From: Candidatus Tectimicrobiota bacterium
Lineage (GTDB): Bacteria; Tectomicrobia; Entotheonellia; Entotheonellales; Entotheonellaceae
Length of the DNA: 64,000 nt
NCBI GenBank assembly: GCA_026005175.1
Contig: BPKO01000001.1
Span: 124,001 to 188,000, forward strand
Reading direction: 5' to 3'
The notes below the pieces were generated by a model. That model saw nothing but the letters and a program-made list of their open reading frames with translations, did no database searches and was not told the DNA's origin. Position 1 is the first letter of the stretch, and every line of letters begins with the position of its first letter. Both the position numbers and the translations under genes were made by a program. Positions 1 to 64,000 of the stretch are shown one piece after another.

Positions 1-912
1 GGCGTCGCTATCGAGGCCCATGTCCAGCAGCGCCTGGCGCATGTCGGCATAGCTTTTGCCGGCACTTACCAGGCCGATGCGGTCGTCGCCGGTGTGCTCT
101 TCGATGCGGTTGAGGTGGTTGGCGCGGGCATAGGCCAGGACGGCGGCATGCCGCTCGTAGAAGAGGTGGCGTTCGAGCTCCACCGTGCCCGGCGGCAGAA
201 ACGTGGCGTCCTGCCGTTTCTGAAAGGGCTTGCCGTCGATGAAGACCTCGGGAAGAGTGATGGCGGGACGATCGGGGCTCACCTCCACCACGCTGCCCCC
301 GTCGCACAGATTGGTCACCACTTTCAGCGCCACCCAGCAGCCGCTCAGGCGCGACAGGGCAAAAGCGTGCAGCCCCAGGTCGAGGAACTCCTGGACGCTC
401 GAGGGATAGAGGATAGGGATACCGGCGCTGACGTAAGCAAAGTCGCTCTGGTGGGGCAGCGTCGAACTCTTGCAATTGTGGTCGTCGCCGCCGAGAATGA
501 TGGCGCTGCTGTGCGGGCCGGTGCCGGCGAAGTTGGCGTGCTTGAAGACGTCACCGCAGCGGTCCACCCCCGGTCCCTTGCCGTACCAGATGCCGTTGAC
601 GCCGTCGAACTTGGGATGGGGAAAGAGATGCACCAGCTGGCTGCCAAAGACGGCAGTGGCCCCCAGCTCTTCGTTGACAGCCGGGTGGTGGACGATGTCG
701 TGTTCGCGCAGCAAGTGGCCCAGGCGCGCCAGGGTGAGGTCGTAGCCGCCCAGCGGCGAGCCTTCATACCCGGAGATAAAGGTACCGGTGCGCAGCCCGG
801 CCCGCACGTCGCGGCGGTGCTGGTCAAGGGGCAGGCGCACCAGCGCCTGGATGCCCGTCAGGTAGACGCGGCCCTCGGTGACCAGATACTTGTCGTCCAG
901 GGTCACGGCCAT
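1..912 (-). CDS. Indolepyruvate ferredoxin oxidoreductase family protein, N-terminal part (runs off left edge)
   Basis: Manual translation from ATG at 912 (minus): MAVTLDDKYLVTEGRVYLTGIQALVRLPLDQHRRDVRAGLRTGTFISGYEGSPLGGYDLTL...GVNGIWYGKGPGVDRCGDVFKHANFAGTGPHSSAIILGGDDH; no stop to window edge. Missing from the ORF track because it is open-ended. Confidence 0.85.
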   Translation of the reverse strand, partial: MAVTLDDKYLVTEGRVYLTGIQALVRLPLDQHRRDVRAGLRTGTFISGYEGSPLGGYDLTLARLGHLLREHDIVHHPAVNEELGATAVFGSQLVHLFPHPKFDGVNGIWYGKGPGVDRCGDVFKHANFAGTGPHSSAIILGGDDHNCKSSTLPHQSDFAYVSAGIPILYPSSVQEFLDLGLHAFALSRLSGCWVALKVVTNLCDGGSVVEVSPDRPAITLPEVFIDGKPFQKRQDATFLPPGTVELERHLFYERHAAVLAYARANHLNRIEEHTGDDRIGLVSAGKSYADMRQALLDMGLDSDA

Positions 913-1251
913 GGAGGAATCCTCCTGTGCTAGAGCGTTGCCCGTGCAACAGGCACGCGGGGTGACCGCGCTCGCCTGTGCGGTGCAGCGCGGGGCTGCC
1001 AGCGTGTGGCAGCCAGCGCGCCAGCAGCGGCGCCGGTGGCTGCGGGTGCGGGATCGCCGCGAGCCCTCAGGCCACCGCGTCTCTGCCTGCGGCAATTATA
1101 GCGCGGCCTTTTGCGGCCGGTCAAACAACGGTGTGGTGTACAGAAGACGGCGTTTGACGCCCTGCTGGGAAAGGTTTATCATTTGACGTTCTCATCGCTT
1201 ACCGGTGCCACAGCGATAGACGACAAGCGGCCAGCAAGGTAAGGTGAAGGC

Positions 1252-2269
1252 ATGGCAGAGGGGATGACAGCGGGGCTGCCCGTGCACATTTGCGGAGTGG
1301 GCAGTTATGTGCCGGCGGGGCGCTGCACCAACCGGGATCTGGCGGCCCGCTTTGGCATGAGCGAAGAGGCCATCGTCAAGCTCACGGGGATCTGCGAGCG
1401 GCGCCTGGCGGCGCCGGAGCAGGCCACCTCGGACATGGCGCTGCTGGCCGCGCAGGCGGCGCTGCGCGATGCGGGCTTGGGGCCCGAGGCGGTGGACGCG
1501 CTGCTGGTGGCCACGGCCTCGGCCGACTATGTGACGCCCTCGGTGGCCAACCTGCTCCAGCACCGCCTCGGGCTGCGGCCGGTGCCGGCGTACGACCTCA
1601 ACGCCGGCTGCACGGGGTCGCTCTATGCCCTGATCACGGCCGCGGGGCTCATCCAGGCCGGGCTGTGCCGCACCGTGCTGGTGCTGGGCGCCGAGCTCAT
1701 CTCGCGCATGGTCGACGCGGCCGACCCGGAAACGGCGCTGGTCTTCGGCGATGGCGCCGGGGCGGCGGTGCTGCAAGGCGGCGAGGGTCCCCCCGGGGGC
1801 GCTGCGCCTGCTGGCGCACGTGTGGGCCAGCGACGGCAGCAAGGCGCAGGTGATCATGGTGCCGGCGGGGGGCTCGCGGCAGCCGGCCAGCGCCGAAACG
1901 GTGGCCCAGGGGGCGCACTTCCTGCGCATGCAGGGGGGCAGCGTGTACCGCTTTGCGGTGCGCACCCTGCCCGTCTTGGTGCAGGAGGTGCTGGCGCGGG
2001 CGGGACGCTCGCTGGCCGACCTCTCCCTGCTCATCCCGCATCAGGCCAATGGGCGCATCATCGAGGCGGCAGTGCGCAAGCTCGGCCTGCCGCCCGAGCG
2101 CGTGGCGGTAAACCTCGAGCGCTACGGCAACACCTCCTCGGCGTCGGTGCTTATGGCCCTCGACGAGGCGCGGCAGCAGGGGCGGCTGCGGGCTGGCGAC
2201 ACGGTGGTGCTGGCCGCCTTTGGTGCCGGGCTGACTTGGGCAGCAGTGGCCCTGGAGGTGAAAGCATAA
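1252..2269 (+). CDS. 3-oxoacyl-ACP synthase III (FabH-like), apparent +1 frameshift near 1790
   Basis: N-half in ORF 1252.. (YDLNAGCTGSLYALITAAGLIQAG), C-half in ORF 1751..2269 (LIPHQANGRIIEAAVRKL..ERYGNTSSASVLMALDEA); frame changes at CCCCCCGGGGG. Confidence 0.85.
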
Positions 2270-2309
2270 GGCGGCGCGGTGGCGCAGGCTGCACAGGGAG
2301 GAGAAAACG

Positions 2310-2819
2310 GTGACACGCTATGCCGGTATCATGTCGGGAGAGATCTCGACGCGCACGCGGGACATTTTAACGCGCTATCGGCGCATTGCCATGGTCGGGG
2401 TGTCGGGCAATCCCACGCGCGCCAGCTACCGCGCCCTGGTGCACATGAAGAGCAAGGGCTACATCATCTATCCGGTCAACCCGAGCTACGAGGAGATCCT
2501 CGGCCTCAAGTGCTACAAATCGCTGCTGGAAATCAAAGAGCCCGTGGACATCGTCGACGTGTTCCGGCGGGGCGACACGGTACTGCCGCTGGTAAGCGAG
2601 GCGCGCGAAATCGGTGCCAAGGTCTTCTGGATGCAGATCGGAGTGATCAACGAAGAAGCGGCGGCCAAAGCCGCCGAGGCCGGGATGGAAGTGGTGATGG
2701 ACCGCTGCGTCAAAATCGAGCACTGCCGCTTTTTCGGCAAGAAAGACTTTGGCCTCGACGTGGTCGGACTGCACACCGGCGTCATCACTTCCGACCGCTT
2801 CGAGTGCATCTTTAAGTGA
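2310..2819 (+). CDS. CoA-binding domain protein (YccU-like)
   Basis: RIAMVGVSGNPTRASYRALVHMKSKGYIIYPVNPSYEEILGLKCYKSLLEI...VDIVDVFRR. Confidence 0.85.
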   Translation: MTRYAGIMSGEISTRTRDILTRYRRIAMVGVSGNPTRASYRALVHMKSKGYIIYPVNPSYEEILGLKCYKSLLEIKEPVDIVDVFRRGDTVLPLVSEAREIGAKVFWMQIGVINEEAAAKAAEAGMEVVMDRCVKIEHCRFFGKKDFGLDVVGLHTGVITSDRFECIFK

Positions 2820-2832
2820 GGGGAGGCTGTAG

Positions 2833-4128
<1,296 letters not shown>

Positions 4129-4143
4129 CTGCAGGGGAGCGAG

Positions 4144-4530
4144 GTGAAGGGAGGCAGGCCGATGCGGGCAAAGGTGGTTTGCGCCCTCCTGCTGGGGCTA
4201 AGTCTCGGGCTCTGGGCCTCTGCGGGGACAGCCGACGAGGTGGCGCGCTGGCTTGAGGAGGCCCACTCACCCGAGCTGGCGGTGCGCCTGCGGGCGCTGG
4301 CGGCCCTGGGGGAAAGCGGCGATCCGCGCGCCGTGCCGCCGCTGCTGGCGGCGCTGCACGACGCTCACCCCTCGGTGCGAGAATGCGCCGTGGCGGCGCT
4401 GCAAGCGCTGGTGCGCACGCTGCGCACCGCATATCGAGCCCTGGCGCAGTGGCTTGAGGACCTGCTCGCGGCACTGGGCGGTAGGCCGGCACCGCCGCGC
4501 GAGCCTCCCGTGCGCCTGCAGCGCATCTAG
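4144..4530 (+). CDS. HEAT-repeat protein with signal peptide
   Basis: ORF with N-terminal hydrophobic segment and LRALAALGESGDPRAVPPLLAALHDAHPSVRECAVAALQAL HEAT motifs. Confidence 0.65.
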   Translation: MKGGRPMRAKVVCALLLGLSLGLWASAGTADEVARWLEEAHSPELAVRLRALAALGESGDPRAVPPLLAALHDAHPSVRECAVAALQALVRTLRTAYRALAQWLEDLLAALGGRPAPPREPPVRLQRI

Positions 4531-4531
4531 G

Positions 4532-4616
4532 TGCCGGAGGTCGGAGTCGAACCGACACGAGGTTGCCCTCACCGGATTTTGAGTCCGGCGCGTCTCCCAG
4601 TTCCGCCACTCCGGCA
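4532..4616 (-). tRNA. tRNA-Leu (CAA)
   Basis: Minus strand TGCCGGAGTGGCGGAACTGGGAGACGCGCCGGACTCAAAATCCGGTGAGGGCAACCTCGTGTCGGTTCGACTCCGACCTCCGGCA; anticodon loop CTCAAAA, type II variable arm. Confidence 0.95.
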
Positions 4617-4721
4617 CGGCGCACATACCATAGTCCGTGGCGAGGCCCCTGTCAAGGGCCGCCTACAAGCGGCGGCCCTTGACAACGCCTTGCGCTTTCT
4701 GTAAGGTTTTGCGCATGCCAT

Positions 4722-4794
4722 GGGGCTGTAGCTCAGTTGGGAGAGCGCATGACTGGCAGTCATGAGGTCAGGGGTTCGACTCCCCTCAGCTCCA
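4722..4794 (+). tRNA. tRNA-Ala (GGC)
   Basis: GGGGCTGTAGCTCAGTTGGGAGAGCGCATGACTGGCAGTCATGAGGTCAGGGGTTCGACTCCCCTCAGCTCCA; anticodon loop CTGGCAG. Confidence 0.95.
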
Positions 4795-4800
4795 CTTGGA

Positions 4801-4856
4801 AAAAGGGGACAGGCTACTTTTTCAAGGGCGGGGTAAAAAGTAGCCTGTCCCCTTTT
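4801..4856. repeat. REP-like 22-bp perfect palindrome / possible bidirectional terminator
   Basis: AAAAGGGGACAGGCTACTTTTT (4801-4822) and its exact reverse complement (4835-4856) around a 12-nt loop, between tRNA-Ala and the purM stop codon. Confidence 0.85.
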
Positions 4857-5951
4857 CTACGCGGGGACGAAGGCATTTCCCTGGCTGACCAGGCCTTTGG
4901 GCTTGAGGAAGACCCGCCGCTGGTCGTCGGCAACGGCATGGCCCAGGACGTAGGCTTTCCTGCCGTGGGCTTCAAGGAGGGCGAGGGCGCGCGGCGCGGC
5001 GTGGGCGGCCACAACTACACAAAAGCCGATGCCCATATTGTAGACGCGGAACATCTCGGCGTCGCTGATGCCGCCTACTTCCTGGATGAGAGAAAAAATG
5101 GGGGGCACAGGCGGCAGCGTTTCGATGACGTAGCCCACCGCCGCGGCCACGCGGCGCAGGTTGAGCCAGCCGCCACCCGTTAGGTGAATGAGCGCCTTGA
5201 CCGGCAGGCCCTGCGCGAGCAGCGCCAGCACTTCCCGCACGTAAATGTGCGTGGGCTTGAGCAGCTCCTCGCCAAGGCTGTGCCCGAGGGCCGGAAAGAC
5301 GGTGTCTACGGTGTAGGCGTGCCACTCGAAAAAGACGCGCCGCGCCAGGGTCAGCCCGTTGCTGTGAATGCCGTTGCTCTCTAGCCCAATGACCACATCC
5401 CCTTCGGCGATCTCCTGGCCAACGAGGATGCGGTCGAGCGGCACGGTGCCCACTGCCATTGCTGCCAGGTCAAACCCTTCTCCCTCCCGGTAGCCGCGGA
5501 GCATGTCGCGGATCTGGGCGGTTTCCCCGCCCACGATGGAGACGTTGGCGAGCCTCGCCCCGCGACAGAGGCCTTCGGCCAGCGCAGCGAGGAGCTCAGG
5601 GCGGGGCTCCTGCACGGCGATGTAGTCGACCATCGATACCGGCGTGGCGCCCACGCAGAGCAAGTCGTTGACGTTCATCGCCACACAATCGATGCCGATG
5701 GTGTCGTACTTGCCCAGCATCTGGGCAATGAGGGCCTTGGTGCCCACGCCGTCGACGGTGAGGGCCAGCCCCACGCCGCCTAGCTCGATGACGTTGGCAA
5801 AAAAGCCAAGGTCGAGCCGCACCGTCCCTGTTCCTGGTGCCTGCGGCCAGGTGCGCCGCAGCTGGGCGAGGAGCCGCTCGAGGGCCAGCGCCTCCTGCTC
5901 GGTGTCGACGCCGGCTGCCCGGTAAGTGGGGATGAATGGGGGTGTGGTCAT
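4857..5951 (-). CDS. purM: Phosphoribosylformylglycinamidine cyclo-ligase (AIR synthase)
   Basis: MTTPPFIPTYRAAGVD...VDGVGTKALIAQMLGKYDTIGIDCVAMNVNDLLCVGATPVSMVDYIA...LTGGGWLNLRRV. Confidence 0.93.
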   Translation of the reverse strand: MTTPPFIPTYRAAGVDTEQEALALERLLAQLRRTWPQAPGTGTVRLDLGFFANVIELGGVGLALTVDGVGTKALIAQMLGKYDTIGIDCVAMNVNDLLCVGATPVSMVDYIAVQEPRPELLAALAEGLCRGARLANVSIVGGETAQIRDMLRGYREGEGFDLAAMAVGTVPLDRILVGQEIAEGDVVIGLESNGIHSNGLTLARRVFFEWHAYTVDTVFPALGHSLGEELLKPTHIYVREVLALLAQGLPVKALIHLTGGGWLNLRRVAAAVGYVIETLPPVPPIFSLIQEVGGISDAEMFRVYNMGIGFCVVVAAHAAPRALALLEAHGRKAYVLGHAVADDQRRVFLKPKGLVSQGNAFVPA

Positions 5952-6062
5952 CGCTTTGCCACCGGTGGCGGTGTGCCAGAAGTCGGCCTGCTGCCCGTGG
6001 CGGGCAAGATTCCGTCTTGGGGGTGATTGTAGAGCGAATCGCGGCCAGATGCACCCCGGAAT

Positions 6063-6530
6063 TTACGCCAGCCAGATGGCTGCATGCATGCCCATGATCA
6101 CCGTGTAAACCACGATAAGAAAGTAGAGAACGAAACGGGCCAGCACAAACTGCTGCAAGGCACCCAGCACCCAGGCCCCCAGGCAGGTAACGGCCATTTT
6201 CAGGCCCACAAACGTGGTATGCCCGTAGTTCAGAGTAAAGGCCATGAGGGGGTTGGCTTCCCCGCCGCCGTTGCCAAGGTGCAGCAACGTGAGCAGGGCG
6301 TCGCTGGCTGACAGGACGATCACGCCGAGGACAAGGGCAACGGTGGTCGGGGCTGGACAGTCGACGAAGCTGTTCTGGCCTTCGCCGTGGCGGCGAAAGC
6401 CACGGCGCCGGCCGCGCCAGCGCAAGGCACTCCACAGCGTGGTGGGCCGCTGCCGCCGATCGGGCAGCAGGCGTCGGTCCATGGCGACTTCAGCCGCAGG
6501 CATCGGTGTCCATCCCTTCCACTGCGTCAT
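6063..6530 (-). CDS. DUF5658-like small membrane protein
   Basis: ASDALLTLLHLGNGGGEANPLMAFTLNYGHTTFVGLKMAVTCLGAWVL; start at ATG 6530. Confidence 0.6.
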   Translation of the reverse strand: MTQWKGWTPMPAAEVAMDRRLLPDRRQRPTTLWSALRWRGRRRGFRRHGEGQNSFVDCPAPTTVALVLGVIVLSASDALLTLLHLGNGGGEANPLMAFTLNYGHTTFVGLKMAVTCLGAWVLGALQQFVLARFVLYFLIVVYTVIMGMHAAIWLA

Positions 6531-6722
6531 GGTGCCGGGCTCCCCTATCCGGTGTTTCTCTCTCCTGACGGCAGCAAGGGGCATGCCAGGGCATTGACCC
6601 TCTTCGCCGCGCGAGATTGCGCGCCGCGGCGAGATGCCGGCGCCGCGCCGTGTCCGCAGCCGTGCGACACCCGTCTCAGTCCTGAGTCTAGAGCAGGCGG
6701 CGCCTGCCCGTGATCCCAGCAC

Positions 6723-6749
6723 TCAAGTTCTGGCTTGCCCGGACGATAG
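6723..6749 (+). promoter_or_regulatory. Candidate sigma-28 (FliA)-type promoter
   Basis: TCAA-N15-GACGATAG (TCAAGTTCTGGCTTGCCCGGACGATAG), upstream of the STAS gene; compare E. coli TAAA-N15-GCCGATAA. Confidence 0.45.
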
Positions 6750-6836
6750 GTAAGGGTGGTTCCTGTAAGCGTAACGGGCATCTCCCTCGGGCTCCCTGAT
6801 CCCCAGGCGGGGCCCGCTGGCAGACACGGACAGCGT

Positions 6837-7175
6837 ATGGCGGCGATTCGGCAGGTCAAGCAAGGGCTGGCCACCGTGCTGAGCGTGCAGGCCCCCCTCA
6901 CGGGCGAGCTGGCAGACCAGCTGCGCGAGCAGATCCTGCACTGCCTTGCAGCAGGCGAGGTGCACCTCATTCTTGACTGCCAGCACGTCCCCTACCTGGA
7001 CAGCCGCGCCCTGGAGACCCTGCTGTTTTGCTCGCGGCAGGCACGGCGTCAGGGCGGCGGCCTCAAGCTCATCCACCTTGGCGACGTCTGCCAGGACATC
7101 TTGGTGGCCACGCGGCTCGACAAGCTGCTCGAATGCTACCCCGACATGGCCGGTGCTCTGGGGAGCTACTTATGA
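6837..7175 (+). CDS. STAS-domain (anti-sigma factor antagonist-like) protein
   Basis: VLSVQAPLTGELADQLREQILHCLAAGEVHLILDCQHVPYLDSRALETLLFCSRQARRQGGGLKLI. Confidence 0.75.
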   Translation: MAAIRQVKQGLATVLSVQAPLTGELADQLREQILHCLAAGEVHLILDCQHVPYLDSRALETLLFCSRQARRQGGGLKLIHLGDVCQDILVATRLDKLLECYPDMAGALGSYL

Positions 7176-8875
7176 CCGCCACTGCCCTGCGCAAGCCCCT
7201 GGGAGAGCTGCTGCTGGCCTGCGGCGCCATTACCCCCGAGCAGCGCGACGCCGCCCTGCGGCGGCAGCGCGAAACCGGCAAGCGCTTTGGCGACATTTGC
7301 CTCGAGATGGGGCTGATCAGCGAGCAGCAGCTGCGCGAAGTGCTGGCCGAGCAGTGGCACATCCCCAGCGTACAGCTGCGCAAGGGCCTGGTCGATCCCC
7401 GGATCGTCTCCATCTTGCCGCGCGACAAGGCGCAGCGCTACGGCGTGCTGCCCATGTTCAAAGTCGAAGAGACCCTCACCCTGGCGGTGGCCGACCCGCG
7501 CTCGCTGCTTGCCCTGGAGGAGCTCGAAGCCCTCACCCGCTGCCGCATCCAGCCGGTGCTGTGCCGCGCCGAGGACATCGCCCGCTACAGCCAGGAGTAC
7601 TACGGCGAGCAGACCACCGCCGACGACTTCCTCTCCTCGCTGGAAGAGGCCGAGGTGGCGGTGGCCGAAGCCCTGGAAGTGGGCAGCCCCGAAGATCTAG
7701 AGGCCCAGGCCGGCGAAAGCCCGGTGATCAACCTCGTCAACCTCATCATTCTCAAAGCCATTCGCAGCGGCGCCAGCGACATCCACCTGGAGCCCGACCT
7801 GCGCACGTTCCGCGTGCGCTACCGCGTCGACGGCGTGCTCTACGAAGTCATGACCCTGCGCCCGGCCCTGCAGCCCTCGGTGGCCGCACGCCTGAAAGTG
7901 ATGGCCAACCTGGACATTGCCGAGCGCCGGCTGCCGCAGGAAGGCCGCATCCACGTGACCGCCCAGGGGCGGGAGATCGACTTGCGCTTTTCCTCCATGC
8001 CCACGGTGCAGGGGGAAAAAATCGTCTTGCGCTTGCTCGACAAGCAGCAGGGCATTCGCCGCCTCGAAGAGCTCGGCTTTGGCGGCGAAACCCTGCAGCG
8101 CTTCCGCGAGCTCATCCACCGCCCCCTGGGGCTGGTGCTGGTTACCGGTCCCACGGGCAGCGGCAAGACGACGACGCTCTACTCGGCCATCGACGCCATC
8201 AACACCATGGGCAAGAACATCGTCACCATCGAGGATCCGGTGGAGTACCAGCTCGAGCTCATCAACCAGATCCAGGTGCGCGAGGCCATCGGCCTCACTT
8301 TCGCCCGCGTCCTGCGCTCGGTGCTGCGCCAGGATCCCGACGTGATCATGGTGGGCGAAATCCGCGACCGCGAAACCGCCGAAATCGCCGTGCAGGCTGC
8401 CCTCACCGGCCACCTCGTCCTCTCTACCTTGCACACCAACGACAGTGCCGGTGCCATCACGCGCCTGCTGGACATGGGGGTGGAACCCTATCTCATCGCC
8501 TCGGCGGTTACCGGGGTGCTGGCCCAGCGCCTGGTGCGCACCATCTGCCCCGCCTGCCGCACCCTCTTCTACGCCCCGGCAGCGCTCAAGGCGCAGCTGG
8601 GCGTCCCGGCAGAAGAACCCTTGCAGCTGGCCAAAGGGCGCGGCTGCGAGGCCTGCCTCGACTCGGGCTTCCGGGGGCGCATTGGCATTTACGAGTTTCT
8701 CCTCGTCGATGACGCCATGCGGGCCCTCATTCTGCAGCGTCCCTCGACCGAAGCGCTGCGGCGCCAGCGGGAGCGCTCCGGCCTGCCCTCGCTGCTGCAA
8801 GAGGGCTACGCCAAAGTGCGGCAGCGGCTCACCACCCTCGAAGAAGTGAGCCGCGCCGTGCACCTTGACGAGTGA
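7172..8875 (+). CDS. GspE/PilB-type assembly ATPase
   Basis: MshEN-like N-terminus (LGELLLACGAITPEQRDAALRRQRETGKRFGDICLEMGLISEQQL); GPTGSGKTTTLYSAIDAINTMGKNIVTIEDPVEYQL; CPAC-type zinc motif. Confidence 0.95.
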   Translation: MTATALRKPLGELLLACGAITPEQRDAALRRQRETGKRFGDICLEMGLISEQQLREVLAEQWHIPSVQLRKGLVDPRIVSILPRDKAQRYGVLPMFKVEETLTLAVADPRSLLALEELEALTRCRIQPVLCRAEDIARYSQEYYGEQTTADDFLSSLEEAEVAVAEALEVGSPEDLEAQAGESPVINLVNLIILKAIRSGASDIHLEPDLRTFRVRYRVDGVLYEVMTLRPALQPSVAARLKVMANLDIAERRLPQEGRIHVTAQGREIDLRFSSMPTVQGEKIVLRLLDKQQGIRRLEELGFGGETLQRFRELIHRPLGLVLVTGPTGSGKTTTLYSAIDAINTMGKNIVTIEDPVEYQLELINQIQVREAIGLTFARVLRSVLRQDPDVIMVGEIRDRETAEIAVQAALTGHLVLSTLHTNDSAGAITRLLDMGVEPYLIASAVTGVLAQRLVRTICPACRTLFYAPAALKAQLGVPAEEPLQLAKGRGCEACLDSGFRGRIGIYEFLLVDDAMRALILQRPSTEALRRQRERSGLPSLLQEGYAKVRQRLTTLEEVSRAVHLDE

Positions 8876-9993
8876 GGAGGCAGGCGATGGCCGCGGCGGT
8901 GACTTCCCACTTCCAGACCCTGCAGCGCCTGCTGACCGCCGAGCTGCGGTGGCGGGTGCGGACCAAGGAGCTGCTGCTGTTTTACACCCAGATGGCCATC
9001 CTCCTCGAAAGCGGCACCAGCGTCCCTCTGGCTCTAGAGGCGCTGGAAAAACAGCTGCCCGGCGGCGTGCTGCGCCAGGTGGTTGGCGAGCTCAAGCGCC
9101 GGGTGCACGAAGGGCACCTGCTGTCACAGGCCATGGCCCAGTACCCGCGGGTGTTTTCGCCCGTTTACGTGGGCATGGTGCGGGCCGGGGAAAGCGGCGG
9201 CTTTCTCGTGCGGGTCTTCCAGCGCATCGTGCTGCTGCAAGAGCAGCGACAGGAACTGCGCACCATCCTCGCTTCGGCCCTGGCTTATCCGGCCCTGCTG
9301 GTGCTCATCGGCGCGGGGGTGGTGGTCTTCATGACCACCGTTATTTTGCCCAAGTTTCTCGAAATTTACGCCACCACGGCAGTGGCGCTGCCCCTGCTCA
9401 CCCGCCTGGTGCTTGGCCTCTACGCGCTGCTGGCCGGCTCCTGGTTCCTCTGGCTGCCCTTGCTGCTGGCCGGCCTTGCCCTGGCCATCTACCTGGCGCG
9501 CCGCCCGCAGGGAAAGGCCCTGGTCGATACCCTGCTGGTGACCTCGCCTGGCGTGGGGGCGCTGGTGCGCCAGGTATACCTGGAGCGCCTGCTGCGCACC
9601 CTGGGCGTCTTGCTCGACAGCGGCGTGCCGCTCTACGACGCCCTTCTTCTCACCCGCAGCACGCTGGGCAACCACTGCTACCGGCAGCTGCTCACCGCGG
9701 TGGTGGAAGGCGTCAGAGAAGGACAGGGCCTGGCACGCTTGCTCGCGCAAAGCCCGCTCGTGCCCCCTACGGTGCGTCAGATGGTGCAGACGGGCGAAGC
9801 GGCCGGCACGCTGGGCACCGTGCTGACGCGGGTGGCCGACTTTTACTTTGGCCGCGTGCGCGAGCAGGTGCGCCTGCTGGCACGGCTGGCCGAACCGGTG
9901 GCCACCCTGCTGGTGGGCAGCGTCGTGGGTACCGTCGCCCTGGCCCTGGTGCTGCCCATTTTGCAGCTGGCACGCACGTTGCACCCCTCGTAG
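8872..9993 (+). CDS. GspF/PilC-type inner-membrane protein
   Basis: FYTQMAILLESGTSVPLALEAL...VRAGESGGFLVRVFQRI...LLRTLGVLLDSGVPLYDALLLTRSTLGN; multiple TM segments. Confidence 0.93.
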   Translation: MRRQAMAAAVTSHFQTLQRLLTAELRWRVRTKELLLFYTQMAILLESGTSVPLALEALEKQLPGGVLRQVVGELKRRVHEGHLLSQAMAQYPRVFSPVYVGMVRAGESGGFLVRVFQRIVLLQEQRQELRTILASALAYPALLVLIGAGVVVFMTTVILPKFLEIYATTAVALPLLTRLVLGLYALLAGSWFLWLPLLLAGLALAIYLARRPQGKALVDTLLVTSPGVGALVRQVYLERLLRTLGVLLDSGVPLYDALLLTRSTLGNHCYRQLLTAVVEGVREGQGLARLLAQSPLVPPTVRQMVQTGEAAGTLGTVLTRVADFYFGRVREQVRLLARLAEPVATLLVGSVVGTVALALVLPILQLARTLHPS

Positions 9994-10087
9994 CGAAGGA
10001 GGCCATGCGGATGGTTACGCCTTGAACCTGAAGCGGTGGTCGACGGGAAGTGCTTGAACAATCGTTTTGCGAAGGAGACTTAAAGCC

Positions 10088-10612
10088 ATGCGAGTCTTGC
10101 ACAACGCACGCGGATTGACCCTGGTGGAAATTCTCATCGTGGTGATTCTGATGGGCATCATCGCCGCCGTGGCCGTGCCGCGGTTTGCCACCACCACGAG
10201 CGAGGCGCAGCTCAACACCCTTGACGCCAACCTCTCGGCGCTGCGCAACGCCATCGAGCTCTACGCGGCGCAGCACAACGGCCGCTACCCCGGGCAGTAC
10301 AAAGAGACCGATGGCACCACCGCGGTGGCCAATGACGCCGAGGCAGCGGCGGCGTTTATCGCCCAGCTGACGCAGTACAGCGACAAGAACGGCAAGACCT
10401 CGACGACCAAGGACCCGAACTTCCCCTACGGGCCCTATTTCCGCGAGGGCATTCCCATCAATCCCTTGCCCACACCCAGCAATGCCGTGGTGGCCGACTT
10501 CGACGAGACGGGCAACATTGCCGGTACCGGCGCCACAGGAGGCACGGGCTGGAAGGTGGCGGTGCAGACCGGGCAAATCATCGCCAACAATGACCAGTAC
10601 GACGACCGCTGA
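10088..10612 (+). CDS. Major pseudopilin, GspG-like
   Basis: Class III signal ARGLTLVEILIVVILMGIIAAVAVPRF. Confidence 0.9.
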   Translation: MRVLHNARGLTLVEILIVVILMGIIAAVAVPRFATTTSEAQLNTLDANLSALRNAIELYAAQHNGRYPGQYKETDGTTAVANDAEAAAAFIAQLTQYSDKNGKTSTTKDPNFPYGPYFREGIPINPLPTPSNAVVADFDETGNIAGTGATGGTGWKVAVQTGQIIANNDQYDDR

Positions 10613-11072
10613 TGGCCTTACCCTGGTCGAAACCCTGCTGGTCGTGCTGCTGCTGGGCCTGGCCGCCACCCTGGCCGTGCCGGCGCTTGAGGGCGTGCTG
10701 GTGGAGCGGCGGCTTGACGACGCCGCCGGCTGGCTGGTGGCCGACCTGCGCTACGCCCAGAGCCTGGCCATCAAGACGCAGCAGCCCCACCAGGTGGTTT
10801 TTGATGCCGCCGGCGACAGCTACTCCCTTACCGACCAGAGCGGGACCGTGGTGCTGCACCCGCTGACCCGCCAGGCCTATGTCGTCGATTTTGACGCCCA
10901 GCGTCAGTTCCAAGGCATCGACCTGCAGGCCGCTGCCTTTGGCGGCAGCAGCACCCTGGTCTTTGATGCCCTGGGCGCGCCGCAAAGCGGGGGCACGGTT
11001 ATCCTGAGCTACGCCGGCCGCCAGCGGGTGATTGCCGTCCGCTATCCCACAGGGAGCATCGGCGTGCAGTGA
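10590..11072 (+). CDS. Prepilin/pseudopilin, GspH-like
   Basis: DGLTLVETLLVVLLLGLAATLAVPALEG; overlaps upstream gene. Confidence 0.85.
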   Translation: MTSTTTADGLTLVETLLVVLLLGLAATLAVPALEGVLVERRLDDAAGWLVADLRYAQSLAIKTQQPHQVVFDAAGDSYSLTDQSGTVVLHPLTRQAYVVDFDAQRQFQGIDLQAAAFGGSSTLVFDALGAPQSGGTVILSYAGRQRVIAVRYPTGSIGVQ

Positions 11073-11464
11073 AGCCGACTTCTGGCTTTTCTTTTGCCGA
11101 GGTCATGCTCAGCCTGGCCCTCCTCGGCGTCCTCGCCCTTCCCCTCACGGTGGGCCTCACTGGCACCCTCTCCGGGGTAAGCGTCCGCGAGACGCAGACA
11201 GCGCTGGCCAACGCCGCCCGCGGGAAAATGGAGGAGGTGCTGGCCATGGGCTTTGCCAACGTGCCGCTGAGTAGCCCGCCCGGCACCCCTGGTCCCCTGT
11301 CCGATACCGTCACCATTCGCGGCCGCGCCGTGGCCCGCCAGGTAATCGTCGATCTTGCCGACGGCGACCTGCCCCCGGACGGCCAGCCGGATGCCGACTT
11401 CAAGCAAATCACCGTTACCGTCGGCAACGTCACGCTGCACAGCGCCCTTGCCGCTGGCTGGTAG
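11069..11464 (+). CDS. Prepilin/pseudopilin, GspI-like
   Basis: SGFSFAEVMLSLALLGVLALPLTVGLTG. Confidence 0.8.
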   Translation: MKPTSGFSFAEVMLSLALLGVLALPLTVGLTGTLSGVSVRETQTALANAARGKMEEVLAMGFANVPLSSPPGTPGPLSDTVTIRGRAVARQVIVDLADGDLPPDGQPDADFKQITVTVGNVTLHSALAAGW

Positions 11465-11473
11465 GCAAATTCC

Positions 11474-12337
11474 GTGTGGCGCACGTGGCGTTCCAGAGCT
11501 GGCACGTCCTTTGCTTACTCGCGGTCGCAACAGGGTCTGAGCTTCGTCGAACTGCTGCTGGCCTTCAGCGTCCTGGCGGTGCTGGCGGTTAGCACCGCGG
11601 CGCTGCTGGCCGGCGCGCTGCAGGCCCAAGAGTTTAGCGCCCAGCAGGACGAGCTGCTGCAGGCGGCGCGCCTGGCCATGGAGCGCATGGTGAGCCACAT
11701 CCGGCGTGCCAACCGCATCCTGCTGCCGCTGGAGAACAACCCCACGCGGGCCATCCTGGCCCTGGGTGGCTTTGTCGACAACGATGGCGACGGCCTGTAC
11801 GACGAGGACCCCCCTGCCGACCTGACCGCCGACCGCGCCTCCGGCATCGCCGGGGTGGACGACGACGGCGACAGCCTGGTGGACGAGTCGGGCAAAAACG
11901 ACGATGACGAAGACGGCCAAAACAACGAGGACCCGGTTAACGGCCTCGACGACGACGGCGACGGGGCGGTGGACGAAGACAGCGGCGGTGACCTCAACGG
12001 CGACGGGGCTTCCGGCCTTGCCGGGGTGGACGACAACGGCAATGGGGTGGTGGACGAGGCGGACAAAGAGGACGACGACGAGGATGGCCGCAGCAACGAG
12101 GACCCGGTGGAGCCGCTCGTCTACTTTCTCAGCGGCACCATCCTGTGGGAGCAGTTTCCCCTCGATGCCACCACGTCGGCGACCACGGCGCTGGTGGAAC
12201 AGGTAGAAACGTTCCAGGTGCAGCGCCTCATCGGGGCCAACGGGGCAACGCTGCTCAACCTTCTCCTGCGCGTGCGCGATGGCAGAGGCCGTGTGGTGGA
12301 GCTGCAAACCCAGGTATTCCCGCGCAACCTGCGCTAG
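11474..12337 (+). CDS. GspJ/PilW-like prepilin with Asp-rich repeat insert
   Basis: QQGLSFVELLLAFSVLAVLAVSTAALLAG plus DNDGDGLYDEDPP..DDDGDSLVDESGKNDDDEDGQNNEDPVNGLDDDGDGAVDEDSGGDLNGDG..DDNGNGVVDE. Confidence 0.85.
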   Translation: MWRTWRSRAGTSFAYSRSQQGLSFVELLLAFSVLAVLAVSTAALLAGALQAQEFSAQQDELLQAARLAMERMVSHIRRANRILLPLENNPTRAILALGGFVDNDGDGLYDEDPPADLTADRASGIAGVDDDGDSLVDESGKNDDDEDGQNNEDPVNGLDDDGDGAVDEDSGGDLNGDGASGLAGVDDNGNGVVDEADKEDDDEDGRSNEDPVEPLVYFLSGTILWEQFPLDATTSATTALVEQVETFQVQRLIGANGATLLNLLLRVRDGRGRVVELQTQVFPRNLR

Positions 12338-13757
12338 GCCGGCCGATGGCGAGACAGCCGGCGTGGCCCTGATCACCACCCTGCTGCTGCTCACCCTGCT
12401 GGCCACCACGGTGACCACGGCACTGCTGCGCAGTGGCGTGCACACGCGCATCACCGGCAACCTGCAGCGCGGGCTGCAGGCCACTTACGTGGCCCAGGCC
12501 GGCATCCAGCACGCCCTTTTGCAGCTCGGGCGCCGCGTTACGTGGCGCGACGGCATTGCCGAAACGACCTTTGGCAGCGGCACGTACCAGGTCACGGTGA
12601 GCCAGCCCGCCCCCGGGGACGACCTTACCCTGCAGGCCACGGCCGTTGTGGCCGGCGCCTCGCGCACCGTGCGCGCCACCTTGCGCCAGGTGCTGCTCGT
12701 CCTGGCCGGCACGGGCGTGCAAGGGGATAGCGGCGACGGGGGTCCGGCAGTGGCGGCGCGGCTCAACAAGCCCAGCGGGGTTTATGTAGACGGGGCGGGC
12801 AACCTCTACATTGCCGACCGCGACAACCACCGGGTGCGGCGGGTAGAAGCGAGCACGGGGATAATCAGCACGGTGGCGGGGACGGGGCAGGCGGGCTACA
12901 GCGGCGACGGGGGTGCGGCGACGGCAGCGCGGCTCAACAAGCCCAGCGGGGTTTATGTGGACGGGGCGGGCAATCTCTACATTGCCGACCGCGACAACCA
13001 CCGGGTGCGGCGGGTAGAAGCGAGCACGGGGATAATCAGCACGGTGGCGGGGACGGGGCAGGCGGGCTACAGCGGCGACGGGGGTGCGGCAGTGGCAGCG
13101 CGGCTCAACAAGCCCAGCGGGGTTTATGTAGACGGGGCGGGCAACCTCTACATTGCCGACCGCGACAACCACCGGGTGCGGCGGGTAGAAGCGAGCACGG
13201 GGATAATCAGCACGGTGGCGGGCAGCGGGGTAGCGGGCTACAGCGGCGACGGAGGGCCGGCAGTGGCAGCGCGGCTCAACAAGCCCAGTGGGGTTTATGT
13301 GGACGGGGCGGGCAACCTCTACATTGCCGACCGCGACAACCACCGGGTGCGGCGGGTAGAAGCGAGCACGGGGATAATCAGCACGGTGGCGGGCAGCGGG
13401 GTAGCGGGCTACAGCGGCGACGGAGGGCCGGCAGTGGCGGCGCGGCTCAACAAGCCCAGTGGGGTTTATGTGGACGGGGCGGGCAACCTCTACATTGCCG
13501 ACCGCGATAACCACCGGGTGCGGCGGGTGAGCCCGGGGGCCGACGAGGTGGTGACGGGGGCGGCCGACGAGGTGATTGCCACCGTGGCCGGCATGGGGAT
13601 CGCGGCCAACGGCGGCAGTGGCGGCAGCGCCACGGCGACGCCGCTGCGCATGCCCAGCGGGGTTTATGTAGACGCGGCGGGCAATCTCTACCTTGCCGAC
13701 GAGGACAACCACCGCGTGCGCCGCACCCAGCTGCGCCTTGTGCGCTGGGAGGAGTGA
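12279..13757 (+). CDS. PilX/GspK-like N-terminus fused to NHL-repeat beta-propeller (start uncertain)
   Basis: GVALITTLLLLTLLATTVTTALLRSGVHTRITGNLQRGLQATYVAQAGIQHALLQL followed by repeats of LNKPSGVYVDGAGNLYIADRDNHRVRRVEASTGIISTVAGTG. Confidence 0.85.
   Translation: MAEAVWWSCKPRYSRATCARPADGETAGVALITTLLLLTLLATTVTTALLRSGVHTRITGNLQRGLQATYVAQAGIQHALLQLGRRVTWRDGIAETTFGSGTYQVTVSQPAPGDDLTLQATAVVAGASRTVRATLRQVLLVLAGTGVQGDSGDGGPAVAARLNKPSGVYVDGAGNLYIADRDNHRVRRVEASTGIISTVAGTGQAGYSGDGGAATAARLNKPSGVYVDGAGNLYIADRDNHRVRRVEASTGIISTVAGTGQAGYSGDGGAAVAARLNKPSGVYVDGAGNLYIADRDNHRVRRVEASTGIISTVAGSGVAGYSGDGGPAVAARLNKPSGVYVDGAGNLYIADRDNHRVRRVEASTGIISTVAGSGVAGYSGDGGPAVAARLNKPSGVYVDGAGNLYIADRDNHRVRRVSPGADEVVTGAADEVIATVAGMGIAANGGSGGSATATPLRMPSGVYVDAAGNLYLADEDNHRVRRTQLRLVRWEE
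12765..13619 (+). repeat. Five near-identical 171-bp tandem repeats (NHL-encoding), followed by a diverged partial unit
   Basis: 'aacaagcccag' recurs at 12765, 12936, 13107, 13278, 13449, exactly 171 nt apart (57 codons). Confidence 0.95.
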
Positions 13758-13760
13758 GGC

Positions 13761-14832
13761 GTGCGCTGGCGAGCGACGTATTCCCCCATCGGGCTCGACT
13801 TGGGCAGCGCCCAGGCCAAGCTGGTGCAGCTGCGCTGGCAGCGGCAAGAAAGCGCGTTGCACCACGCTGCCGTGCTCCCTCTGTCCTGGGAAGAGGCCGG
13901 AGAAGTGGCGCCAGAGCGCGTTGTGCCTGTGCTGCGCAGCGCGCTGGCCGCAGGCCGCTTCGTTGGCCGCCGCGTGGTGAGCGTGCTGCCTGCGTCGCAC
14001 GTCGAGGTGCGGGTGCTGCGCCTGGCCTTACCCGAAGACCCGCAAGCCATCCGCGAAGCGGTCTGCCGCGAAGCAGCGGCCTATTTGCCCTATCGCCTCG
14101 AAGAAGCGGTGCTGGACTACGTCCTCTATGACCAGGATGCCCAGGGCGAAGAAGGGCAGCGGCGCGTGCTGGTGGTGGCGGCGCTGCGCCAGCACGTGGA
14201 AGCGCACCTGGCGCTGCTGCAGGCGGCCGGGCTCGACTGCCTGGCCCTTGACGTGCAGCCGCTGGCCTTGCAGCGCCTGCTGGTGCAGCACCAGGGGCTG
14301 GCCACGGCCTCCCCGGTCTTGGTGGTCGAAATCGGCAGCCGCCTCAGCACGGCGTGTGTCCTGTGGCAAGCGGCGCTGCAGTACAGCCGCACGTTTCTCC
14401 TGGGGCGGGGTTTGCCTGACGCAGGCGGTGATGAAAGGGCTCGGGCTAGAGGCAGAGAAAGCCGAGCGCCTGGTGCGGCAGCACGGCGTCCGGCCGCCTG
14501 CCGGCGCGCCGGAGCGGGTTCCGGCCCTGGCCGAGGTTTTCTGGGAGCTGGTGCGGCCGCCGCTGGAAGCGTTTGCCCAAGAGCTCGACCGCCTGGTGGC
14601 CTTCTGGGGCGCCCACTTCCGCGGTGCGGTGATCGAGCGCGTGCTGCTGGGGGGCGGCGGGGCGGCGCTGGCGGGGCTTGAGGCGTATTTGCAGCAGCGC
14701 CTTGGCCTCCCCGTGGGCGTCGTTGACCCCTGTGCGGGGTTGACGCTGCACGAGACGCCCCCAGAAGAAAGCCGGCCGGCGCTGGCCGTGGCGACAGGGC
14801 TGGCCCTGCGCGGAGGAGCGACCCGTGCGTGA
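13761..14832 (+). CDS. PilM-like assembly protein, apparent +1 frameshift near 14405
   Basis: YSPIGLDLGSAQAKLVQLRW...EAAAYLPYRLEEAVLDYVLYD, continuing in ORF 14128..14832 (CLTQAVMKGLGLEAEKAERLV...VLLGGGGAALAGLEAYLQQRLGLPV). Confidence 0.8.
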
Positions 14833-15463
14833 CGTCAACCTTATTCCTGCCGATGTGCTCGCCCGGCGCCAGCAGCGGGCACGGCTGCGCCTCTGGGGTA
14901 TCGCGGTGGCCGTGGCCCTGCTCGCCCTTCTGGGCAGCGGCTTTCTCCTGCACTGGCAAATCGGCCATGCCGAGCAGCGCCTGGCCAGGTTGCAGCAACA
15001 GCGCCAGGCGCTGGCACAGCTTCTGGAAGACCTCAAAGCCTTGCGGGCCCGCCAGCAGCAGCTGCAGGTGCGAGAGCGCGTTCTCGAGCGCCTGCTGCAG
15101 CGCGTGTCTTTGCCGCGACTGTTTGCCGACCTGGCCGCCCTGACCGACGCGCAGCTGTGGCTGACGCGGGTCGAGCTGCGCACCGCCGCCAGTCCGGCAC
15201 CGGCGGTGGCGCCGCAGCGCGCGGCGACCTTTTTTACCCTGGGCCGGACGCCGGCCCAGGCGGCCGATACCGGTCCTGAGCGCAAAGAGACGCAGACTTC
15301 CCTGCTGGTGCAGGGTTACGCCACCTCCACGCAGCGCCTGGCCGATTTCCTGGCCGGTCTTGCCCGCCTGCCGTGGCTGGCCGGGCTTGAGTTGCAGGTG
15401 GTGCGCCAGGGGGTGTTTTTGACCCGCGAGGCGGTGGAATTTACCCTCGCCGTGCGGCTGTGA
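14825..15463 (+). CDS. PilN-like protein
   Basis: MRDVNLIPADVLARRQQRARLRLWGIAVAVALLALLGSGFLL; coiled coil. Confidence 0.8.
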   Translation: MRDVNLIPADVLARRQQRARLRLWGIAVAVALLALLGSGFLLHWQIGHAEQRLARLQQQRQALAQLLEDLKALRARQQQLQVRERVLERLLQRVSLPRLFADLAALTDAQLWLTRVELRTAASPAPAVAPQRAATFFTLGRTPAQAADTGPERKETQTSLLVQGYATSTQRLADFLAGLARLPWLAGLELQVVRQGVFLTREAVEFTLAVRL

Positions 15464-16011
15464 GGCAGACGGTGTCGCGCTCGACCCTTGACCGTTTAGG
15501 AGCCAGCCTGGTGGCGCTGCTCGTGCTGGGCGGTGTCCTGCTGGGCCTGCGGCCCCTGTGGCAGCGGCTGGGATGGCTGCAGGCGCAGGTGCGGGCTCTG
15601 CAACACGAACTCGCCATCGGCGAGCAGGTCAGCACCGACGTGGCGCAGCTGCAGGCGGACATCGAAGCCACCCAGCAGCGGCTGGTGGCCTTTGACCAGC
15701 AGCTGCCGCCTACCCTGGCCCTTGATGGCTTTCTGCGCCGGCTCGATGCGGTGGCGCGGCAGACCGGGCTGCAGGTCAGCCTCATCCAACCCGGGGTGGT
15801 GCAGCACGGCGAGCTGTACCGCGCTTTGCCGCTCACCATCACGGCGCGGGCGCCTTTCCCGGTCTTTTTCGATTTTCTCGTTGCCGTGCAAGCCATGCCA
15901 CGGCTGGCCACGGTGGATGCCCTGACGATTGTCAGCCGCCCTGAAGAGGGCGTCTGCGACGTGACCTTTACCCTGTCCATTTACGCGCTCGCAAGCGCGC
16001 ACGAGTCCTGA
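15460..16011 (+). CDS. PilO-like protein
   Basis: Single N-terminal TM, coiled coil, LDGFLRRLDAVARQTGLQVSLIQPG; position after PilN-like gene. Confidence 0.7.
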   Translation: MRQTVSRSTLDRLGASLVALLVLGGVLLGLRPLWQRLGWLQAQVRALQHELAIGEQVSTDVAQLQADIEATQQRLVAFDQQLPPTLALDGFLRRLDAVARQTGLQVSLIQPGVVQHGELYRALPLTITARAPFPVFFDFLVAVQAMPRLATVDALTIVSRPEEGVCDVTFTLSIYALASAHES

Positions 16012-16014
16012 GCC

Positions 16015-16491
16015 ATGCGCTTTATCCTGACCGTCTGTTTTACCGTGGTTGTCCTCCTCATCCTCACCACGCGGCTGCTCACCAGCTATCGGCCACCCTC
16101 CGGGCCGCCGCCCGCCAACGCCCCGGCCCTGCAACTACCGGAGGCGCTGCGCCAGGAGCTGGCTGCCGCTGCCAGGACGGGGCAACGCGCGCCCGTTCTC
16201 CCTGCCCTGCCCCCGGTGCTACCCCGCGATCCCTTTGCCTTTCAGCCTCCGGCGGCGCCACGCCGGACCCCGCTGCCGGCGGCGTCACCGCCGCCGGCAG
16301 CCGCCCCGCTGCGGCTGCAGGCCACGATTCTCGACCGTCACGGCGCCCTCGCGTTCATCAACGGAACCCTGGTGCGAGAAGGGGACACCCTGCTTGGCTA
16401 CACGGTGGTGCGCATTGCCGAGGGCATCGTCGAGCTGGCAGGCCACGGCACGAGGCTGACTTTGCGCTTGGAAGAGGGAGGAGAGCAATGA
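16015..16491 (+). CDS. PilP/GspC-like pilot or coupling protein
   Basis: N-terminal TM, Pro-rich linker, PRDPFAFQPP, LQATILDRHGALAFINGTLVREGDTLLGYTVVRIAEGIVEL. Confidence 0.7.
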   Translation: MRFILTVCFTVVVLLILTTRLLTSYRPPSGPPPANAPALQLPEALRQELAAAARTGQRAPVLPALPPVLPRDPFAFQPPAAPRRTPLPAASPPPAAAPLRLQATILDRHGALAFINGTLVREGDTLLGYTVVRIAEGIVELAGHGTRLTLRLEEGGEQ

Positions 16492-17817
16492 GTGGGCTTC
16501 CAGGACGCTTCTGGATCGCATGGCTGGCGGCGGGCTTGCTCGGGCTGAGCCTGAGCCACGGGGCGGCCCAGCCGCCACACGCCGCGCCAGCGGACCGCAT
16601 CACGCTCAACGTCAAGAATACGGAGATTACCGATGTGTTGCGGCTGCTGGCCCACCAGCGCCAGCTCAACATCGTTGCCAGCAAGGACGTCTCGGGTCCG
16701 GTGTCTTTGAACCTCTACGACGTGCCCTTTGAAACGGCCCTGCGCGCCGTGCTGCAAGTGAGCGGCTACACCTACACGCAGCACGATGGCGTGATTTTTG
16801 TTACCAAGGCACCGGAAAAGGCTGCGGGCACGCTGCGGCCGGTGCGGCTGCAGACTTTTCGCCTCAGCTATGCCAATATTGCCGAGGTGGCAGACATGGT
16901 GCAGCAGGTCCTGTCGCCGTGGGGAAAGCTGGTGGTAGGGCCGGGAGAGCAAGACGCTGCTGGTGGAGGACACGCCGGAAACGCTGGCCAAGGTCGCCGA
17001 GCTGGTGCGCGCCCTGGACGTCAAGCCGCGGCAAGTGCTCATCGAGGCCAAGATCTTGGAAGTCACCCTGGACCGCAGCAGCGCCCTGGGCATCAACTGG
17101 GAAGCTCTCTTTGGGCGCAACGCCTTTGGCGAGCCGCTGGGGGACGTATTTACCCAGGGCTTTGCCACCAGCCCCTTCAGCGGCGCCCCGGGCATCTTTT
17201 TCAGCGTCGTCGACAAGGACTTCCGCCTCCTGCTCAGCGCCTTGCAAGAGCGCGGCCGGCTCAACACGCTGGCCAATCCCAAGATTCTCACCGTTGACGG
17301 CAAGGAGGCGCAGATCCTCATCGGCGCCAAGCTAGGATTCCGCGTTACCACCACCACCCAGACCAGTACGCTTGAGAGCGTGGAGTTTCTCGACGTGGGC
17401 ACGGAACTGGTCATCACCCCGACGATTGGCGAGGACGGCTACATTCTCATGCACGTCCACCCCAAGGTGAGCGACGGCGTGGTGGAGGCCGGGTTGCCCA
17501 GCGAAACCACCACCGAGGCCACCACCAGCGTGCTGGTCAAAGACGGCGAGACCCTGGTCATTGGCGGCCTCATCCGGGAGCGCGAAGAAGACGTGCGCAG
17601 CCAGGTGCCCGGCCTCGGGAACCTTCCCCTGCTGGGAGCCCTCTTTCGCCAGCAGCGCACGCGAAAAGAAAAAACCGAAATCGTGGTGCTCATCACCCCG
17701 CGCTTGGTCCGCGAGGCCCCGGCCACTGCCGCCGCGCCGCCGGCACCATCTGCCTTGCCGCCGCTGGTCAGGCTCTGGGACGCGGAGTTCGTGCTCGCCT
17801 TGTCGCGCCGCCTTTGA
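16488..17817 (+). CDS. Secretin (GspD/PilQ family), apparent +1 frameshift near 16945
   Basis: ITLNVKNTEITDVLRLLAHQRQLNIVASKDVSGPVSLNL, then ORF 16963..17817 (KPRQVLIEAKILEVTLDRSSALGINWE...ETLVIGGLIREREEDVRSQVPGLGNLPLLGALFR). Confidence 0.9.
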
Positions 17818-17920
17818 GTGCACCGCCGGCGCCCGTGGCGTATAATAGGCCAGTGCCCAGGCGAGCCCGGCACGCGGGCCACGCCGATCGCTGTCGCTTT
17901 CCCGCTCTGGACAGGCCTCC

Positions 17921-19483
17921 ATGATGCACGCCCGCTGGCTGCCGCGCCTGGCCTGCTTTACCCTGCTCTTTCTGATCGCGGGCTGTGCCCTGTGGCAGGC
18001 CCCGCCGCCTGCGGTCAAGACGGCTTCCAGCCGGCAGGCGTTCACGGCGGCCTTTGCCGCCCTGCCCGCCTCGCTCGTTCCCCACGGCCCGCCCAGCTGG
18101 CACCAGGCGCAGCTCCTGCCGCTGCTCTTTAGCGGCCTCACCACCCTGGATGAGCACTGGCAGCCCCAGCCGGCGCTGGCCACCCACTGGGAGGTCACCG
18201 CCGACGGCCTCGTCTACACCCTGCACTTGCGCCAGGGGGTGCGCTTTCACCACGGCAAGCCGCTCGACGCCGCCGATGTGCGCCACTCCTTCCAGCAAGC
18301 CGCGGCCGGCCCTCTGGCCACGGCCATGCCCTTTGCCGTTATTGCCGGCATCGACACGCCAGACGCAGCAACCGTACGCTTTTTGCTCAAAGAGCCATAC
18401 GCGCCGTTTCTGGCGAAACTGACCGCCATTGACTGCCCCATCGTGCCCGGCGACGCCTCCTATCCGCTCTACGCCGTGCCGCCCGGTACCGGGCCCTTCC
18501 AGCTGGGGCGCTTTCGCCCCGGCGAGGCGCTGGTGCTGCACCGCTTTGCCGATTACTGGGAAGCCGGGCTGCCGCGCCTCGAGCGCCTCGAGCTGCTCGC
18601 GGTGGCGTCGGCGGCCGAGCGCTGGCGCCGCGTGCAGGCTGGAGAAGTCGACTTTGCCGTGCTCGACCCCCTTACGGCTCCCTCTTCCGCCAGTGCCGGG
18701 GTGGTGCTGGAAGCTTCGGCGCCTACCGGGGTCTTTGCCCTGGTGTTTAACACCCGGCGTCCGCCCTTTGCCGATCCCGAGGTGCGCCGCGCCGTGGCCT
18801 GGGCCATCGACAAGGCGGCGCTGGCGCAGCAGGTCCTGGGGGCCTATGGGGTGCCGGTGGCACAGCCCTTTGCCCCCGAGGACAACCCCTGGTTTGTCCC
18901 TCTCGAAGCGCGACAGCGCGACCTGGCCCGCGCCCGCGCCCTGCTGGCGCGGGCCGGCTACCCGCAGGGGCTGCGCGTCAGGCTGCCGGTGATTGCCGAA
19001 GCTGCCTTGTTCAGCAAGACCGCCCTCGTCTTGCAGCAGCAGCTGCGCCAGGCCGGCATCGAAGTCCACGTGGAGATCGTGCCCGAAGCCCGAGTGCAGG
19101 AGCACGTGCGCCAGGGCACCTGGGAACTCCTGCTGCGCGGCGAGGCCTCCCAAGTCGACCCCGACGACGTCTACTTTGCGGCCCTGCACTCTTCTCGCCT
19201 GGACAGCACCAACCTCTCGGGCTACTACCACCCCGAACTCGACGCCCTCCTGAGTGCCGGCCGTCGCACTCTAGAGCGGCGCGTCCGCCGCGACCTCTAC
19301 CAGCAGGTGGCGCTGCACGTGCAGCGCGAGGTCCCCGAACTCTACCTCTTCATGGCCCGCTGGCCGGTGGCCTGGCGCCGCGAGGTGCGCGGCTACGACG
19401 CGGCCTTGCTGCGCTGCTGCTTGCTCAAGAGCTTTACCGCCATTGCCCAGCAGGGCTTCAAGACGATGTGGCGGGAAGACTAA
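17921..19483 (+). CDS. Family-5 (peptide/nickel) solute-binding lipoprotein
   Basis: Lipobox LFLIAGCALW; LATHWEVTADGLVYTLHLRQGVRFHHGKPLDAADVRHSF. Confidence 0.88.
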   Translation: MMHARWLPRLACFTLLFLIAGCALWQAPPPAVKTASSRQAFTAAFAALPASLVPHGPPSWHQAQLLPLLFSGLTTLDEHWQPQPALATHWEVTADGLVYTLHLRQGVRFHHGKPLDAADVRHSFQQAAAGPLATAMPFAVIAGIDTPDAATVRFLLKEPYAPFLAKLTAIDCPIVPGDASYPLYAVPPGTGPFQLGRFRPGEALVLHRFADYWEAGLPRLERLELLAVASAAERWRRVQAGEVDFAVLDPLTAPSSASAGVVLEASAPTGVFALVFNTRRPPFADPEVRRAVAWAIDKAALAQQVLGAYGVPVAQPFAPEDNPWFVPLEARQRDLARARALLARAGYPQGLRVRLPVIAEAALFSKTALVLQQQLRQAGIEVHVEIVPEARVQEHVRQGTWELLLRGEASQVDPDDVYFAALHSSRLDSTNLSGYYHPELDALLSAGRRTLERRVRRDLYQQVALHVQREVPELYLFMARWPVAWRREVRGYDAALLRCCLLKSFTAIAQQGFKTMWRED

Positions 19484-19502
19484 CCCCTGCGGCGGAAAAG
19501 GC

Positions 19503-19530
19503 TCAAGCCCTCCCCTTCCTTGGCCGATAG
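19503..19530 (+). promoter_or_regulatory. Candidate sigma-28 (FliA)-type promoter
   Basis: TCAA-N16-GCCGATAG about 70 nt upstream of the likely GTG start of the histidine kinase. Confidence 0.45.
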
Positions 19531-19601
19531 GACATCGAGAACCACCTACTGGCAGTCTGGCCCAAGCGCGAACCGGGAGCGAGGTACAACAGGGAGCAGC
19601 T

Positions 19602-21431
19602 GTGCGTCTCGCGCGGGAAGGGATCACCAAGTACATCGGCTTGCTGCTCGTCGTTGGGGCACTGGCGGCCATTGCCGGCACCGGCGCTTTGCTGCTGCGC
19701 TTCGAGCAGCAGCAGCGCACCGATGCCCTGCGCCAGCACGGCCTCACCTTGGCCCGCGTGCTGGCCCGCGCCGCTTCTTCCCTCCTGGAGGCCGGGCGCC
19801 TTGAGGACCTGCAGCGCCTGCTGCAGACCCTGCACGATCCTGCGGTGCGCTTCTGCGCCGTGGTGGATACCACGGGCCGCATCGTGGCGCACAGCGACGC
19901 CCGCCGCCGCGGCCAGCCCTATACGCCGGCTCCGGCAGCCAGGCCGGCTTCGCCGGTAGCGCCGGTGATCACGGCCGTGCAGGGGGAGTGGCACGTGGCG
20001 ATGCCGCTCCTTACCGCCGAAGGGTATGCCGGCACGGTGCAGCTGCGGCTGCGCGCCCCGACCCTGGAGGACAGCTTGCGGCGCCTGGCCGCCCACGTGG
20101 CGCCGCTGGCCCTGGTGATTTTTGCCCTGGTGCCGGTGGTTTACTACGGCCTGCGCCTGCTGCTGCGCCCGCTGCACCAGCTCAGCGCCAGGCTGGCCGC
20201 GCTGCCCACCGCCGAGGCGGCCTCACCGCTGGCCCTGCCCGCCGCCGGCGAAGTGGGAGAGCTGGTGCGGCAGTGGAACGAATTCGTGAGGCACGTGCAG
20301 GCTTCGGTGAGCACCCTCAAGGAAGCCAACTTCGAGCTGGAGCTCACGGCGAGCGTCGTGGCTTACGAAAAGCGCCGGCTGGAGCTGGTGCTCGACAGCC
20401 TGAGCGATGCCCTGGTCATTACCGACGCCGCGGCGCGCGTGGTCTTTGCCAACAAGATCACCGCCCGCCTGCTGCAAGTGCCGCGCGAGCAGCTGCACGG
20501 GCGCTTGCTGCCGGAGTGCTGCAACCACCCGGAACTCCGCGCCTTGCTGCAAGAGCGCCACGAACTGGGGCAGACGGCGGGGGTGCGCAGCCGCGAAGTG
20601 CGCTTCGAGGCCTATCCCAGCGAGACGTTCAGAGCCACCCTGGCTGCCGTGGTCGACGGCGACGAGCAGCTGGTTGGCTACTTCCTGCTGGTTCGCAACA
20701 TCACCCAGCAGAAGCTCGCCGAGCAGGCGCGCAGCGAGTTCATCTCCGCCGTGGCCCACGAGCTGAAAAATCCGCTTTCCACCATCAAGTCCTACGTCGA
20801 GCTGCTTACCAACCAGGTCATCGAAGACCGGCAAACCACCGTCGAGTTTTACAACACCATCAACGACGAGACGGATCGCATGACGCGGCTCATCGACAAC
20901 CTCCTCAGCCTCTCCAAAATCGAGCTGGGCCTGCTGCAAGTCAAGCCCTCTCGCGTGCGCTTGAAGCAGCTGCTTGCCGACTGCGTGCAGGCGGTCGAGT
21001 CGCAGGCGGTGGCCAAGGGCATTACCCTGCGCCTGCAGCTGGCAGACAAGCTCTCGGCCATCGATGTCGATAAGGATCTCCTGGGAGTGGTGGTCTTGAA
21101 CCTGCTGAGCAACGCCTTGAAGTATACGCCTGCCGGGGGAGAGGTCACTCTTCTGGCCGAAGAAAGCGAGGAAGAGGTCCGCATCGAGGTGCGCGACACC
21201 GGCATCGGCATTGCCGAGGAGGACCTGCCGCACATCTTCGAGCGCTTTTATCGCGGCCGCAACGGAGAAAAAACGCCAGGCAGCGGCCTGGGGCTGGCGC
21301 TGGCGCAGCAGATCGCGCAGCTGCACGGCGGCACCCTGACGGTGAGCAGCCAGCCGCAGCAAGGCAGCCAGTTCACCCTTATTCTGCCGCGGGCGCCGCA
21401 CCCTTCCCCGACCACGGAGAGCTGGAGGTAG
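19602..21431 (+). CDS. Membrane sensor histidine kinase (HAMP, PAS, HisKA, HATPase)
   Basis: EFISAVAHELKNPLSTIKSYVELL...VVLNLLSNALKYTPAGGEV...DLPHIFERFYRGRNGEKTPGSGLGLALAQQI. Confidence 0.9.
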   Translation: MRLAREGITKYIGLLLVVGALAAIAGTGALLLRFEQQQRTDALRQHGLTLARVLARAASSLLEAGRLEDLQRLLQTLHDPAVRFCAVVDTTGRIVAHSDARRRGQPYTPAPAARPASPVAPVITAVQGEWHVAMPLLTAEGYAGTVQLRLRAPTLEDSLRRLAAHVAPLALVIFALVPVVYYGLRLLLRPLHQLSARLAALPTAEAASPLALPAAGEVGELVRQWNEFVRHVQASVSTLKEANFELELTASVVAYEKRRLELVLDSLSDALVITDAAARVVFANKITARLLQVPREQLHGRLLPECCNHPELRALLQERHELGQTAGVRSREVRFEAYPSETFRATLAAVVDGDEQLVGYFLLVRNITQQKLAEQARSEFISAVAHELKNPLSTIKSYVELLTNQVIEDRQTTVEFYNTINDETDRMTRLIDNLLSLSKIELGLLQVKPSRVRLKQLLADCVQAVESQAVAKGITLRLQLADKLSAIDVDKDLLGVVVLNLLSNALKYTPAGGEVTLLAEESEEEVRIEVRDTGIGIAEEDLPHIFERFYRGRNGEKTPGSGLGLALAQQIAQLHGGTLTVSSQPQQGSQFTLILPRAPHPSPTTESWR

Positions 21432-21432
21432 T

Positions 21433-21831
21433 GTGGTGAAGGTGCTGATCGTCGACGACGAGCCTTACATCCTTCGCGCCCTGACGCTCTTGCTGCAAAA
21501 AGAAGGCTACGAGGTGAGCGTGGCCCACAACGGCACCGAGGGACTGGCCAAGCTCGAAGCCGAGCGCCCCGAGGTGGCCATTGTCGACGTCATGATGCCC
21601 GGCATGGACGGGCTGGAGCTGCTGCAGCGCTGGCACGCCCAAGGCGCCGAGGCGGCACGCACGCGCTTTTTCTTGCTCACCGCCTCCTGTGAGGAGCGCA
21701 TTACCGCCTACGTGGCGCGCTGTGACAACGTGCACCTGATCGCCAAGCCTTTTAGTCCCAGCGCCGTGGTGCGCCTGGTGCGCGACGCCACGCGCCCGCG
21801 CACGGCGGTGCGCCCAGCATCGCCTGCCTGA
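21433..21831 (+). CDS. Response regulator receiver protein
   Basis: VKVLIVDDEPYILRALTLLLQKEGYEV...AIVDVMMPGMDGLELLQRW. Confidence 0.9.
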   Translation: MVKVLIVDDEPYILRALTLLLQKEGYEVSVAHNGTEGLAKLEAERPEVAIVDVMMPGMDGLELLQRWHAQGAEAARTRFFLLTASCEERITAYVARCDNVHLIAKPFSPSAVVRLVRDATRPRTAVRPASPA

Positions 21832-21840
21832 GGAGGCGCG

Positions 21841-23872
21841 ATGGACTTTGCTCGCCTGTCGCTGCCCCAAGTCCTTGACCTCGAGCGGTTTGCCCGCCTT
21901 GCCGGCGCCTTGCGGGCTTGTGAGTTGGGGCTTGAGCTTTACGACGCCACCGGCCGCGTCGTCGTGCCGCTGCCCAAGGATGCCGGCCCTTGCGGGCAAG
22001 CCGAGGGCTGCCCGCAGGCGCGCCGGGAGTTGGCCGCGGCGGTGGTGCGGGCGCGCGCGGCGCAAACGCAGCCGTGTGCGCCGCAGGGGCTGCTGGTGGG
22101 CGTGCCGGTGCAGCCCTTTACCACCTGCCTTGGGGCCCTGGTGGCCTGCCGCCCCGCCGCGCCTGCCGCGGTGGCCGCAGCGACAGTGGCCTTGCTAGAG
22201 CAGTTGCTGGAACAGAGCGTCACGGTGGCGGTGCAGCAGCTGGAAATCGAGAACCTGGCCAGCGAGCTGCTGGCACGCTATGAGCAGCTCACCTTTCTTT
22301 TCGATCTGGGCCGCTTCGTCAACCCGGCCGACGAGCCGGCCCGCGTCTTTGACCTCGTTACGCGCCAGCTGCTGCGGCTTTACGATGCCTCCTACGTGGC
22401 GACCGTCTTCCATCGCGGCGCCATTCGCCAGTTTGCCGTCGCCGAAGGCAGCCAGGCTCAGGCGGCGCTGGCCGCCGAGGCGCAGCGGCTCTGCCAGCAC
22501 CTGGCGGAGCGCGTCCAGGCTTGCCGGCGTGTCATCGTCCTCAACGACTTACGGGCGCTGGCCTGGGAGCCCCCCCTGCGCTTTACCGCCGTGCTTGCCG
22601 CCCCCATCCTGGTCGACGAGCAGTGCTACGGCACCCTCAACCTGCTGGCCACCGCTCCTGAGCGGCCCTTCCTCAACGGCGACATTGCCCTGCTCGAGCT
22701 GGTGAGCAAGCAGGTAGGCATTTTCCTGGAAAACCACCGCCTCTACGAGCGCCTGGCCGCCTTTCACCAAGCGCAGAAAATGGAGGCCCTGGGGCGGCTG
22801 GCCGGCGGCATTGCCCACGACTTCAACAACATTCTTTCGGCCATCCTCGGCTATGGCGAGATGCTGCGCGACGACCTGCCCGAAGGCAGCGGGTTGCGGG
22901 AAAACGCCGTGCGCCTCCTGCAGGCTGCCGAGCGCGCCAAGGCCCTGGTGCAGCAGATCCTCTCCTTTAGCCGCCAGCAGAAGCCGGCCCGGCAGCGCGT
23001 GTCGCTGGTGGAAGTCGCGCAAGAAGCGCTGGCGCTTTTGCGGCCCTCGTTGCCCGAGACCATCGCCCTGCGGCACCGCTTCGAGACCGCGCCGGCCACG
23101 GTGCTTGGCGATCCCACGCAGCTCCATCAGGTCCTCATGAACCTCTGTACCAACGCCGTGCAGGCCATGCGCGAGGGGGGTGGGGTGCTGGAGGTGGGGC
23201 CTGGAGCTCGTCGACCTCGACGCCGAGGCGGCGGCTCGCCAGGGCGTGCCGCCGGGTGCCTACATTTGCCTGGCGGTCAGTGACACCGGCTGCGGCATGC
23301 CACCAGAGGTGCTTGAACGCATTTTCGAGCCCTTCTTTACCACCAAGCCCGCCGGGCAGGGAACCGGCATGGGCTTGGCGGTGGTCCACGGCATTGTGCA
23401 AAGCTATGGAGGAACCATCACCGTGGCCAGCACCCCAGGTCAGGGCACCACCTTCCGGCTCTTTTTCCCCACCGTGGGCGAGGAAGCGGCCGCGGCAGCG
23501 CCGGCGGCTCCCAAACGCATCTTGCTCGTCGACGACGACGAGCACGTCCTTGGCGTGGCGCGCCAGATGCTCGAGCGGCTAGGCTACACGGTCGCGGCCT
23601 TCTCGAGCAGCGTGGCGGCGCTGGAAGCGTTTCGCCAGCAGCCTCAGGCCTTCGATGCCGTGCTCACCGATCAGAGGATGCCCGAGCTTACCGGGGAGGC
23701 TCTGACACGCGAGCTGCTGCGCCTGCGTCCCGGCATTCCCGTTGTTTTGATGACCGGCTGCGCGCAGGCCTTTACCGAAGAGCAGGCACGTGCTGCCGGC
23801 ATTCGTGCTTATTTGACCAAGCCGATTACCTTGCAGGTGCTCGGAGAAACCCTGGCACACCTCCTGGAGTGA
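21841..23872 (+). CDS. GAF hybrid sensor histidine kinase with C-terminal receiver, apparent +1 frameshift near 23200
   Basis: KMEALGRLAGGIAHDFNNILSAILGYGEML; remainder in ORF 23180..23872 (VSDTGCGMPPEVLERIFEPFFTTKPAGQGTGMGLAVVHGIV + RILLVDDDEHVLGVARQMLERLGY). Confidence 0.85.
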
Positions 23873-23912
23873 CGGAAGTGCGTCGAGGCCGCAGAGGAGA
23901 GGAAACAGCGGG

Positions 23913-26045
23913 ATGCACCCTCAGCCGGAACGGATCCTGAGACCGCTGGGAAGCAGGCGGCCGGAGCCCGCGGCCACGCTGCTCGTGGTGGAAGACGACG
24001 AGCTGCACCGCGACATGTTTTGCAAGCGCTTGCAGCGCGAGGGCTTTAGCGTCTTTGCCGTGGCCAACGGCCAGCAGGCCCTGGCCGCCGTCGAGCGCCA
24101 GAAGTTCGATCTCGTGCTGCTCGACGTCAGCATGCCCGGACTTGACGGCTTTGCGGTGCTGCAGCTGCTGCGCCAGCGCTTTTCGGCTTCGCAGCTACCG
24201 GTGATCATGGTCACTGCCCAGCAAGCCAGCGCCGACACAGTGCGGGCCCTGGAGCTGGGGGCTAACGACTACGTTACCAAGCCCCTGGACTTCGCCGTGG
24301 CCCTGGCCCGCATTCGCACCCAGCTGGCGCGCCAGCGGGCCGAAGAAGCGCTGCGCTACAGCGAGGAGCGCTACGCCCTGGCCATGCAGGGCGCCAACGA
24401 CGGCCTCTGGGACTGGGACCTGCGTACCCAGGAGATCTACTTTTCGCCGCGCTGGAAAGCGCTGCTGGGCTATGCCGAGCACGAAATCGGCTGCCAGCCG
24501 CAGGAGTGGTTCCGGCGCGTGCACCCCGACGACCTGGAGCGGCTGCAGGCGAGCATCCGGGACCACCTCAAGGGGGTCACCCCTCACCTGGAAAACGAGC
24601 ACCGCATGCAGCACCGCGACGGCACGTACCGCTGGATGCGCTGCCGGGGCCTGGCGGTGCGCGACGCGCAAGGCGAGCCCTACCGCATGGCCGGCTCGCT
24701 GAGCGACATCACCGAAAGCAAGGTCATCGACGCCCTCACCGGCCTGCCCAACCGGCTGCTGTTCCTCGACCGCGTGGGCCAAGCCCTGGAGCGGGCCAGG
24801 CGGCGGGAAGAGGGGCTCTGTGCCGTGCTGCTGCTCGACTTGCACCGCTTCAAGGTGGTCAACGACAGCCTCGGGCACGCAGCGGGCGATCAGCTGCTCA
24901 ATACCGTGGCGCGGCGCCTGCTAGTGGCCCTGCGCAGCGGCGATACCGTGGCGCGCCTGGGCCCTGAGCACACCGTGGCGCGCCTGGGCGGGGACGAGTT
25001 CGCCGTTCTCCTGGAGGACATCCGCCAGGCCAGCGACGCCACCCGCGTCGCCGAGCGCATCCTGAGCCAGCTGGCCACCCCGGTGACCCTCGAAGGCCAC
25101 GAGCTTTTCCCCATGGTGAGCATTGGCATTGCCACCAGCACGCCGCAGCACCGCTATCCCGAGGAGCTGCTGCGCGATGCCGACATTGCCCTGCACCGGG
25201 CCAAAGCCAACAGCCACACCCGCTACGAGGTCTTCGACACCACCATGCACGCCAGCACGCTGGCACGCTTGCAGCTGGAGACCGACTTGCGCCTGGCCCT
25301 TGAGCGGCAAGAGTTCTGCGTCTACTACCAGCCCATCGTGTCGCTTGCCACCGGGCATATTGCCGGCTTCGAGGCGCTGGTGCGCTGGCAGCACCCTAAG
25401 CGTGGCCTCGTCTCGCCGGCAGAGTTCGTGCCGGTGGCCGAAGAGACCGGCCTCATCGTGCGCATCGACCAGTGGGTGCTGCGCGAGGCGTGCCGTCAGC
25501 TGCTCGCCTGGCAGGCGCAGTTTCCGCAGCAACCCCGCCTGCAAATGAGCGTTAACCTCTCGGCTCTGCAGTTTCGCCGCACCGACCTCGTCGACCTCAT
25601 CGGCGACACCCTGCAAGAGTTCGGCCTGGCTCCCCAGAGCGTCAAGCTGGAAATCACCGAGAGCATGATCATGGACGATGCCACGGCGGCCACCAGCAGC
25701 CTGGAGCGCCTGCACGCGCGGGGCATCCAGCTGTGCATCGACGACTTTGGCACCGGCTTTTCGTCGCTTAGCTACTTGCACCGCTTCCCCTTCAAGACGC
25801 TGAAAGTCGACAAGAGCTTCGTCAGCTGCCTCGGCACCAGCAACGAAAGCGCCGAAATCGTGCGCACCATCGTCACCCTTGCCCACCACCTGGGCATGGA
25901 GGTGATCGCCGAGGGCATCGAGACCGCCGAGCAGCTCGCCTACCTCAAGTCGCTCGGCTGCGAGTACGGCCAGGGGTACTACTTCGCCCGTCCCCTGACC
26001 GCAGAAGCGGCCACCGCCTTGCTGGCCGCTGCTCCCCGCTGGTAG
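23913..26045 (+). CDS. Receiver-PAS-GGDEF-EAL protein (c-di-GMP turnover)
   Basis: Receiver TLLVVEDDELHRDMF; GGDEF motif RLGGDEFAVLLED; EAL region FEALVRWQHPKRGLVSPAEFVPVAEETGLI. Confidence 0.93.
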   Translation: MHPQPERILRPLGSRRPEPAATLLVVEDDELHRDMFCKRLQREGFSVFAVANGQQALAAVERQKFDLVLLDVSMPGLDGFAVLQLLRQRFSASQLPVIMVTAQQASADTVRALELGANDYVTKPLDFAVALARIRTQLARQRAEEALRYSEERYALAMQGANDGLWDWDLRTQEIYFSPRWKALLGYAEHEIGCQPQEWFRRVHPDDLERLQASIRDHLKGVTPHLENEHRMQHRDGTYRWMRCRGLAVRDAQGEPYRMAGSLSDITESKVIDALTGLPNRLLFLDRVGQALERARRREEGLCAVLLLDLHRFKVVNDSLGHAAGDQLLNTVARRLLVALRSGDTVARLGPEHTVARLGGDEFAVLLEDIRQASDATRVAERILSQLATPVTLEGHELFPMVSIGIATSTPQHRYPEELLRDADIALHRAKANSHTRYEVFDTTMHASTLARLQLETDLRLALERQEFCVYYQPIVSLATGHIAGFEALVRWQHPKRGLVSPAEFVPVAEETGLIVRIDQWVLREACRQLLAWQAQFPQQPRLQMSVNLSALQFRRTDLVDLIGDTLQEFGLAPQSVKLEITESMIMDDATAATSSLERLHARGIQLCIDDFGTGFSSLSYLHRFPFKTLKVDKSFVSCLGTSNESAEIVRTIVTLAHHLGMEVIAEGIETAEQLAYLKSLGCEYGQGYYFARPLTAEAATALLAAAPRW

Positions 26046-26140
26046 TCCCCCGTCTCAGCGGCGAGAAGCCGGTCTTGGCGGCCGGACCCCTGCTGCCTGC
26101 CCTGGCCAGACAACCCCAGAAAAATCAAGCATCTGCTTTT

Positions 26141-26156
26141 TGGCACGGGATGTGCT
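26141..26156 (+). promoter_or_regulatory. Candidate sigma-54 promoter 1
   Basis: TGGCACGGGATGTGCT vs consensus TGGCACGNNNNTTGCW, one mismatch. Confidence 0.5.
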
Positions 26157-26164
26157 TCCCTACA

Positions 26165-26430
26165 GGAGTGCTGTCCCGGACTCGCAGGTTTTCCTGCGAG
26201 ACGCCGCGGGCAGCACCGATGGTGTTGTTGGTGTTCCCTCCCTGCGTGCCCGCCGTGTCTTCGGGGGCTGCAGCCCCTGAAGACACGGTTCGCACGCCGC
26301 TTCCTGGCAAGGCCCGGCGCCCCTTGTGGCCCGTCTGCCCTAGGCCACGCCCGTCCCAGCTGGGTCGGCCGCGACCCAGACAGTCGAGTTGCCCGCCCCG
26401 GCGCCGCGCGTTTTCCTGCCCTTGCTGTTC
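26165..26430 (+). ncRNA. Hairpin-rich intergenic region, candidate structured RNA
   Basis: Hairpins CTCGCAGG-TTTT-CCTGCGAG (inside GCTG.CCCG/CGGGCAGC), a 36-bp near-palindrome CCGTGTCTTCGGGGGCTGCAGCCCCTGAAGACACGG, and CTGGGTCG-GCCG-CGACCCAG; bounded by two sigma-54-like promoters. Confidence 0.35.
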
Positions 26431-26446
26431 TGGCACGGTTTTTGCT
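26431..26446 (+). promoter_or_regulatory. Candidate sigma-54 promoter 2
   Basis: TGGCACGGTTTTTGCT, exact match to TGGCACGNNNNTTGCW. Confidence 0.65.
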
Positions 26447-26487
26447 TTCTCTGGCCCTGCAACGCGCGAAGCCTGGGAGAGAAACGC

Positions 26488-26670
26488 ATGTCCAGGGCGA
26501 TGAATGGCGAATGGCGGGCGACGAAAGGCTGGGACTTTCGAGACAAACGTGACGTAGGCACGCCACGGCTTGGCGTGCTCGTGCTTTGGGGGCTGGCCCT
26601 GCTGGTGTCCTGGTTGCTGGCGCTGGGCGTGGTCAAGCTCGTCGAGCTGGGGCGGGCGGCACTGCGCTAG
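26488..26670 (+). CDS. Small (about 60 aa) putative single-pass membrane protein
   Basis: MSRAMNGEWRATKGWDFRDKRDVGTPRLGVLVLWGLALLVSWLLALGVVKLVELGRAALR, about 40 nt downstream of sigma-54 candidate 2. Confidence 0.5.
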   Translation: MSRAMNGEWRATKGWDFRDKRDVGTPRLGVLVLWGLALLVSWLLALGVVKLVELGRAALR

Positions 26671-26700
26671 GCGTGAGCATGCGGCGCCACGAGCGGCTGC

Positions 26701-26907
26701 TCAGGTGAGAATTACCTCGATTTCGTAACGCTCGCGCCTGCCGGAGCGGGCTTTGTCGACTTCTGCGTGACCCATCCCGCTGGCCAGAGCGGCTTCGATC
26801 GCCCGCTTTAAAGCCAGCAGTCCTTCTTCGTTACCGATCAGGGTGAGCTTGTCGGTGTCCTCGTCCAAGACGTAGGCCACCACGAGCAACGATGCTGGGG
26901 TCATCCT
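26701..26907 (-). CDS. Hypothetical protein (68 aa)
   Basis: MTPASLLVVAYVLDEDTDKLTLIGNEEGLLALKRAIEAALASGMGHAEVDKARSGRRERYEIEVILT. Confidence 0.5.
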   Translation of the reverse strand, partial: RMTPASLLVVAYVLDEDTDKLTLIGNEEGLLALKRAIEAALASGMGHAEVDKARSGRRERYEIEVILT

Positions 26908-27061
26908 TCCTTTCTCCGCTACGGCGTCGCCTTGCAGGGAGCGCCCGCCCCCACGGGTCCTCCCCGCGCCGAAGGTTCCCTGCCCGGGGTGGGTCGCGGT
27001 ACAATGAGCCGTCGCGCCGAAGTCTGAGTTGCGGGCATCGCCCCGCAGAGGAGGAGCCGCC

Positions 27062-27322
27062 ATGACCACATGGGACCACTTGCTGTACAACCCGGGGCAG
27101 GAAGACTGGTTCGTCGCCCTGGAGCGGGCTGCCGACATTGCCGCTTTTATCAGCAGCTGGGCGTTTGCCACCGTCGAGCGGGGAAAAGAAGTCGACGAGG
27201 CGGCCCTGGCCGGCCTGGGCCGGCTGGCCACCATGCTCGAGCGCACCCTGCGCTACGTCATGGAGCACGAGCGCCGGCGCCTGGTGCCCGGCCGCGCCGG
27301 GGTATTGGGCAGTGAGGCCTGA
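27062..27322 (+). CDS. Hypothetical protein
   Basis: MTTWDHLLYNPGQEDWFVALERAADIAAFISSWAFATVERGKEVDEAALAGLGRLATMLERTLRYVMEHERRR. Confidence 0.5.
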   Translation: MTTWDHLLYNPGQEDWFVALERAADIAAFISSWAFATVERGKEVDEAALAGLGRLATMLERTLRYVMEHERRRLVPGRAGVLGSEA

Positions 27323-27381
27323 ACGCGGCAGCCCCCCATGGCTGGCAGGCGAGGCGCCAGGCTCTGGAGGTTGTTTTGGTC

Positions 27382-29973
27382 TCATGCCCCGGCGCCTTTG
27401 GCGCGCACGATGACCCGCACCGAGCGGGCAGGATCCAGGTACGTCTGGGCGACCCGCTGCACCTCGGCGGCGGTGACTTCCTGAATGGCACGGCGGTAGT
27501 CGCGAAAGGCGTCCCATTTACCTAGCTGCAGTTCGCCAAGGCCATAGACGGCAGTGCGCTGGCTGGTGGCCTGCAGGCTGATGTCGAGCACCCCTTCCAG
27601 GTACGTTTTGGCCCGCTCCAGCTCCGCGGCGGTAACCCCGTTTTCCTGCACGTCGCGGAGCACCTGCTCGAAGGCTTGCAAGGCTTCGGCTTCCTTTTCC
27701 GGGCTACACCCGATGTAGAGCACCAAAAAGCCGGGGTCGACAGGATAAGCGTCGAAGCTAGTGACCACGTACGCCAGGCTTTTCTTGTCGCGCAGCTCGA
27801 CGAACAGCCGCCCGCCCATGCCGCCCAGCACAGTATCGAGCACGTGCAGGGAATAGCGGTCGGGATGGCGCACGGTGACGGTGGGGAACCCCCAGACGAT
27901 GTGCGTCTGCTGGCCCTCCACCTCGAGGATGCGCTCTACCAGCTCCGCCCGCTGCGGCACCGGCGGGGGCGGGGGCAGGGTCACGGCCATGTCGGTAAAC
28001 AGGCGCGGCGGGGCCAGGCGCTCCAAGAGCGCCAAGACCTCGTCGGCGGTCACGTCGCCCACCACCGCGATCACCAGGCGGTCGGGGCGCAGGTGGGCGC
28101 GGTGGAAAAGGAGCAGGTCGTCGCGGCTTACTGCGCTCAAGCCCTCAGGCAAGCCCACACTCAGGTGGTTGTAGGGATGCTTGCCGTAAAACGTCTGCAA
28201 GAAGTACTGCATGGCGAAGCGGAAGCGATTTTCCTGGAGGCTGTCGAGTTCACGCAGCTGGTCGCTGCGCTCGCGCTCCACTTCCTTGTCGGGGAAGGCC
28301 GGGTCGGTGAGGACGTCGAAGTAAAGGGCCAGGCCGTCGGCAAAGGTCTCTTTGAGGAAGCGGGCGCTGAGCTGCACGCTGTCGCGGTCGCTCGAGGCAT
28401 TCAGCGTCGCCCCCAGGCGGTCCACCTCGCGCTCGACTTCTGCCGCGCTGTAGACGCTGGTGCCGCGGTCCCACACTGCCGCCAGCAGCTGTGCCAGGCC
28501 TTCTTTGCCGGCGGGTTCGGCCCGCTGGCCGCCGTCAAGAAGGGTGCGAATGGAGACCAGCGGCGCCTTGCGGTCGGTTTGCACCAGGAGCCGGGCGCCG
28601 CCAGGCAGCGGCACCACGGTCACCTCGGCCGCCGCGGCGCGGCCGGAAACGGCAAACCGCCGCCCCCTGGTGTCTCCTTGCGCCCAGGCGAGCACTGTGT
28701 CGGCGGCAGGCAGCGACGAGCCGCTGGGCATGAGCACCGCTACGTTGGCCCGCTGGGGAGCGAGCACCGCCGCGGCGGCCTGCTGCAAGTCGTCGCGCGT
28801 CAGCGCCTCGACGGCGGCAATGTAGCGCTGGTCGTAGTTGGGATCGTCGTAGACGCGGGCAAAGCGGCCCAGCTGGTCGGCAATGCCCTGGTAGGTTTCC
28901 CTGGCATGCACGAAGTGGCTGATGAGGCGAGTCTTGGCCGCGGTCAGTTCGTGGTCGCTCAGCGCCAGCGCCGGCTGGTGGGCCTGCCGCATGAGGGTGC
29001 GCACCACCTGCGGCACCTGCTCGGGGAGGCAACTGGCCCCGAGCACGAAGAGCCCCGGGTCGAGGGGCGTGTAGTTGTAGGCGTAGACTTCGTGCGCCAG
29101 CTCTTGCCGGCGCTTGAGCTCAGTAAACAGCACCGAGTTGTAGCCACTGCCCAACACGTCGCTGAGGAGATCCAGGGCCGGCGCCAGAGGGTCGGCAGCC
29201 GCCACCGAGGGGAAGGCGATTTCGACGCGTGCCAGCTCGGCAGGAAAGGCAAAAGCCAGGGCGCGGGGAGCCGTCTGCGGCGGCTCGGCAGGGCGCGGCC
29301 GCGGCGGCAAGGAACGGGCCGGGGCGCCGCCAAAGCGCTCGGCAATCGCTTGCTGCAGCGCGCCGCGGTCAAAGTCGCCCACCGCCACCAGAATCATGTT
29401 GTTGGGGGCGTACCAGGTGGTAAAAATCTCCAGCATGTCCTGGCGGGTGAGGCGGCGCACCGTGTCGGCAAAGCCGATGATGGGACGGCGGTAAGGATGG
29501 GTGGTAAAGGCCAGGGCAAAAAGGCGCTCGGTGACCTCGCGGTCGGGGTTGTCCTTGCCGCGGCGCAGCTCTTCGAGCACCACTTCTTTTTCGCGCTCGA
29601 GCTCGGTGGGGTCAAACAGGGAGTGCAGCACGGCGTCGCTGAGCACGTCGAACCCTGTCTGCCAGAAGCGGCTGGCGATGGTAACGTGGTAGACGGTCTC
29701 GTCGTAGCTTGTCCAGGCGTTGACCACCCCGCCGGCGCCCTCGATGAGGGCGGCGATTTCGCCGTGCGGAAAGCGTTCGGTGCCCTTGAACAGCATGTGC
29801 TCAAAGACGTGAGCAATGCCGGCAACGCGGGCCTCTTCGTCGGCGCTGCCAAAGCGCACCCAGGTCTGCAGGGCCACCACCGGGGCGCTGTGGTCTTCGA
29901 GCAGCACCACCTGCAGGCCGTTGGCCAGGGTCATGGTTTCGGCACGGGGAGCGGGGTGGACGCCAGTGGGCAT
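27382..29973 (-). CDS. M16 family zinc peptidase, tandem M16 domains
   Basis: HVFEHMLFKGTERFPHGEIAALIEGAGGVVNAWTSYDETVYH (HxxEH); second M16 unit downstream; start ATG 29973. Confidence 0.92.
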   Translation of the reverse strand: MPTGVHPAPRAETMTLANGLQVVLLEDHSAPVVALQTWVRFGSADEEARVAGIAHVFEHMLFKGTERFPHGEIAALIEGAGGVVNAWTSYDETVYHVTIASRFWQTGFDVLSDAVLHSLFDPTELEREKEVVLEELRRGKDNPDREVTERLFALAFTTHPYRRPIIGFADTVRRLTRQDMLEIFTTWYAPNNMILVAVGDFDRGALQQAIAERFGGAPARSLPPRPRPAEPPQTAPRALAFAFPAELARVEIAFPSVAAADPLAPALDLLSDVLGSGYNSVLFTELKRRQELAHEVYAYNYTPLDPGLFVLGASCLPEQVPQVVRTLMRQAHQPALALSDHELTAAKTRLISHFVHARETYQGIADQLGRFARVYDDPNYDQRYIAAVEALTRDDLQQAAAAVLAPQRANVAVLMPSGSSLPAADTVLAWAQGDTRGRRFAVSGRAAAAEVTVVPLPGGARLLVQTDRKAPLVSIRTLLDGGQRAEPAGKEGLAQLLAAVWDRGTSVYSAAEVEREVDRLGATLNASSDRDSVQLSARFLKETFADGLALYFDVLTDPAFPDKEVERERSDQLRELDSLQENRFRFAMQYFLQTFYGKHPYNHLSVGLPEGLSAVSRDDLLLFHRAHLRPDRLVIAVVGDVTADEVLALLERLAPPRLFTDMAVTLPPPPPVPQRAELVERILEVEGQQTHIVWGFPTVTVRHPDRYSLHVLDTVLGGMGGRLFVELRDKKSLAYVVTSFDAYPVDPGFLVLYIGCSPEKEAEALQAFEQVLRDVQENGVTAAELERAKTYLEGVLDISLQATSQRTAVYGLGELQLGKWDAFRDYRRAIQEVTAAEVQRVAQTYLDPARSVRVIVRAKGAGA

Positions 29974-30100
29974 GCGTGAACACCTCCAGAAGCAGACGGC
30001 AGCAGACCTGCCGGACACGGGCGGCGATTGCACGGAGGCCGCCGGGATGCTATAGAGCAAGCAACTTTTATCAGCATAGCCCAATTGCGGAGGAGATGCC

Positions 30101-30769
30101 ATGAGCGAAGCGGCGGCCCTGGTCGAAGAGATCCAGCGGCAGCTGCAGCCGCTGGAGGAGCGCATCCGGCAGCACGCGTATTTGCAAGCTCTGGAGACGC
30201 GGCGCCTGGCACCGGAAAAGCTGCGCTGCTTTGTGGGCGAGCAGTGGTATATTATCCGCAGCGACTTGCGCAGCATCGCCCTGCTCGTCTCCCGCTGCGA
30301 GTCGGAACTCAGCCAGCGGTTTTTCCGCGACGTCTTGCAGGGAGAAGCAGCGGCCCTGGAGGCCTTGGAGCAGCTGGCGCAAGCCGCGGGCATGCCGCTG
30401 GCCGAGCGCCAGGCCTACGAGCCCACCCCCGGGGCGCAGGCCTACAGCGCTTACCTGGCCTGGCTGTGCCTCTACGCCAGCGATGCCGAGGTGGCGGCAG
30501 CGCTGGCCGTCAACTTCGCGGCCTGGGGTGCCAACTGCGGTCGTATGGCACGGGCGCTGGAGCAGCACTATGGCTTTGCTCCTGCCGACTTGCGCTTTTT
30601 CACCCAGTTTGCGGCGGCGCCGGCCGAAGTGAGCCCGCAGGCGCTGGCGGTCATCGATGCCGGACTGCGCCGGGGCGTCGAGCGGCAGCGGGTGGTGCGG
30701 GCGGCGCGCCTGCTGCAGGGCTACGAGCTGCTCTTCTGGGACACGCTGTACACGCTGAGCACGGCGTGA
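30101..30769 (+). CDS. TenA/PqqC-like (heme oxygenase-fold) protein
   Basis: All-helical protein; KLRCFVGEQWYIIRSDLRSIALLVSR; YELLFWDTLY C-terminus. Confidence 0.6.
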   Translation: MSEAAALVEEIQRQLQPLEERIRQHAYLQALETRRLAPEKLRCFVGEQWYIIRSDLRSIALLVSRCESELSQRFFRDVLQGEAAALEALEQLAQAAGMPLAERQAYEPTPGAQAYSAYLAWLCLYASDAEVAAALAVNFAAWGANCGRMARALEQHYGFAPADLRFFTQFAAAPAEVSPQALAVIDAGLRRGVERQRVVRAARLLQGYELLFWDTLYTLSTA

Positions 30770-30780
30770 GGAGGGGGGGG

Positions 30781-32211
30781 GTGGCGAGCTGGAGCGTGGG
30801 GCTTTTCCTGATCTTGACGGCGGCCGCTTTTGCCGCCCTGGGGGTGGGGTATGCCCGCCGCCGGGTGGGCAGCCTGGAGGACTACATTACCGCCCGTGGC
30901 AGCGTGGGCCCGCTGGCAGCGGCGGTAACCCTGGTGGCGTCGGGAATGGGGGCCTGGATTCTCTTTAGCCCCGCCGAAGCGGCAACGCGCGGCGGCCTGC
31001 CCACCCTGCTGGGCTACGGCCTGGGCGCGGCTGCCCCGCTGGTGGCCTTTGTGCCGCTGGGCCGGCGGCTGCGCCAGCTGATGCCGGCCGGCCATACCCT
31101 TACCGAGTACGTCTGGCATCGCTACGGCCGCGGCATGTACGTCTTCACCCTGCTGGTGATGCTGTTTTACATGTTCATTTACCTGGCGGCGGAAACCACC
31201 GGCATGGCCCTGCTGGCCCACCTGGTGGCCGGTCTGCCCCTGTGGCTGACCGCCGCCGTGGTGCTGGCAGCCACCTTGCTCTATACGGCCTATGGCGGGC
31301 TGCGGGCCTCGATTTTCACCGACAGCCTGCAAGCCCTCCTCATTTTGCCTCTGCTCGTTGCACTGCTGCTGGTCGGTGGCGCCGCCCTGGGCGGCGTGGC
31401 GCAGGTGACGGAGGCCCTGCGGGCGCGGGCGCCACAGCTCTTGCAGTGGCACTACGGGCCGGGCATCGAAGTGGCCCTGACCCTCATTGTGGCCATCCTG
31501 GCAGCCAACCTCTTCCACCAGGGCTACTGGCAGCGCGTTTATGCAGTGCGCGATGCGGCTGCGCTACGAGCGGCTTTTCTCATCGCGGCGCTGCTCGTCA
31601 TTCCCATCGTGGCGGCCGTGGGGCTCTTCGGCCTGGCGGCGGTGGCCCTGGAGCGGGCCCAGACGCCCTCAGTGGCGCTGTTTCACGTGCTGCTGGGCAC
31701 CATTCCGGAATGGCTGGTGGTGGGGCTGGTGCTGCTGGGACTGGCCCTGGCCATGAGCAGTGTCGACACCCTGTGCAACGGCATTGCCAGCTTGGTGGCC
31801 GTTGATTTGCACCGGGCCCTGCCGCAGCTGTCGGCGCGGGCGCTGCTGCGCGTCTCGCGGATCGTGACCGTGGGGCTGGCGCTGCCGGTGCTGTGGATTG
31901 CCGCCCAGGGCTACAGCGTGCTTTACCTCTTTCTGATTGCCGACTTGGTGTGTGCCGCCGCGGTGTTTCCGGTCTTTTTTGGCCTCTACAGCGCCCGCTA
32001 CACCGGCACGGTAGCGGTGCTCAGCACCCTGGCGGGATTGCTGGCCGGGGGCCTCCTCTTTCCGCCCCCGGACTTTGGGCGCGGCAGCCTGCTGGGGGCC
32101 TTTGTGCTGGCGGCCCTGGTGCCGGTCGGGGTGTCGCTGGTGCTCACGCCGCGGCGGGCCGCCTTTGACTTTACCCGCTTGCAGCGTCAGGTACAGCTTA
32201 TCCAGGAGTAA
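30781..32211 (+). CDS. Sodium:solute symporter family transporter
   Basis: VGSLEDYITARGSVGPLAAAVTLVASGMGAWILFSPAEAATRGG...AYGGLRASIFTDSLQALLI; GTG start. Confidence 0.85.
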   Translation: MASWSVGLFLILTAAAFAALGVGYARRRVGSLEDYITARGSVGPLAAAVTLVASGMGAWILFSPAEAATRGGLPTLLGYGLGAAAPLVAFVPLGRRLRQLMPAGHTLTEYVWHRYGRGMYVFTLLVMLFYMFIYLAAETTGMALLAHLVAGLPLWLTAAVVLAATLLYTAYGGLRASIFTDSLQALLILPLLVALLLVGGAALGGVAQVTEALRARAPQLLQWHYGPGIEVALTLIVAILAANLFHQGYWQRVYAVRDAAALRAAFLIAALLVIPIVAAVGLFGLAAVALERAQTPSVALFHVLLGTIPEWLVVGLVLLGLALAMSSVDTLCNGIASLVAVDLHRALPQLSARALLRVSRIVTVGLALPVLWIAAQGYSVLYLFLIADLVCAAAVFPVFFGLYSARYTGTVAVLSTLAGLLAGGLLFPPPDFGRGSLLGAFVLAALVPVGVSLVLTPRRAAFDFTRLQRQVQLIQE

Positions 32212-32276
32212 CTCGCCTTGACCGCCCTTGGGCTCTGTGCTACAAGGGCCGGGTGACGTGTGAGGAGACAGGGAGC

Positions 32277-33065
32277 ATGACCGATAAGCTGCTGTTGCAA
32301 AAGGAAGGGCCGCTGGGCTGGATCATCTTTAACCAGCCGGAAAAGCGCAACGCCGTGAGCCAGGAGATGTGGCTGAAGATGCCCGAGTACGTGCAGGAGC
32401 TGGCCAGCGACGACGCCATCCGCGTGGTGATCTTGCGCGGGGCCGGCGACCGGGCCTTTGTGGCGGGCGCCGACATCTCGCAGTTTCAGGAGCGCCGGCG
32501 CAACATGGAAGACGAGCTCGAGTATCGCAAGATCTCGGCCCGCGGCCAGGAGAGCCTGGCGCAGCTGCCCAAGCCCCTGCTTGCCATGATCCACGGCTAC
32601 TGCATTGGCGGCGGCGTCAGCATCGCCCTTACTTGCGACATCCGTATTGCTGCCGACGACGCGCGCTTTGGCATTCCTGCAGCACGCCTGGGCCTGGGCT
32701 ACCACTACAAGGGGATGGAGAAGCTCTTGCAGCTCATTGGCCCGGCCTACACCAAAGAGATCTTCTTCACGGCCCGCACCGACTTCAGCGCGCAGGATGC
32801 CTGGCGCATGGGGCTGGTCAACCAGGTGGTGCCCAAGGCCGAGCTGGAAACCTTTACGCGCAACTACGCGCTGCGGATTGCCGAAAACGCCCCGCTCACC
32901 ATCCGTGCCGCCAAGGCCAGCGTAGACCAGCTGCTGCGGCCGCCGCAGGAGCGTGACCTGGCCCTGCTCGAAGAGCTGGTTGCGGCCTGCTTCAACAGCC
33001 AGGACTACCAGGAAGGGGTGCGCGCCTTTCGCGAAAAGCGCCGGCCGCAGTTCCAGGGGCGCTGA
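32277..33065 (+). CDS. Enoyl-CoA hydratase/isomerase family
   Basis: NQPEKRNAVSQEMW...VILRGAGDRAFVAGADISQF...MIHGYCIGGGVSIALTCDIRIAADDARFGIPAARLGLGY. Confidence 0.93.
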   Translation: MTDKLLLQKEGPLGWIIFNQPEKRNAVSQEMWLKMPEYVQELASDDAIRVVILRGAGDRAFVAGADISQFQERRRNMEDELEYRKISARGQESLAQLPKPLLAMIHGYCIGGGVSIALTCDIRIAADDARFGIPAARLGLGYHYKGMEKLLQLIGPAYTKEIFFTARTDFSAQDAWRMGLVNQVVPKAELETFTRNYALRIAENAPLTIRAAKASVDQLLRPPQERDLALLEELVAACFNSQDYQEGVRAFREKRRPQFQGR

Positions 33066-33121
33066 TCGGCTCAGGGCTCCCGTCCCGTGGCCCTTGGGTC
33101 ACGGCGAGGGGCGGAGGGAGC

Positions 33122-33985
33122 ATGTACAAGCGCATTTTGGTGGCTACCGGGGGCAGCCCGTGGTCGGACGCGGCGGTGGCCTATGCCGTGGCCTTGTCCG
33201 CCAAAGTGGGCGCCGAGCTGCGCATCCTCACCGTGCTGGTCGGCCCCATGACCTATACTATGCCCGACGTCATGTCCTCTTCCGAGCTCTTGGTAGAAAG
33301 CATCGAGCGGCAAGGGCAGGCGTTGCTGGTGCAGGCCGCGGCGCGCGCCGCCCAGGTGGGGGTGGTGCACAGCACCCACATCAAGTGGGGCAACGTCACC
33401 GAAGCCATCCTGCAAACGGCGGCCGAGGAGGAGTGTGACCTCATCGTCGTGGGCTCGCGGCTTGTCAGCGGCTTCAAGCGCCTTATGGTGGGGCGCACGG
33501 TCAACGCCGTGGCCGCCAAGGCGCCGCAGCCGGTGCTGGTGGTCAAAGCCCCGCCGGCAGCGCACGACGATCCCGCCCTGCGGCGCCTCCTGGTGGCTAC
33601 GGGCGGCTCACCCTGGTCCGATGCCGCGGTCGAGCACGCCTTGCGGCTGGCGCGCGCCCAGCACCTCGAAGTCTGCCTCTTGCACGTGACCCCAGAGGCG
33701 TCTTCCCAGGACACCCTGGACGCGGCGGCCGACAAGCACGGCGTGCTGGCGCTGGCCGAAGCGCGGGCGGCGGCGGCCGGCGTGCCCTACGAGCTGCACC
33801 TGGCCCGCGGCCACGTGGTGGCCGCCATCCTGGAGACGGCACAGCGCCGCCAGTGCGACGCCATCGTTCTGGGCACGCGCGGGCTGACGGGCTGGAAGCG
33901 CCTGATGATCGGCAGCATCTCCAATGCCGTGACCGCCAAAGCCCCGCAGCCCGTTCTCATCGTCAAGCGCTTCCTCTACGCCTGA
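33122..33985 (+). CDS. Tandem universal stress protein (UspA) domains
   Basis: Two copies of ILVATGGSPWSDAAV...VVGSR/LGTRGL..GWKRLMIGSISNAV. Confidence 0.9.
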   Translation: MYKRILVATGGSPWSDAAVAYAVALSAKVGAELRILTVLVGPMTYTMPDVMSSSELLVESIERQGQALLVQAAARAAQVGVVHSTHIKWGNVTEAILQTAAEEECDLIVVGSRLVSGFKRLMVGRTVNAVAAKAPQPVLVVKAPPAAHDDPALRRLLVATGGSPWSDAAVEHALRLARAQHLEVCLLHVTPEASSQDTLDAAADKHGVLALAEARAAAAGVPYELHLARGHVVAAILETAQRRQCDAIVLGTRGLTGWKRLMIGSISNAVTAKAPQPVLIVKRFLYA

Positions 33986-34096
33986 AGTCCGCCGCGGGGG
34001 TCCTGGCCATCCCTCCCCGCTTTTCCCGTGTGCTCTGACAGCGCCGCAGGGGTATGGTATAGTGAGAAGAAATCATCAACCCAGGGGGTGAAGCTC

Positions 34097-34417
34097 ATGG
34101 CACAGCGCATGGTCTACTGTGTAAAGCTGCAAAAAGAGGCGCCGGGCATCGATCCCGACGACCTGCAAGGGCGCGTGGCACTGGAGATGATCGAGTCGGT
34201 CGGCGGCGCCGAGCTGCGGCAGCGCATTTACGACAACGTGTCGTGGGAAGCCTGGCAGCTGTGGCTCGACTACCTGACGATGCTCATGAACGAGTACCGG
34301 CTCAACATGACCGACCCGCAAAGCGACGCCTTTATTCGCCAGCACATGGAAGAGTTCTTCTTCGGTGAAGGCGCGGCGCTGCCTCCGGGCTACGTGCCGC
34401 CCTTGGGCAAGCGGTAG
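34097..34417 (+). CDS. Oxidative damage protection / Fe(II)-trafficking protein (YggX family)
   Basis: MVYCVKLQKEAPGIDPDDLQGRVALEMIESVGGAELRQRIYDNVSWEAWQLWLDYLTMLMNEYRLN. Confidence 0.85.
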   Translation: MAQRMVYCVKLQKEAPGIDPDDLQGRVALEMIESVGGAELRQRIYDNVSWEAWQLWLDYLTMLMNEYRLNMTDPQSDAFIRQHMEEFFFGEGAALPPGYVPPLGKR

Positions 34418-34426
34418 GAGCGGGCC

Positions 34427-35821
34427 ATGCGCGTGCTGCTCCTGTCGACGTACGAGCTGGGGCGCCAGCCGTTTGGCCTGGCCTCGCCGGCCGCCTGGCT
34501 GCGCCAGGCCGGGGCCACGGTCACTTGCCAGGACCTCTCCCGGCAGCGGCTCGATGCGCAGGCGGTGCGCGAGGCCGACCTGGTGGCGTTTTACGTTCCC
34601 ATGCACACCGCCACGCGCATCGCCGTGCACGTGGCGGCACGCGTCAAGGCCCTCAACCCGCGCGCCCACCTCTGCTTTTACGGCCTCTACGCCCCGGTCA
34701 ACGCCGACTTCCTGCGGCGCTTAGGGGCGGACAGCATCGTGGGGGGCGAGTTCGAGGCCGAGCTGGTGCGCCTGGTGCAGCGCCTGCAAGCCGGTGAGTC
34801 CCCCTCGCCAGAGCCGCGGGTGTCCCTGGAGCGGCTGCCGTTTCGCGTGCCGCAGCGCCACGACCTGCCGCCGCTGGCCACTTACGCCCGCCTCGTGGTG
34901 GATGCCCAGACGCGGCGGGTGGTGGGCTACACCGAGGCCAGCCGCGGCTGCAAGCACCACTGCCGCCACTGCCCCATCGTGCCGGTCTATGCGGGGCGCT
35001 TCCGCATCGTGCCGCGCGAGGTGGTACTCGCCGACATTCGCCAGCAAGTGGCCGCAGGGGCCGAGCACATCACCTTTGGCGACCCCGACTTTTTCAACGG
35101 CATCGGCCACGCCCTGCCGCTTGTCGAAGCCCTGCACCGGGAGTTTCCTCACCTCACGTACGATGTCACCATCAAAATCGAGCACTTGCTGCGCTATGCC
35201 CGACACCTGCCGACCTTGCGCCGCACCGGCTGCGTGCTGGTGACGAGCGCTGCCGAGGCGGTACAGGACCGGGTGCTGGCCCTGCTCAACAAGGGACACA
35301 CGCGGCAGGACTTCCTGCGGGCGCTGGCGCTGTGCCGCGAGGTGGGCCTCATCCTCAATCCCACCTTCGTGGCTTTTACCCCTTGGACGTCGCTTGACGA
35401 CTACGTGGAGCTGCTCACCGTGGTGGCAGAGCAGGGCCTGGTGGCGCAGGTGGCGCCCATCCAGCTGGCCATGCGCCTGCTGGTGCCAGCAGGCTCGAAG
35501 CTCCTGGAGCTGCCCGAGATGCAGGCGGTGCTGGCAGGCTTCGACGCGCAGGCGCTGACGTACCGCTGGCGCCACCCCGACGCGCGTGTCGACCGCCTCA
35601 GCGAGGAAGCCCTGCGGCTGGTACAGGACGGCGAGGCGGAAGGGGCCAGCCGCCAGGAAATCTTTGCCCGCCTGTGGGCCGCCGCGCACAAGGTGGCCGA
35701 GCGCCCCGTGCCCCCCTTACCGGCGCCGGTGGTGGCGCCCCCGCGCGGTCCGGTGCCTTATCTCGACGAGCCTTGGTACTGTTGAGCGGAGCCCACACCG
35801 GAGCAGGTGGCTCCGTTTTAA
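34427..35821 (+). CDS. B12-binding-type radical SAM selenoprotein with CUAEP tail (Sec at UGA 35783-35785)
   Basis: GYTEASRGCKHHCRHCPIVPVY radical SAM CxxxCxxC motif. ORF track stops at ...YLDEPWYC-TGA, but frame continues A-E-P-T-P-E-Q-V-A-P-F-TAA, giving ...EPWYCUAEPTPEQVAPF. Confidence 0.85.
35788..35814 (+). promoter_or_regulatory. Candidate bacterial SECIS element (radical SAM gene)
   Basis: GGAGCC-CAC-ACC-[GGAGCA]-GGU-GGCUCC; loop begins with GG, 14 nt after UGA. Confidence 0.55.
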
Positions 35822-35835
35822 GGGGAAAAAGGCCC

Positions 35836-37107
35836 ATGCCCGAGCGCCCGCGCCTGGCGCTGCTCTTTACCACCACCGGGTACGAAGCGCGCGAATTCGT
35901 CGACGCGGCCCGCCGCCTGGGGGTAGAGGTGGTGCTGGGCAGCGACCGCTGCCACGTCCTGGCCGATCCCTGGCAGGATGGGGCCTTGCCTCTGCGTTTC
36001 GAGCGGCCTGAAGAAGCGGCGGCGCGCCTCGTCGCCCACCTGCGCCCGCACCCGCCCCGGGCCATCGTGGCCATTGGCGACACGCCGCTGCTCACCGCCG
36101 GGTTGGCCAGTGCGGCGCTGGGCTTGCGTGCCAATCCGGTGGCGGCGGTGGCGGCCAGCCGCAACAAGTTTCTCATGCGCCAGTGCTTGCAGCGGGCCGG
36201 GCTGCGCGTGCCGCCGTTTCTTTGCCTCCCGCTTGCTACGGACCCCCGCACCGTGCAGCACCGCGTGCCTTATCCTTGCGTGCTCAAGCCGCTGGCGCTC
36301 TCGGCCAGCCAGGGGGTGATGCGTGCCGACACCCCGGCAGCGTTTGTGGCCGCCTTTTGGCGGCTGCGTGCCTTGCTGCAGCGATCCGACCTTCGCCAGC
36401 GGCAGGGCGAGGCTGCAGACGCGGTGCTCGTCGAGGGCTTCATTCCCGGGGTGGAAGTCGCCCTCGAGGGGCTGCTCGACGCCGGCCGCTTGCATCTGCT
36501 GGCCCTCTTTGACAAGCCTGACCCTCTGGACGGGCCGTTTTTTGCCGAGACCCTCTACGTCACCCCTTCCCGCTTGCCGGCGGCGGTGCAGGAAGCGCTG
36601 CGGCGCTGTGCCGAAGCGGCAGCACAAGCCCTGGGGCTGGTGCAGGGCCCGGTGCATGCCGAGCTGCGCTACAACCGCGACGGCCCCTGGCTGCTAGAGC
36701 TGGCGCCACGGGCCATCGGCGGCCTGTGAAGCCGCACCTTGCGCTTTGGGACCGGGATGTCCCTGCCAGAGCTGCTGATCCGTCACGCCTGCGGCTTGCC
36801 GCTGCCGTCGCTGGCGCGCGAGCGGGCGGCGGCAGGGGTGCTGATGCTGCCCGTGCCGGAGACAGGCTTTCTCAAGCGCGTTGAGGGACTGGAAGCGGCA
36901 CGCCGCGTTCCGGGCGTCGAGGAGGTGGTCATCACCGCCAGGCCCGACGAGCTGCTGCAGCCGCTGCCCGAAGGCGGCAGCTATCCGGGGTTTGTCTTTG
37001 CCCGCGGTGCCACGCCGCAGGAAATGGAGTGGGCCCTGCGCACCGCCGCGCGCCACCTGCGCCTGGTGCTGGCGCCGGGGTTAGGGGTGGTGGGAGAGCC
37101 AGCCTGA
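35836..37107 (+). CDS. ATP-grasp domain selenoprotein (Sec at UGA 36727-36729)
   Basis: ORF to ...LLELAPRAIGGL-TGA continues in frame SRTLRFGTGMSLPELLIRHACGLPLPSL...GLGVVGEPA to 37107; the two halves are 12 nt apart in the same frame and form one ATP-grasp protein. Confidence 0.8.
36748..36763 (+). promoter_or_regulatory. Candidate bacterial SECIS element (ATP-grasp gene)
   Basis: GGGAC-[CGGGAU]-GUCCC; loop has G at second position, 23 nt after UGA. Confidence 0.55.
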
Positions 37108-37121
37108 GGGGGAGGAGCACG

Positions 37122-38147
37122 ATGCACGGCAAGGGGGTGGTGTTCGTGACCGGAGACCGCCTGGGCGACGGGGTGGCGGCGCTCCTGCGCGAGGCGGGCT
37201 GCCAGGTGCTGCGCGGGCCGCGGCCGCAGCCGCCGGCGCTGACCGAGTTTCCGCCGGAGGCGTGGCCGCAGTGGTTTGGGGAAACCGACGTCATCGTGGT
37301 GAGCCCGCGCGACCGCTGCCCGCGCCAGGTGATGCTGGCTGCCCCGCGCCTGCGGGCCATTGTCTCGGCCGTCATCGGCGTCGACACCATCGACATGCAG
37401 GCAGCCAACGAGCTCGGGCTGGTGGTGGGCCACGGCGCCATGCCGGAAAACTACCTGGGGGTGGCCGAGGCCACGGTGATGCTAATCGCGGCACTGCTCC
37501 TTGACTTGCACGGCAAGGAGGCGCTGCTGCGCACCCAGGCGCCGCGTCCGGCACAGCTACGCGCCCGCATGGTGCGCGGCAAAACCATCGGCCTGATTGG
37601 CCTGGGCCGCACCGCGCGCGGGGTAGTCGAGCGGCTGGCCGGCTGGCAGGTGCGCCTGCAGGCCTACGACCCTTACGTGTCGCCGGCACAGGCGCCTGCC
37701 GGGGTGGCCCTGGTGGACTTGCCGACCTTGCTGCGCACGAGTGACGTGGTGAGCGTCCACGTGACGCTCACCGAGGAGACCTACCACCTGCTGGGCGAGG
37801 CCGAACTGCGCCTGATGCGGCCCGACGCCTACCTGATCAACACGGCGCGCGGGGCAGTGATCGACGAGCAGGCCCTGTACCGGGCCTTGCGCGAGCGGCG
37901 CCTTGCCGGGGCCGCCCTCGACGTCTTCGAGGTCGAGCCTCTACCGCCCGAGAGCCCGCTGCGCCAGCTGGACAACGTCATTCTCACCCCGCATATCGTT
38001 GGCCACTCCCAGGAGCTCATGGCGGCCATCCCGCGGGTGGCGGCGGAGAACGTGCTGCGGGTGCTGCGCGGCGAGCCGCCGCTGTACCTCAAGAACCCGG
38101 AGGTGCTGCCGGCCTGGCGGCAGCGCCTGGCACGGCTGGCGTCGTGA
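37122..38147 (+). CDS. D-isomer-specific 2-hydroxyacid dehydrogenase
   Basis: VRGKTIGLIGLGRTARGVVERLAGW...LINTARGAVIDEQALYRALRERRLAGAALDVFEVEPLP. Confidence 0.9.
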   Translation: MHGKGVVFVTGDRLGDGVAALLREAGCQVLRGPRPQPPALTEFPPEAWPQWFGETDVIVVSPRDRCPRQVMLAAPRLRAIVSAVIGVDTIDMQAANELGLVVGHGAMPENYLGVAEATVMLIAALLLDLHGKEALLRTQAPRPAQLRARMVRGKTIGLIGLGRTARGVVERLAGWQVRLQAYDPYVSPAQAPAGVALVDLPTLLRTSDVVSVHVTLTEETYHLLGEAELRLMRPDAYLINTARGAVIDEQALYRALRERRLAGAALDVFEVEPLPPESPLRQLDNVILTPHIVGHSQELMAAIPRVAAENVLRVLRGEPPLYLKNPEVLPAWRQRLARLAS

Positions 38148-38228
38148 GCCCGCTTGGTGCTGCGGGACCACCTGTGCTATGATGCCGCCCCGAAGGAGTG
38201 AGCGGGAAGCCAGCAAGAGGAGGGAGGC

Positions 38229-39798
38229 ATGCGCAGGGGGAGCAAGTATGGCGTGTGGGTGGTGGGGCTGTGGCTGCTGGCGACCTCGGCCCTGGCGGGC
38301 AGTCCTGCGCCGCAGGGGCAGCTGGTCATCGCCCTGCCGGACTTTGGCAACCAGGTGCCGGTGCCGTGGCAGGAGTTTGCCTTTGGCAAGAGCTACATGC
38401 GCCTGATTTACACGGCGCTGGTAGGGATCACCGACGACGGGCAGCTGTCGCCCGATACCGGTGCCGCCCGACGCTGGGAAATGAGCCCAGACGGCCGCAC
38501 CTGGACCTTCTGGCTGCGCGACAATATTACCTTTCACAACGGCGATCCCCTGACGGCAGAAGACGTCAAGTTCAGCCTCGAAAAGATGCTCAGTCCCAAG
38601 TCGGTGGCCTCCTACGTGGGGCGGCTGCGGCAGCAGATCGTCGCCGTGGAGGTGGCCGGACCCTACCAGGTGGTCATCCGCACCAAGGACCCGGTACTGT
38701 TTCTGCCCTGGGATCTTTCCGACATCCAGGGCACCGAAGGCATGATCCAGCCCAAGCGCTACACCGAAGCAGTGGGAGACGAGGGATTCGCGCAGCAGCC
38801 CGTCGGCAGCGGGCCCTATCGCGTGGTCGAGCAGCGCCACGGCGACTTTCTCCGCCTCGAGGCGGTAGAGCGCCACTGGGCCATCGGCGTGCCGCGCTAC
38901 AAGACCCTTTTGTTCAAGAAAGTGCCGGAAGAAAGCACGCGCATTGCCATGCTCAAGACCGGCGAGGCCGATGTCATCAGCGTGTCGCGCGAGCGGGCGG
39001 CGGAGCTGGCGGCAGCCGGCTTTCGCATTTTTACCAAGCCGCGCTGGTCGATTCTGGGCATGTACTTTCACGAGCAGTGGCGCCCCGAGGTGCCCATTTC
39101 GAAGCTCAAAGTCCGCCAGGCGCTCAACCTGGCCATCAACCGCGAAGAGCTGGCGCAGTACGTCTTTGCAGGCATGGCGGCGCCGGCTGCCGTCTATCCC
39201 ATTCCCAGCCGCGCTCCGGGTGCCGATCCGACGCTTGAGCCCTACCCTTACGACCCCGAGCGGGCGCGGCAGCTGCTGCGCGAGGGCCGGCTACCCCAAC
39301 GGCTTTGAGATCACCGTCTACTCTTATCCGCGGGCGGATGTCCCGGAGATGGCCCGCTTTGTCGAGGCGGTAGCCGGCTACTTTGCCGACATCGGGGTGC
39401 GGGCCAAGATCGTCCCTACCGAGTACGCTTCTTATCGCAAGAAACGCCTGGGCTTTGACTTGCCAGGCGAGATGGGGCCGCTGGCGACACCGACCCGCCC
39501 CCTGGCGGGCTTTGTCTCGCTGGCGCGCTTGCTGTTTCACTCGCAGGGGCGCTTTACCAGCATCCGTGACCCGCAGCTCGACGCCCTCATCGAGGCGATG
39601 GAGAACGCCCTCGACGAAGAGACGGCACGGAAGCACTTTACCGCCATTTACCGCTACCTGTACCACCACTACAACCACCTGACGGCCGTTGAGCTCGACG
39701 TCCCGTACGCCACCAGTGCCCGCATTGCCAAGTGGGACCTGGGCGGCGCGGTGTGGGACCAGAACTTTCTCTACCTGGTGCGCCAGCAGGAGCCGTAG
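38229..39798 (+). CDS. Peptide ABC transporter solute-binding protein, apparent +1 frameshift near 39285
   Basis: WEMSPDGRTWTFWLRDNITFHNGDPLTAEDVKFSLEKM..., completed by ORF 38944..39798 (AGYPNGFEITVYSYPRADVPEMARFVEAVAGYFADIGV). Confidence 0.85.
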
Positions 39799-40716
39799 AT
39801 GTACCGCTACGTGGCGCGTCGCTGCCTGCAGGCCCTTCTGGCGCTGCTGGTGCTGTCGGCGGTGGTCTTTGGGCTGGTGCGCCTTACCGGTGATCCCACG
39901 CTGCTTATGTTGCCCGAAGACGCCAGCGCCGAGGACATAGCCCGCCTGCGGCGGGCCCTGGGACTGGACCGGCCGCTGCCGGTGCAGTACTGGATCTTCT
40001 TGCGCAACGCCTTGCAGGGCGACTTTGGCCGCTCCATCCGCGGCCAGGTGCCGGTGCGCGACCTGATCGCCGAGCGCTTTCCCTACTCCCTGCGCCTGGC
40101 CGCGGCCTCCTTTGCGATTACCCTACTGCTGGCCGTGCCTTTGGGGGTGCTGGCCGCCGTGTACAAGGGATCTTGGCTGGACCGCCTGGCGCAAGTCGTC
40201 GCCGTGCTGGGGCAATCGCTGCCCATGTTCTGGGTAGGCATCCTCCTCATCCAGGTTTTTGCCGTGCAGCTGCGCCTGCTGCCCAGCGGCGGCACGGGGA
40301 GCGTGGCGCACTACGTGCTGCCGGCCTTTACCCTGGGGTGGTGGCTGGTGGCCGGTATCATGCGCCTGCTGCGCTCGAGCATGCTGGAGGTGCTCGACAG
40401 CGAGTTCGTCAAGCTGGCGCGCCTCAAGGGGCTGTCCGAAGCGCGCGTGATCTGGAAACACGCCTTGCGCAATGCCCTCATTCCGGTGGTGACGTTTGGC
40501 GGCATTTACCTGGCGGTGTTGATCACGGCGGCGATTCTGGTGGAGACGGTCTTTGCCTGGCCGGGGCTGGGGCGGCTGGTTTACGAAGCCATCGTGTTTC
40601 GCGATTTCCCCGTGGTGCAGGCGGTGGTCTTGCTCACCGCGGCGCTGGTGATCGTGAGCAGCCTGGTGGTGGATATCCTGTACGCCTATCTCGATCCGCG
40701 CATTCGCTACGGATAA
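39799..40716 (+). CDS. Peptide ABC transporter permease (DppB-type)
   Basis: LLSAVVFGLVRLTGDP...LKGLSEARVIWKHALRNALIPVVTFGGIYLAVLI. Confidence 0.93.
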   Translation: MYRYVARRCLQALLALLVLSAVVFGLVRLTGDPTLLMLPEDASAEDIARLRRALGLDRPLPVQYWIFLRNALQGDFGRSIRGQVPVRDLIAERFPYSLRLAAASFAITLLLAVPLGVLAAVYKGSWLDRLAQVVAVLGQSLPMFWVGILLIQVFAVQLRLLPSGGTGSVAHYVLPAFTLGWWLVAGIMRLLRSSMLEVLDSEFVKLARLKGLSEARVIWKHALRNALIPVVTFGGIYLAVLITAAILVETVFAWPGLGRLVYEAIVFRDFPVVQAVVLLTAALVIVSSLVVDILYAYLDPRIRYG

Positions 40717-40720
40717 GGTC

Positions 40721-41614
40721 ATGGCACGTGCCGAGCAGCTTCCCCTGACGATGACCCCGTCGCCAGAGCCGCGGCGGCTTGCCCTCCTGTGGCGCCGGGC
40801 CCCGTTCTTGCCCCTGCTGATCATTCTTGCGTTTATCGGTTCGGCGTTGCTGGCCGATCTCCTCACCCCGCACTCGCCGACCAAAGTGTCGCTTCCCAAA
40901 CGCTTGCGGCCGCCGGCGTGGGTGGAAGGGGGAAGCTGGACGCATCCGCTGGGTACCGACCCCCTGGGGCGCGACGTGCTGGCGCGGCTCGTTTACGGGG
41001 CACGCGTCTCGCTGCTGGTGGCTGCTCTCACCCTGGCGCTGGGCGGCGGGGTGGGACTGGGGATCGGGCTGCTGGCGGGCTATCACGGCGGGCGCCTAGA
41101 CAGCGTGCTCATGCGCGCCGCAGACATCACCATGGCCTTCCCCATCATTCTTTTTGCGATTTTGCTTGTGGCCATGCTCGGCGGCGGGCTGTTCAACGTC
41201 GTGGTGTCTATTGCCCTGGTGCTGTGGGCCCGCTATGCCCGGGTGATTCGTGGCGAAGTGCTTTCCTTGATGCAGCGCGACTTTATCGCCCGCGCCCGCG
41301 TCAACGGCTGTTCGCCGCTGCGGCTCATCGTCGTCCACCTCCTGCCCAACGTGCTCAACACCCTGATGGTGTTGCTCAGCTTGCAGGTCGGCTGGCTGAT
41401 CATCGTCGAGTCGTCGCTCAGCTTTCTCGGCGCCGGCATCCCGCCGCCAACGCCGAGCTGGGGCAGCATGATCGCCGAGGGGCGCGACTACCTCACCCGC
41501 GCCTGGTGGGTGTCGTTGTTTCCCGGGCTGGCCATCATGCTCACCGTGCTGGCCTTTAACCTTTTTGGCGACTGGCTGCGCGACCGGCTCGACCCCCGGC
41601 AGCGGCAAGTATAA
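40721..41614 (+). CDS. Peptide ABC transporter permease (DppC-type)
   Basis: HPLGTDPLGRDVLARLVYGARVSLLVAALTLALGGGVGLGIG...ESSLSFLGAGIPPPTPSWGSMIAEGRDYL. Confidence 0.93.
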   Translation: MARAEQLPLTMTPSPEPRRLALLWRRAPFLPLLIILAFIGSALLADLLTPHSPTKVSLPKRLRPPAWVEGGSWTHPLGTDPLGRDVLARLVYGARVSLLVAALTLALGGGVGLGIGLLAGYHGGRLDSVLMRAADITMAFPIILFAILLVAMLGGGLFNVVVSIALVLWARYARVIRGEVLSLMQRDFIARARVNGCSPLRLIVVHLLPNVLNTLMVLLSLQVGWLIIVESSLSFLGAGIPPPTPSWGSMIAEGRDYLTRAWWVSLFPGLAIMLTVLAFNLFGDWLRDRLDPRQRQV

Positions 41615-41624
41615 GGAGGGGGCG

Positions 41625-42596
41625 GTGGCCGAGGCGGTGCTGGAAGTGGAGGACCTGCACACCTACTTTTTCAACCGCCGCGGGGTGCTCAAAGCGGTGG
41701 ACGGCGTCAGCTTTACCCTCTACCGGGGGGAGACGCTCGGCCTGGTGGGCGAGTCGGGCTGCGGCAAGTCGATGACGGCGCTTTCCATCGTGCGCCTGGT
41801 GCCACGGCCGGCGGCGCGCATCGTGCGGGGGCAGGTGCGCTTGCGCGGCGAAGACTTGCTGGCCAAAAGCGAGCGCGAGATGCGGCAAGTGCGGGGGCGG
41901 CGCATTGCCATGATCCTGCAGGATCCCCAGGCCTCGCTCAATCCGGTGTTTACCATTGGCAACCAGCTCGTCGAAGCCTTTGCTGTGCAGCGCCGCTGGC
42001 CCAGGCGCCGGCTGTGGACCCTGGCGGCCGAGGCTTTGCGGCACGTCAAGGTACCGGAAGCCGCGCGGCGCCTCTACGACTTCCCCCACCAGCTCAGCGG
42101 CGGCATGAAGCAGCGGGTGGTGGGGGCCATTGCCCTGGCCGGGGCGCCCGAGGTGCTCATTGCCGACGAGCCCACCACTGCCCTCGACGTCACCATTCAG
42201 CTGCAGTTCCTGCGCCTGCTCAAAGAGCTGCAGGCCGAAACGCAGATGGCCATGCTCTTTATCACCCACGACTTTGGTATCGTGGCCCGCCTGTGTGACC
42301 GCGTGGCGGTGATGTATGCCGGGCGCATCGTCGAGCAGGGGCCGGTGCGGGCGGTATTTCGCCAGCCGGCGCATCCCTACACGCAGGCGCTCATGGCCTC
42401 AGTGCCCCGCCTTGACGTCAAAGTCGACACCCTGGCCACCATCGAGGGGCAGCCGCCGGCGCTCGATGCCTTGCCGGAGGGGTGCCGCTTTGCCCCGCGC
42501 TGTCCTTATGTGGAGAGGCGCTGCCAGCAGGCCTACCCACCCATGGTGCCGCTGCAGGCAGACCATGCCGCAGCGTGCTGGCGCTTGGAGGGGTAA
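41625..42596 (+). CDS. Peptide ABC transporter ATPase (DppD-type)
   Basis: GLVGESGCGKSMTALSI...QLSGGMKQRVVGAIALAGAPEVLIADEPTTALDVTIQ; oligopeptide C-terminal CPY motif. Confidence 0.93.
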   Translation: MAEAVLEVEDLHTYFFNRRGVLKAVDGVSFTLYRGETLGLVGESGCGKSMTALSIVRLVPRPAARIVRGQVRLRGEDLLAKSEREMRQVRGRRIAMILQDPQASLNPVFTIGNQLVEAFAVQRRWPRRRLWTLAAEALRHVKVPEAARRLYDFPHQLSGGMKQRVVGAIALAGAPEVLIADEPTTALDVTIQLQFLRLLKELQAETQMAMLFITHDFGIVARLCDRVAVMYAGRIVEQGPVRAVFRQPAHPYTQALMASVPRLDVKVDTLATIEGQPPALDALPEGCRFAPRCPYVERRCQQAYPPMVPLQADHAAACWRLEG

Positions 42597-42599
42597 GGG

Positions 42600-43598
42600 A
42601 TGGTGTTGCTGCGCGTTGAGGAACTGCGCAAGTACTTTCCGGTGACGCGCGGCGTCTTGCTGGCCCGCCCCCGCGGCTACGTGCGGGCCGTGGACGGCAT
42701 CAGCTTCGAGATCCGGCAGGGGGAGACGCTGGCCCTGGTGGGCGAGTCGGGCTGCGGCAAGACGACCACCGCGCGGCTTTTGCTGCGCCTGGAGTGGCCA
42801 AGCGCCGGGCGGGTGTGGCTGGAGGGCAAGGACGTCCATCGCCTGCGCGGCAAAGCAGAGCTGCGGGCCTTTCACGCCGCCGTGCAGGCGGTGTTTCAGG
42901 ATCCCTGGTCGTCGCTCAACCCCCGGCGGCGCATTGGGGATACCATTGCCGAACCGCTGCTGATCAACACCTCCTGGTCGCGCCAGCGCATCCGCGCGCG
43001 TGTGGCCGAGCTCCTGGAGCAGGTGGGCCTGCCGGCCGATGCCGCCCTGCGCTACCCGCACGAGTTCAGTGGCGGCCAGCGCCAGCGCATCGCGCTGGCC
43101 AACGCCCTGGCGCCCTATCCTAAGCTCATCGTCCTCGACGAGCCGGTGTCGGCGCTCGACGTCTCTATTCAGGCACAGATCCTCAACCTGCTCAAAGCCA
43201 TGCAGGCGCAGTACGGGGTGAGCTACCTCTTGGTGGCGCACAATCTGGCCACGGTCCGCTACATGGCCCACTACACGGCGGTGATGTACCTGGGGCAGCT
43301 GGTCGAATATGCCCCCACCGAGCTGCTCTACACAGCGCCACGCCACCCCTATACCCAAGCCCTCTTTTCTGCCGCTCTGCCGGCGCATCCCGACGTGCCG
43401 CGGGAAGAAATCGTCCTGCCCGGCGAGGTGCCGTCGCCGATCAACCCACCGGCAGGCTGCCGCTTTCATCCCCGCTGTCCCGCAGCCATGGCAGTCTGCC
43501 GCACCACCCCGCCGGTGCTGCGCGAGGTGGCTCCCCAGCACCAAGTGGCCTGCCACCTCCACCCGGGCGAGACAGGCTCAGCACTCCCCTCGCTCTAG
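42600..43598 (+). CDS. Peptide ABC transporter ATPase (DppF-type)
   Basis: ALVGESGCGKTTTARLLLRLE...EFSGGQRQRIALANALAPYPKLIVLDEPVSALDVSIQAQILNLL. Confidence 0.93.
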   Translation: MVLLRVEELRKYFPVTRGVLLARPRGYVRAVDGISFEIRQGETLALVGESGCGKTTTARLLLRLEWPSAGRVWLEGKDVHRLRGKAELRAFHAAVQAVFQDPWSSLNPRRRIGDTIAEPLLINTSWSRQRIRARVAELLEQVGLPADAALRYPHEFSGGQRQRIALANALAPYPKLIVLDEPVSALDVSIQAQILNLLKAMQAQYGVSYLLVAHNLATVRYMAHYTAVMYLGQLVEYAPTELLYTAPRHPYTQALFSAALPAHPDVPREEIVLPGEVPSPINPPAGCRFHPRCPAAMAVCRTTPPVLREVAPQHQVACHLHPGETGSALPSL

Positions 43599-44315
43599 CA
43601 GGTAAGCCGGCAGTGCGGCGATGGAGGGCAGCACCGCCTCTGCACCGGCCTGCCACAGCACGTCTGCGGTCTGGGTGCCGGAGGCCACGGCCACGGTGAG
43701 CGCGCCGACGCGGCGCCCTTCGGCCACGTCTTGCACCGTGTCGCCGACTTTCAGCACGCAGCGGTAGTCGAAGTGGGGATGCACCTGCCCTGCTGGCAGC
43801 GCTGGCGGCAGCAGGCCGGCCGCCTGCAAGGCACGGTTGATCATGTGCGGGTGAGGGCGCCCGCCGCCGGCGGCTTCCCCGCACGTAACGAAGTGCACCA
43901 GCCCGCGCTGCGTCCAGCCCAGGTGCGCGGCAATGGCGCGGGTGACCTCGAGGGGAAAGCCGCTGCCCAGGGCGACAAAGAGGCCGCGGGCGTTGAGAAA
44001 CGCCAACGTCTCGGTGGCTCCGGGCATTTCGCGCAGCCGGCGCACGTTGTCCAGCAAGCGAGCCGTAAAGTCCTGCAAGAGCCGCTGCGTCATTGCTTCC
44101 AGCTCCCGGCCCCGCAAGCCGCCGTGGCTGGCGAGCAGGGTGTGGAAGACCTCACGCTTGTCTTTGCCCCGCTGGGCGTTGAGCGTCTCCCAGGGCACGT
44201 GCACCCCCACGCTGGCCAGGCTCTCGGCAAAGCTGCGCAGCACCAGTGGCTGGCCCTCGATGGTATCATCCACCGTGGTGGCGGCCATGTCGAGCATCGC
44301 TAAGGCCAAGGGCAT
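43578..44315 (-). CDS. HAD-superfamily hydrolase (phosphonatase-like)
   Basis: LAMLDMAATTVDD motif I; VLKVGDTVQDVAEGRRVGALTVAVASGTQ. Confidence 0.8.
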   Translation of the reverse strand: MPLALAMLDMAATTVDDTIEGQPLVLRSFAESLASVGVHVPWETLNAQRGKDKREVFHTLLASHGGLRGRELEAMTQRLLQDFTARLLDNVRRLREMPGATETLAFLNARGLFVALGSGFPLEVTRAIAAHLGWTQRGLVHFVTCGEAAGGGRPHPHMINRALQAAGLLPPALPAGQVHPHFDYRCVLKVGDTVQDVAEGRRVGALTVAVASGTQTADVLWQAGAEAVLPSIAALPAYLLERGEC

Positions 44316-44362
44316 CCATCTGCCTCCAAGTTCACAGCGCCTTTAGTATAGGAGAACGCGCC

Positions 44363-44782
44363 GTGCCCGTCACCTATCCGGAAACTCTTGCCGAGCTGCA
44401 CCTCGACGGCACGCCGGTGGTGCTTCTAGCCTCTGACCGCTTGCTGCCCCGCCTGCCGCTTTACGTCTTTACCCTGCGTGCCGCCCCTGGCGTGCGGGGC
44501 CTGCGCGCCAGAGTGGCCGCGCACCTGCTGCTGTGGCAAGATGGCGACGGCTACCGCCAGGCCTGTGCCGCGTACCGGCTCGCGGGCCACCGGGATAGGC
44601 CGCTAGGACCCCGGCAGGCTGCCTGGGGTGCCCTGCTGTGCCAGCAGCTCACGCACTGGGTGGGGGCCTGGCTGGCGCAGGCCGGATGGCAGTACCAGGC
44701 CGCATCCGGTGCGGCGGCTGGCCGCTGGTTGCCGGGCAGCGGCAAAAGGGAACGGGTTGACGGGGAGAAAAGCGGCGAGTAG
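44363..44782 (+). CDS. Hypothetical protein
   Basis: GTG-start ORF VPVTYPETLAELHLDGTPVVLLASDRLLPRLPLYVFTLRAAPGVRGL; upstream TAGTAT -10-like box. Confidence 0.45.
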   Translation: MPVTYPETLAELHLDGTPVVLLASDRLLPRLPLYVFTLRAAPGVRGLRARVAAHLLLWQDGDGYRQACAAYRLAGHRDRPLGPRQAAWGALLCQQLTHWVGAWLAQAGWQYQAASGAAAGRWLPGSGKRERVDGEKSGE

Positions 44783-45026
44783 AATGCCCCCACCACGCTG
44801 TCAAGTATCTGGCCACGCAGAGAGGAGGGGGCGTATGCGACGTTGCGATCTCAGATGGGGGTTCCTGGCGGTTCTGATGGTGCTGCTTGTCCCCGCAGGG
44901 TGGGCGGCCGACTGGTATCCCTCTAAATGGGGCGCTGAAGACGAGATCGGGGCGGCCAACCTCATCACGCCGGAGCGCGTGCTGGCCGCCGCCAAGCTGG
45001 TGACCAAAGGCAAAGTGTACGCCCTA

Positions 45027-46252
45027 GTGCATGTTCAAGCGACCTTTTGGGGCATAACCAGATGATCCTCCGGATCACATCCATAGTAGGCATAGACACG
45101 GGATTCCAGCTCGTCCGCACCCAACAGGCGCTCAGCTTCCGACACGGCCCGCTTGCCATGCACCCATTTGGCCTCGATCGGGTTGAGCCAGGGACTTTTC
45201 ACCGGCAGGTTAAAGGCCACGATCCGGGCTCCCTCGCCGGTCGCTTTCACCTTGCGGTTGTGCTCACGCAGCCAGCTGCGCACCGCCTGACTGACGTGCC
45301 ACGAGGCATTGTCCCAGATCAGGACCAAGGCCCTCGATACCTTGTTGCCTCCAGACGCTGCGAGCACCAAGCCAAAAAGTCGATGGTCACGGCGCTCACC
45401 GGACGCCCTTGAACGAAGCGAAGCCGCATCTGCCCCTGGGGCTCCCGGCCATGACAGAGCCAAAGCCCGTAACACGCCAAGGCCTTGGGATCTGGGTCGC
45501 CTTTGGGACGCTGGAGGTCATACAGCCGGGGCGGCTCCCCGGCCTCGCCCGGCTCGGTGGCCGCTGGAAACGGGCCAAACACTGGATGACCAGTCCCGAT
45601 CCGGCCTACCAACGGAAAAAAAACGGCGCGATCGCCTAATGCGTTTGGCGCAGCGTCGGCCCTCGTGGGCCGTGGGCTTTGGCGATGAAGTCTGGTGGAG
45701 TCGCCTGGCCCAGCCCGAGCAGCACCGCTGGGTCGAGGCCGGGGAGCCGCCCCGGCTGTATGACCTCCAGCGTCCCAAAGGCGACCCAGATCCCAAGGCC
45801 TTGGCGTGTTACGGGCTTTGGCTCTGTCATGGCCGGGAGCCCCAGGGGCAGATGCGGCTTCGCTTCGTTCAAGGGCGTCCGGTGAGCGCCGTGACCATCG
45901 ACTTTTTGGCTTGGTGCTCGCAGCGTCTGAGGCAACAAGGTATCGAGGCCTTGGTCCTGATCTGGGACAATGCCTCGTGGCACGTCAGTCAGGCGGTGCG
46001 CAGCTGGCTGCGTGAGCACAACCGCAAGGTGAAAGCGACCGGCGAGGGAGCCCGGATCGTGGCCTTTAACCTGCCGGTGAAAAGTCCCTGGCTCAACCCG
46101 ATCGAGGCCAAATGGGTGCATGGCAAGCGGGCCGTGTCGGAAGCTGAGCGCCTGTTGGGTGCGGACGAGCTGGAATCCCGTGTCTATGCCTACTATGGAT
46201 GTGATCCGGAGGATCATCTGGTTATGCCCCAAAAGGTCGCTTGAACATGCAC
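45027..46252. mobile_element. IS630-family derivative with inverted duplication of its 3' end (foldback structure), flanked by TA duplication
   Basis: Left arm 45027-45547 is the reverse complement of right arm 45734-46252 (two 1-nt indels); DDE residues GFGDEVWW / IWDNASWH / PWLNPIE; TA at 45025-45026 and 46253-46254. Confidence 0.9.
45548..46244 (+). pseudogene. IS630-type transposase, N-terminally truncated
   Basis: RLGGRWKRAKHWMTSPDPAYQRKK then (frame change at A8) RRDRLMRLAQRRPSWAVGFGDEVWWSRLAQPEQHRWVEAGEPPRLYD...PQKVA*. Confidence 0.85.
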
Positions 46253-47049
46253 TAGGCGTGCCGGTTGACAGCAGCACGCCGGCTTTTCCACCGCGCACCC
46301 TGTCGATCACCGTCGTGCAGCCCAACCAGGCGCAGGGGACGACCTTTGGCGAAAACAAGCTGTCGTACAACGACGACATCTTCATGGGCTGGCTGGGCAT
46401 CGGCACCCAGATCGACGGCCTGGGACACGTGGGCATTGACGGCGTGTACTACAATGGCAATAAGGCGGCCGACTTTGCCAAGGCTGCCGGCCTCACCAAG
46501 CTAGGCATCGAGAAGATCCCGCCCCTGGTGGCGCGCGGCGTACTTTTAGACATGGCCGGCTATAAAGGGGTAGAGATGATGAAAGAGGGCGAGCTCATCA
46601 CCGTGGCCGACGTCGAAGGAGCCGCCCGAGCCCAGGGGGTCACCATCCAGAAAGGTGACGTGGTGATCTTCCACACCGGCTGGCTGAGCCTGCTGGGCAA
46701 GGACAACCAGCGCTACGCTGCTGGCGAGCCGGGCATCGGCGTGGAGGTGGCCGAGTACCTGGCGCAGAAAGAAGTCGTGGCGGTGGGCATGGACACCTGG
46801 GGCATCGAGGCGGTGCCTTTCCCCAACCCCAAGCGGGTGTGGGAAGCGCACCAGGTGCTGCTGGCCAAAAACGGCATTTACATCCTGGAAACGCTCGACA
46901 CCCGCGAGCTGGTGAAAGACAAGGCCTGGGAGTTCCTCTTCGTTCTGGGGCAGCCCCTATACCGCGGCGCGGTGCAGGCGATCATCAACCCGGTGGCCAT
47001 CCGCTAGGGCAGTTTGGGAGAGAGGCGCCGGGGCTTCAGAGGAGTAGCC

Positions 47050-48309
47050 ATGGCTGGGGAGAGGGAAGCGGCGGCGCTGGCGGCGGCGATTGACGAGGCG
47101 CGCCTGTGGCAGCGCCATCTGGACATGGCGCGCCTTGGGGCAACGCCTGGCGGGGGCGTCAACCGCCAGGCCTTCTCCCCCGCCGATGGCGAGGCGCGGC
47201 GCCTGCTCATCCGCTGGGCTCAGGAACTGGGGCTTGCCGCAAGCCTTGATCCCATCGGCAACCTCTTTATCCGCCGGCCCGGCCGCGAGCCGCAGGCAGA
47301 GCCGGTGCTCACCGGCAGCCATCTTGACAGCCAGCCCACCGGCGGCAAGTTCGACGGGGCCTACGGCGTGCTGGCCGGCTTCGAGGTGCTCGAGGCCATG
47401 CAGCGCTGCGGCATGGAAACGCGCCGTCCCGTGGAGCTGGTGGTGTGGAGCAACGAAGAGGGCAGCCGCTTCCAGCCCGCCTGTATGGGCTCGGTCGCCT
47501 TCATCGGCGCGCGGCCGCTGGCCGAGCTGCTGGCGGCCCGGGACTGGGAGGGCATGACCGCCGGGGAGGCGCTCGAGGCCATGCTGGCGACGCTGGCCGA
47601 GGTGCCGCGCCGGCCGCTGGGTTTTCCCGTTGCCGCTTACCTGGAAGCGCACATCGAGCAGGGCCCGCTGTTGGAAGCGGCAGGGGTCCCCATCGGCGTG
47701 GTCACCGGGGTGCAGGGGCTGCACCGCTACCTCGTCGAGGTGGTGGGAGAAGCGGCGCATGCCGGCACGACGCCGCTGCGCCAGCGCAAAGACGCCCTCA
47801 AGGCGGCGGTGAGCATGATCCACGCCCTGGAAGGGGTGATGGCCGACGCCACCGACACAGTGCGCTTTACCGTAGGGCGCTTCGACGTGGCCCCGGGCTC
47901 TCCCAATGTGGTGCCCAGCCGCGTGCGGTTTACCATTGACTTGCGCCACCCCGAAGCCGAGGTGCTGGCACGTCTGGGCGGCCAGATCGGGCCGCTGTGC
48001 CAGGCGCATGCCCGCGGCTGCGCGGTGACGGTCACCCGCCTGAGCGCCGTGCCCCCAACGCGCTTTCACCCCCGCATCGTCTCCCTGGTGCGCCACTGGG
48101 CCACCGCGCTCGGGTTGCCGCACCGGGAACTTCTCTCCGGCGCCGGCCACGACGCCATGCACCTGGCGGCCGTGTGCCCGGCAGGGATGATTTTCGTTCC
48201 CTGCGCCGGCGGCATCAGCCACAACGAAGCAGAAAGCGCCCGCCCCGCCGACCTGGCGGCCGGGGCGCGGGTGCTGGCCGCCTGCCTGGCCGAGCTGGCT
48301 GCGACCTGA
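47050..48309 (+). CDS. M20 Zn-dependent hydrolase (N-carbamoyl-L-amino acid hydrolase / allantoate amidohydrolase type)
   Basis: TGSHLDSQPTGGKFDGAYGVLAGFEVLEAM...WSNEEGSRFQPACMGSVAF...AYLEAHIEQGPLLEAAG. Confidence 0.9.
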   Translation: MAGEREAAALAAAIDEARLWQRHLDMARLGATPGGGVNRQAFSPADGEARRLLIRWAQELGLAASLDPIGNLFIRRPGREPQAEPVLTGSHLDSQPTGGKFDGAYGVLAGFEVLEAMQRCGMETRRPVELVVWSNEEGSRFQPACMGSVAFIGARPLAELLAARDWEGMTAGEALEAMLATLAEVPRRPLGFPVAAYLEAHIEQGPLLEAAGVPIGVVTGVQGLHRYLVEVVGEAAHAGTTPLRQRKDALKAAVSMIHALEGVMADATDTVRFTVGRFDVAPGSPNVVPSRVRFTIDLRHPEAEVLARLGGQIGPLCQAHARGCAVTVTRLSAVPPTRFHPRIVSLVRHWATALGLPHRELLSGAGHDAMHLAAVCPAGMIFVPCAGGISHNEAESARPADLAAGARVLAACLAELAAT

Positions 48310-48323
48310 CCCGCCGACGGCCC

Positions 48324-49496
48324 TCAGCGCGGCAAGCCAAGCTGGCGCTCGCCGAGGATGTTTTTCTGGATCTCGTCCGTTCCCCCGGCAATGCCGTAGC
48401 GCCGTGCAAAGAGGCTCTGGAAGGCCCAGTGGCCATCGGCCACAGCGTGGGCCGATCCCTTCCACAGCTGCACGTACGGGCCCAGGAGGCGCTCGGCCAC
48501 CTGTGCCGCCTGCATGTAAGTGCGGGAAAAGACGAGCTTCTGGATGGAGCCTTCGGGGCCGGGCGGCTCGCCGCGCAGCTGCCGGGTGAGGGCCCGCAAG
48601 GCGGTAAGCCGCAGCGTCTGGCTGTCGATGTAGAGCTGGGCGAGCTGCTGCCGCAGCAGCGGGTCGCGGCTCATGCCGCGCTGGCGCGCCAAGTCAAGGG
48701 TCATGTCGACCATGCGCTGCAAGCGCAGCACGGCCCGCATGCCACCGCGCTCGTGGCTCAGCGTGGAGATGGCCACGCGCCAGCCCTCGTTGAGCTTACC
48801 CAGCAAGTTGGCCTTGGGCACCCGCACCTCGTCGAAGAACACCTGGTTGAACTCGGCATCGCCGGTCATCTGCACCAGGGGGCGAATGCGGATCCCCGGG
48901 CTGTGCATGTCGACGAGTAGGCAGCTGATGCCCTTGTGCTTGGGCGCCTGCGGGTCGGTGCGCACCAGCAGGAGGCACCAGTCGGCGTTGTGGGCGTTGC
49001 TGGTCCAGATCTTGGTGCCGGTGACCACGAAGGCGTCGCCGTCGTCGATCGCCCGCGTCTGTAGCGATGCCAGGTCGCTGCCTGCCCCCGGCTCGGAAAA
49101 CCCCTGGCACCAGATCTCGTCGGCGCTGAGAATGGGCTGCAAGTAGCGCCGCTTCTGCTCCTCGGTGCCGAAGTGCATGATCATGGGCCCCACGAGGTTG
49201 ATGCCGATGCCGTTGACGCCTGCCGGGGCGCGCAGGCGCATGCACTCTTCGATGAAAATCACCTGTTCCATGAGGGTGGCACCCCGTCCGCCGTACTGGC
49301 GCGGCCAGTGCAGGCCCACCCAGCCCCCGGCATACAGGCGCTTGTGCCAGGCAAGGCTGGCGGGACTGCTGGGGTGCTGCACGAACTCGTCTTCGTCTTC
49401 GCCCCACTGGGCTCGGTGTTCGCGCAAGTTGGGTTCGAGCCAGGCGCGCAGCTCCTGGCGGAAGGCTTCTTCCTGCGGGGTGTAGGAAAAGTCCAT
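48324..49496 (-). CDS. Acyl-CoA dehydrogenase
   Basis: WCQGFSEPGAGSDLASLQTRA...VVTGTKIWTSNAHNADWCLLLVRT; C-terminal YGIAGGTDEIQKNILGERQLGLPR. Confidence 0.93.
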   Translation of the reverse strand: MDFSYTPQEEAFRQELRAWLEPNLREHRAQWGEDEDEFVQHPSSPASLAWHKRLYAGGWVGLHWPRQYGGRGATLMEQVIFIEECMRLRAPAGVNGIGINLVGPMIMHFGTEEQKRRYLQPILSADEIWCQGFSEPGAGSDLASLQTRAIDDGDAFVVTGTKIWTSNAHNADWCLLLVRTDPQAPKHKGISCLLVDMHSPGIRIRPLVQMTGDAEFNQVFFDEVRVPKANLLGKLNEGWRVAISTLSHERGGMRAVLRLQRMVDMTLDLARQRGMSRDPLLRQQLAQLYIDSQTLRLTALRALTRQLRGEPPGPEGSIQKLVFSRTYMQAAQVAERLLGPYVQLWKGSAHAVADGHWAFQSLFARRYGIAGGTDEIQKNILGERQLGLPR

Positions 49497-49560
49497 GCCG
49501 CGGTCTCCCTTTGCGTAGCCTGGGGGGCATTTTACCGCATCTTGCCTTGGCATGCAGCGG

Positions 49561-49588
49561 TTGACACCTTTGCTAAAGGCGCTACAAT
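49561..49588 (+). promoter_or_regulatory. Sigma-70-type promoter for RND operon
   Basis: TTGACA-N16-TACAAT, 54 nt upstream of ATG 49642. Confidence 0.6.
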
Positions 49589-49641
49589 GGGCATGAAACA
49601 GCATGCCGGCGGCGGCTGCCAGCGGGGAAAGGAGGCGGGTC

Positions 49642-50907
49642 ATGCCGCGCACTGTCCTGGCCGTCCTCGGGATTGCCGGCCTCGTGGGCCTCGGGTTTCT
49701 GGCGTATACCTACGTTCCGGGCCGGCATGCCGACAGCGTGGCGGCGCCACCTCAGGCGCCGCGGCCGGTGCCGGTGCGAGTTGCCGCCGTGGTGCGCGAC
49801 ACCGTGCGGCTGCAGGCGGTGGCCACCGGAGACGTTTGGCCTGCAGCGCGGGTCGACGTCTTTGCCCAGGTGGCAGGGCGCTTGCAGGAAATCCGGGTGG
49901 AGGTGGGCGACCGCGTGCGCGCCGGCCAGCTGCTGGCCCGTCTGGCCGATGCCGAGCTGCGCGCCAAAGTGGCGCGTGCGGCAGCCGAGGTGGAAGCGCT
50001 GCAGGCCGAGTGGGCCAAAATGCAAGCTGGCGCGCGGCCCGAGGAGCTGGCGCAGGCGCAGAGCCGCGTGCAGCATGCCCAAGCGGAATTGGCCAATGCC
50101 GAGCGCCTGCTGGCCCGCACCCGCGCCCTGGTGGCGCGCGGCATGGGAACGGCGCAGGAGCTGGAAGCAGCCACCCTGGCGGTGACCCGCGCCCGCACGG
50201 CGTACGAAGTGGCGCAGAGGGAACTACAGCTCTTGCGCGCTGGGGCCAGGCCTGAGGAGCGCCAGGCCCTGCAGGCGCGGCTGCGCGCGGCGCAGGCGGC
50301 GCTGCGGCTGGCGCAGACCGAACTGGCGCACACGCGCATCACTGCCCCGCTTGACGGTGTGGTCAGTCACCGCTACGTCGATCCCGGCGCTTACGTCACC
50401 GACCGCGTGGCCTTGCTGACCCTAGTGCAGATGGACACGGTGCGCGTGCGCGTGCCGATTGGCGAGCGCGACCTGGCCCAAGTCCGTCCCGGGCTGGCGG
50501 CCCAAGTACGCGTCGACGCCTATCCGCAGGAGGTGTTTGTCGGCGTGGTGGAGCGGCTCAGCCCTACCCTGGATCCTGCCACCCGCAGCGCCACCGTCGA
50601 AATCGTCGTGCCCAACCCCGAGCAGCGGCTCAAGCCGGGCATGTTTGCGCGGGTGGCGCTGACGCTGGCCGAGCGGCGCGATGCCCTCGTCGTCCCCCCG
50701 CAGGCCCTGGTTCCTGACGGAGAGGGGGTGGCTGTCTTTGTGGTCGAAGATGGCGTGGCGCGCCGGCGCCGCATCCGCATTGGCCTGCAAAGCGAGCAGC
50801 AAGTGGAAGTGCTCGACACCCTGGCGCCCGGCACACTGGTGGTGACCGCCGGGCAGCAGCGCCTTGAGGACCGCACCCCCGTGGTCGTCGTGCAGGAGGG
50901 GGCATGA
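49642..50907 (+). CDS. RND efflux periplasmic adaptor (MFP)
   Basis: ATGDVWPAARVDVFAQVAGRLQEIRVEVGDRVRAGQLLARL...RITAPLDGVVSHRYVDPGAYV. Confidence 0.92.
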   Translation: MPRTVLAVLGIAGLVGLGFLAYTYVPGRHADSVAAPPQAPRPVPVRVAAVVRDTVRLQAVATGDVWPAARVDVFAQVAGRLQEIRVEVGDRVRAGQLLARLADAELRAKVARAAAEVEALQAEWAKMQAGARPEELAQAQSRVQHAQAELANAERLLARTRALVARGMGTAQELEAATLAVTRARTAYEVAQRELQLLRAGARPEERQALQARLRAAQAALRLAQTELAHTRITAPLDGVVSHRYVDPGAYVTDRVALLTLVQMDTVRVRVPIGERDLAQVRPGLAAQVRVDAYPQEVFVGVVERLSPTLDPATRSATVEIVVPNPEQRLKPGMFARVALTLAERRDALVVPPQALVPDGEGVAVFVVEDGVARRRRIRIGLQSEQQVEVLDTLAPGTLVVTAGQQRLEDRTPVVVVQEGA

Positions 50908-53900
50908 AGCTCTCTGCCCTTGCCGTGGCGCGTCCGGTCACCACGTGCATGTTCTTCCTGGCGGTGCTGGTGCTGGGCCTGATGTCGCTTTCCCGGCTGG
51001 CCGTGGACCAGCTCCCCGACGTGGTGCGCCCCTCGATTTCGGTCCTCACCACCTACGAAGGCGCCGCGCCGGAGATCGTCGAGCGGCAGGTGACCGAGCC
51101 GCTCGAGCGCGCCCTGGCGACCATTGCCGGCGTACACGAAATTCGCTCTGCCTCGTATGAAAACGGCTCCAGCATCACCCTTGACTTTGCCTGGGGAACT
51201 AACATCGACTTGGCGCTGCTCGAGGTGCGGGAGCGGGTCAACGACGTGCTGCGCTTCCTCCCCGAAGGGGTTGAGCCGCCGCGCATTCGCAAGTACGACC
51301 CGGCCAGTCGCCCCATCGTCTATCTCAACCTGGAAGCCGTCGGCCCGGTAAGTCCGGTTACCCTGCGGCAGTATGCCGACAACCTGGTGCGCTACCAGCT
51401 GCAGCAAGTCCCCGGGGTGGCGGCGGTGGACGTGTGGGGTGGAGACGAGCGCGAGATCCAGGTGCTGGTCGATCGCAGCCGCCTGGAAGCCACCGGCCTG
51501 TCGCTGCAGCAGGTGGTGGCGGCGGTGCAGGCCGAAAATGCGGTGCGCGTGGGCGGCCACCTGGCAAGCGGGCACTTGGACTACGTGGTACGCCCCCTAG
51601 GAGAGTTTCGTAGCCTAGAGGACCTTGCCCTGGTGCCCTTGCGCCACGACGGCGCCGCGCCGCTGCTGCTTAAAGACGTGGCCGAGGTGCGCGACGGCAT
51701 CAAAGAACGCCTCACCCAGACGCGGGTCAACCGGGCTCCCGGCCTGGTGCTGGCGGTGCGCAAGCAGTCGGGAGCCAACACCGTGGCGGTGTCGGACCGC
51801 ATCCGGGCCAAGCTGCCGCAGCTGCGGCGGCAACTGCCACCCACCTTGCGCCTGCACCTGCTCTTTGACCGTGCCACGTTCATCCGCCGCTCGCTGGCGC
51901 GCGTTGAGCAGAGCGCGCTGCTCGGCGGTAGCATCGCCGCCCTGGTGCTGTTTTTCTTCCTGCGCAGCCTGCGCCCCACGCTTATCGTAGCGCTGGCCAT
52001 GCCCCTAGCAGTAGTGGCCACCTTCATCCTGCTTTATCTGGCCGACATCAGCCTCAACTGGATGTCGCTGGGCGGGCTGGCCCTGGGCGTGGGGATGCTG
52101 GTCGACAACGCGGTGGTGGTCCTGGAAAACATCTTTCGCCATCGCCAGCAAGGCGCCGCGCCGCGGCGGGCGGCCGTTGCCGGCAGCCAGGAGGTAGGGC
52201 TGGCCCTGGTGGCTTCGACGCTGACCACCCTGTGCGTGTTTTTGCCCCTGGTGTACGTGGAAGGCCTGATGGGCCTTGTCTTCCAGGAGCTGGCCCTGAC
52301 CGTGGCCTTTTCGCTGTTGGCCTCGCTGGTGGTCTCGCTCACCCTGGTGCCCATGCTCTGTGCCCGCTGGCTTGGGCCGCTGGCGTCGCCGGTTGCCGCC
52401 GATGGCCTGCGGGCGCGGCTCCACGGCGTCTGGCAAGGCCTGCTTGAGGGGCTCGAGCGGGGCTATCGTACGCTGCTGGCTCGCCTTTTGCGCTATCGAC
52501 TGGTGGTCATCGGCATGAGCCTGGCGCTGCTAGGGGGCCAGCCTCACCTTGTACGGGCGCCTGGGGTCAGAGCTGCTGCCGGCAGTAGACGAGGGCATGA
52601 TGTATATTTTCCTCGAGCTGCCCGTGGGCACCCGCCACGAGATTACCGACCGCTTGCTGGCCACCCTCGAGCAGACGGTTTACGAAACGGTGCCGGACGT
52701 GCAGGCGATGTTTTCCCGCTCCGGGCTGAGTCCCTGGGGAGGAGGCGGCACGCACACGGGCTTTATGTGGGTGCGCCTGCGTGATCGCGCGCAGCGGCAG
52801 CAGCCGCTTGGCGAGATCGTGCAGGCGCTGCGGCAGCGCCTGGCGGGGTATCCCGATGCCACGGTGCGCATCGTCGAGCGCCCCTCAGACGTGGCCCGCC
52901 TGCTGGGGGCCAGCCGCTCGGAGCGCCTGGAAATCGACGTCTTTGGCTTTGACTTGCAGCAGGGCCGGCAGCTGGCTCAGACCCTGGCCGAGCGGGTGCA
53001 GGAAGTGGCGGGGGTGGCGTCTGTGCGCCTCAGTACCGAAGAGAGCCGTCCCGAGGTGCAGCTGGCTATTGATCGCCGCAAAGCGGCAGCGCTGGGCATC
53101 CGGGTGCAGGAGGTTCTGCAAGCGGTGGAAACGAGCCTCGCCGGGACGGTGGCTTCCACGTACCGCGAGGGGCAGTACGAGTACGACATTCGCGTCCGCC
53201 TGCGGGAAGCCGACCGCCAGCAGCTGGCCGACCTCGAGCGCGTGGTGGTGCTCGCGCCTGGCGGGCAGCGAGTGCCGCTGCGCAGCCTGGTGGCGGTGCA
53301 GCCCGGGCGCGGGCCGATCACCATCCAGCGCCGCGGGCAGGAGCGGGTGATCACGGTGCAGGTGGGGCTTTCGGGCGAGCGCGACTTTGGCAGCGTGGCG
53401 GCCGAAGTGGAGCGCCTGCTGGCCACGGTTCCGGTGCCCGAGGGGTTTCACGTGGTCGTGGCGGGCGAGCGCCAGGAGCAGCGCGCTGCCACCCGCAATG
53501 CCGTGTTTACCATTGTCCTGGCGGTACTGCTCGTCTACATGATCATGGCGGCGCTTTTCGAGTCGCTGCTTCAGCCCCTGATCATGCTCTGTACTGTGCC
53601 TTTTGCCCTCATTGGCGTCCTTGTCGTCTTGTGGCTTACCGGCACGCGGGTGAGCATGCCGGTGTACATCGGGGCCATCTTGCTGGTCGGCATTGCCGTC
53701 AACAACGGCATCGTCATGGTGGACTACATCAACCGGCTGCGCCAGCAGGGCCTTGCGGTACTGGCGGCCACGGTGCAGGGGGCGGCGACGCGCCTGCGCC
53801 CGGTGCTCATCACCACCCTGACCACTGTGCTGGCGCTCATCCCCATGGCTTTGGGCCTGGGGGAAGGCGGGGAGGTGTGGGCGCCGCTGGGGCGGGTGGT

Positions 53901-54039
53901 GGTGGGCGGGCTGACGGTGGCCACCCTGTTTACCCTCTTCTTTGTGCCGGCCCTCTACAGCCTCCTCGAAGAGGCGCGTGCCGCGCGGCGGCAGGTGGCG
54001 GTCGCGGTGCCCGAGGTGCCGGCGGCAGTGCCAGAGTAA
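50904..54039 (+). CDS. RND efflux permease (AcrB/HAE1-like), apparent +1 frameshift near 52535
   Basis: MKLSALAVARPVTTCMFFLAVLVLGLMSLSRLAVDQLPDV...LGGLALGVGMLVDNAVVVLENIFRHR; rest in ORF 52549..54039 (GILVVLWLTGT..VGIAVNNGIVMVDYINRLR region). Confidence 0.92.
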
Positions 54040-54049
54040 AGGCGAGGGC

Positions 54050-54817
54050 ATGGCTGGCGACGACGTCATCCTGGTGGTCGAAGACGTGGTCAAGCGCTTT
54101 GGCGGCGTGGTGGCCGTCGACCACTGCTCTTTTTCGGTGCGCCGCGGCACCATCACCGGCCTCATTGGCCCCAACGGAGCAGGAAAAACCACGCTTTTCA
54201 ACATCATCGCTGGCTTCTACCGCCCCGACAGCGGGCGTATCTGGTTTGAGGGAAGGCGCATCGATGGCCTGCCGCCACACCGCATTTTTGCCCGCAAGAT
54301 CGCCCGCACCTTTCAGATCCCGCGCGAGCTCAAGCGCATGACGGTGCTCGAGAACCTCATGCTGGTGCCCGAGCACCAGTGCGGCGAGCGCCTTTTTGAC
54401 GCCTGGTTCCGGCCGCGGCGGGTGCGCCGCCAGGAAGAAGCCATCCGCCGTCAGGCCGAAGAAGTGCTCAAGTTCGTCAAGCTCGACCACCTGCGCGACG
54501 CGTACGCGGCCAACCTCTCGGGCGGCCAGAAGAAGCTCCTGGAGCTGGCGCGCACCATGATGTCGGAAGCCCGCCTCATTTTGCTTGACGAACCCGGTGC
54601 CGGAGTCAACCCCACCCTGATGCGCGACTTGGTGGGCTACATTCAGCACCTGCGCGAAATGGGGCGCACCTTTTTGCTCATCGAGCACGACATGGACCTG
54701 GTGATGGAGATCTGCAACCCGGTTATCGTGATGAGCAACGGCCGCCTGCTCATGGAGGGCACGCCGGAGGAAGTGCGCCGCGACCCGCGTGTCCTGGAAG
54801 TCTACCTGGGAGCCTAG
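54050..54817 (+). CDS. livG: Branched-chain amino acid ABC transporter ATPase (LivG-type)
   Basis: GLIGPNGAGKTTLFNIIAGFYRPDSGRIWFEG...NLSGGQKKLLELARTMMSEARLILLDEPGAGVNPTL. Confidence 0.9.
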   Translation: MAGDDVILVVEDVVKRFGGVVAVDHCSFSVRRGTITGLIGPNGAGKTTLFNIIAGFYRPDSGRIWFEGRRIDGLPPHRIFARKIARTFQIPRELKRMTVLENLMLVPEHQCGERLFDAWFRPRRVRRQEEAIRRQAEEVLKFVKLDHLRDAYAANLSGGQKKLLELARTMMSEARLILLDEPGAGVNPTLMRDLVGYIQHLREMGRTFLLIEHDMDLVMEICNPVIVMSNGRLLMEGTPEEVRRDPRVLEVYLGA

Positions 54818-54820
54818 CCG

Positions 54821-55528
54821 ATGGCGCTGCTGGAGGTGCAAGAGGTGACCGTTGGGTACGGCGAGCTCCCCATCCTCCACGGCGTCAGCCTGCGCGTCGA
54901 CCCTGGGGAGCTGGTGGCCATTGTAGGGCCCAACGGCGCTGGCAAGTCCACCCTGATGAAGACCATTGCCGGCCTCTTGCGGCCCCAGGAAGGGCGCATC
55001 TGCTTTGCCGGCCAGGACATTACCGGCTGGCGGCCGGATCGTATTGTGCGGGCCGGCATTTGCTACGTGCCCCAGACCGAGAACGTCTTTCCTTCCCTTA
55101 CGGTGGACGAAAACCTGGACATGGGCGCTTTCATCCGCCAGGACGACATTCGCCCCAAGAAAGAGGCGGTATATGCTCTCTTTCCCGACCTGCGCGCCAA
55201 GCGCAAGGCGCGGGCCGGAAGCCTCAGCGGCGGCCAGCGGCAAATGGTGGCCATGGCGCGGGCGCTGATGCTCGATCCCCAGCTGCTGCTGCTTGACGAA
55301 CCCACCGCCGGCTTGGCGCCGCGGCTGGTGGGGGCGATTTTTGACAAAATCGAGGAGATCAACCGCAGCGGCGTGGCCATGGTGATCGTGGAGCAGAACG
55401 CCCGGCAGGCACTGCAACGCGCCCACCGCGGCTACGTGCTGGCCATGGGCCAAAACCGCTACGAGGACACGGGCAAGGCGCTGCTGGAAAATCCCGAGAT
55501 TCGCGAGCTCTTCCTGGGAGGCCGCTGA
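54821..55528 (+). CDS. livF: Branched-chain amino acid ABC transporter ATPase (LivF-type)
   Basis: VAIVGPNGAGKSTLMKTIAGLLRPQEG...SLSGGQRQMVAMARALMLDPQLLLLDEPTAGLAPRLV. Confidence 0.92.
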   Translation: MALLEVQEVTVGYGELPILHGVSLRVDPGELVAIVGPNGAGKSTLMKTIAGLLRPQEGRICFAGQDITGWRPDRIVRAGICYVPQTENVFPSLTVDENLDMGAFIRQDDIRPKKEAVYALFPDLRAKRKARAGSLSGGQRQMVAMARALMLDPQLLLLDEPTAGLAPRLVGAIFDKIEEINRSGVAMVIVEQNARQALQRAHRGYVLAMGQNRYEDTGKALLENPEIRELFLGGR

Positions 55529-55531
55529 GGC

Positions 55532-56398
55532 GTGCTGCAGCTGGCCGTGTACGGGGTGATTTCGGGCAGCATCCTGGCGCTGGGAGCCATTGGCCTCACG
55601 CTCGTCTACGGCATCCTCAACTTCGCCAACTTTGCCCATGGCGATCTCATGGCCCTGGGCGCTTACCTGGCGCTGTTTTTCAAAGTGGGGTTGGGATTGC
55701 CCATGTGGCTGGCCTTCCCGCTTTCCATGCTGAGCACGGCCTTCATCGCCGTGGGCCTCGACCGCGTCTGGTTCCGGCCGCTGCGGCAGCGGGGTGCCGG
55801 GGTGGTTCTCCTGGCGATTTCTTCTTTGGCTCTCGCCCTCATCCTGCGCAACATCATCCGCATGCTCTGGAGCCCGCAGGCCCGCTACTACTCGCGCACC
55901 ATTCACTTTCCCTTCACCGTGCCCCTGCTGCAGGTGCGCATCAACTGGCAGCAAGTCCTCATTTTTGGCGTGGCGCTGGGGCTGGTGATCCTGGTTACCC
56001 TCTTTTTGCAGCGCACCAAGCTGGGCAAGGCGATGCGGGCCACCGCCGACAACTTCCAGCTGGCGCTGGTCTCCGGCATCGACACCGAGCGGGTGGTGCT
56101 CTGGACCTGGCTGCTGGGGGCGGCGCTGGCCGCCGCGGGGGGCATCTTGCTGGGCATGAGCGTGCGGCTGCAGCCGATCATGGGCTGGGACTTGCTGCTG
56201 CCCATTTTTGCCGCCACCATTCTCGGCAGCATCGGCAGCCCCTACGGGGCCATGGCGGGGGCGCTGATCATCGGCCTGGCCGAGGAGCTCTCCACGCAGT
56301 TCATCCCTACCGAGTACAAAGGCGCCGTGTCGCTGCTGCTGCTGGTGGTGGTGCTGCTGGTGCGGCCGCAGGGGCTGTTTGGGGGAAGGCGGCGCTGA
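55532..56398 (+). CDS. livH: Branched-chain amino acid ABC permease (LivH-type)
   Basis: VYGVISGSILALGAIGLTLVYGILNFANFAHGDLMALGAYLALFF. Confidence 0.92.
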   Translation: MLQLAVYGVISGSILALGAIGLTLVYGILNFANFAHGDLMALGAYLALFFKVGLGLPMWLAFPLSMLSTAFIAVGLDRVWFRPLRQRGAGVVLLAISSLALALILRNIIRMLWSPQARYYSRTIHFPFTVPLLQVRINWQQVLIFGVALGLVILVTLFLQRTKLGKAMRATADNFQLALVSGIDTERVVLWTWLLGAALAAAGGILLGMSVRLQPIMGWDLLLPIFAATILGSIGSPYGAMAGALIIGLAEELSTQFIPTEYKGAVSLLLLVVVLLVRPQGLFGGRRR

Positions 56399-57318
56399 TG
56401 GAGCTCTCCGGATTGCTTGCCGCGCTGGTGTTTACCAGCATCTTTGCTGGCATTTACGCCCTGCTCTGCCTGGGGCTTAACTTGCAGTGGGGCTTTACCG
56501 GCCTCTTCAACATCGGCATTGCCGGCTTCTACGCCATCGGCGCCTACACCACCGCCATTCTGACCACGCCGCCCTCCCCCTACCACCTCGGCGGCTTCCA
56601 GCTGCCCATCCCTGTGGGCTTGCTCGGGGCGCTGCTTACTTCGGGCGTGCTCGCTTACCTCATCGGCAAGCCCACCCTGCGCCTGCGCGAAGACTACCTG
56701 GCTATTGCCACCATCGGCATTGCCGAGACTTTGCGACTGGTGCTAAAAAACGAGGCCTGGCTCACCAACGGCGTGCAGGGCTTGCGCGACATCCCGCGGC
56801 CGCTGCCCGGGGCTTTTGGCCGCGCTTACGATCTGTTTTATCTGGGGCTGGTGGTGGGGGCCATCGTGGTGGTCTACGTGGCCAGCGAGCGGCTCATCCG
56901 CGCGCCCTGGGGGCGGGTGCTGCGGGCGATTCGCGAAGACGAGGACGTAGCGGCCAGCGTGGGCAAAGACGTCTTTCGCTTCAAAATGCAGGCGCTCGTT
57001 CTGGGCTCCATGGTCATGGGCCTGGGCGGCGGCTTTTACGCCCACTACGTCAAGTTCATCAGCCCGGAGACCTTCAACCCGCTCATGGGCACCTTCATCG
57101 TCTGGGTGATGCTCATGGCCGGCGGCAGCGGCAACAACCGCGGCGCCCTCCTCGGCGCCTTCATCGTCTGGGGGCTGTGGTCGCTGAGCGACCTGGTGAC
57201 CGGCCTGCTGCCGCCGCCGCTGGACACCCGGGCCAGCTACCTGCGCGTGATTCTCATCGGGCTGGTGCTGCAAGGCATTCTGCTCAAGCGCCCCCAGGGC
57301 TTGCTGCCCGAGCGCTAA
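56398..57318 (+). CDS. livM: Branched-chain amino acid ABC permease (LivM-type)
   Basis: LGLNLQWGFTGLFNIGIAGFYAIGAYTTAIL...RLREDYLAIATIGIAETLRL. Confidence 0.92.
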   Translation: MELSGLLAALVFTSIFAGIYALLCLGLNLQWGFTGLFNIGIAGFYAIGAYTTAILTTPPSPYHLGGFQLPIPVGLLGALLTSGVLAYLIGKPTLRLREDYLAIATIGIAETLRLVLKNEAWLTNGVQGLRDIPRPLPGAFGRAYDLFYLGLVVGAIVVVYVASERLIRAPWGRVLRAIREDEDVAASVGKDVFRFKMQALVLGSMVMGLGGGFYAHYVKFISPETFNPLMGTFIVWVMLMAGGSGNNRGALLGAFIVWGLWSLSDLVTGLLPPPLDTRASYLRVILIGLVLQGILLKRPQGLLPER

Positions 57319-57343
57319 GGGTACCCCGTAGGGCGCCCTTAGC
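57314..57343. terminator. Hairpin between convergent livM and SBP genes
   Basis: GCTAAGGG-N14-CCCTTAGC; no obvious U-tract. Confidence 0.35.
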
Positions 57344-57350
57344 GGCTGCA

Positions 57351-58604
57351 TTACGCCTCTTCGACCCGCTCGGTGACGATGTTGCCCTGATCGTCGATTT
57401 TCCAGATCTCGATGGGCGAGACCACATCGCCGTACTGGTCGAAATCGACCTCGCCTGAGGCACCACGGTAATTGATCTCCTCGCCGCGGTCGATGGCGCG
57501 GAAGGCCTTGCGGAACTCGCCCGGCAGGATCTGCGGCCCGGGCGGGTTGGCGACAAAGCGCAGGGCATCGCGAATGCGCCAGGGCTGGTCGCTCTTGGCC
57601 AGATGGATGGCCAGCCCGAGCACCGCCACCGCGTCGTAGCAGTTGTCGATAAAAGGCTTGGGCGGCTTCTCGCCAAAGCGCTTCGTGTACTCCTCAAGGA
57701 AAAGCTGCTTGGCGCGGGTTTCCTTCGAGCCCGGAGCGGTGCCGTAGGTGCCCTTGAGGTACTGGGCGCCGACATTCTGCACCACTTCTGGCGCCTTCAT
57801 GCCGTCGGCGAGCAGGAACTTGCCGCTGAAGCCAAGCTCCAGCGCCTGGCGCATGATGGTGACGCCGTTTTCCGGGTAGCCAAAGAGGGCGATGGCGTCG
57901 GGATTGCCGCGCAGGGCGCGCTCGATTTCCCCACGGTACGAAGGCTTACCTTTTTCGTACGCCACCGTGGCCAGCACTTTGCCGCCGTGGGCCTTGAAAG
58001 CCTGGGCAAAGTTGTCCGACAGGCCCTGGCCGTAAGGGTTGTTGACGTAAATCGTCGACACGCTGGCAAAGCCCAGCTCCTTGGCCAGGCGGCCGCTCAC
58101 TTTGCCCTGCAGGGCGTCAGAGGGGCAAGTACGGAACAGAAAGCCATCGTCGTCCAGGGTGGTGATCTGCGGCGAGGTGGACGCCGGCGAGATCTGGATG
58201 ACGCGGCTGGGAATGGTCACGCTGGTGGCCACAGGGATGGTGACGCCGCTGGAGAGGGCACCGATGATGGCCACCACGCGGTCCACTTCCACCAGCTTCT
58301 TGGCGGCATCGATGGCGGCCGTGGGGTCGGTCTGGGAGTCGCGGTGCACGAGCTGGATCTTGCGCCCCAGGGGGCCGCCGGCCTCGTTGAGGTGCTCGGC
58401 AGCCAGCACGGCACCGTTCTGGATGGGTTTGCCGTAAGCCTCCAGCGCCCCGGTGAGGGCAAGCAAGGTGCCGATTTTAATGGGCTCGGCGGCGCTGAAA
58501 ACGCGCGATACGCCGGTGGAGAGGGTGGCCACCGACAGGCCCAGGGCACGGAGAAAGCGCCGCCGCGTCAGGGGTGTGGTGTGCATGGAGATGGCAGGCT
58601 GCAT
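57351..58604 (-). CDS. Branched-chain amino acid/amide-type solute-binding protein (LivK-like, Tat-like signal)
   Basis: TRRRFLRALGLSVATLSTGVSRVFSAAEPIKIGTLLALTGALEAYGKPIQNGAVLAAEHLNEAGG. Confidence 0.92.
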   Translation of the reverse strand: MQPAISMHTTPLTRRRFLRALGLSVATLSTGVSRVFSAAEPIKIGTLLALTGALEAYGKPIQNGAVLAAEHLNEAGGPLGRKIQLVHRDSQTDPTAAIDAAKKLVEVDRVVAIIGALSSGVTIPVATSVTIPSRVIQISPASTSPQITTLDDDGFLFRTCPSDALQGKVSGRLAKELGFASVSTIYVNNPYGQGLSDNFAQAFKAHGGKVLATVAYEKGKPSYRGEIERALRGNPDAIALFGYPENGVTIMRQALELGFSGKFLLADGMKAPEVVQNVGAQYLKGTYGTAPGSKETRAKQLFLEEYTKRFGEKPPKPFIDNCYDAVAVLGLAIHLAKSDQPWRIRDALRFVANPPGPQILPGEFRKAFRAIDRGEEINYRGASGEVDFDQYGDVVSPIEIWKIDDQGNIVTERVEEA

Positions 58605-58672
58605 GGTCCCCCCCTTTCTGCGCAGAGCGTTGACAGTGTGCATACAGCCATTGTGTGGCAAGATTGTACCGG

Positions 58673-59368
58673 TCACCCCGGCGGTTGGCAAACGGATTTT
58701 GGGTCTGCGGCCACGGGGATGGCCCACTCCAGCGCCGCCAGAGTCAGAAAAACGACGGCGCCAGAGCCCAGCACGTCCGAGGCGAAGTGGGCGCCCTGTA
58801 CGAGGCGCGCCAGCCCCATGAGCGAGCCGTAGACAAGGGCCACCGCAAGCCAGAGGCGCTGGCCGCGGCGCGAGGCGGCGAGCCCGGCGCCGGCAGCCAG
58901 CACGTAGCCCATCGCCGCATGGCCCGAGGGGAAGCTCTTGCCGCTGCCGGGCGGATGCGGCGGCCACCACGGCCGGTACGCCTGCGTGCCCTGGAAGGCC
59001 GCCACGTGGCGCGGCCGCGGCCGCCCCCACAGCGGCTTGAGCACGCCGTTGACCAGCAGCCCGGGCCCCAGGGCCACGGCAAGCACGATGACGAGAAAGG
59101 CGCGGCGGTGGCGGCGCCAGGCCGGCAGCCAGCGGCTCCCCAGAAGCCCTGCAAGCGCCGCAGCGGCAAGCAGAAAAGCCGGCCACTGCCCATAGTGGTA
59201 AAGCCAGCTCCAGGGGGGGACGCGGCCGAGAACCCAGCCGCCCGTGGGGGTATAAAAGTACGACGACAGCACCAGGTCGAGGTCGAGCGCGTGGCTGAGC
59301 GCGAGCAGCGCGACAAAGGCTGCGCCGATGCGGGCACAGGTGCGGGCGCTAGGCGAGCGGCGTGCCAT
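58673..59368 (-). CDS. PAP2-family phosphatase
   Basis: KPLWGRPRPRHV...SGKSFPSGHAAMGYVLAAGAGLA...RLVQGAHFASDVLGSG. Confidence 0.9.
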   Translation of the reverse strand: MARRSPSARTCARIGAAFVALLALSHALDLDLVLSSYFYTPTGGWVLGRVPPWSWLYHYGQWPAFLLAAAALAGLLGSRWLPAWRRHRRAFLVIVLAVALGPGLLVNGVLKPLWGRPRPRHVAAFQGTQAYRPWWPPHPPGSGKSFPSGHAAMGYVLAAGAGLAASRRGQRLWLAVALVYGSLMGLARLVQGAHFASDVLGSGAVVFLTLAALEWAIPVAADPKSVCQPPG

Positions 59369-59879
59369 CGTGGGTGTCGCCCGCCGCATGCCAGGCGTCC
59401 ACGGCCAGCAGATCCCCGCGGCGCCACAGGACGGGGCCCAGCAAGGCAAGCAGGACCACGTCTCGCACCAGCACCTGCGCCGGGGTTTCCCGCACCCCCA
59501 GGTGGCCAAAGCAGCCGCAGTCGGCAATGGGAATGCCCTGGACGAGGACAACGCCCATGAGCAAGCTGAAGGCGGCGAGCTGGACAGCCACCAGGGCCGC
59601 CGCTGCGGTGGTGTAAAAGCCGATGAAGAGGGCCGTGCCGCTTAAGAGCTCAAGCCAGGGCAGCAAGCGGGCGATAAAGGGAAGCGCTGCGGCAGGCAGT
59701 GGATACTGCCGCAGGAGGGCCTCCACTTCTTCTGGCGGCAGCAGCAGCTTGCTTCCTCCGGCGACGATAAAGACCGCGCCCACGAGCAGGCGCCCGGCCA
59801 GGGCAGCTGCCGGGTGGGTGCCCAGGCGATACCACCACGAGGCGCGCGGCGCAGGCTTAGCCGGCGGGGCGGCGGGCAC
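59349..59879 (-). CDS. DoxX/MauE-family membrane protein
   Basis: LAGRLLVGAVFIVAGGSKLLLPPEEVEALLRQYPLPAAALPFIARLLPWLELLSGTALFIGF...GIPIADCGCFGHLG. Confidence 0.85.
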   Translation of the reverse strand: MPAAPPAKPAPRASWWYRLGTHPAAALAGRLLVGAVFIVAGGSKLLLPPEEVEALLRQYPLPAAALPFIARLLPWLELLSGTALFIGFYTTAAAALVAVQLAAFSLLMGVVLVQGIPIADCGCFGHLGVRETPAQVLVRDVVLLALLGPVLWRRGDLLAVDAWHAAGDTHDGTPLA

Positions 59880-60552
59880 GGGCGAGTTCCTCCCGGATGA
59901 CGCGCACCAGATCGGCTTCGGGTTGCGCCCCCACGATGCGCCGCTCGTTGATGAACAGCGTGGGGGTGCTGTGGACTTGCAGGCTGCGGCCGTAGTCCCT
60001 GTCTGCCTCGATCAGCCGCTGCATGCGGCCGCTGCGCACGCAGCGCTCGAGCGCCGCCGTGTCAAGGCCAAGCTCGGCAGCAAAGACCACAAGCTGGGGC
60101 AGCGGGTCACGCCATTGTGCCCACTGCGCCTGGCGCGCAAAGAGCAGGTGGTGAAACGGCCAGAACTTCCCCTGCTCGCCGGCGCACAGCGCCGCCTGCG
60201 TGGCCACATAGCTGGTGGCGTTGAGCACAAAGGGGTAAAGCACCAGCTGCACCTCACCCTCGAACTGCTTTAGCGCACGCTCCAACGGCGCCTGGAGCGT
60301 CTGGCAGTGCGGTCACGTGTAGTCAAAAAACTCCTTGACCACCACCGGTGCCCCGGGCGTTCCCCAGGTGTAGTGGTTGGCGATAGCGCCTTGCAGCTTG
60401 GGGGCCACGGCCCGCTGCTGCAAGTGGCGCGCCAGCGCCACCGCCCCAAGTACGGCCAAGAGAATGGCTCCGCCCAGCAGCAAGCGCCGGCGCTGCCAGG
60501 AGGGGGCGGCGCGAGCCTTGGACGGGTGGCGGCCACGGGCTTTCTTGGGCAT
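59857..60552 (-). CDS. Membrane-anchored DsbA-like thiol-disulfide selenoprotein (Sec at UGA 60315-60313)
   Basis: MPKKARGRHPSKARAAPSWQRRRLLLGGAILLAVLGAVALARHLQQ...APVVVKEFFDYT-[UGA]-PHCQTLQAPLERALKQFEGEVQLVLYPF...HSTPTLFINERRIVGAQP; UGA sits exactly at the first Cys of the expected YTCPHC motif. Confidence 0.9.
60277..60300 (-). promoter_or_regulatory. Candidate bacterial SECIS element (DsbA-like gene)
   Basis: ACGCUCCA-[GGCGCCGU]-UGGAGCGU: perfect 8-bp stem, loop begins GG, 20 nt after UGA. Confidence 0.75.
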
Positions 60553-60576
60553 CGCTCCTCCTGGGTGCCGCCGCGA

Positions 60577-61707
60577 CTACTTGCGGCTGGCAAAGTACGC
60601 GTCAATGGTGCGCAAGTGCGGGGTAATGAGTTGCTCGAACTTGAGCATCGCCTCGACCACTTCGCGGTAGAGGTCCATGAGCAGGGCCTGGCGGGCGTCG
60701 CACAGCTGGTGCTTGCGGAACGCCTCCTCGTGGATGGTCTCGGTGATGCTGCCGTCGGCCTGAAAAGCCATGGCGGCCAGCAGGTTGTCGCAGACGATGC
60801 GGTCGCTGCCGGCGGCGTGGCTGGGGTCGAAAATAACGGGCAGGATGGTCTTTTCGCGCGCGTAGCGAATGACGTTGAAGTCCGGCGTGTTGCGGCAGTA
60901 GCCCTCTTTGGCAAAGAGGGTTTTCACGCCGCGCTCGCACAGGACGATGTTGAGGTTGCCCTGGTTGGCCACGTACTCGGCGGCGCTGAACCACTCGGCG
61001 GCCTCGTTGCCAAAGCCGCGCTTGAGCAGCACCGGCTTGCCCGAGCGCCCCACCGCCTCCAGCAAGTCGAAGTCCTGGGCGTGGCGCGTGCCGATCTGGA
61101 ACATGTCGACGTGCTGGGCCAGTTCTTCCACCAGGTTGTGGTCCATCACCTCGCTGACGTAAGGCAGCCCGGTCTCTTCGCGCGCTTCGTCCATGAGCTT
61201 GATGCCGTCCATGCCCAGGCCGCGAAAGTCGGTAGGACGGGTGCGCGGCTTGTAAGCCCCGCCGCGGAGCATGATGCGGTCGACGATGCCGAACTCCTCA
61301 CCGATCTTGCGGGCCGCACGGGCGATGCTGAGCACCTGCTCGCGCGTTTGCACCGTGCAGGGGCCGACGATGAACAGGTGCGGGGCGTTGCCCACCTTGC
61401 GCACGTAGCCGTCGGGGCCCGGAATGCACACGGTACGGCGCTCGCGCTCGACGACGTTACCGTTGCCGCCTTCGACGACGCGGGCGATGTTCTTGTAGTC
61501 GCAGGTGATTCGCCAGCAGTTCACCACCCCGGGCAGCTCCAGGATATAGTCCTGACGGGCAAAGAGCGGCCGGGCATCACCGATGATATGCAGCGTATCG
61601 GAGATGCCACGCCCGTGGATGATGTCCACAAAGACCCCCACTTCGCGGGCCAGCTCTTTGATGTGCTCGACGGTCTGCTCGTGTCCCTTGCGCACCTCGA
61701 TGATCAT
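60577..61707 (-). CDS. 3-deoxy-7-phosphoheptulonate synthase (AroF/DAHP synthase, N-terminal regulatory-like extension)
   Basis: LFIVGPCTVQTREQVLSIARAARKIGE...RGGAYKPRTRPTDFRGLGMDGIKLM...LPVIFDPSHAAGSDRIV. Confidence 0.93.
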   Translation of the reverse strand: MIIEVRKGHEQTVEHIKELAREVGVFVDIIHGRGISDTLHIIGDARPLFARQDYILELPGVVNCWRITCDYKNIARVVEGGNGNVVERERRTVCIPGPDGYVRKVGNAPHLFIVGPCTVQTREQVLSIARAARKIGEEFGIVDRIMLRGGAYKPRTRPTDFRGLGMDGIKLMDEAREETGLPYVSEVMDHNLVEELAQHVDMFQIGTRHAQDFDLLEAVGRSGKPVLLKRGFGNEAAEWFSAAEYVANQGNLNIVLCERGVKTLFAKEGYCRNTPDFNVIRYAREKTILPVIFDPSHAAGSDRIVCDNLLAAMAFQADGSITETIHEEAFRKHQLCDARQALLMDLYREVVEAMLKFEQLITPHLRTIDAYFASRK

Positions 61708-61783
61708 CGCCCTTCCCTTTCCCCAAGAAGACCGGTGTCGGAGTGAGGGCAATTGTAGCGGCTTTGCAAAAAAAAGTCACCAC

Positions 61784-62143
61784 TCAGGCCTGCGGCCGGT
61801 AGGGCCAGCCGGCCTGGAGCATGATGCCGTTGTGGATGAGAAAGCTGCGCACCACGTTGCCGCCAAAGACCTGCTGCCGCCGGTCGCCGGGGAGCTGCTG
61901 CGCAAAGGCGGCAATCTGCGCTGCGAGGCGGCGGCGGCCCGCCGCGTCGATGGCGGTACCCGCCTCGGTGTGGCGCAGGCAGGCGGCAACGAGGGCGTCG
62001 GGGGACTGCCCCACGTAGGCACAGAAGGCGGCCAGCAGGCGCAGGCGCTCCTCGCAGGCCTGCGGCGGCACGCCGGACTGCTGCTGCAGGCCCTGGAGCC
62101 AGGTCTGCACGCTGCGGTAACAGAGCAGCTGTTCCGCGGTCAT
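61784..62143 (-). CDS. Hypothetical protein (integrase SAM-like helical?)
   Basis: MTAEQLLCYRSVQTWLQGLQQQSGVPPQACEERLRLLAAFCAYVGQSPDALVAACLRH; overlaps the nitroreductase stop on the same strand. Confidence 0.5.
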   Translation of the reverse strand: MTAEQLLCYRSVQTWLQGLQQQSGVPPQACEERLRLLAAFCAYVGQSPDALVAACLRHTEAGTAIDAAGRRRLAAQIAAFAQQLPGDRRQQVFGGNVVRSFLIHNGIMLQAGWPYRPQA

Positions 62144-62147
62144 GGCC

Positions 62148-62933
62148 TCACTCCGGCAGGCCGAAGGCCCGCGCCAGCATTTTCACTTCCTCGCGGCGCC
62201 AGGGCAGGGGAGCTGGGGCTTGCAGCATGCGGGCGGCTTTGAGCCGCTCCACCACTGCCGGGTCGCGGTGGAAGGGCTGGCCGTAGCGCCCCTCGAAGTA
62301 AAGCTCGGCAAAAGGCGGCCGCGGCCGCTGGCCCCCAGCTTCCCACGACTCGGCCGGGTAGCCCACCAGCATGGCGTACAGGGGCATCCAGTGGTCAGGC
62401 ACGCCAAAAGCCTCCTTGGCACGCCGGGGCTCAAAAGCGCTCAGGCACGCCCCTAGGCCTTCGTCAAAGGCAGTAAGCAGGGCCTGGCAAATGGCGATGC
62501 CGCAGTCAACGGCCACCGCAGCCACCAGCCGCACCGGGTCGCGGGTGAGGGGCTCGAGGATCTGGGCCCACACCACCTCGTCGACGAACTTGTAGCTCCA
62601 GCCGTGGGTGGCGTTGAGGGCACCGACGTCGATGAGCTCTTTGAGCGTCTGGCCGCGCGAGCGCTGCAAGGCGTGCAGGTCGCCGTAAAAGTAAATGTGC
62701 ACCGGGGCCAGGTCAAGGGTCAGCGCCGAAACGGGCGTTTTGAGGGCTTCGAGCACTTCGGGGGCCAGCTCGTCGCGCTGCACGACGATGGCGCGCAAAA
62801 ACGTGGCATTGACGGCGCACGAGGCGAGCCGTGCCGCCTCAAGGATGGCCTGGATCTTGTCGCGCTCCACGGGCCGGTAAGGCAAGAAATAGCGAATCGA
62901 GCGGCGGCGTCCGATGACTTCTTTGAGCTCCAT
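62148..62933 (-). CDS. Nitroreductase family protein
   Basis: MELKEVIGRRRSIRYFLPYRPVERDKIQAILEAARLA...LTAFDEGLGACLSAFEPRRAKEAFGVPDHWMPLYAMLVGYPAES. Confidence 0.88.
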   Translation of the reverse strand: MELKEVIGRRRSIRYFLPYRPVERDKIQAILEAARLASCAVNATFLRAIVVQRDELAPEVLEALKTPVSALTLDLAPVHIYFYGDLHALQRSRGQTLKELIDVGALNATHGWSYKFVDEVVWAQILEPLTRDPVRLVAAVAVDCGIAICQALLTAFDEGLGACLSAFEPRRAKEAFGVPDHWMPLYAMLVGYPAESWEAGGQRPRPPFAELYFEGRYGQPFHRDPAVVERLKAARMLQAPAPLPWRREEVKMLARAFGLPE

Positions 62934-63094
62934 GCGGTACCATCCTCCTGCAAGCCAACCTGCCCCGCGGCGACTGGGGACCGGGCTCTGGGCCGGCCGC
63001 GGTGCTTCCTAACAGGTTTGCCCGAAGCTGTCAAGGGCGGGCGTGAAGGGCAGCGGTTGCCCCCATCACGGCAATGCTTCAGAGGGAGGCGGTC

Positions 63095-63412
63095 ATGGAG
63101 AGCAAGTACGTGCCCGACTGCAAAGCCTTCGACGCGCAGAAGATGCGCAAAGTCAACCTGTTTGAGACCGAGCGGCTGTTTTGCGACCTCTACTGCTTTG
63201 AGCCCGGCCAGGAGCAAAAAGCGCACACCCATGGCGGTGCCGACAAGATCTACTACGTGCTCGAAGGCCGCGGCACGTTTCACATCGGCGGCGAGAGCCG
63301 GGAGCTGGGGCCCCAGAGCATCGTCATGGCACCGGCAGGGGTGGCGCACGGGGTGGTGAACCCGGGGCCCGAGCGGCTGGTGCTGCTTGTCTACATGGCG
63401 CCCAAACCCTAA
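63095..63412 (+). CDS. Cupin-domain protein
   Basis: FEPGQEQKAHTHGGADKIYYVLEGRGTFHIGGESRELGPQSIVMAPAGVAHGVVNPG. Confidence 0.88.
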   Translation: MESKYVPDCKAFDAQKMRKVNLFETERLFCDLYCFEPGQEQKAHTHGGADKIYYVLEGRGTFHIGGESRELGPQSIVMAPAGVAHGVVNPGPERLVLLVYMAPKP

Positions 63413-63426
63413 GCGGAGGGACAGCG

Positions 63427-64000
63427 ATGACGGTGGCAGAGCGGGCCCTGGCGGCCCTCGACGAGACCGCCTTGGTCACCCTTACCCAGGAGTTGGTGCG
63501 CCTGCGCAGCATCAACCCGCCGGGCGACGAGGCCGCGGTAGCGGCGTACATTGCCGAGCGCCTGCAACGCGCCGGCCTCTTTGCCGAGGTGGTGCCGCAC
63601 CCCGAAGCAGGGCGGGCCAGCGTGGTGGGCGGACTGCGCGGCCGGGGCAACCGCCCGGCCCTGCTGCTGAGCGGGCACCTCGACACGGTGCCGGCAGGAG
63701 AAAGCTGGCAGCGGCCGCCCCTGGCCGCCGAAGTCGACGACGGCAAGCTCTGGGGGCTAGGCAGCAGCGACATGAAGGCAGGGGTGGCGGCAATGCTCGT
63801 GGCGCTGGAGGCCATTCAGCGCAGCGGCGCCACCTTGCAAGGCGACTTGCTCTTTGCCGGCACCGCTGGCGAAGAAGTGGACTCGATGGGGGCCAAGCAG
63901 CTGGTGGCGCAGCAAAAGCTGGGGCGGGTCGGCTTTGTCATCATTGGCGAGCCCACCGCCAACCAGGTCTACACTGCGGAAAAAGGCGTGCTCTGGCTGG
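63427..64000 (+). CDS. M20 family metallopeptidase (ArgE/DapE-like), truncated by right edge
   Basis: Manual translation MTVAERALAALDETALVTLTQELVRLRSINPPGDEAAVAAYIAERLQ...LLLSGHLDTVPAGESWQRPPLAAEVDDGKLWGLGSSDMKAGVAAMLVALEAI; open to window end. Confidence 0.88.
   Translation, partial: MTVAERALAALDETALVTLTQELVRLRSINPPGDEAAVAAYIAERLQRAGLFAEVVPHPEAGRASVVGGLRGRGNRPALLLSGHLDTVPAGESWQRPPLAAEVDDGKLWGLGSSDMKAGVAAMLVALEAIQRSGATLQGDLLFAGTAGEEVDSMGAKQLVAQQKLGRVGFVIIGEPTANQVYTAEKGVLWL

Follow-up and report, generated by a model that had tools for sequence, protein, structure and literature searches.

A predicted selenocysteine-containing ATP-grasp ligase paired with a CUAEP-tail radical SAM selenoprotein in a Candidatus Tectimicrobiota genome

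The gene at positions 35836–37107 (forward strand) of the 64,000-nucleotide stretch of a Candidatus Tectimicrobiota genome analysed here (referred to below as the window; assembly GCA_026005175.1, contig BPKO01000001.1) makes, on sequence grounds, a strong case for a selenocysteine-containing ATP-grasp ligase, in which UGA codon 298 (36727–36729, forward strand) is read as selenocysteine (Sec). The predicted product is 423 amino acids long and of the L-amino-acid-ligase type. The initial annotation of this DNA had proposed that an in-frame TGA divides a single ATP-grasp protein, with no frameshift, and this was confirmed: the TGA is the only break in a frame that is otherwise open up to the stop TGA at 37105–37107, and the surrounding residues read LELAPRAIGGL-U-SRTLRFGTGM. 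Pfam searches identified the ATPgrasp_N, ATP-grasp_4 (PF13535, 105 bits) and LAL_C2 (PF18603, 66 bits) domains, the latter two with scores above gathering, and LAL_C2 lies entirely 3' of the TGA. The downstream half lacks a good start, as had been suspected, its sole opening being a TTG at 36739, and no two-gene split with independent starts was found among the orthologs. Standard annotation will truncate the Sec form of the ligase at residue 297. Three genes follow each other on the forward strand, yggX (34097–34417), a radical SAM gene (34427–35821) and the ATP-grasp gene, separated by gaps of 9 and 14 nt; the adjacency of the ATP-grasp gene to the CUAEP radical SAM gene had been correctly described at the outset.

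Homologs were sought in one genome per species, across 84,980 species, yielding 512 relatives, 80 of which were kept; the genomes of the window's own family were then added. Codon 298 is TGC in 56, TGT in 27 and TGA in four of the 87 aligned homologs, so that the in-frame UGA is aligned with a conserved Cys and every sequence (83 Cys and four TGA) has one residue or the other at this position. No other Cys column is invariant, even C148 reaching only 90% conservation. The GGLCxRALRF motif given in the initial annotation was essentially right, the consensus being IGGLCSRTLRF. TGA forms were found in the window genome (G000) and in three more genomes (G001–G003, locus L009 being the same contig as in G003); these four separately assembled genomes represent three genera of one family, and the window ligase is 66–70% identical to the other three Sec orthologs. 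In the tree, the four Sec ligases form a single clade with full support, nested within a larger clade that has many Acidobacteriota members with an adjoining radical SAM gene. No independent Sec conversion of the ligase was found in 95 genomes of Rokubacteria (the phylum of L008) or in 396 genomes of Acidobacteriota (the phylum of L007). The presence of Sec in the ligase is a single lineage-specific change, the Sec form being limited to four genomes of one family. Two other candidates were rejected: a TGA flagged in G131 lies off the Sec column, which reads Cys in that genome, and the additional TGA picked up in G001 and G002 is their ordinary stop codon. The window genome also encodes a Cys paralog of the ligase (57% identity, with the motif GGLCARTLRF) that falls in a separate clade, and three genomes of the window's family have a Cys paralog located away from the radical SAM gene. 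The paralog of the window genome (G000:C1:867107–868348; L002, L109) lies directly behind an NfuA-like (IscA plus NifU-C) gene and is remote from the radical SAM gene; similar paralogs are present in G001 and G002.

A bacterial SECIS element (bSECIS) is a stem-loop located 16–37 nt after the UGA, with a G among the first two bases of the loop. The hairpin GGGAC-CGGGAU-GUCCC (36748–36763, forward strand) has exactly the geometry first claimed for it, with a 5-bp stem beginning 18 nt after the UGA, a loop 23 nt after the UGA and a G at loop position 2. It is identical in all four Sec orthologs and in none of the 83 Cys homologs, only one of which has any Watson-Crick stem of at least 5 bp at an allowed position. 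Synonymous resampling yields such a stem in 4–6% of cases for G001–G003 and in 30% of cases for the window gene. Codons 303–309 (CGC TTT GGG ACC GGG ATG TCC), which span the hairpin, are identical in all four Sec orthologs and constitute the longest codon-identical run in the ligase gene; the next longest is three codons, and overall codon identity at identical residues is 20%. Folding of the isolated SECIS stretch, a check suggested in the initial annotation, gave an unremarkable minimum free energy (z-score of -0.6), and the case for a SECIS therefore rests on position and conservation rather than on folding energy. Comparison of the four Sec orthologs gave dN/dS ratios, wherever dS could be estimated, of 0.10–0.25 3' of the UGA versus 0.11–0.19 5' of it; purifying selection therefore acts on the downstream half of the ligase as it does on the upstream half.

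The window genome has the Sec-decoding machinery: selA (638 bits) lies directly upstream of selB (391 bits), with tRNA-Sec (76.5 bits) about 7 kb from selA/selB, and selD (379 bits) is also present. Co-occurrence with this machinery, a check suggested in the initial annotation, was also seen more widely, selB scoring above its cutoff in 39 of 48 ligase-bearing genomes. The selD gene of the window genome (L160, G000:C9:120631–121554) itself has an in-frame TGA, and SelD is therefore probably also a selenoprotein.

The radical SAM gene (34427–35821, forward strand) belongs to the NF040546 family of CUAEP/CCAEP-tail radical SAM (seleno)proteins, with a score of 667.7 bits for a curated cutoff of 500 and the C-[UC]-A-E-P tail typical of this NCBIfam model (WYC-U-AEP here). 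The TGA of this tail (Trp-Tyr-Cys-Sec-Ala-Glu-Pro; 35783–35785, forward strand) is kept in the orthologs, with TGA or a Cys codon in relatives, and is read through to the TAA at 35819–35821. It is followed by its own bSECIS, CGGAGC-AGGUG-GCUCCG (35799–35815, forward strand), with a loop 19 nt after the UGA. A stem of at least 5 Watson-Crick pairs was found after the UGA in 38 of 42 distinct TGA forms, with varying, compensating sequences and a loop that is mostly AGGU or AGUU, beginning 19–20 nt 3' of the UGA; such a stem was found in four of 19 Cys-tail forms, at scattered places. This UGA with its covarying stem indicates that both genes of the pair are selenoprotein genes here. The UGA or Cys state of the tail, when compared with selB, gave 22/24 versus 8/13 genomes (p = 0.07), a link that is suggestive only. 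The radical SAM tails of L012, L018, L019, L023, L058 and L071 have Cys in place of Sec in genomes that possess selB, and Sec/Cys exchange in the CUAEP tail therefore seems to be frequent.

The proposed pairing of a ligase with a radical SAM enzyme is supported by a near-perfect co-occurrence of the two genes. Among 396 Acidobacteriota genomes, 62 have both genes, three the ligase alone, two the radical SAM gene alone and 329 neither (Fisher's exact p = 4e-66, a value inflated by shared ancestry), which makes the two genes near-obligate partners. The radical SAM gene was present in 20 of 24 ligase-bearing genomes tested and in none of 14 control genomes, and in seven of those 20 it lay beyond the flanking sequence read on either side of the ligase, in most cases with a UGA tail. 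Since the radical SAM gene is present even when outside these flanks and is lacking from the controls, the link looks functional, and not merely positional. The pair is found in Acidobacteriota, Rokubacteria/Methylomirabilota, Chloroflexota, Poribacteria and others. It provides the orphan CUAEP radical SAM family with a partner and a testable pathway.

Around 88 ligase loci, the recurring neighbours are the radical SAM gene (40 loci), YggX (35 loci, in several orientations) and Nfu/NifU-C (22/88 loci, mostly directly upstream of the ligase); many ligase loci have no adjoining radical SAM gene. The YggX/Fe(II)-trafficking protein gene of the window (34097–34417, forward strand; PF04362, 97.5 bits) is the first of the cluster. 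It precedes the pair in each of the four family genomes, is kept upstream of the radical SAM gene in G001–G003 with 72–78% identity, and is the only neighbour kept with the pair in this family. Its product has an insert of about a dozen residues (around DPDDLQGRVALEMIESVGG) relative to YggX proteins from outside the family. The downstream 2-hydroxyacid dehydrogenase and peptide ABC transporter genes were rejected as pathway members, as they do not lie beside these genes in G001–G003. The family 5 solute-binding protein gene of this transporter (38229–39798) is split by an apparent frameshift near 39290; the gene may be broken, or the assembly may be wrong at this point. A formyltransferase-domain gene recurs beyond yggX beside the ligase, mostly in Chloroflexota and Thermomicrobiota (L030, L037, L039, L050, L053, L063, L069, L077, L078 and L083). 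The recurrence of YggX and Nfu points to a function in iron, iron-sulfur or thiol-redox homeostasis, and the neighbourhood as a whole speaks for an iron-sulfur or redox setting more than for resistance to arsenic.

Computation shows the ligase to have an intact predicted ligase fold. The AlphaFold2 model is that of an ATP-grasp ligase (pLDDT 89.9), and its nearest PDB structure is 3vot (TM 0.80), the L-amino acid ligase BL00235, which is also the best sequence match (135 bits). Together with the ATP-grasp and LAL_C2 domains, the conserved ATP- and Mg2+-binding residues fit an enzyme of the L-amino-acid-ligase type: K111, K151, E276, E288 and R292 are invariant in 40 sequences, their roles in ATP and Mg2+ binding being assigned by homology. 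In the predicted structure, Sec298 comes right after an R-x-I-G-G motif, at the start of helix 296–301, and in the alignment it falls two residues after BacD Trp332, a known specificity determinant. Given this proximity to Trp332 and to the R-x-I-G-G loop, we infer from the alignment and the model that the selenol lies within the amino-acid pocket or next to it. A redox-regulatory or structural role for Sec298, rather than substrate handling, seems rather unlikely; a redox function is attributed to many bacterial selenoproteins (PMC13188914) and the YggX neighbours point to oxidative stress, but the residue occupies the sole invariant Cys column, with only C148 otherwise reaching 90%, and sits in the substrate loop, two residues beyond the position aligned with Trp332.

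The Sec-containing ligase and the CUAEP radical SAM selenoprotein are very probably the two enzymes of one pathway. UGA codon 298 would be decoded as Sec via the hairpin that follows it and the SelA, SelB, tRNA-Sec and SelD of the cell. The radical SAM enzyme would use its Cys-Sec tail to hold a soft atom and would transfer an amino-acid fragment from SAM onto it. The ATP-grasp enzyme would then activate a carboxylate with ATP and couple the amino acid so formed to an amine or to another amino acid; Sec298 (Cys elsewhere), in the substrate loop, could bind the substrate's soft atom or serve as a nucleophile. The chemistry of this scheme is modelled on that of ArsL, for which transfer of the 3-amino-3-carboxypropyl group from SAM to arsenic has been proposed (PMC8552651); although the likeliest reading of the pair, it is put forward tentatively, as a possibility that is more doubtful than not. 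More speculative still is the broader idea of a widespread and previously undescribed two-enzyme pathway, with both enzymes selenoproteins in the lineage of the window, yielding a small molecule that contains arsenic, selenium or a metal as its soft atom via Cys or Sec in both enzymes and serving iron-sulfur homeostasis.

A metalloid-free alternative, in which the radical SAM enzyme acts second and, instead of providing a building block, modifies a low-molecular-weight thiol or metal-binding dipeptide that the ligase has made for iron-sulfur homeostasis, appears about as unlikely as this broader idea. It would account for the many loci in which Nfu immediately precedes a ligase that has no adjoining radical SAM gene, that of the Cys paralog of the window genome among them, and for the recurrence of YggX in several orientations. 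However, Nfu and YggX may have no role beyond serving the iron-sulfur cluster in the radical SAM enzyme, and no thiol-biosynthesis gene was found to recur in the ligase neighbourhoods. An arsinothricin-like pathway, the product of which would be an arsenic amino acid or its peptide, is less probable again. ArsL (NF040542) is both the nearest other family and the nearest characterised relative of the radical SAM protein, and a vicinal Cys-Sec or Cys-Cys pair close to the C-terminus would be a suitable ligand for As(III), but the score of 292.4 bits is below the ArsL cutoff of 450 bits and no arsenic (ars) genes recur around the 88 ligase loci; for these two reasons, ArsL-like chemistry serves here only as an analogy for the proposed two-enzyme pathway. 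It is highly improbable that the TGA at codon 298 genuinely terminates translation or is an assembly artefact, the gene being a decaying or truncated copy, despite the intact Cys paralog (57% identity) that could make one copy dispensable and the apparent frameshift about 2.5 kb downstream in the window, because the same codon is TGA in four separately assembled genomes from three genera, dN/dS is about as low downstream as upstream, and the identical hairpin is found in TGA forms only.

The fold and length of the ligase and its ATP-grasp catalytic residues are shared with BL00235 (3vot), BacD/YwfE (3vmm, 3wo1) and RizA (4wd3), and BL00235 also shares its C-terminal domain; identity to these L-amino acid ligases is about 26%. 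None of the known L-amino acid ligases aligned has Cys or Sec after R-x-x-G-G, whereas the ligase described here has Sec. The invariant Cys/Sec identifies a functional residue missing from the solved L-amino acid ligases. BL00235, BacD/YwfE and RizA are not known to act alongside a radical SAM partner. In the ArsL system, arsL alone suffices for the product and there is no ATP-grasp ligase (PMC8552651), whereas the radical SAM enzyme of the window, which scores below the cutoff of ArsL despite this being its nearest characterised family, has a ligase partner. A 2026 inventory lists 119 prokaryotic selenoprotein families, with neither an ATP-grasp enzyme nor NF040546 in its Table 1 (PMC13188914). 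No NCBIfam 20.0 model scored above its cutoff for the ligase, and our literature search retrieved no paper describing an ATP-grasp selenoprotein or mentioning CUAEP; other papers may mention the ligase. We call the ligase a new selenoprotein family, from an enzyme class for which no use of Sec is known and with a newly established partner; it adds to the selenoproteome a class of enzyme that is not redox by fold. It resembles known prokaryotic selenoprotein families (PMC13188914) in its UGA-encoded Sec with Cys homologs, its bSECIS and the accompanying Sec machinery. The gene immediately upstream is a member of the existing NF040546 family, to which the new element added here is the ligase partner.
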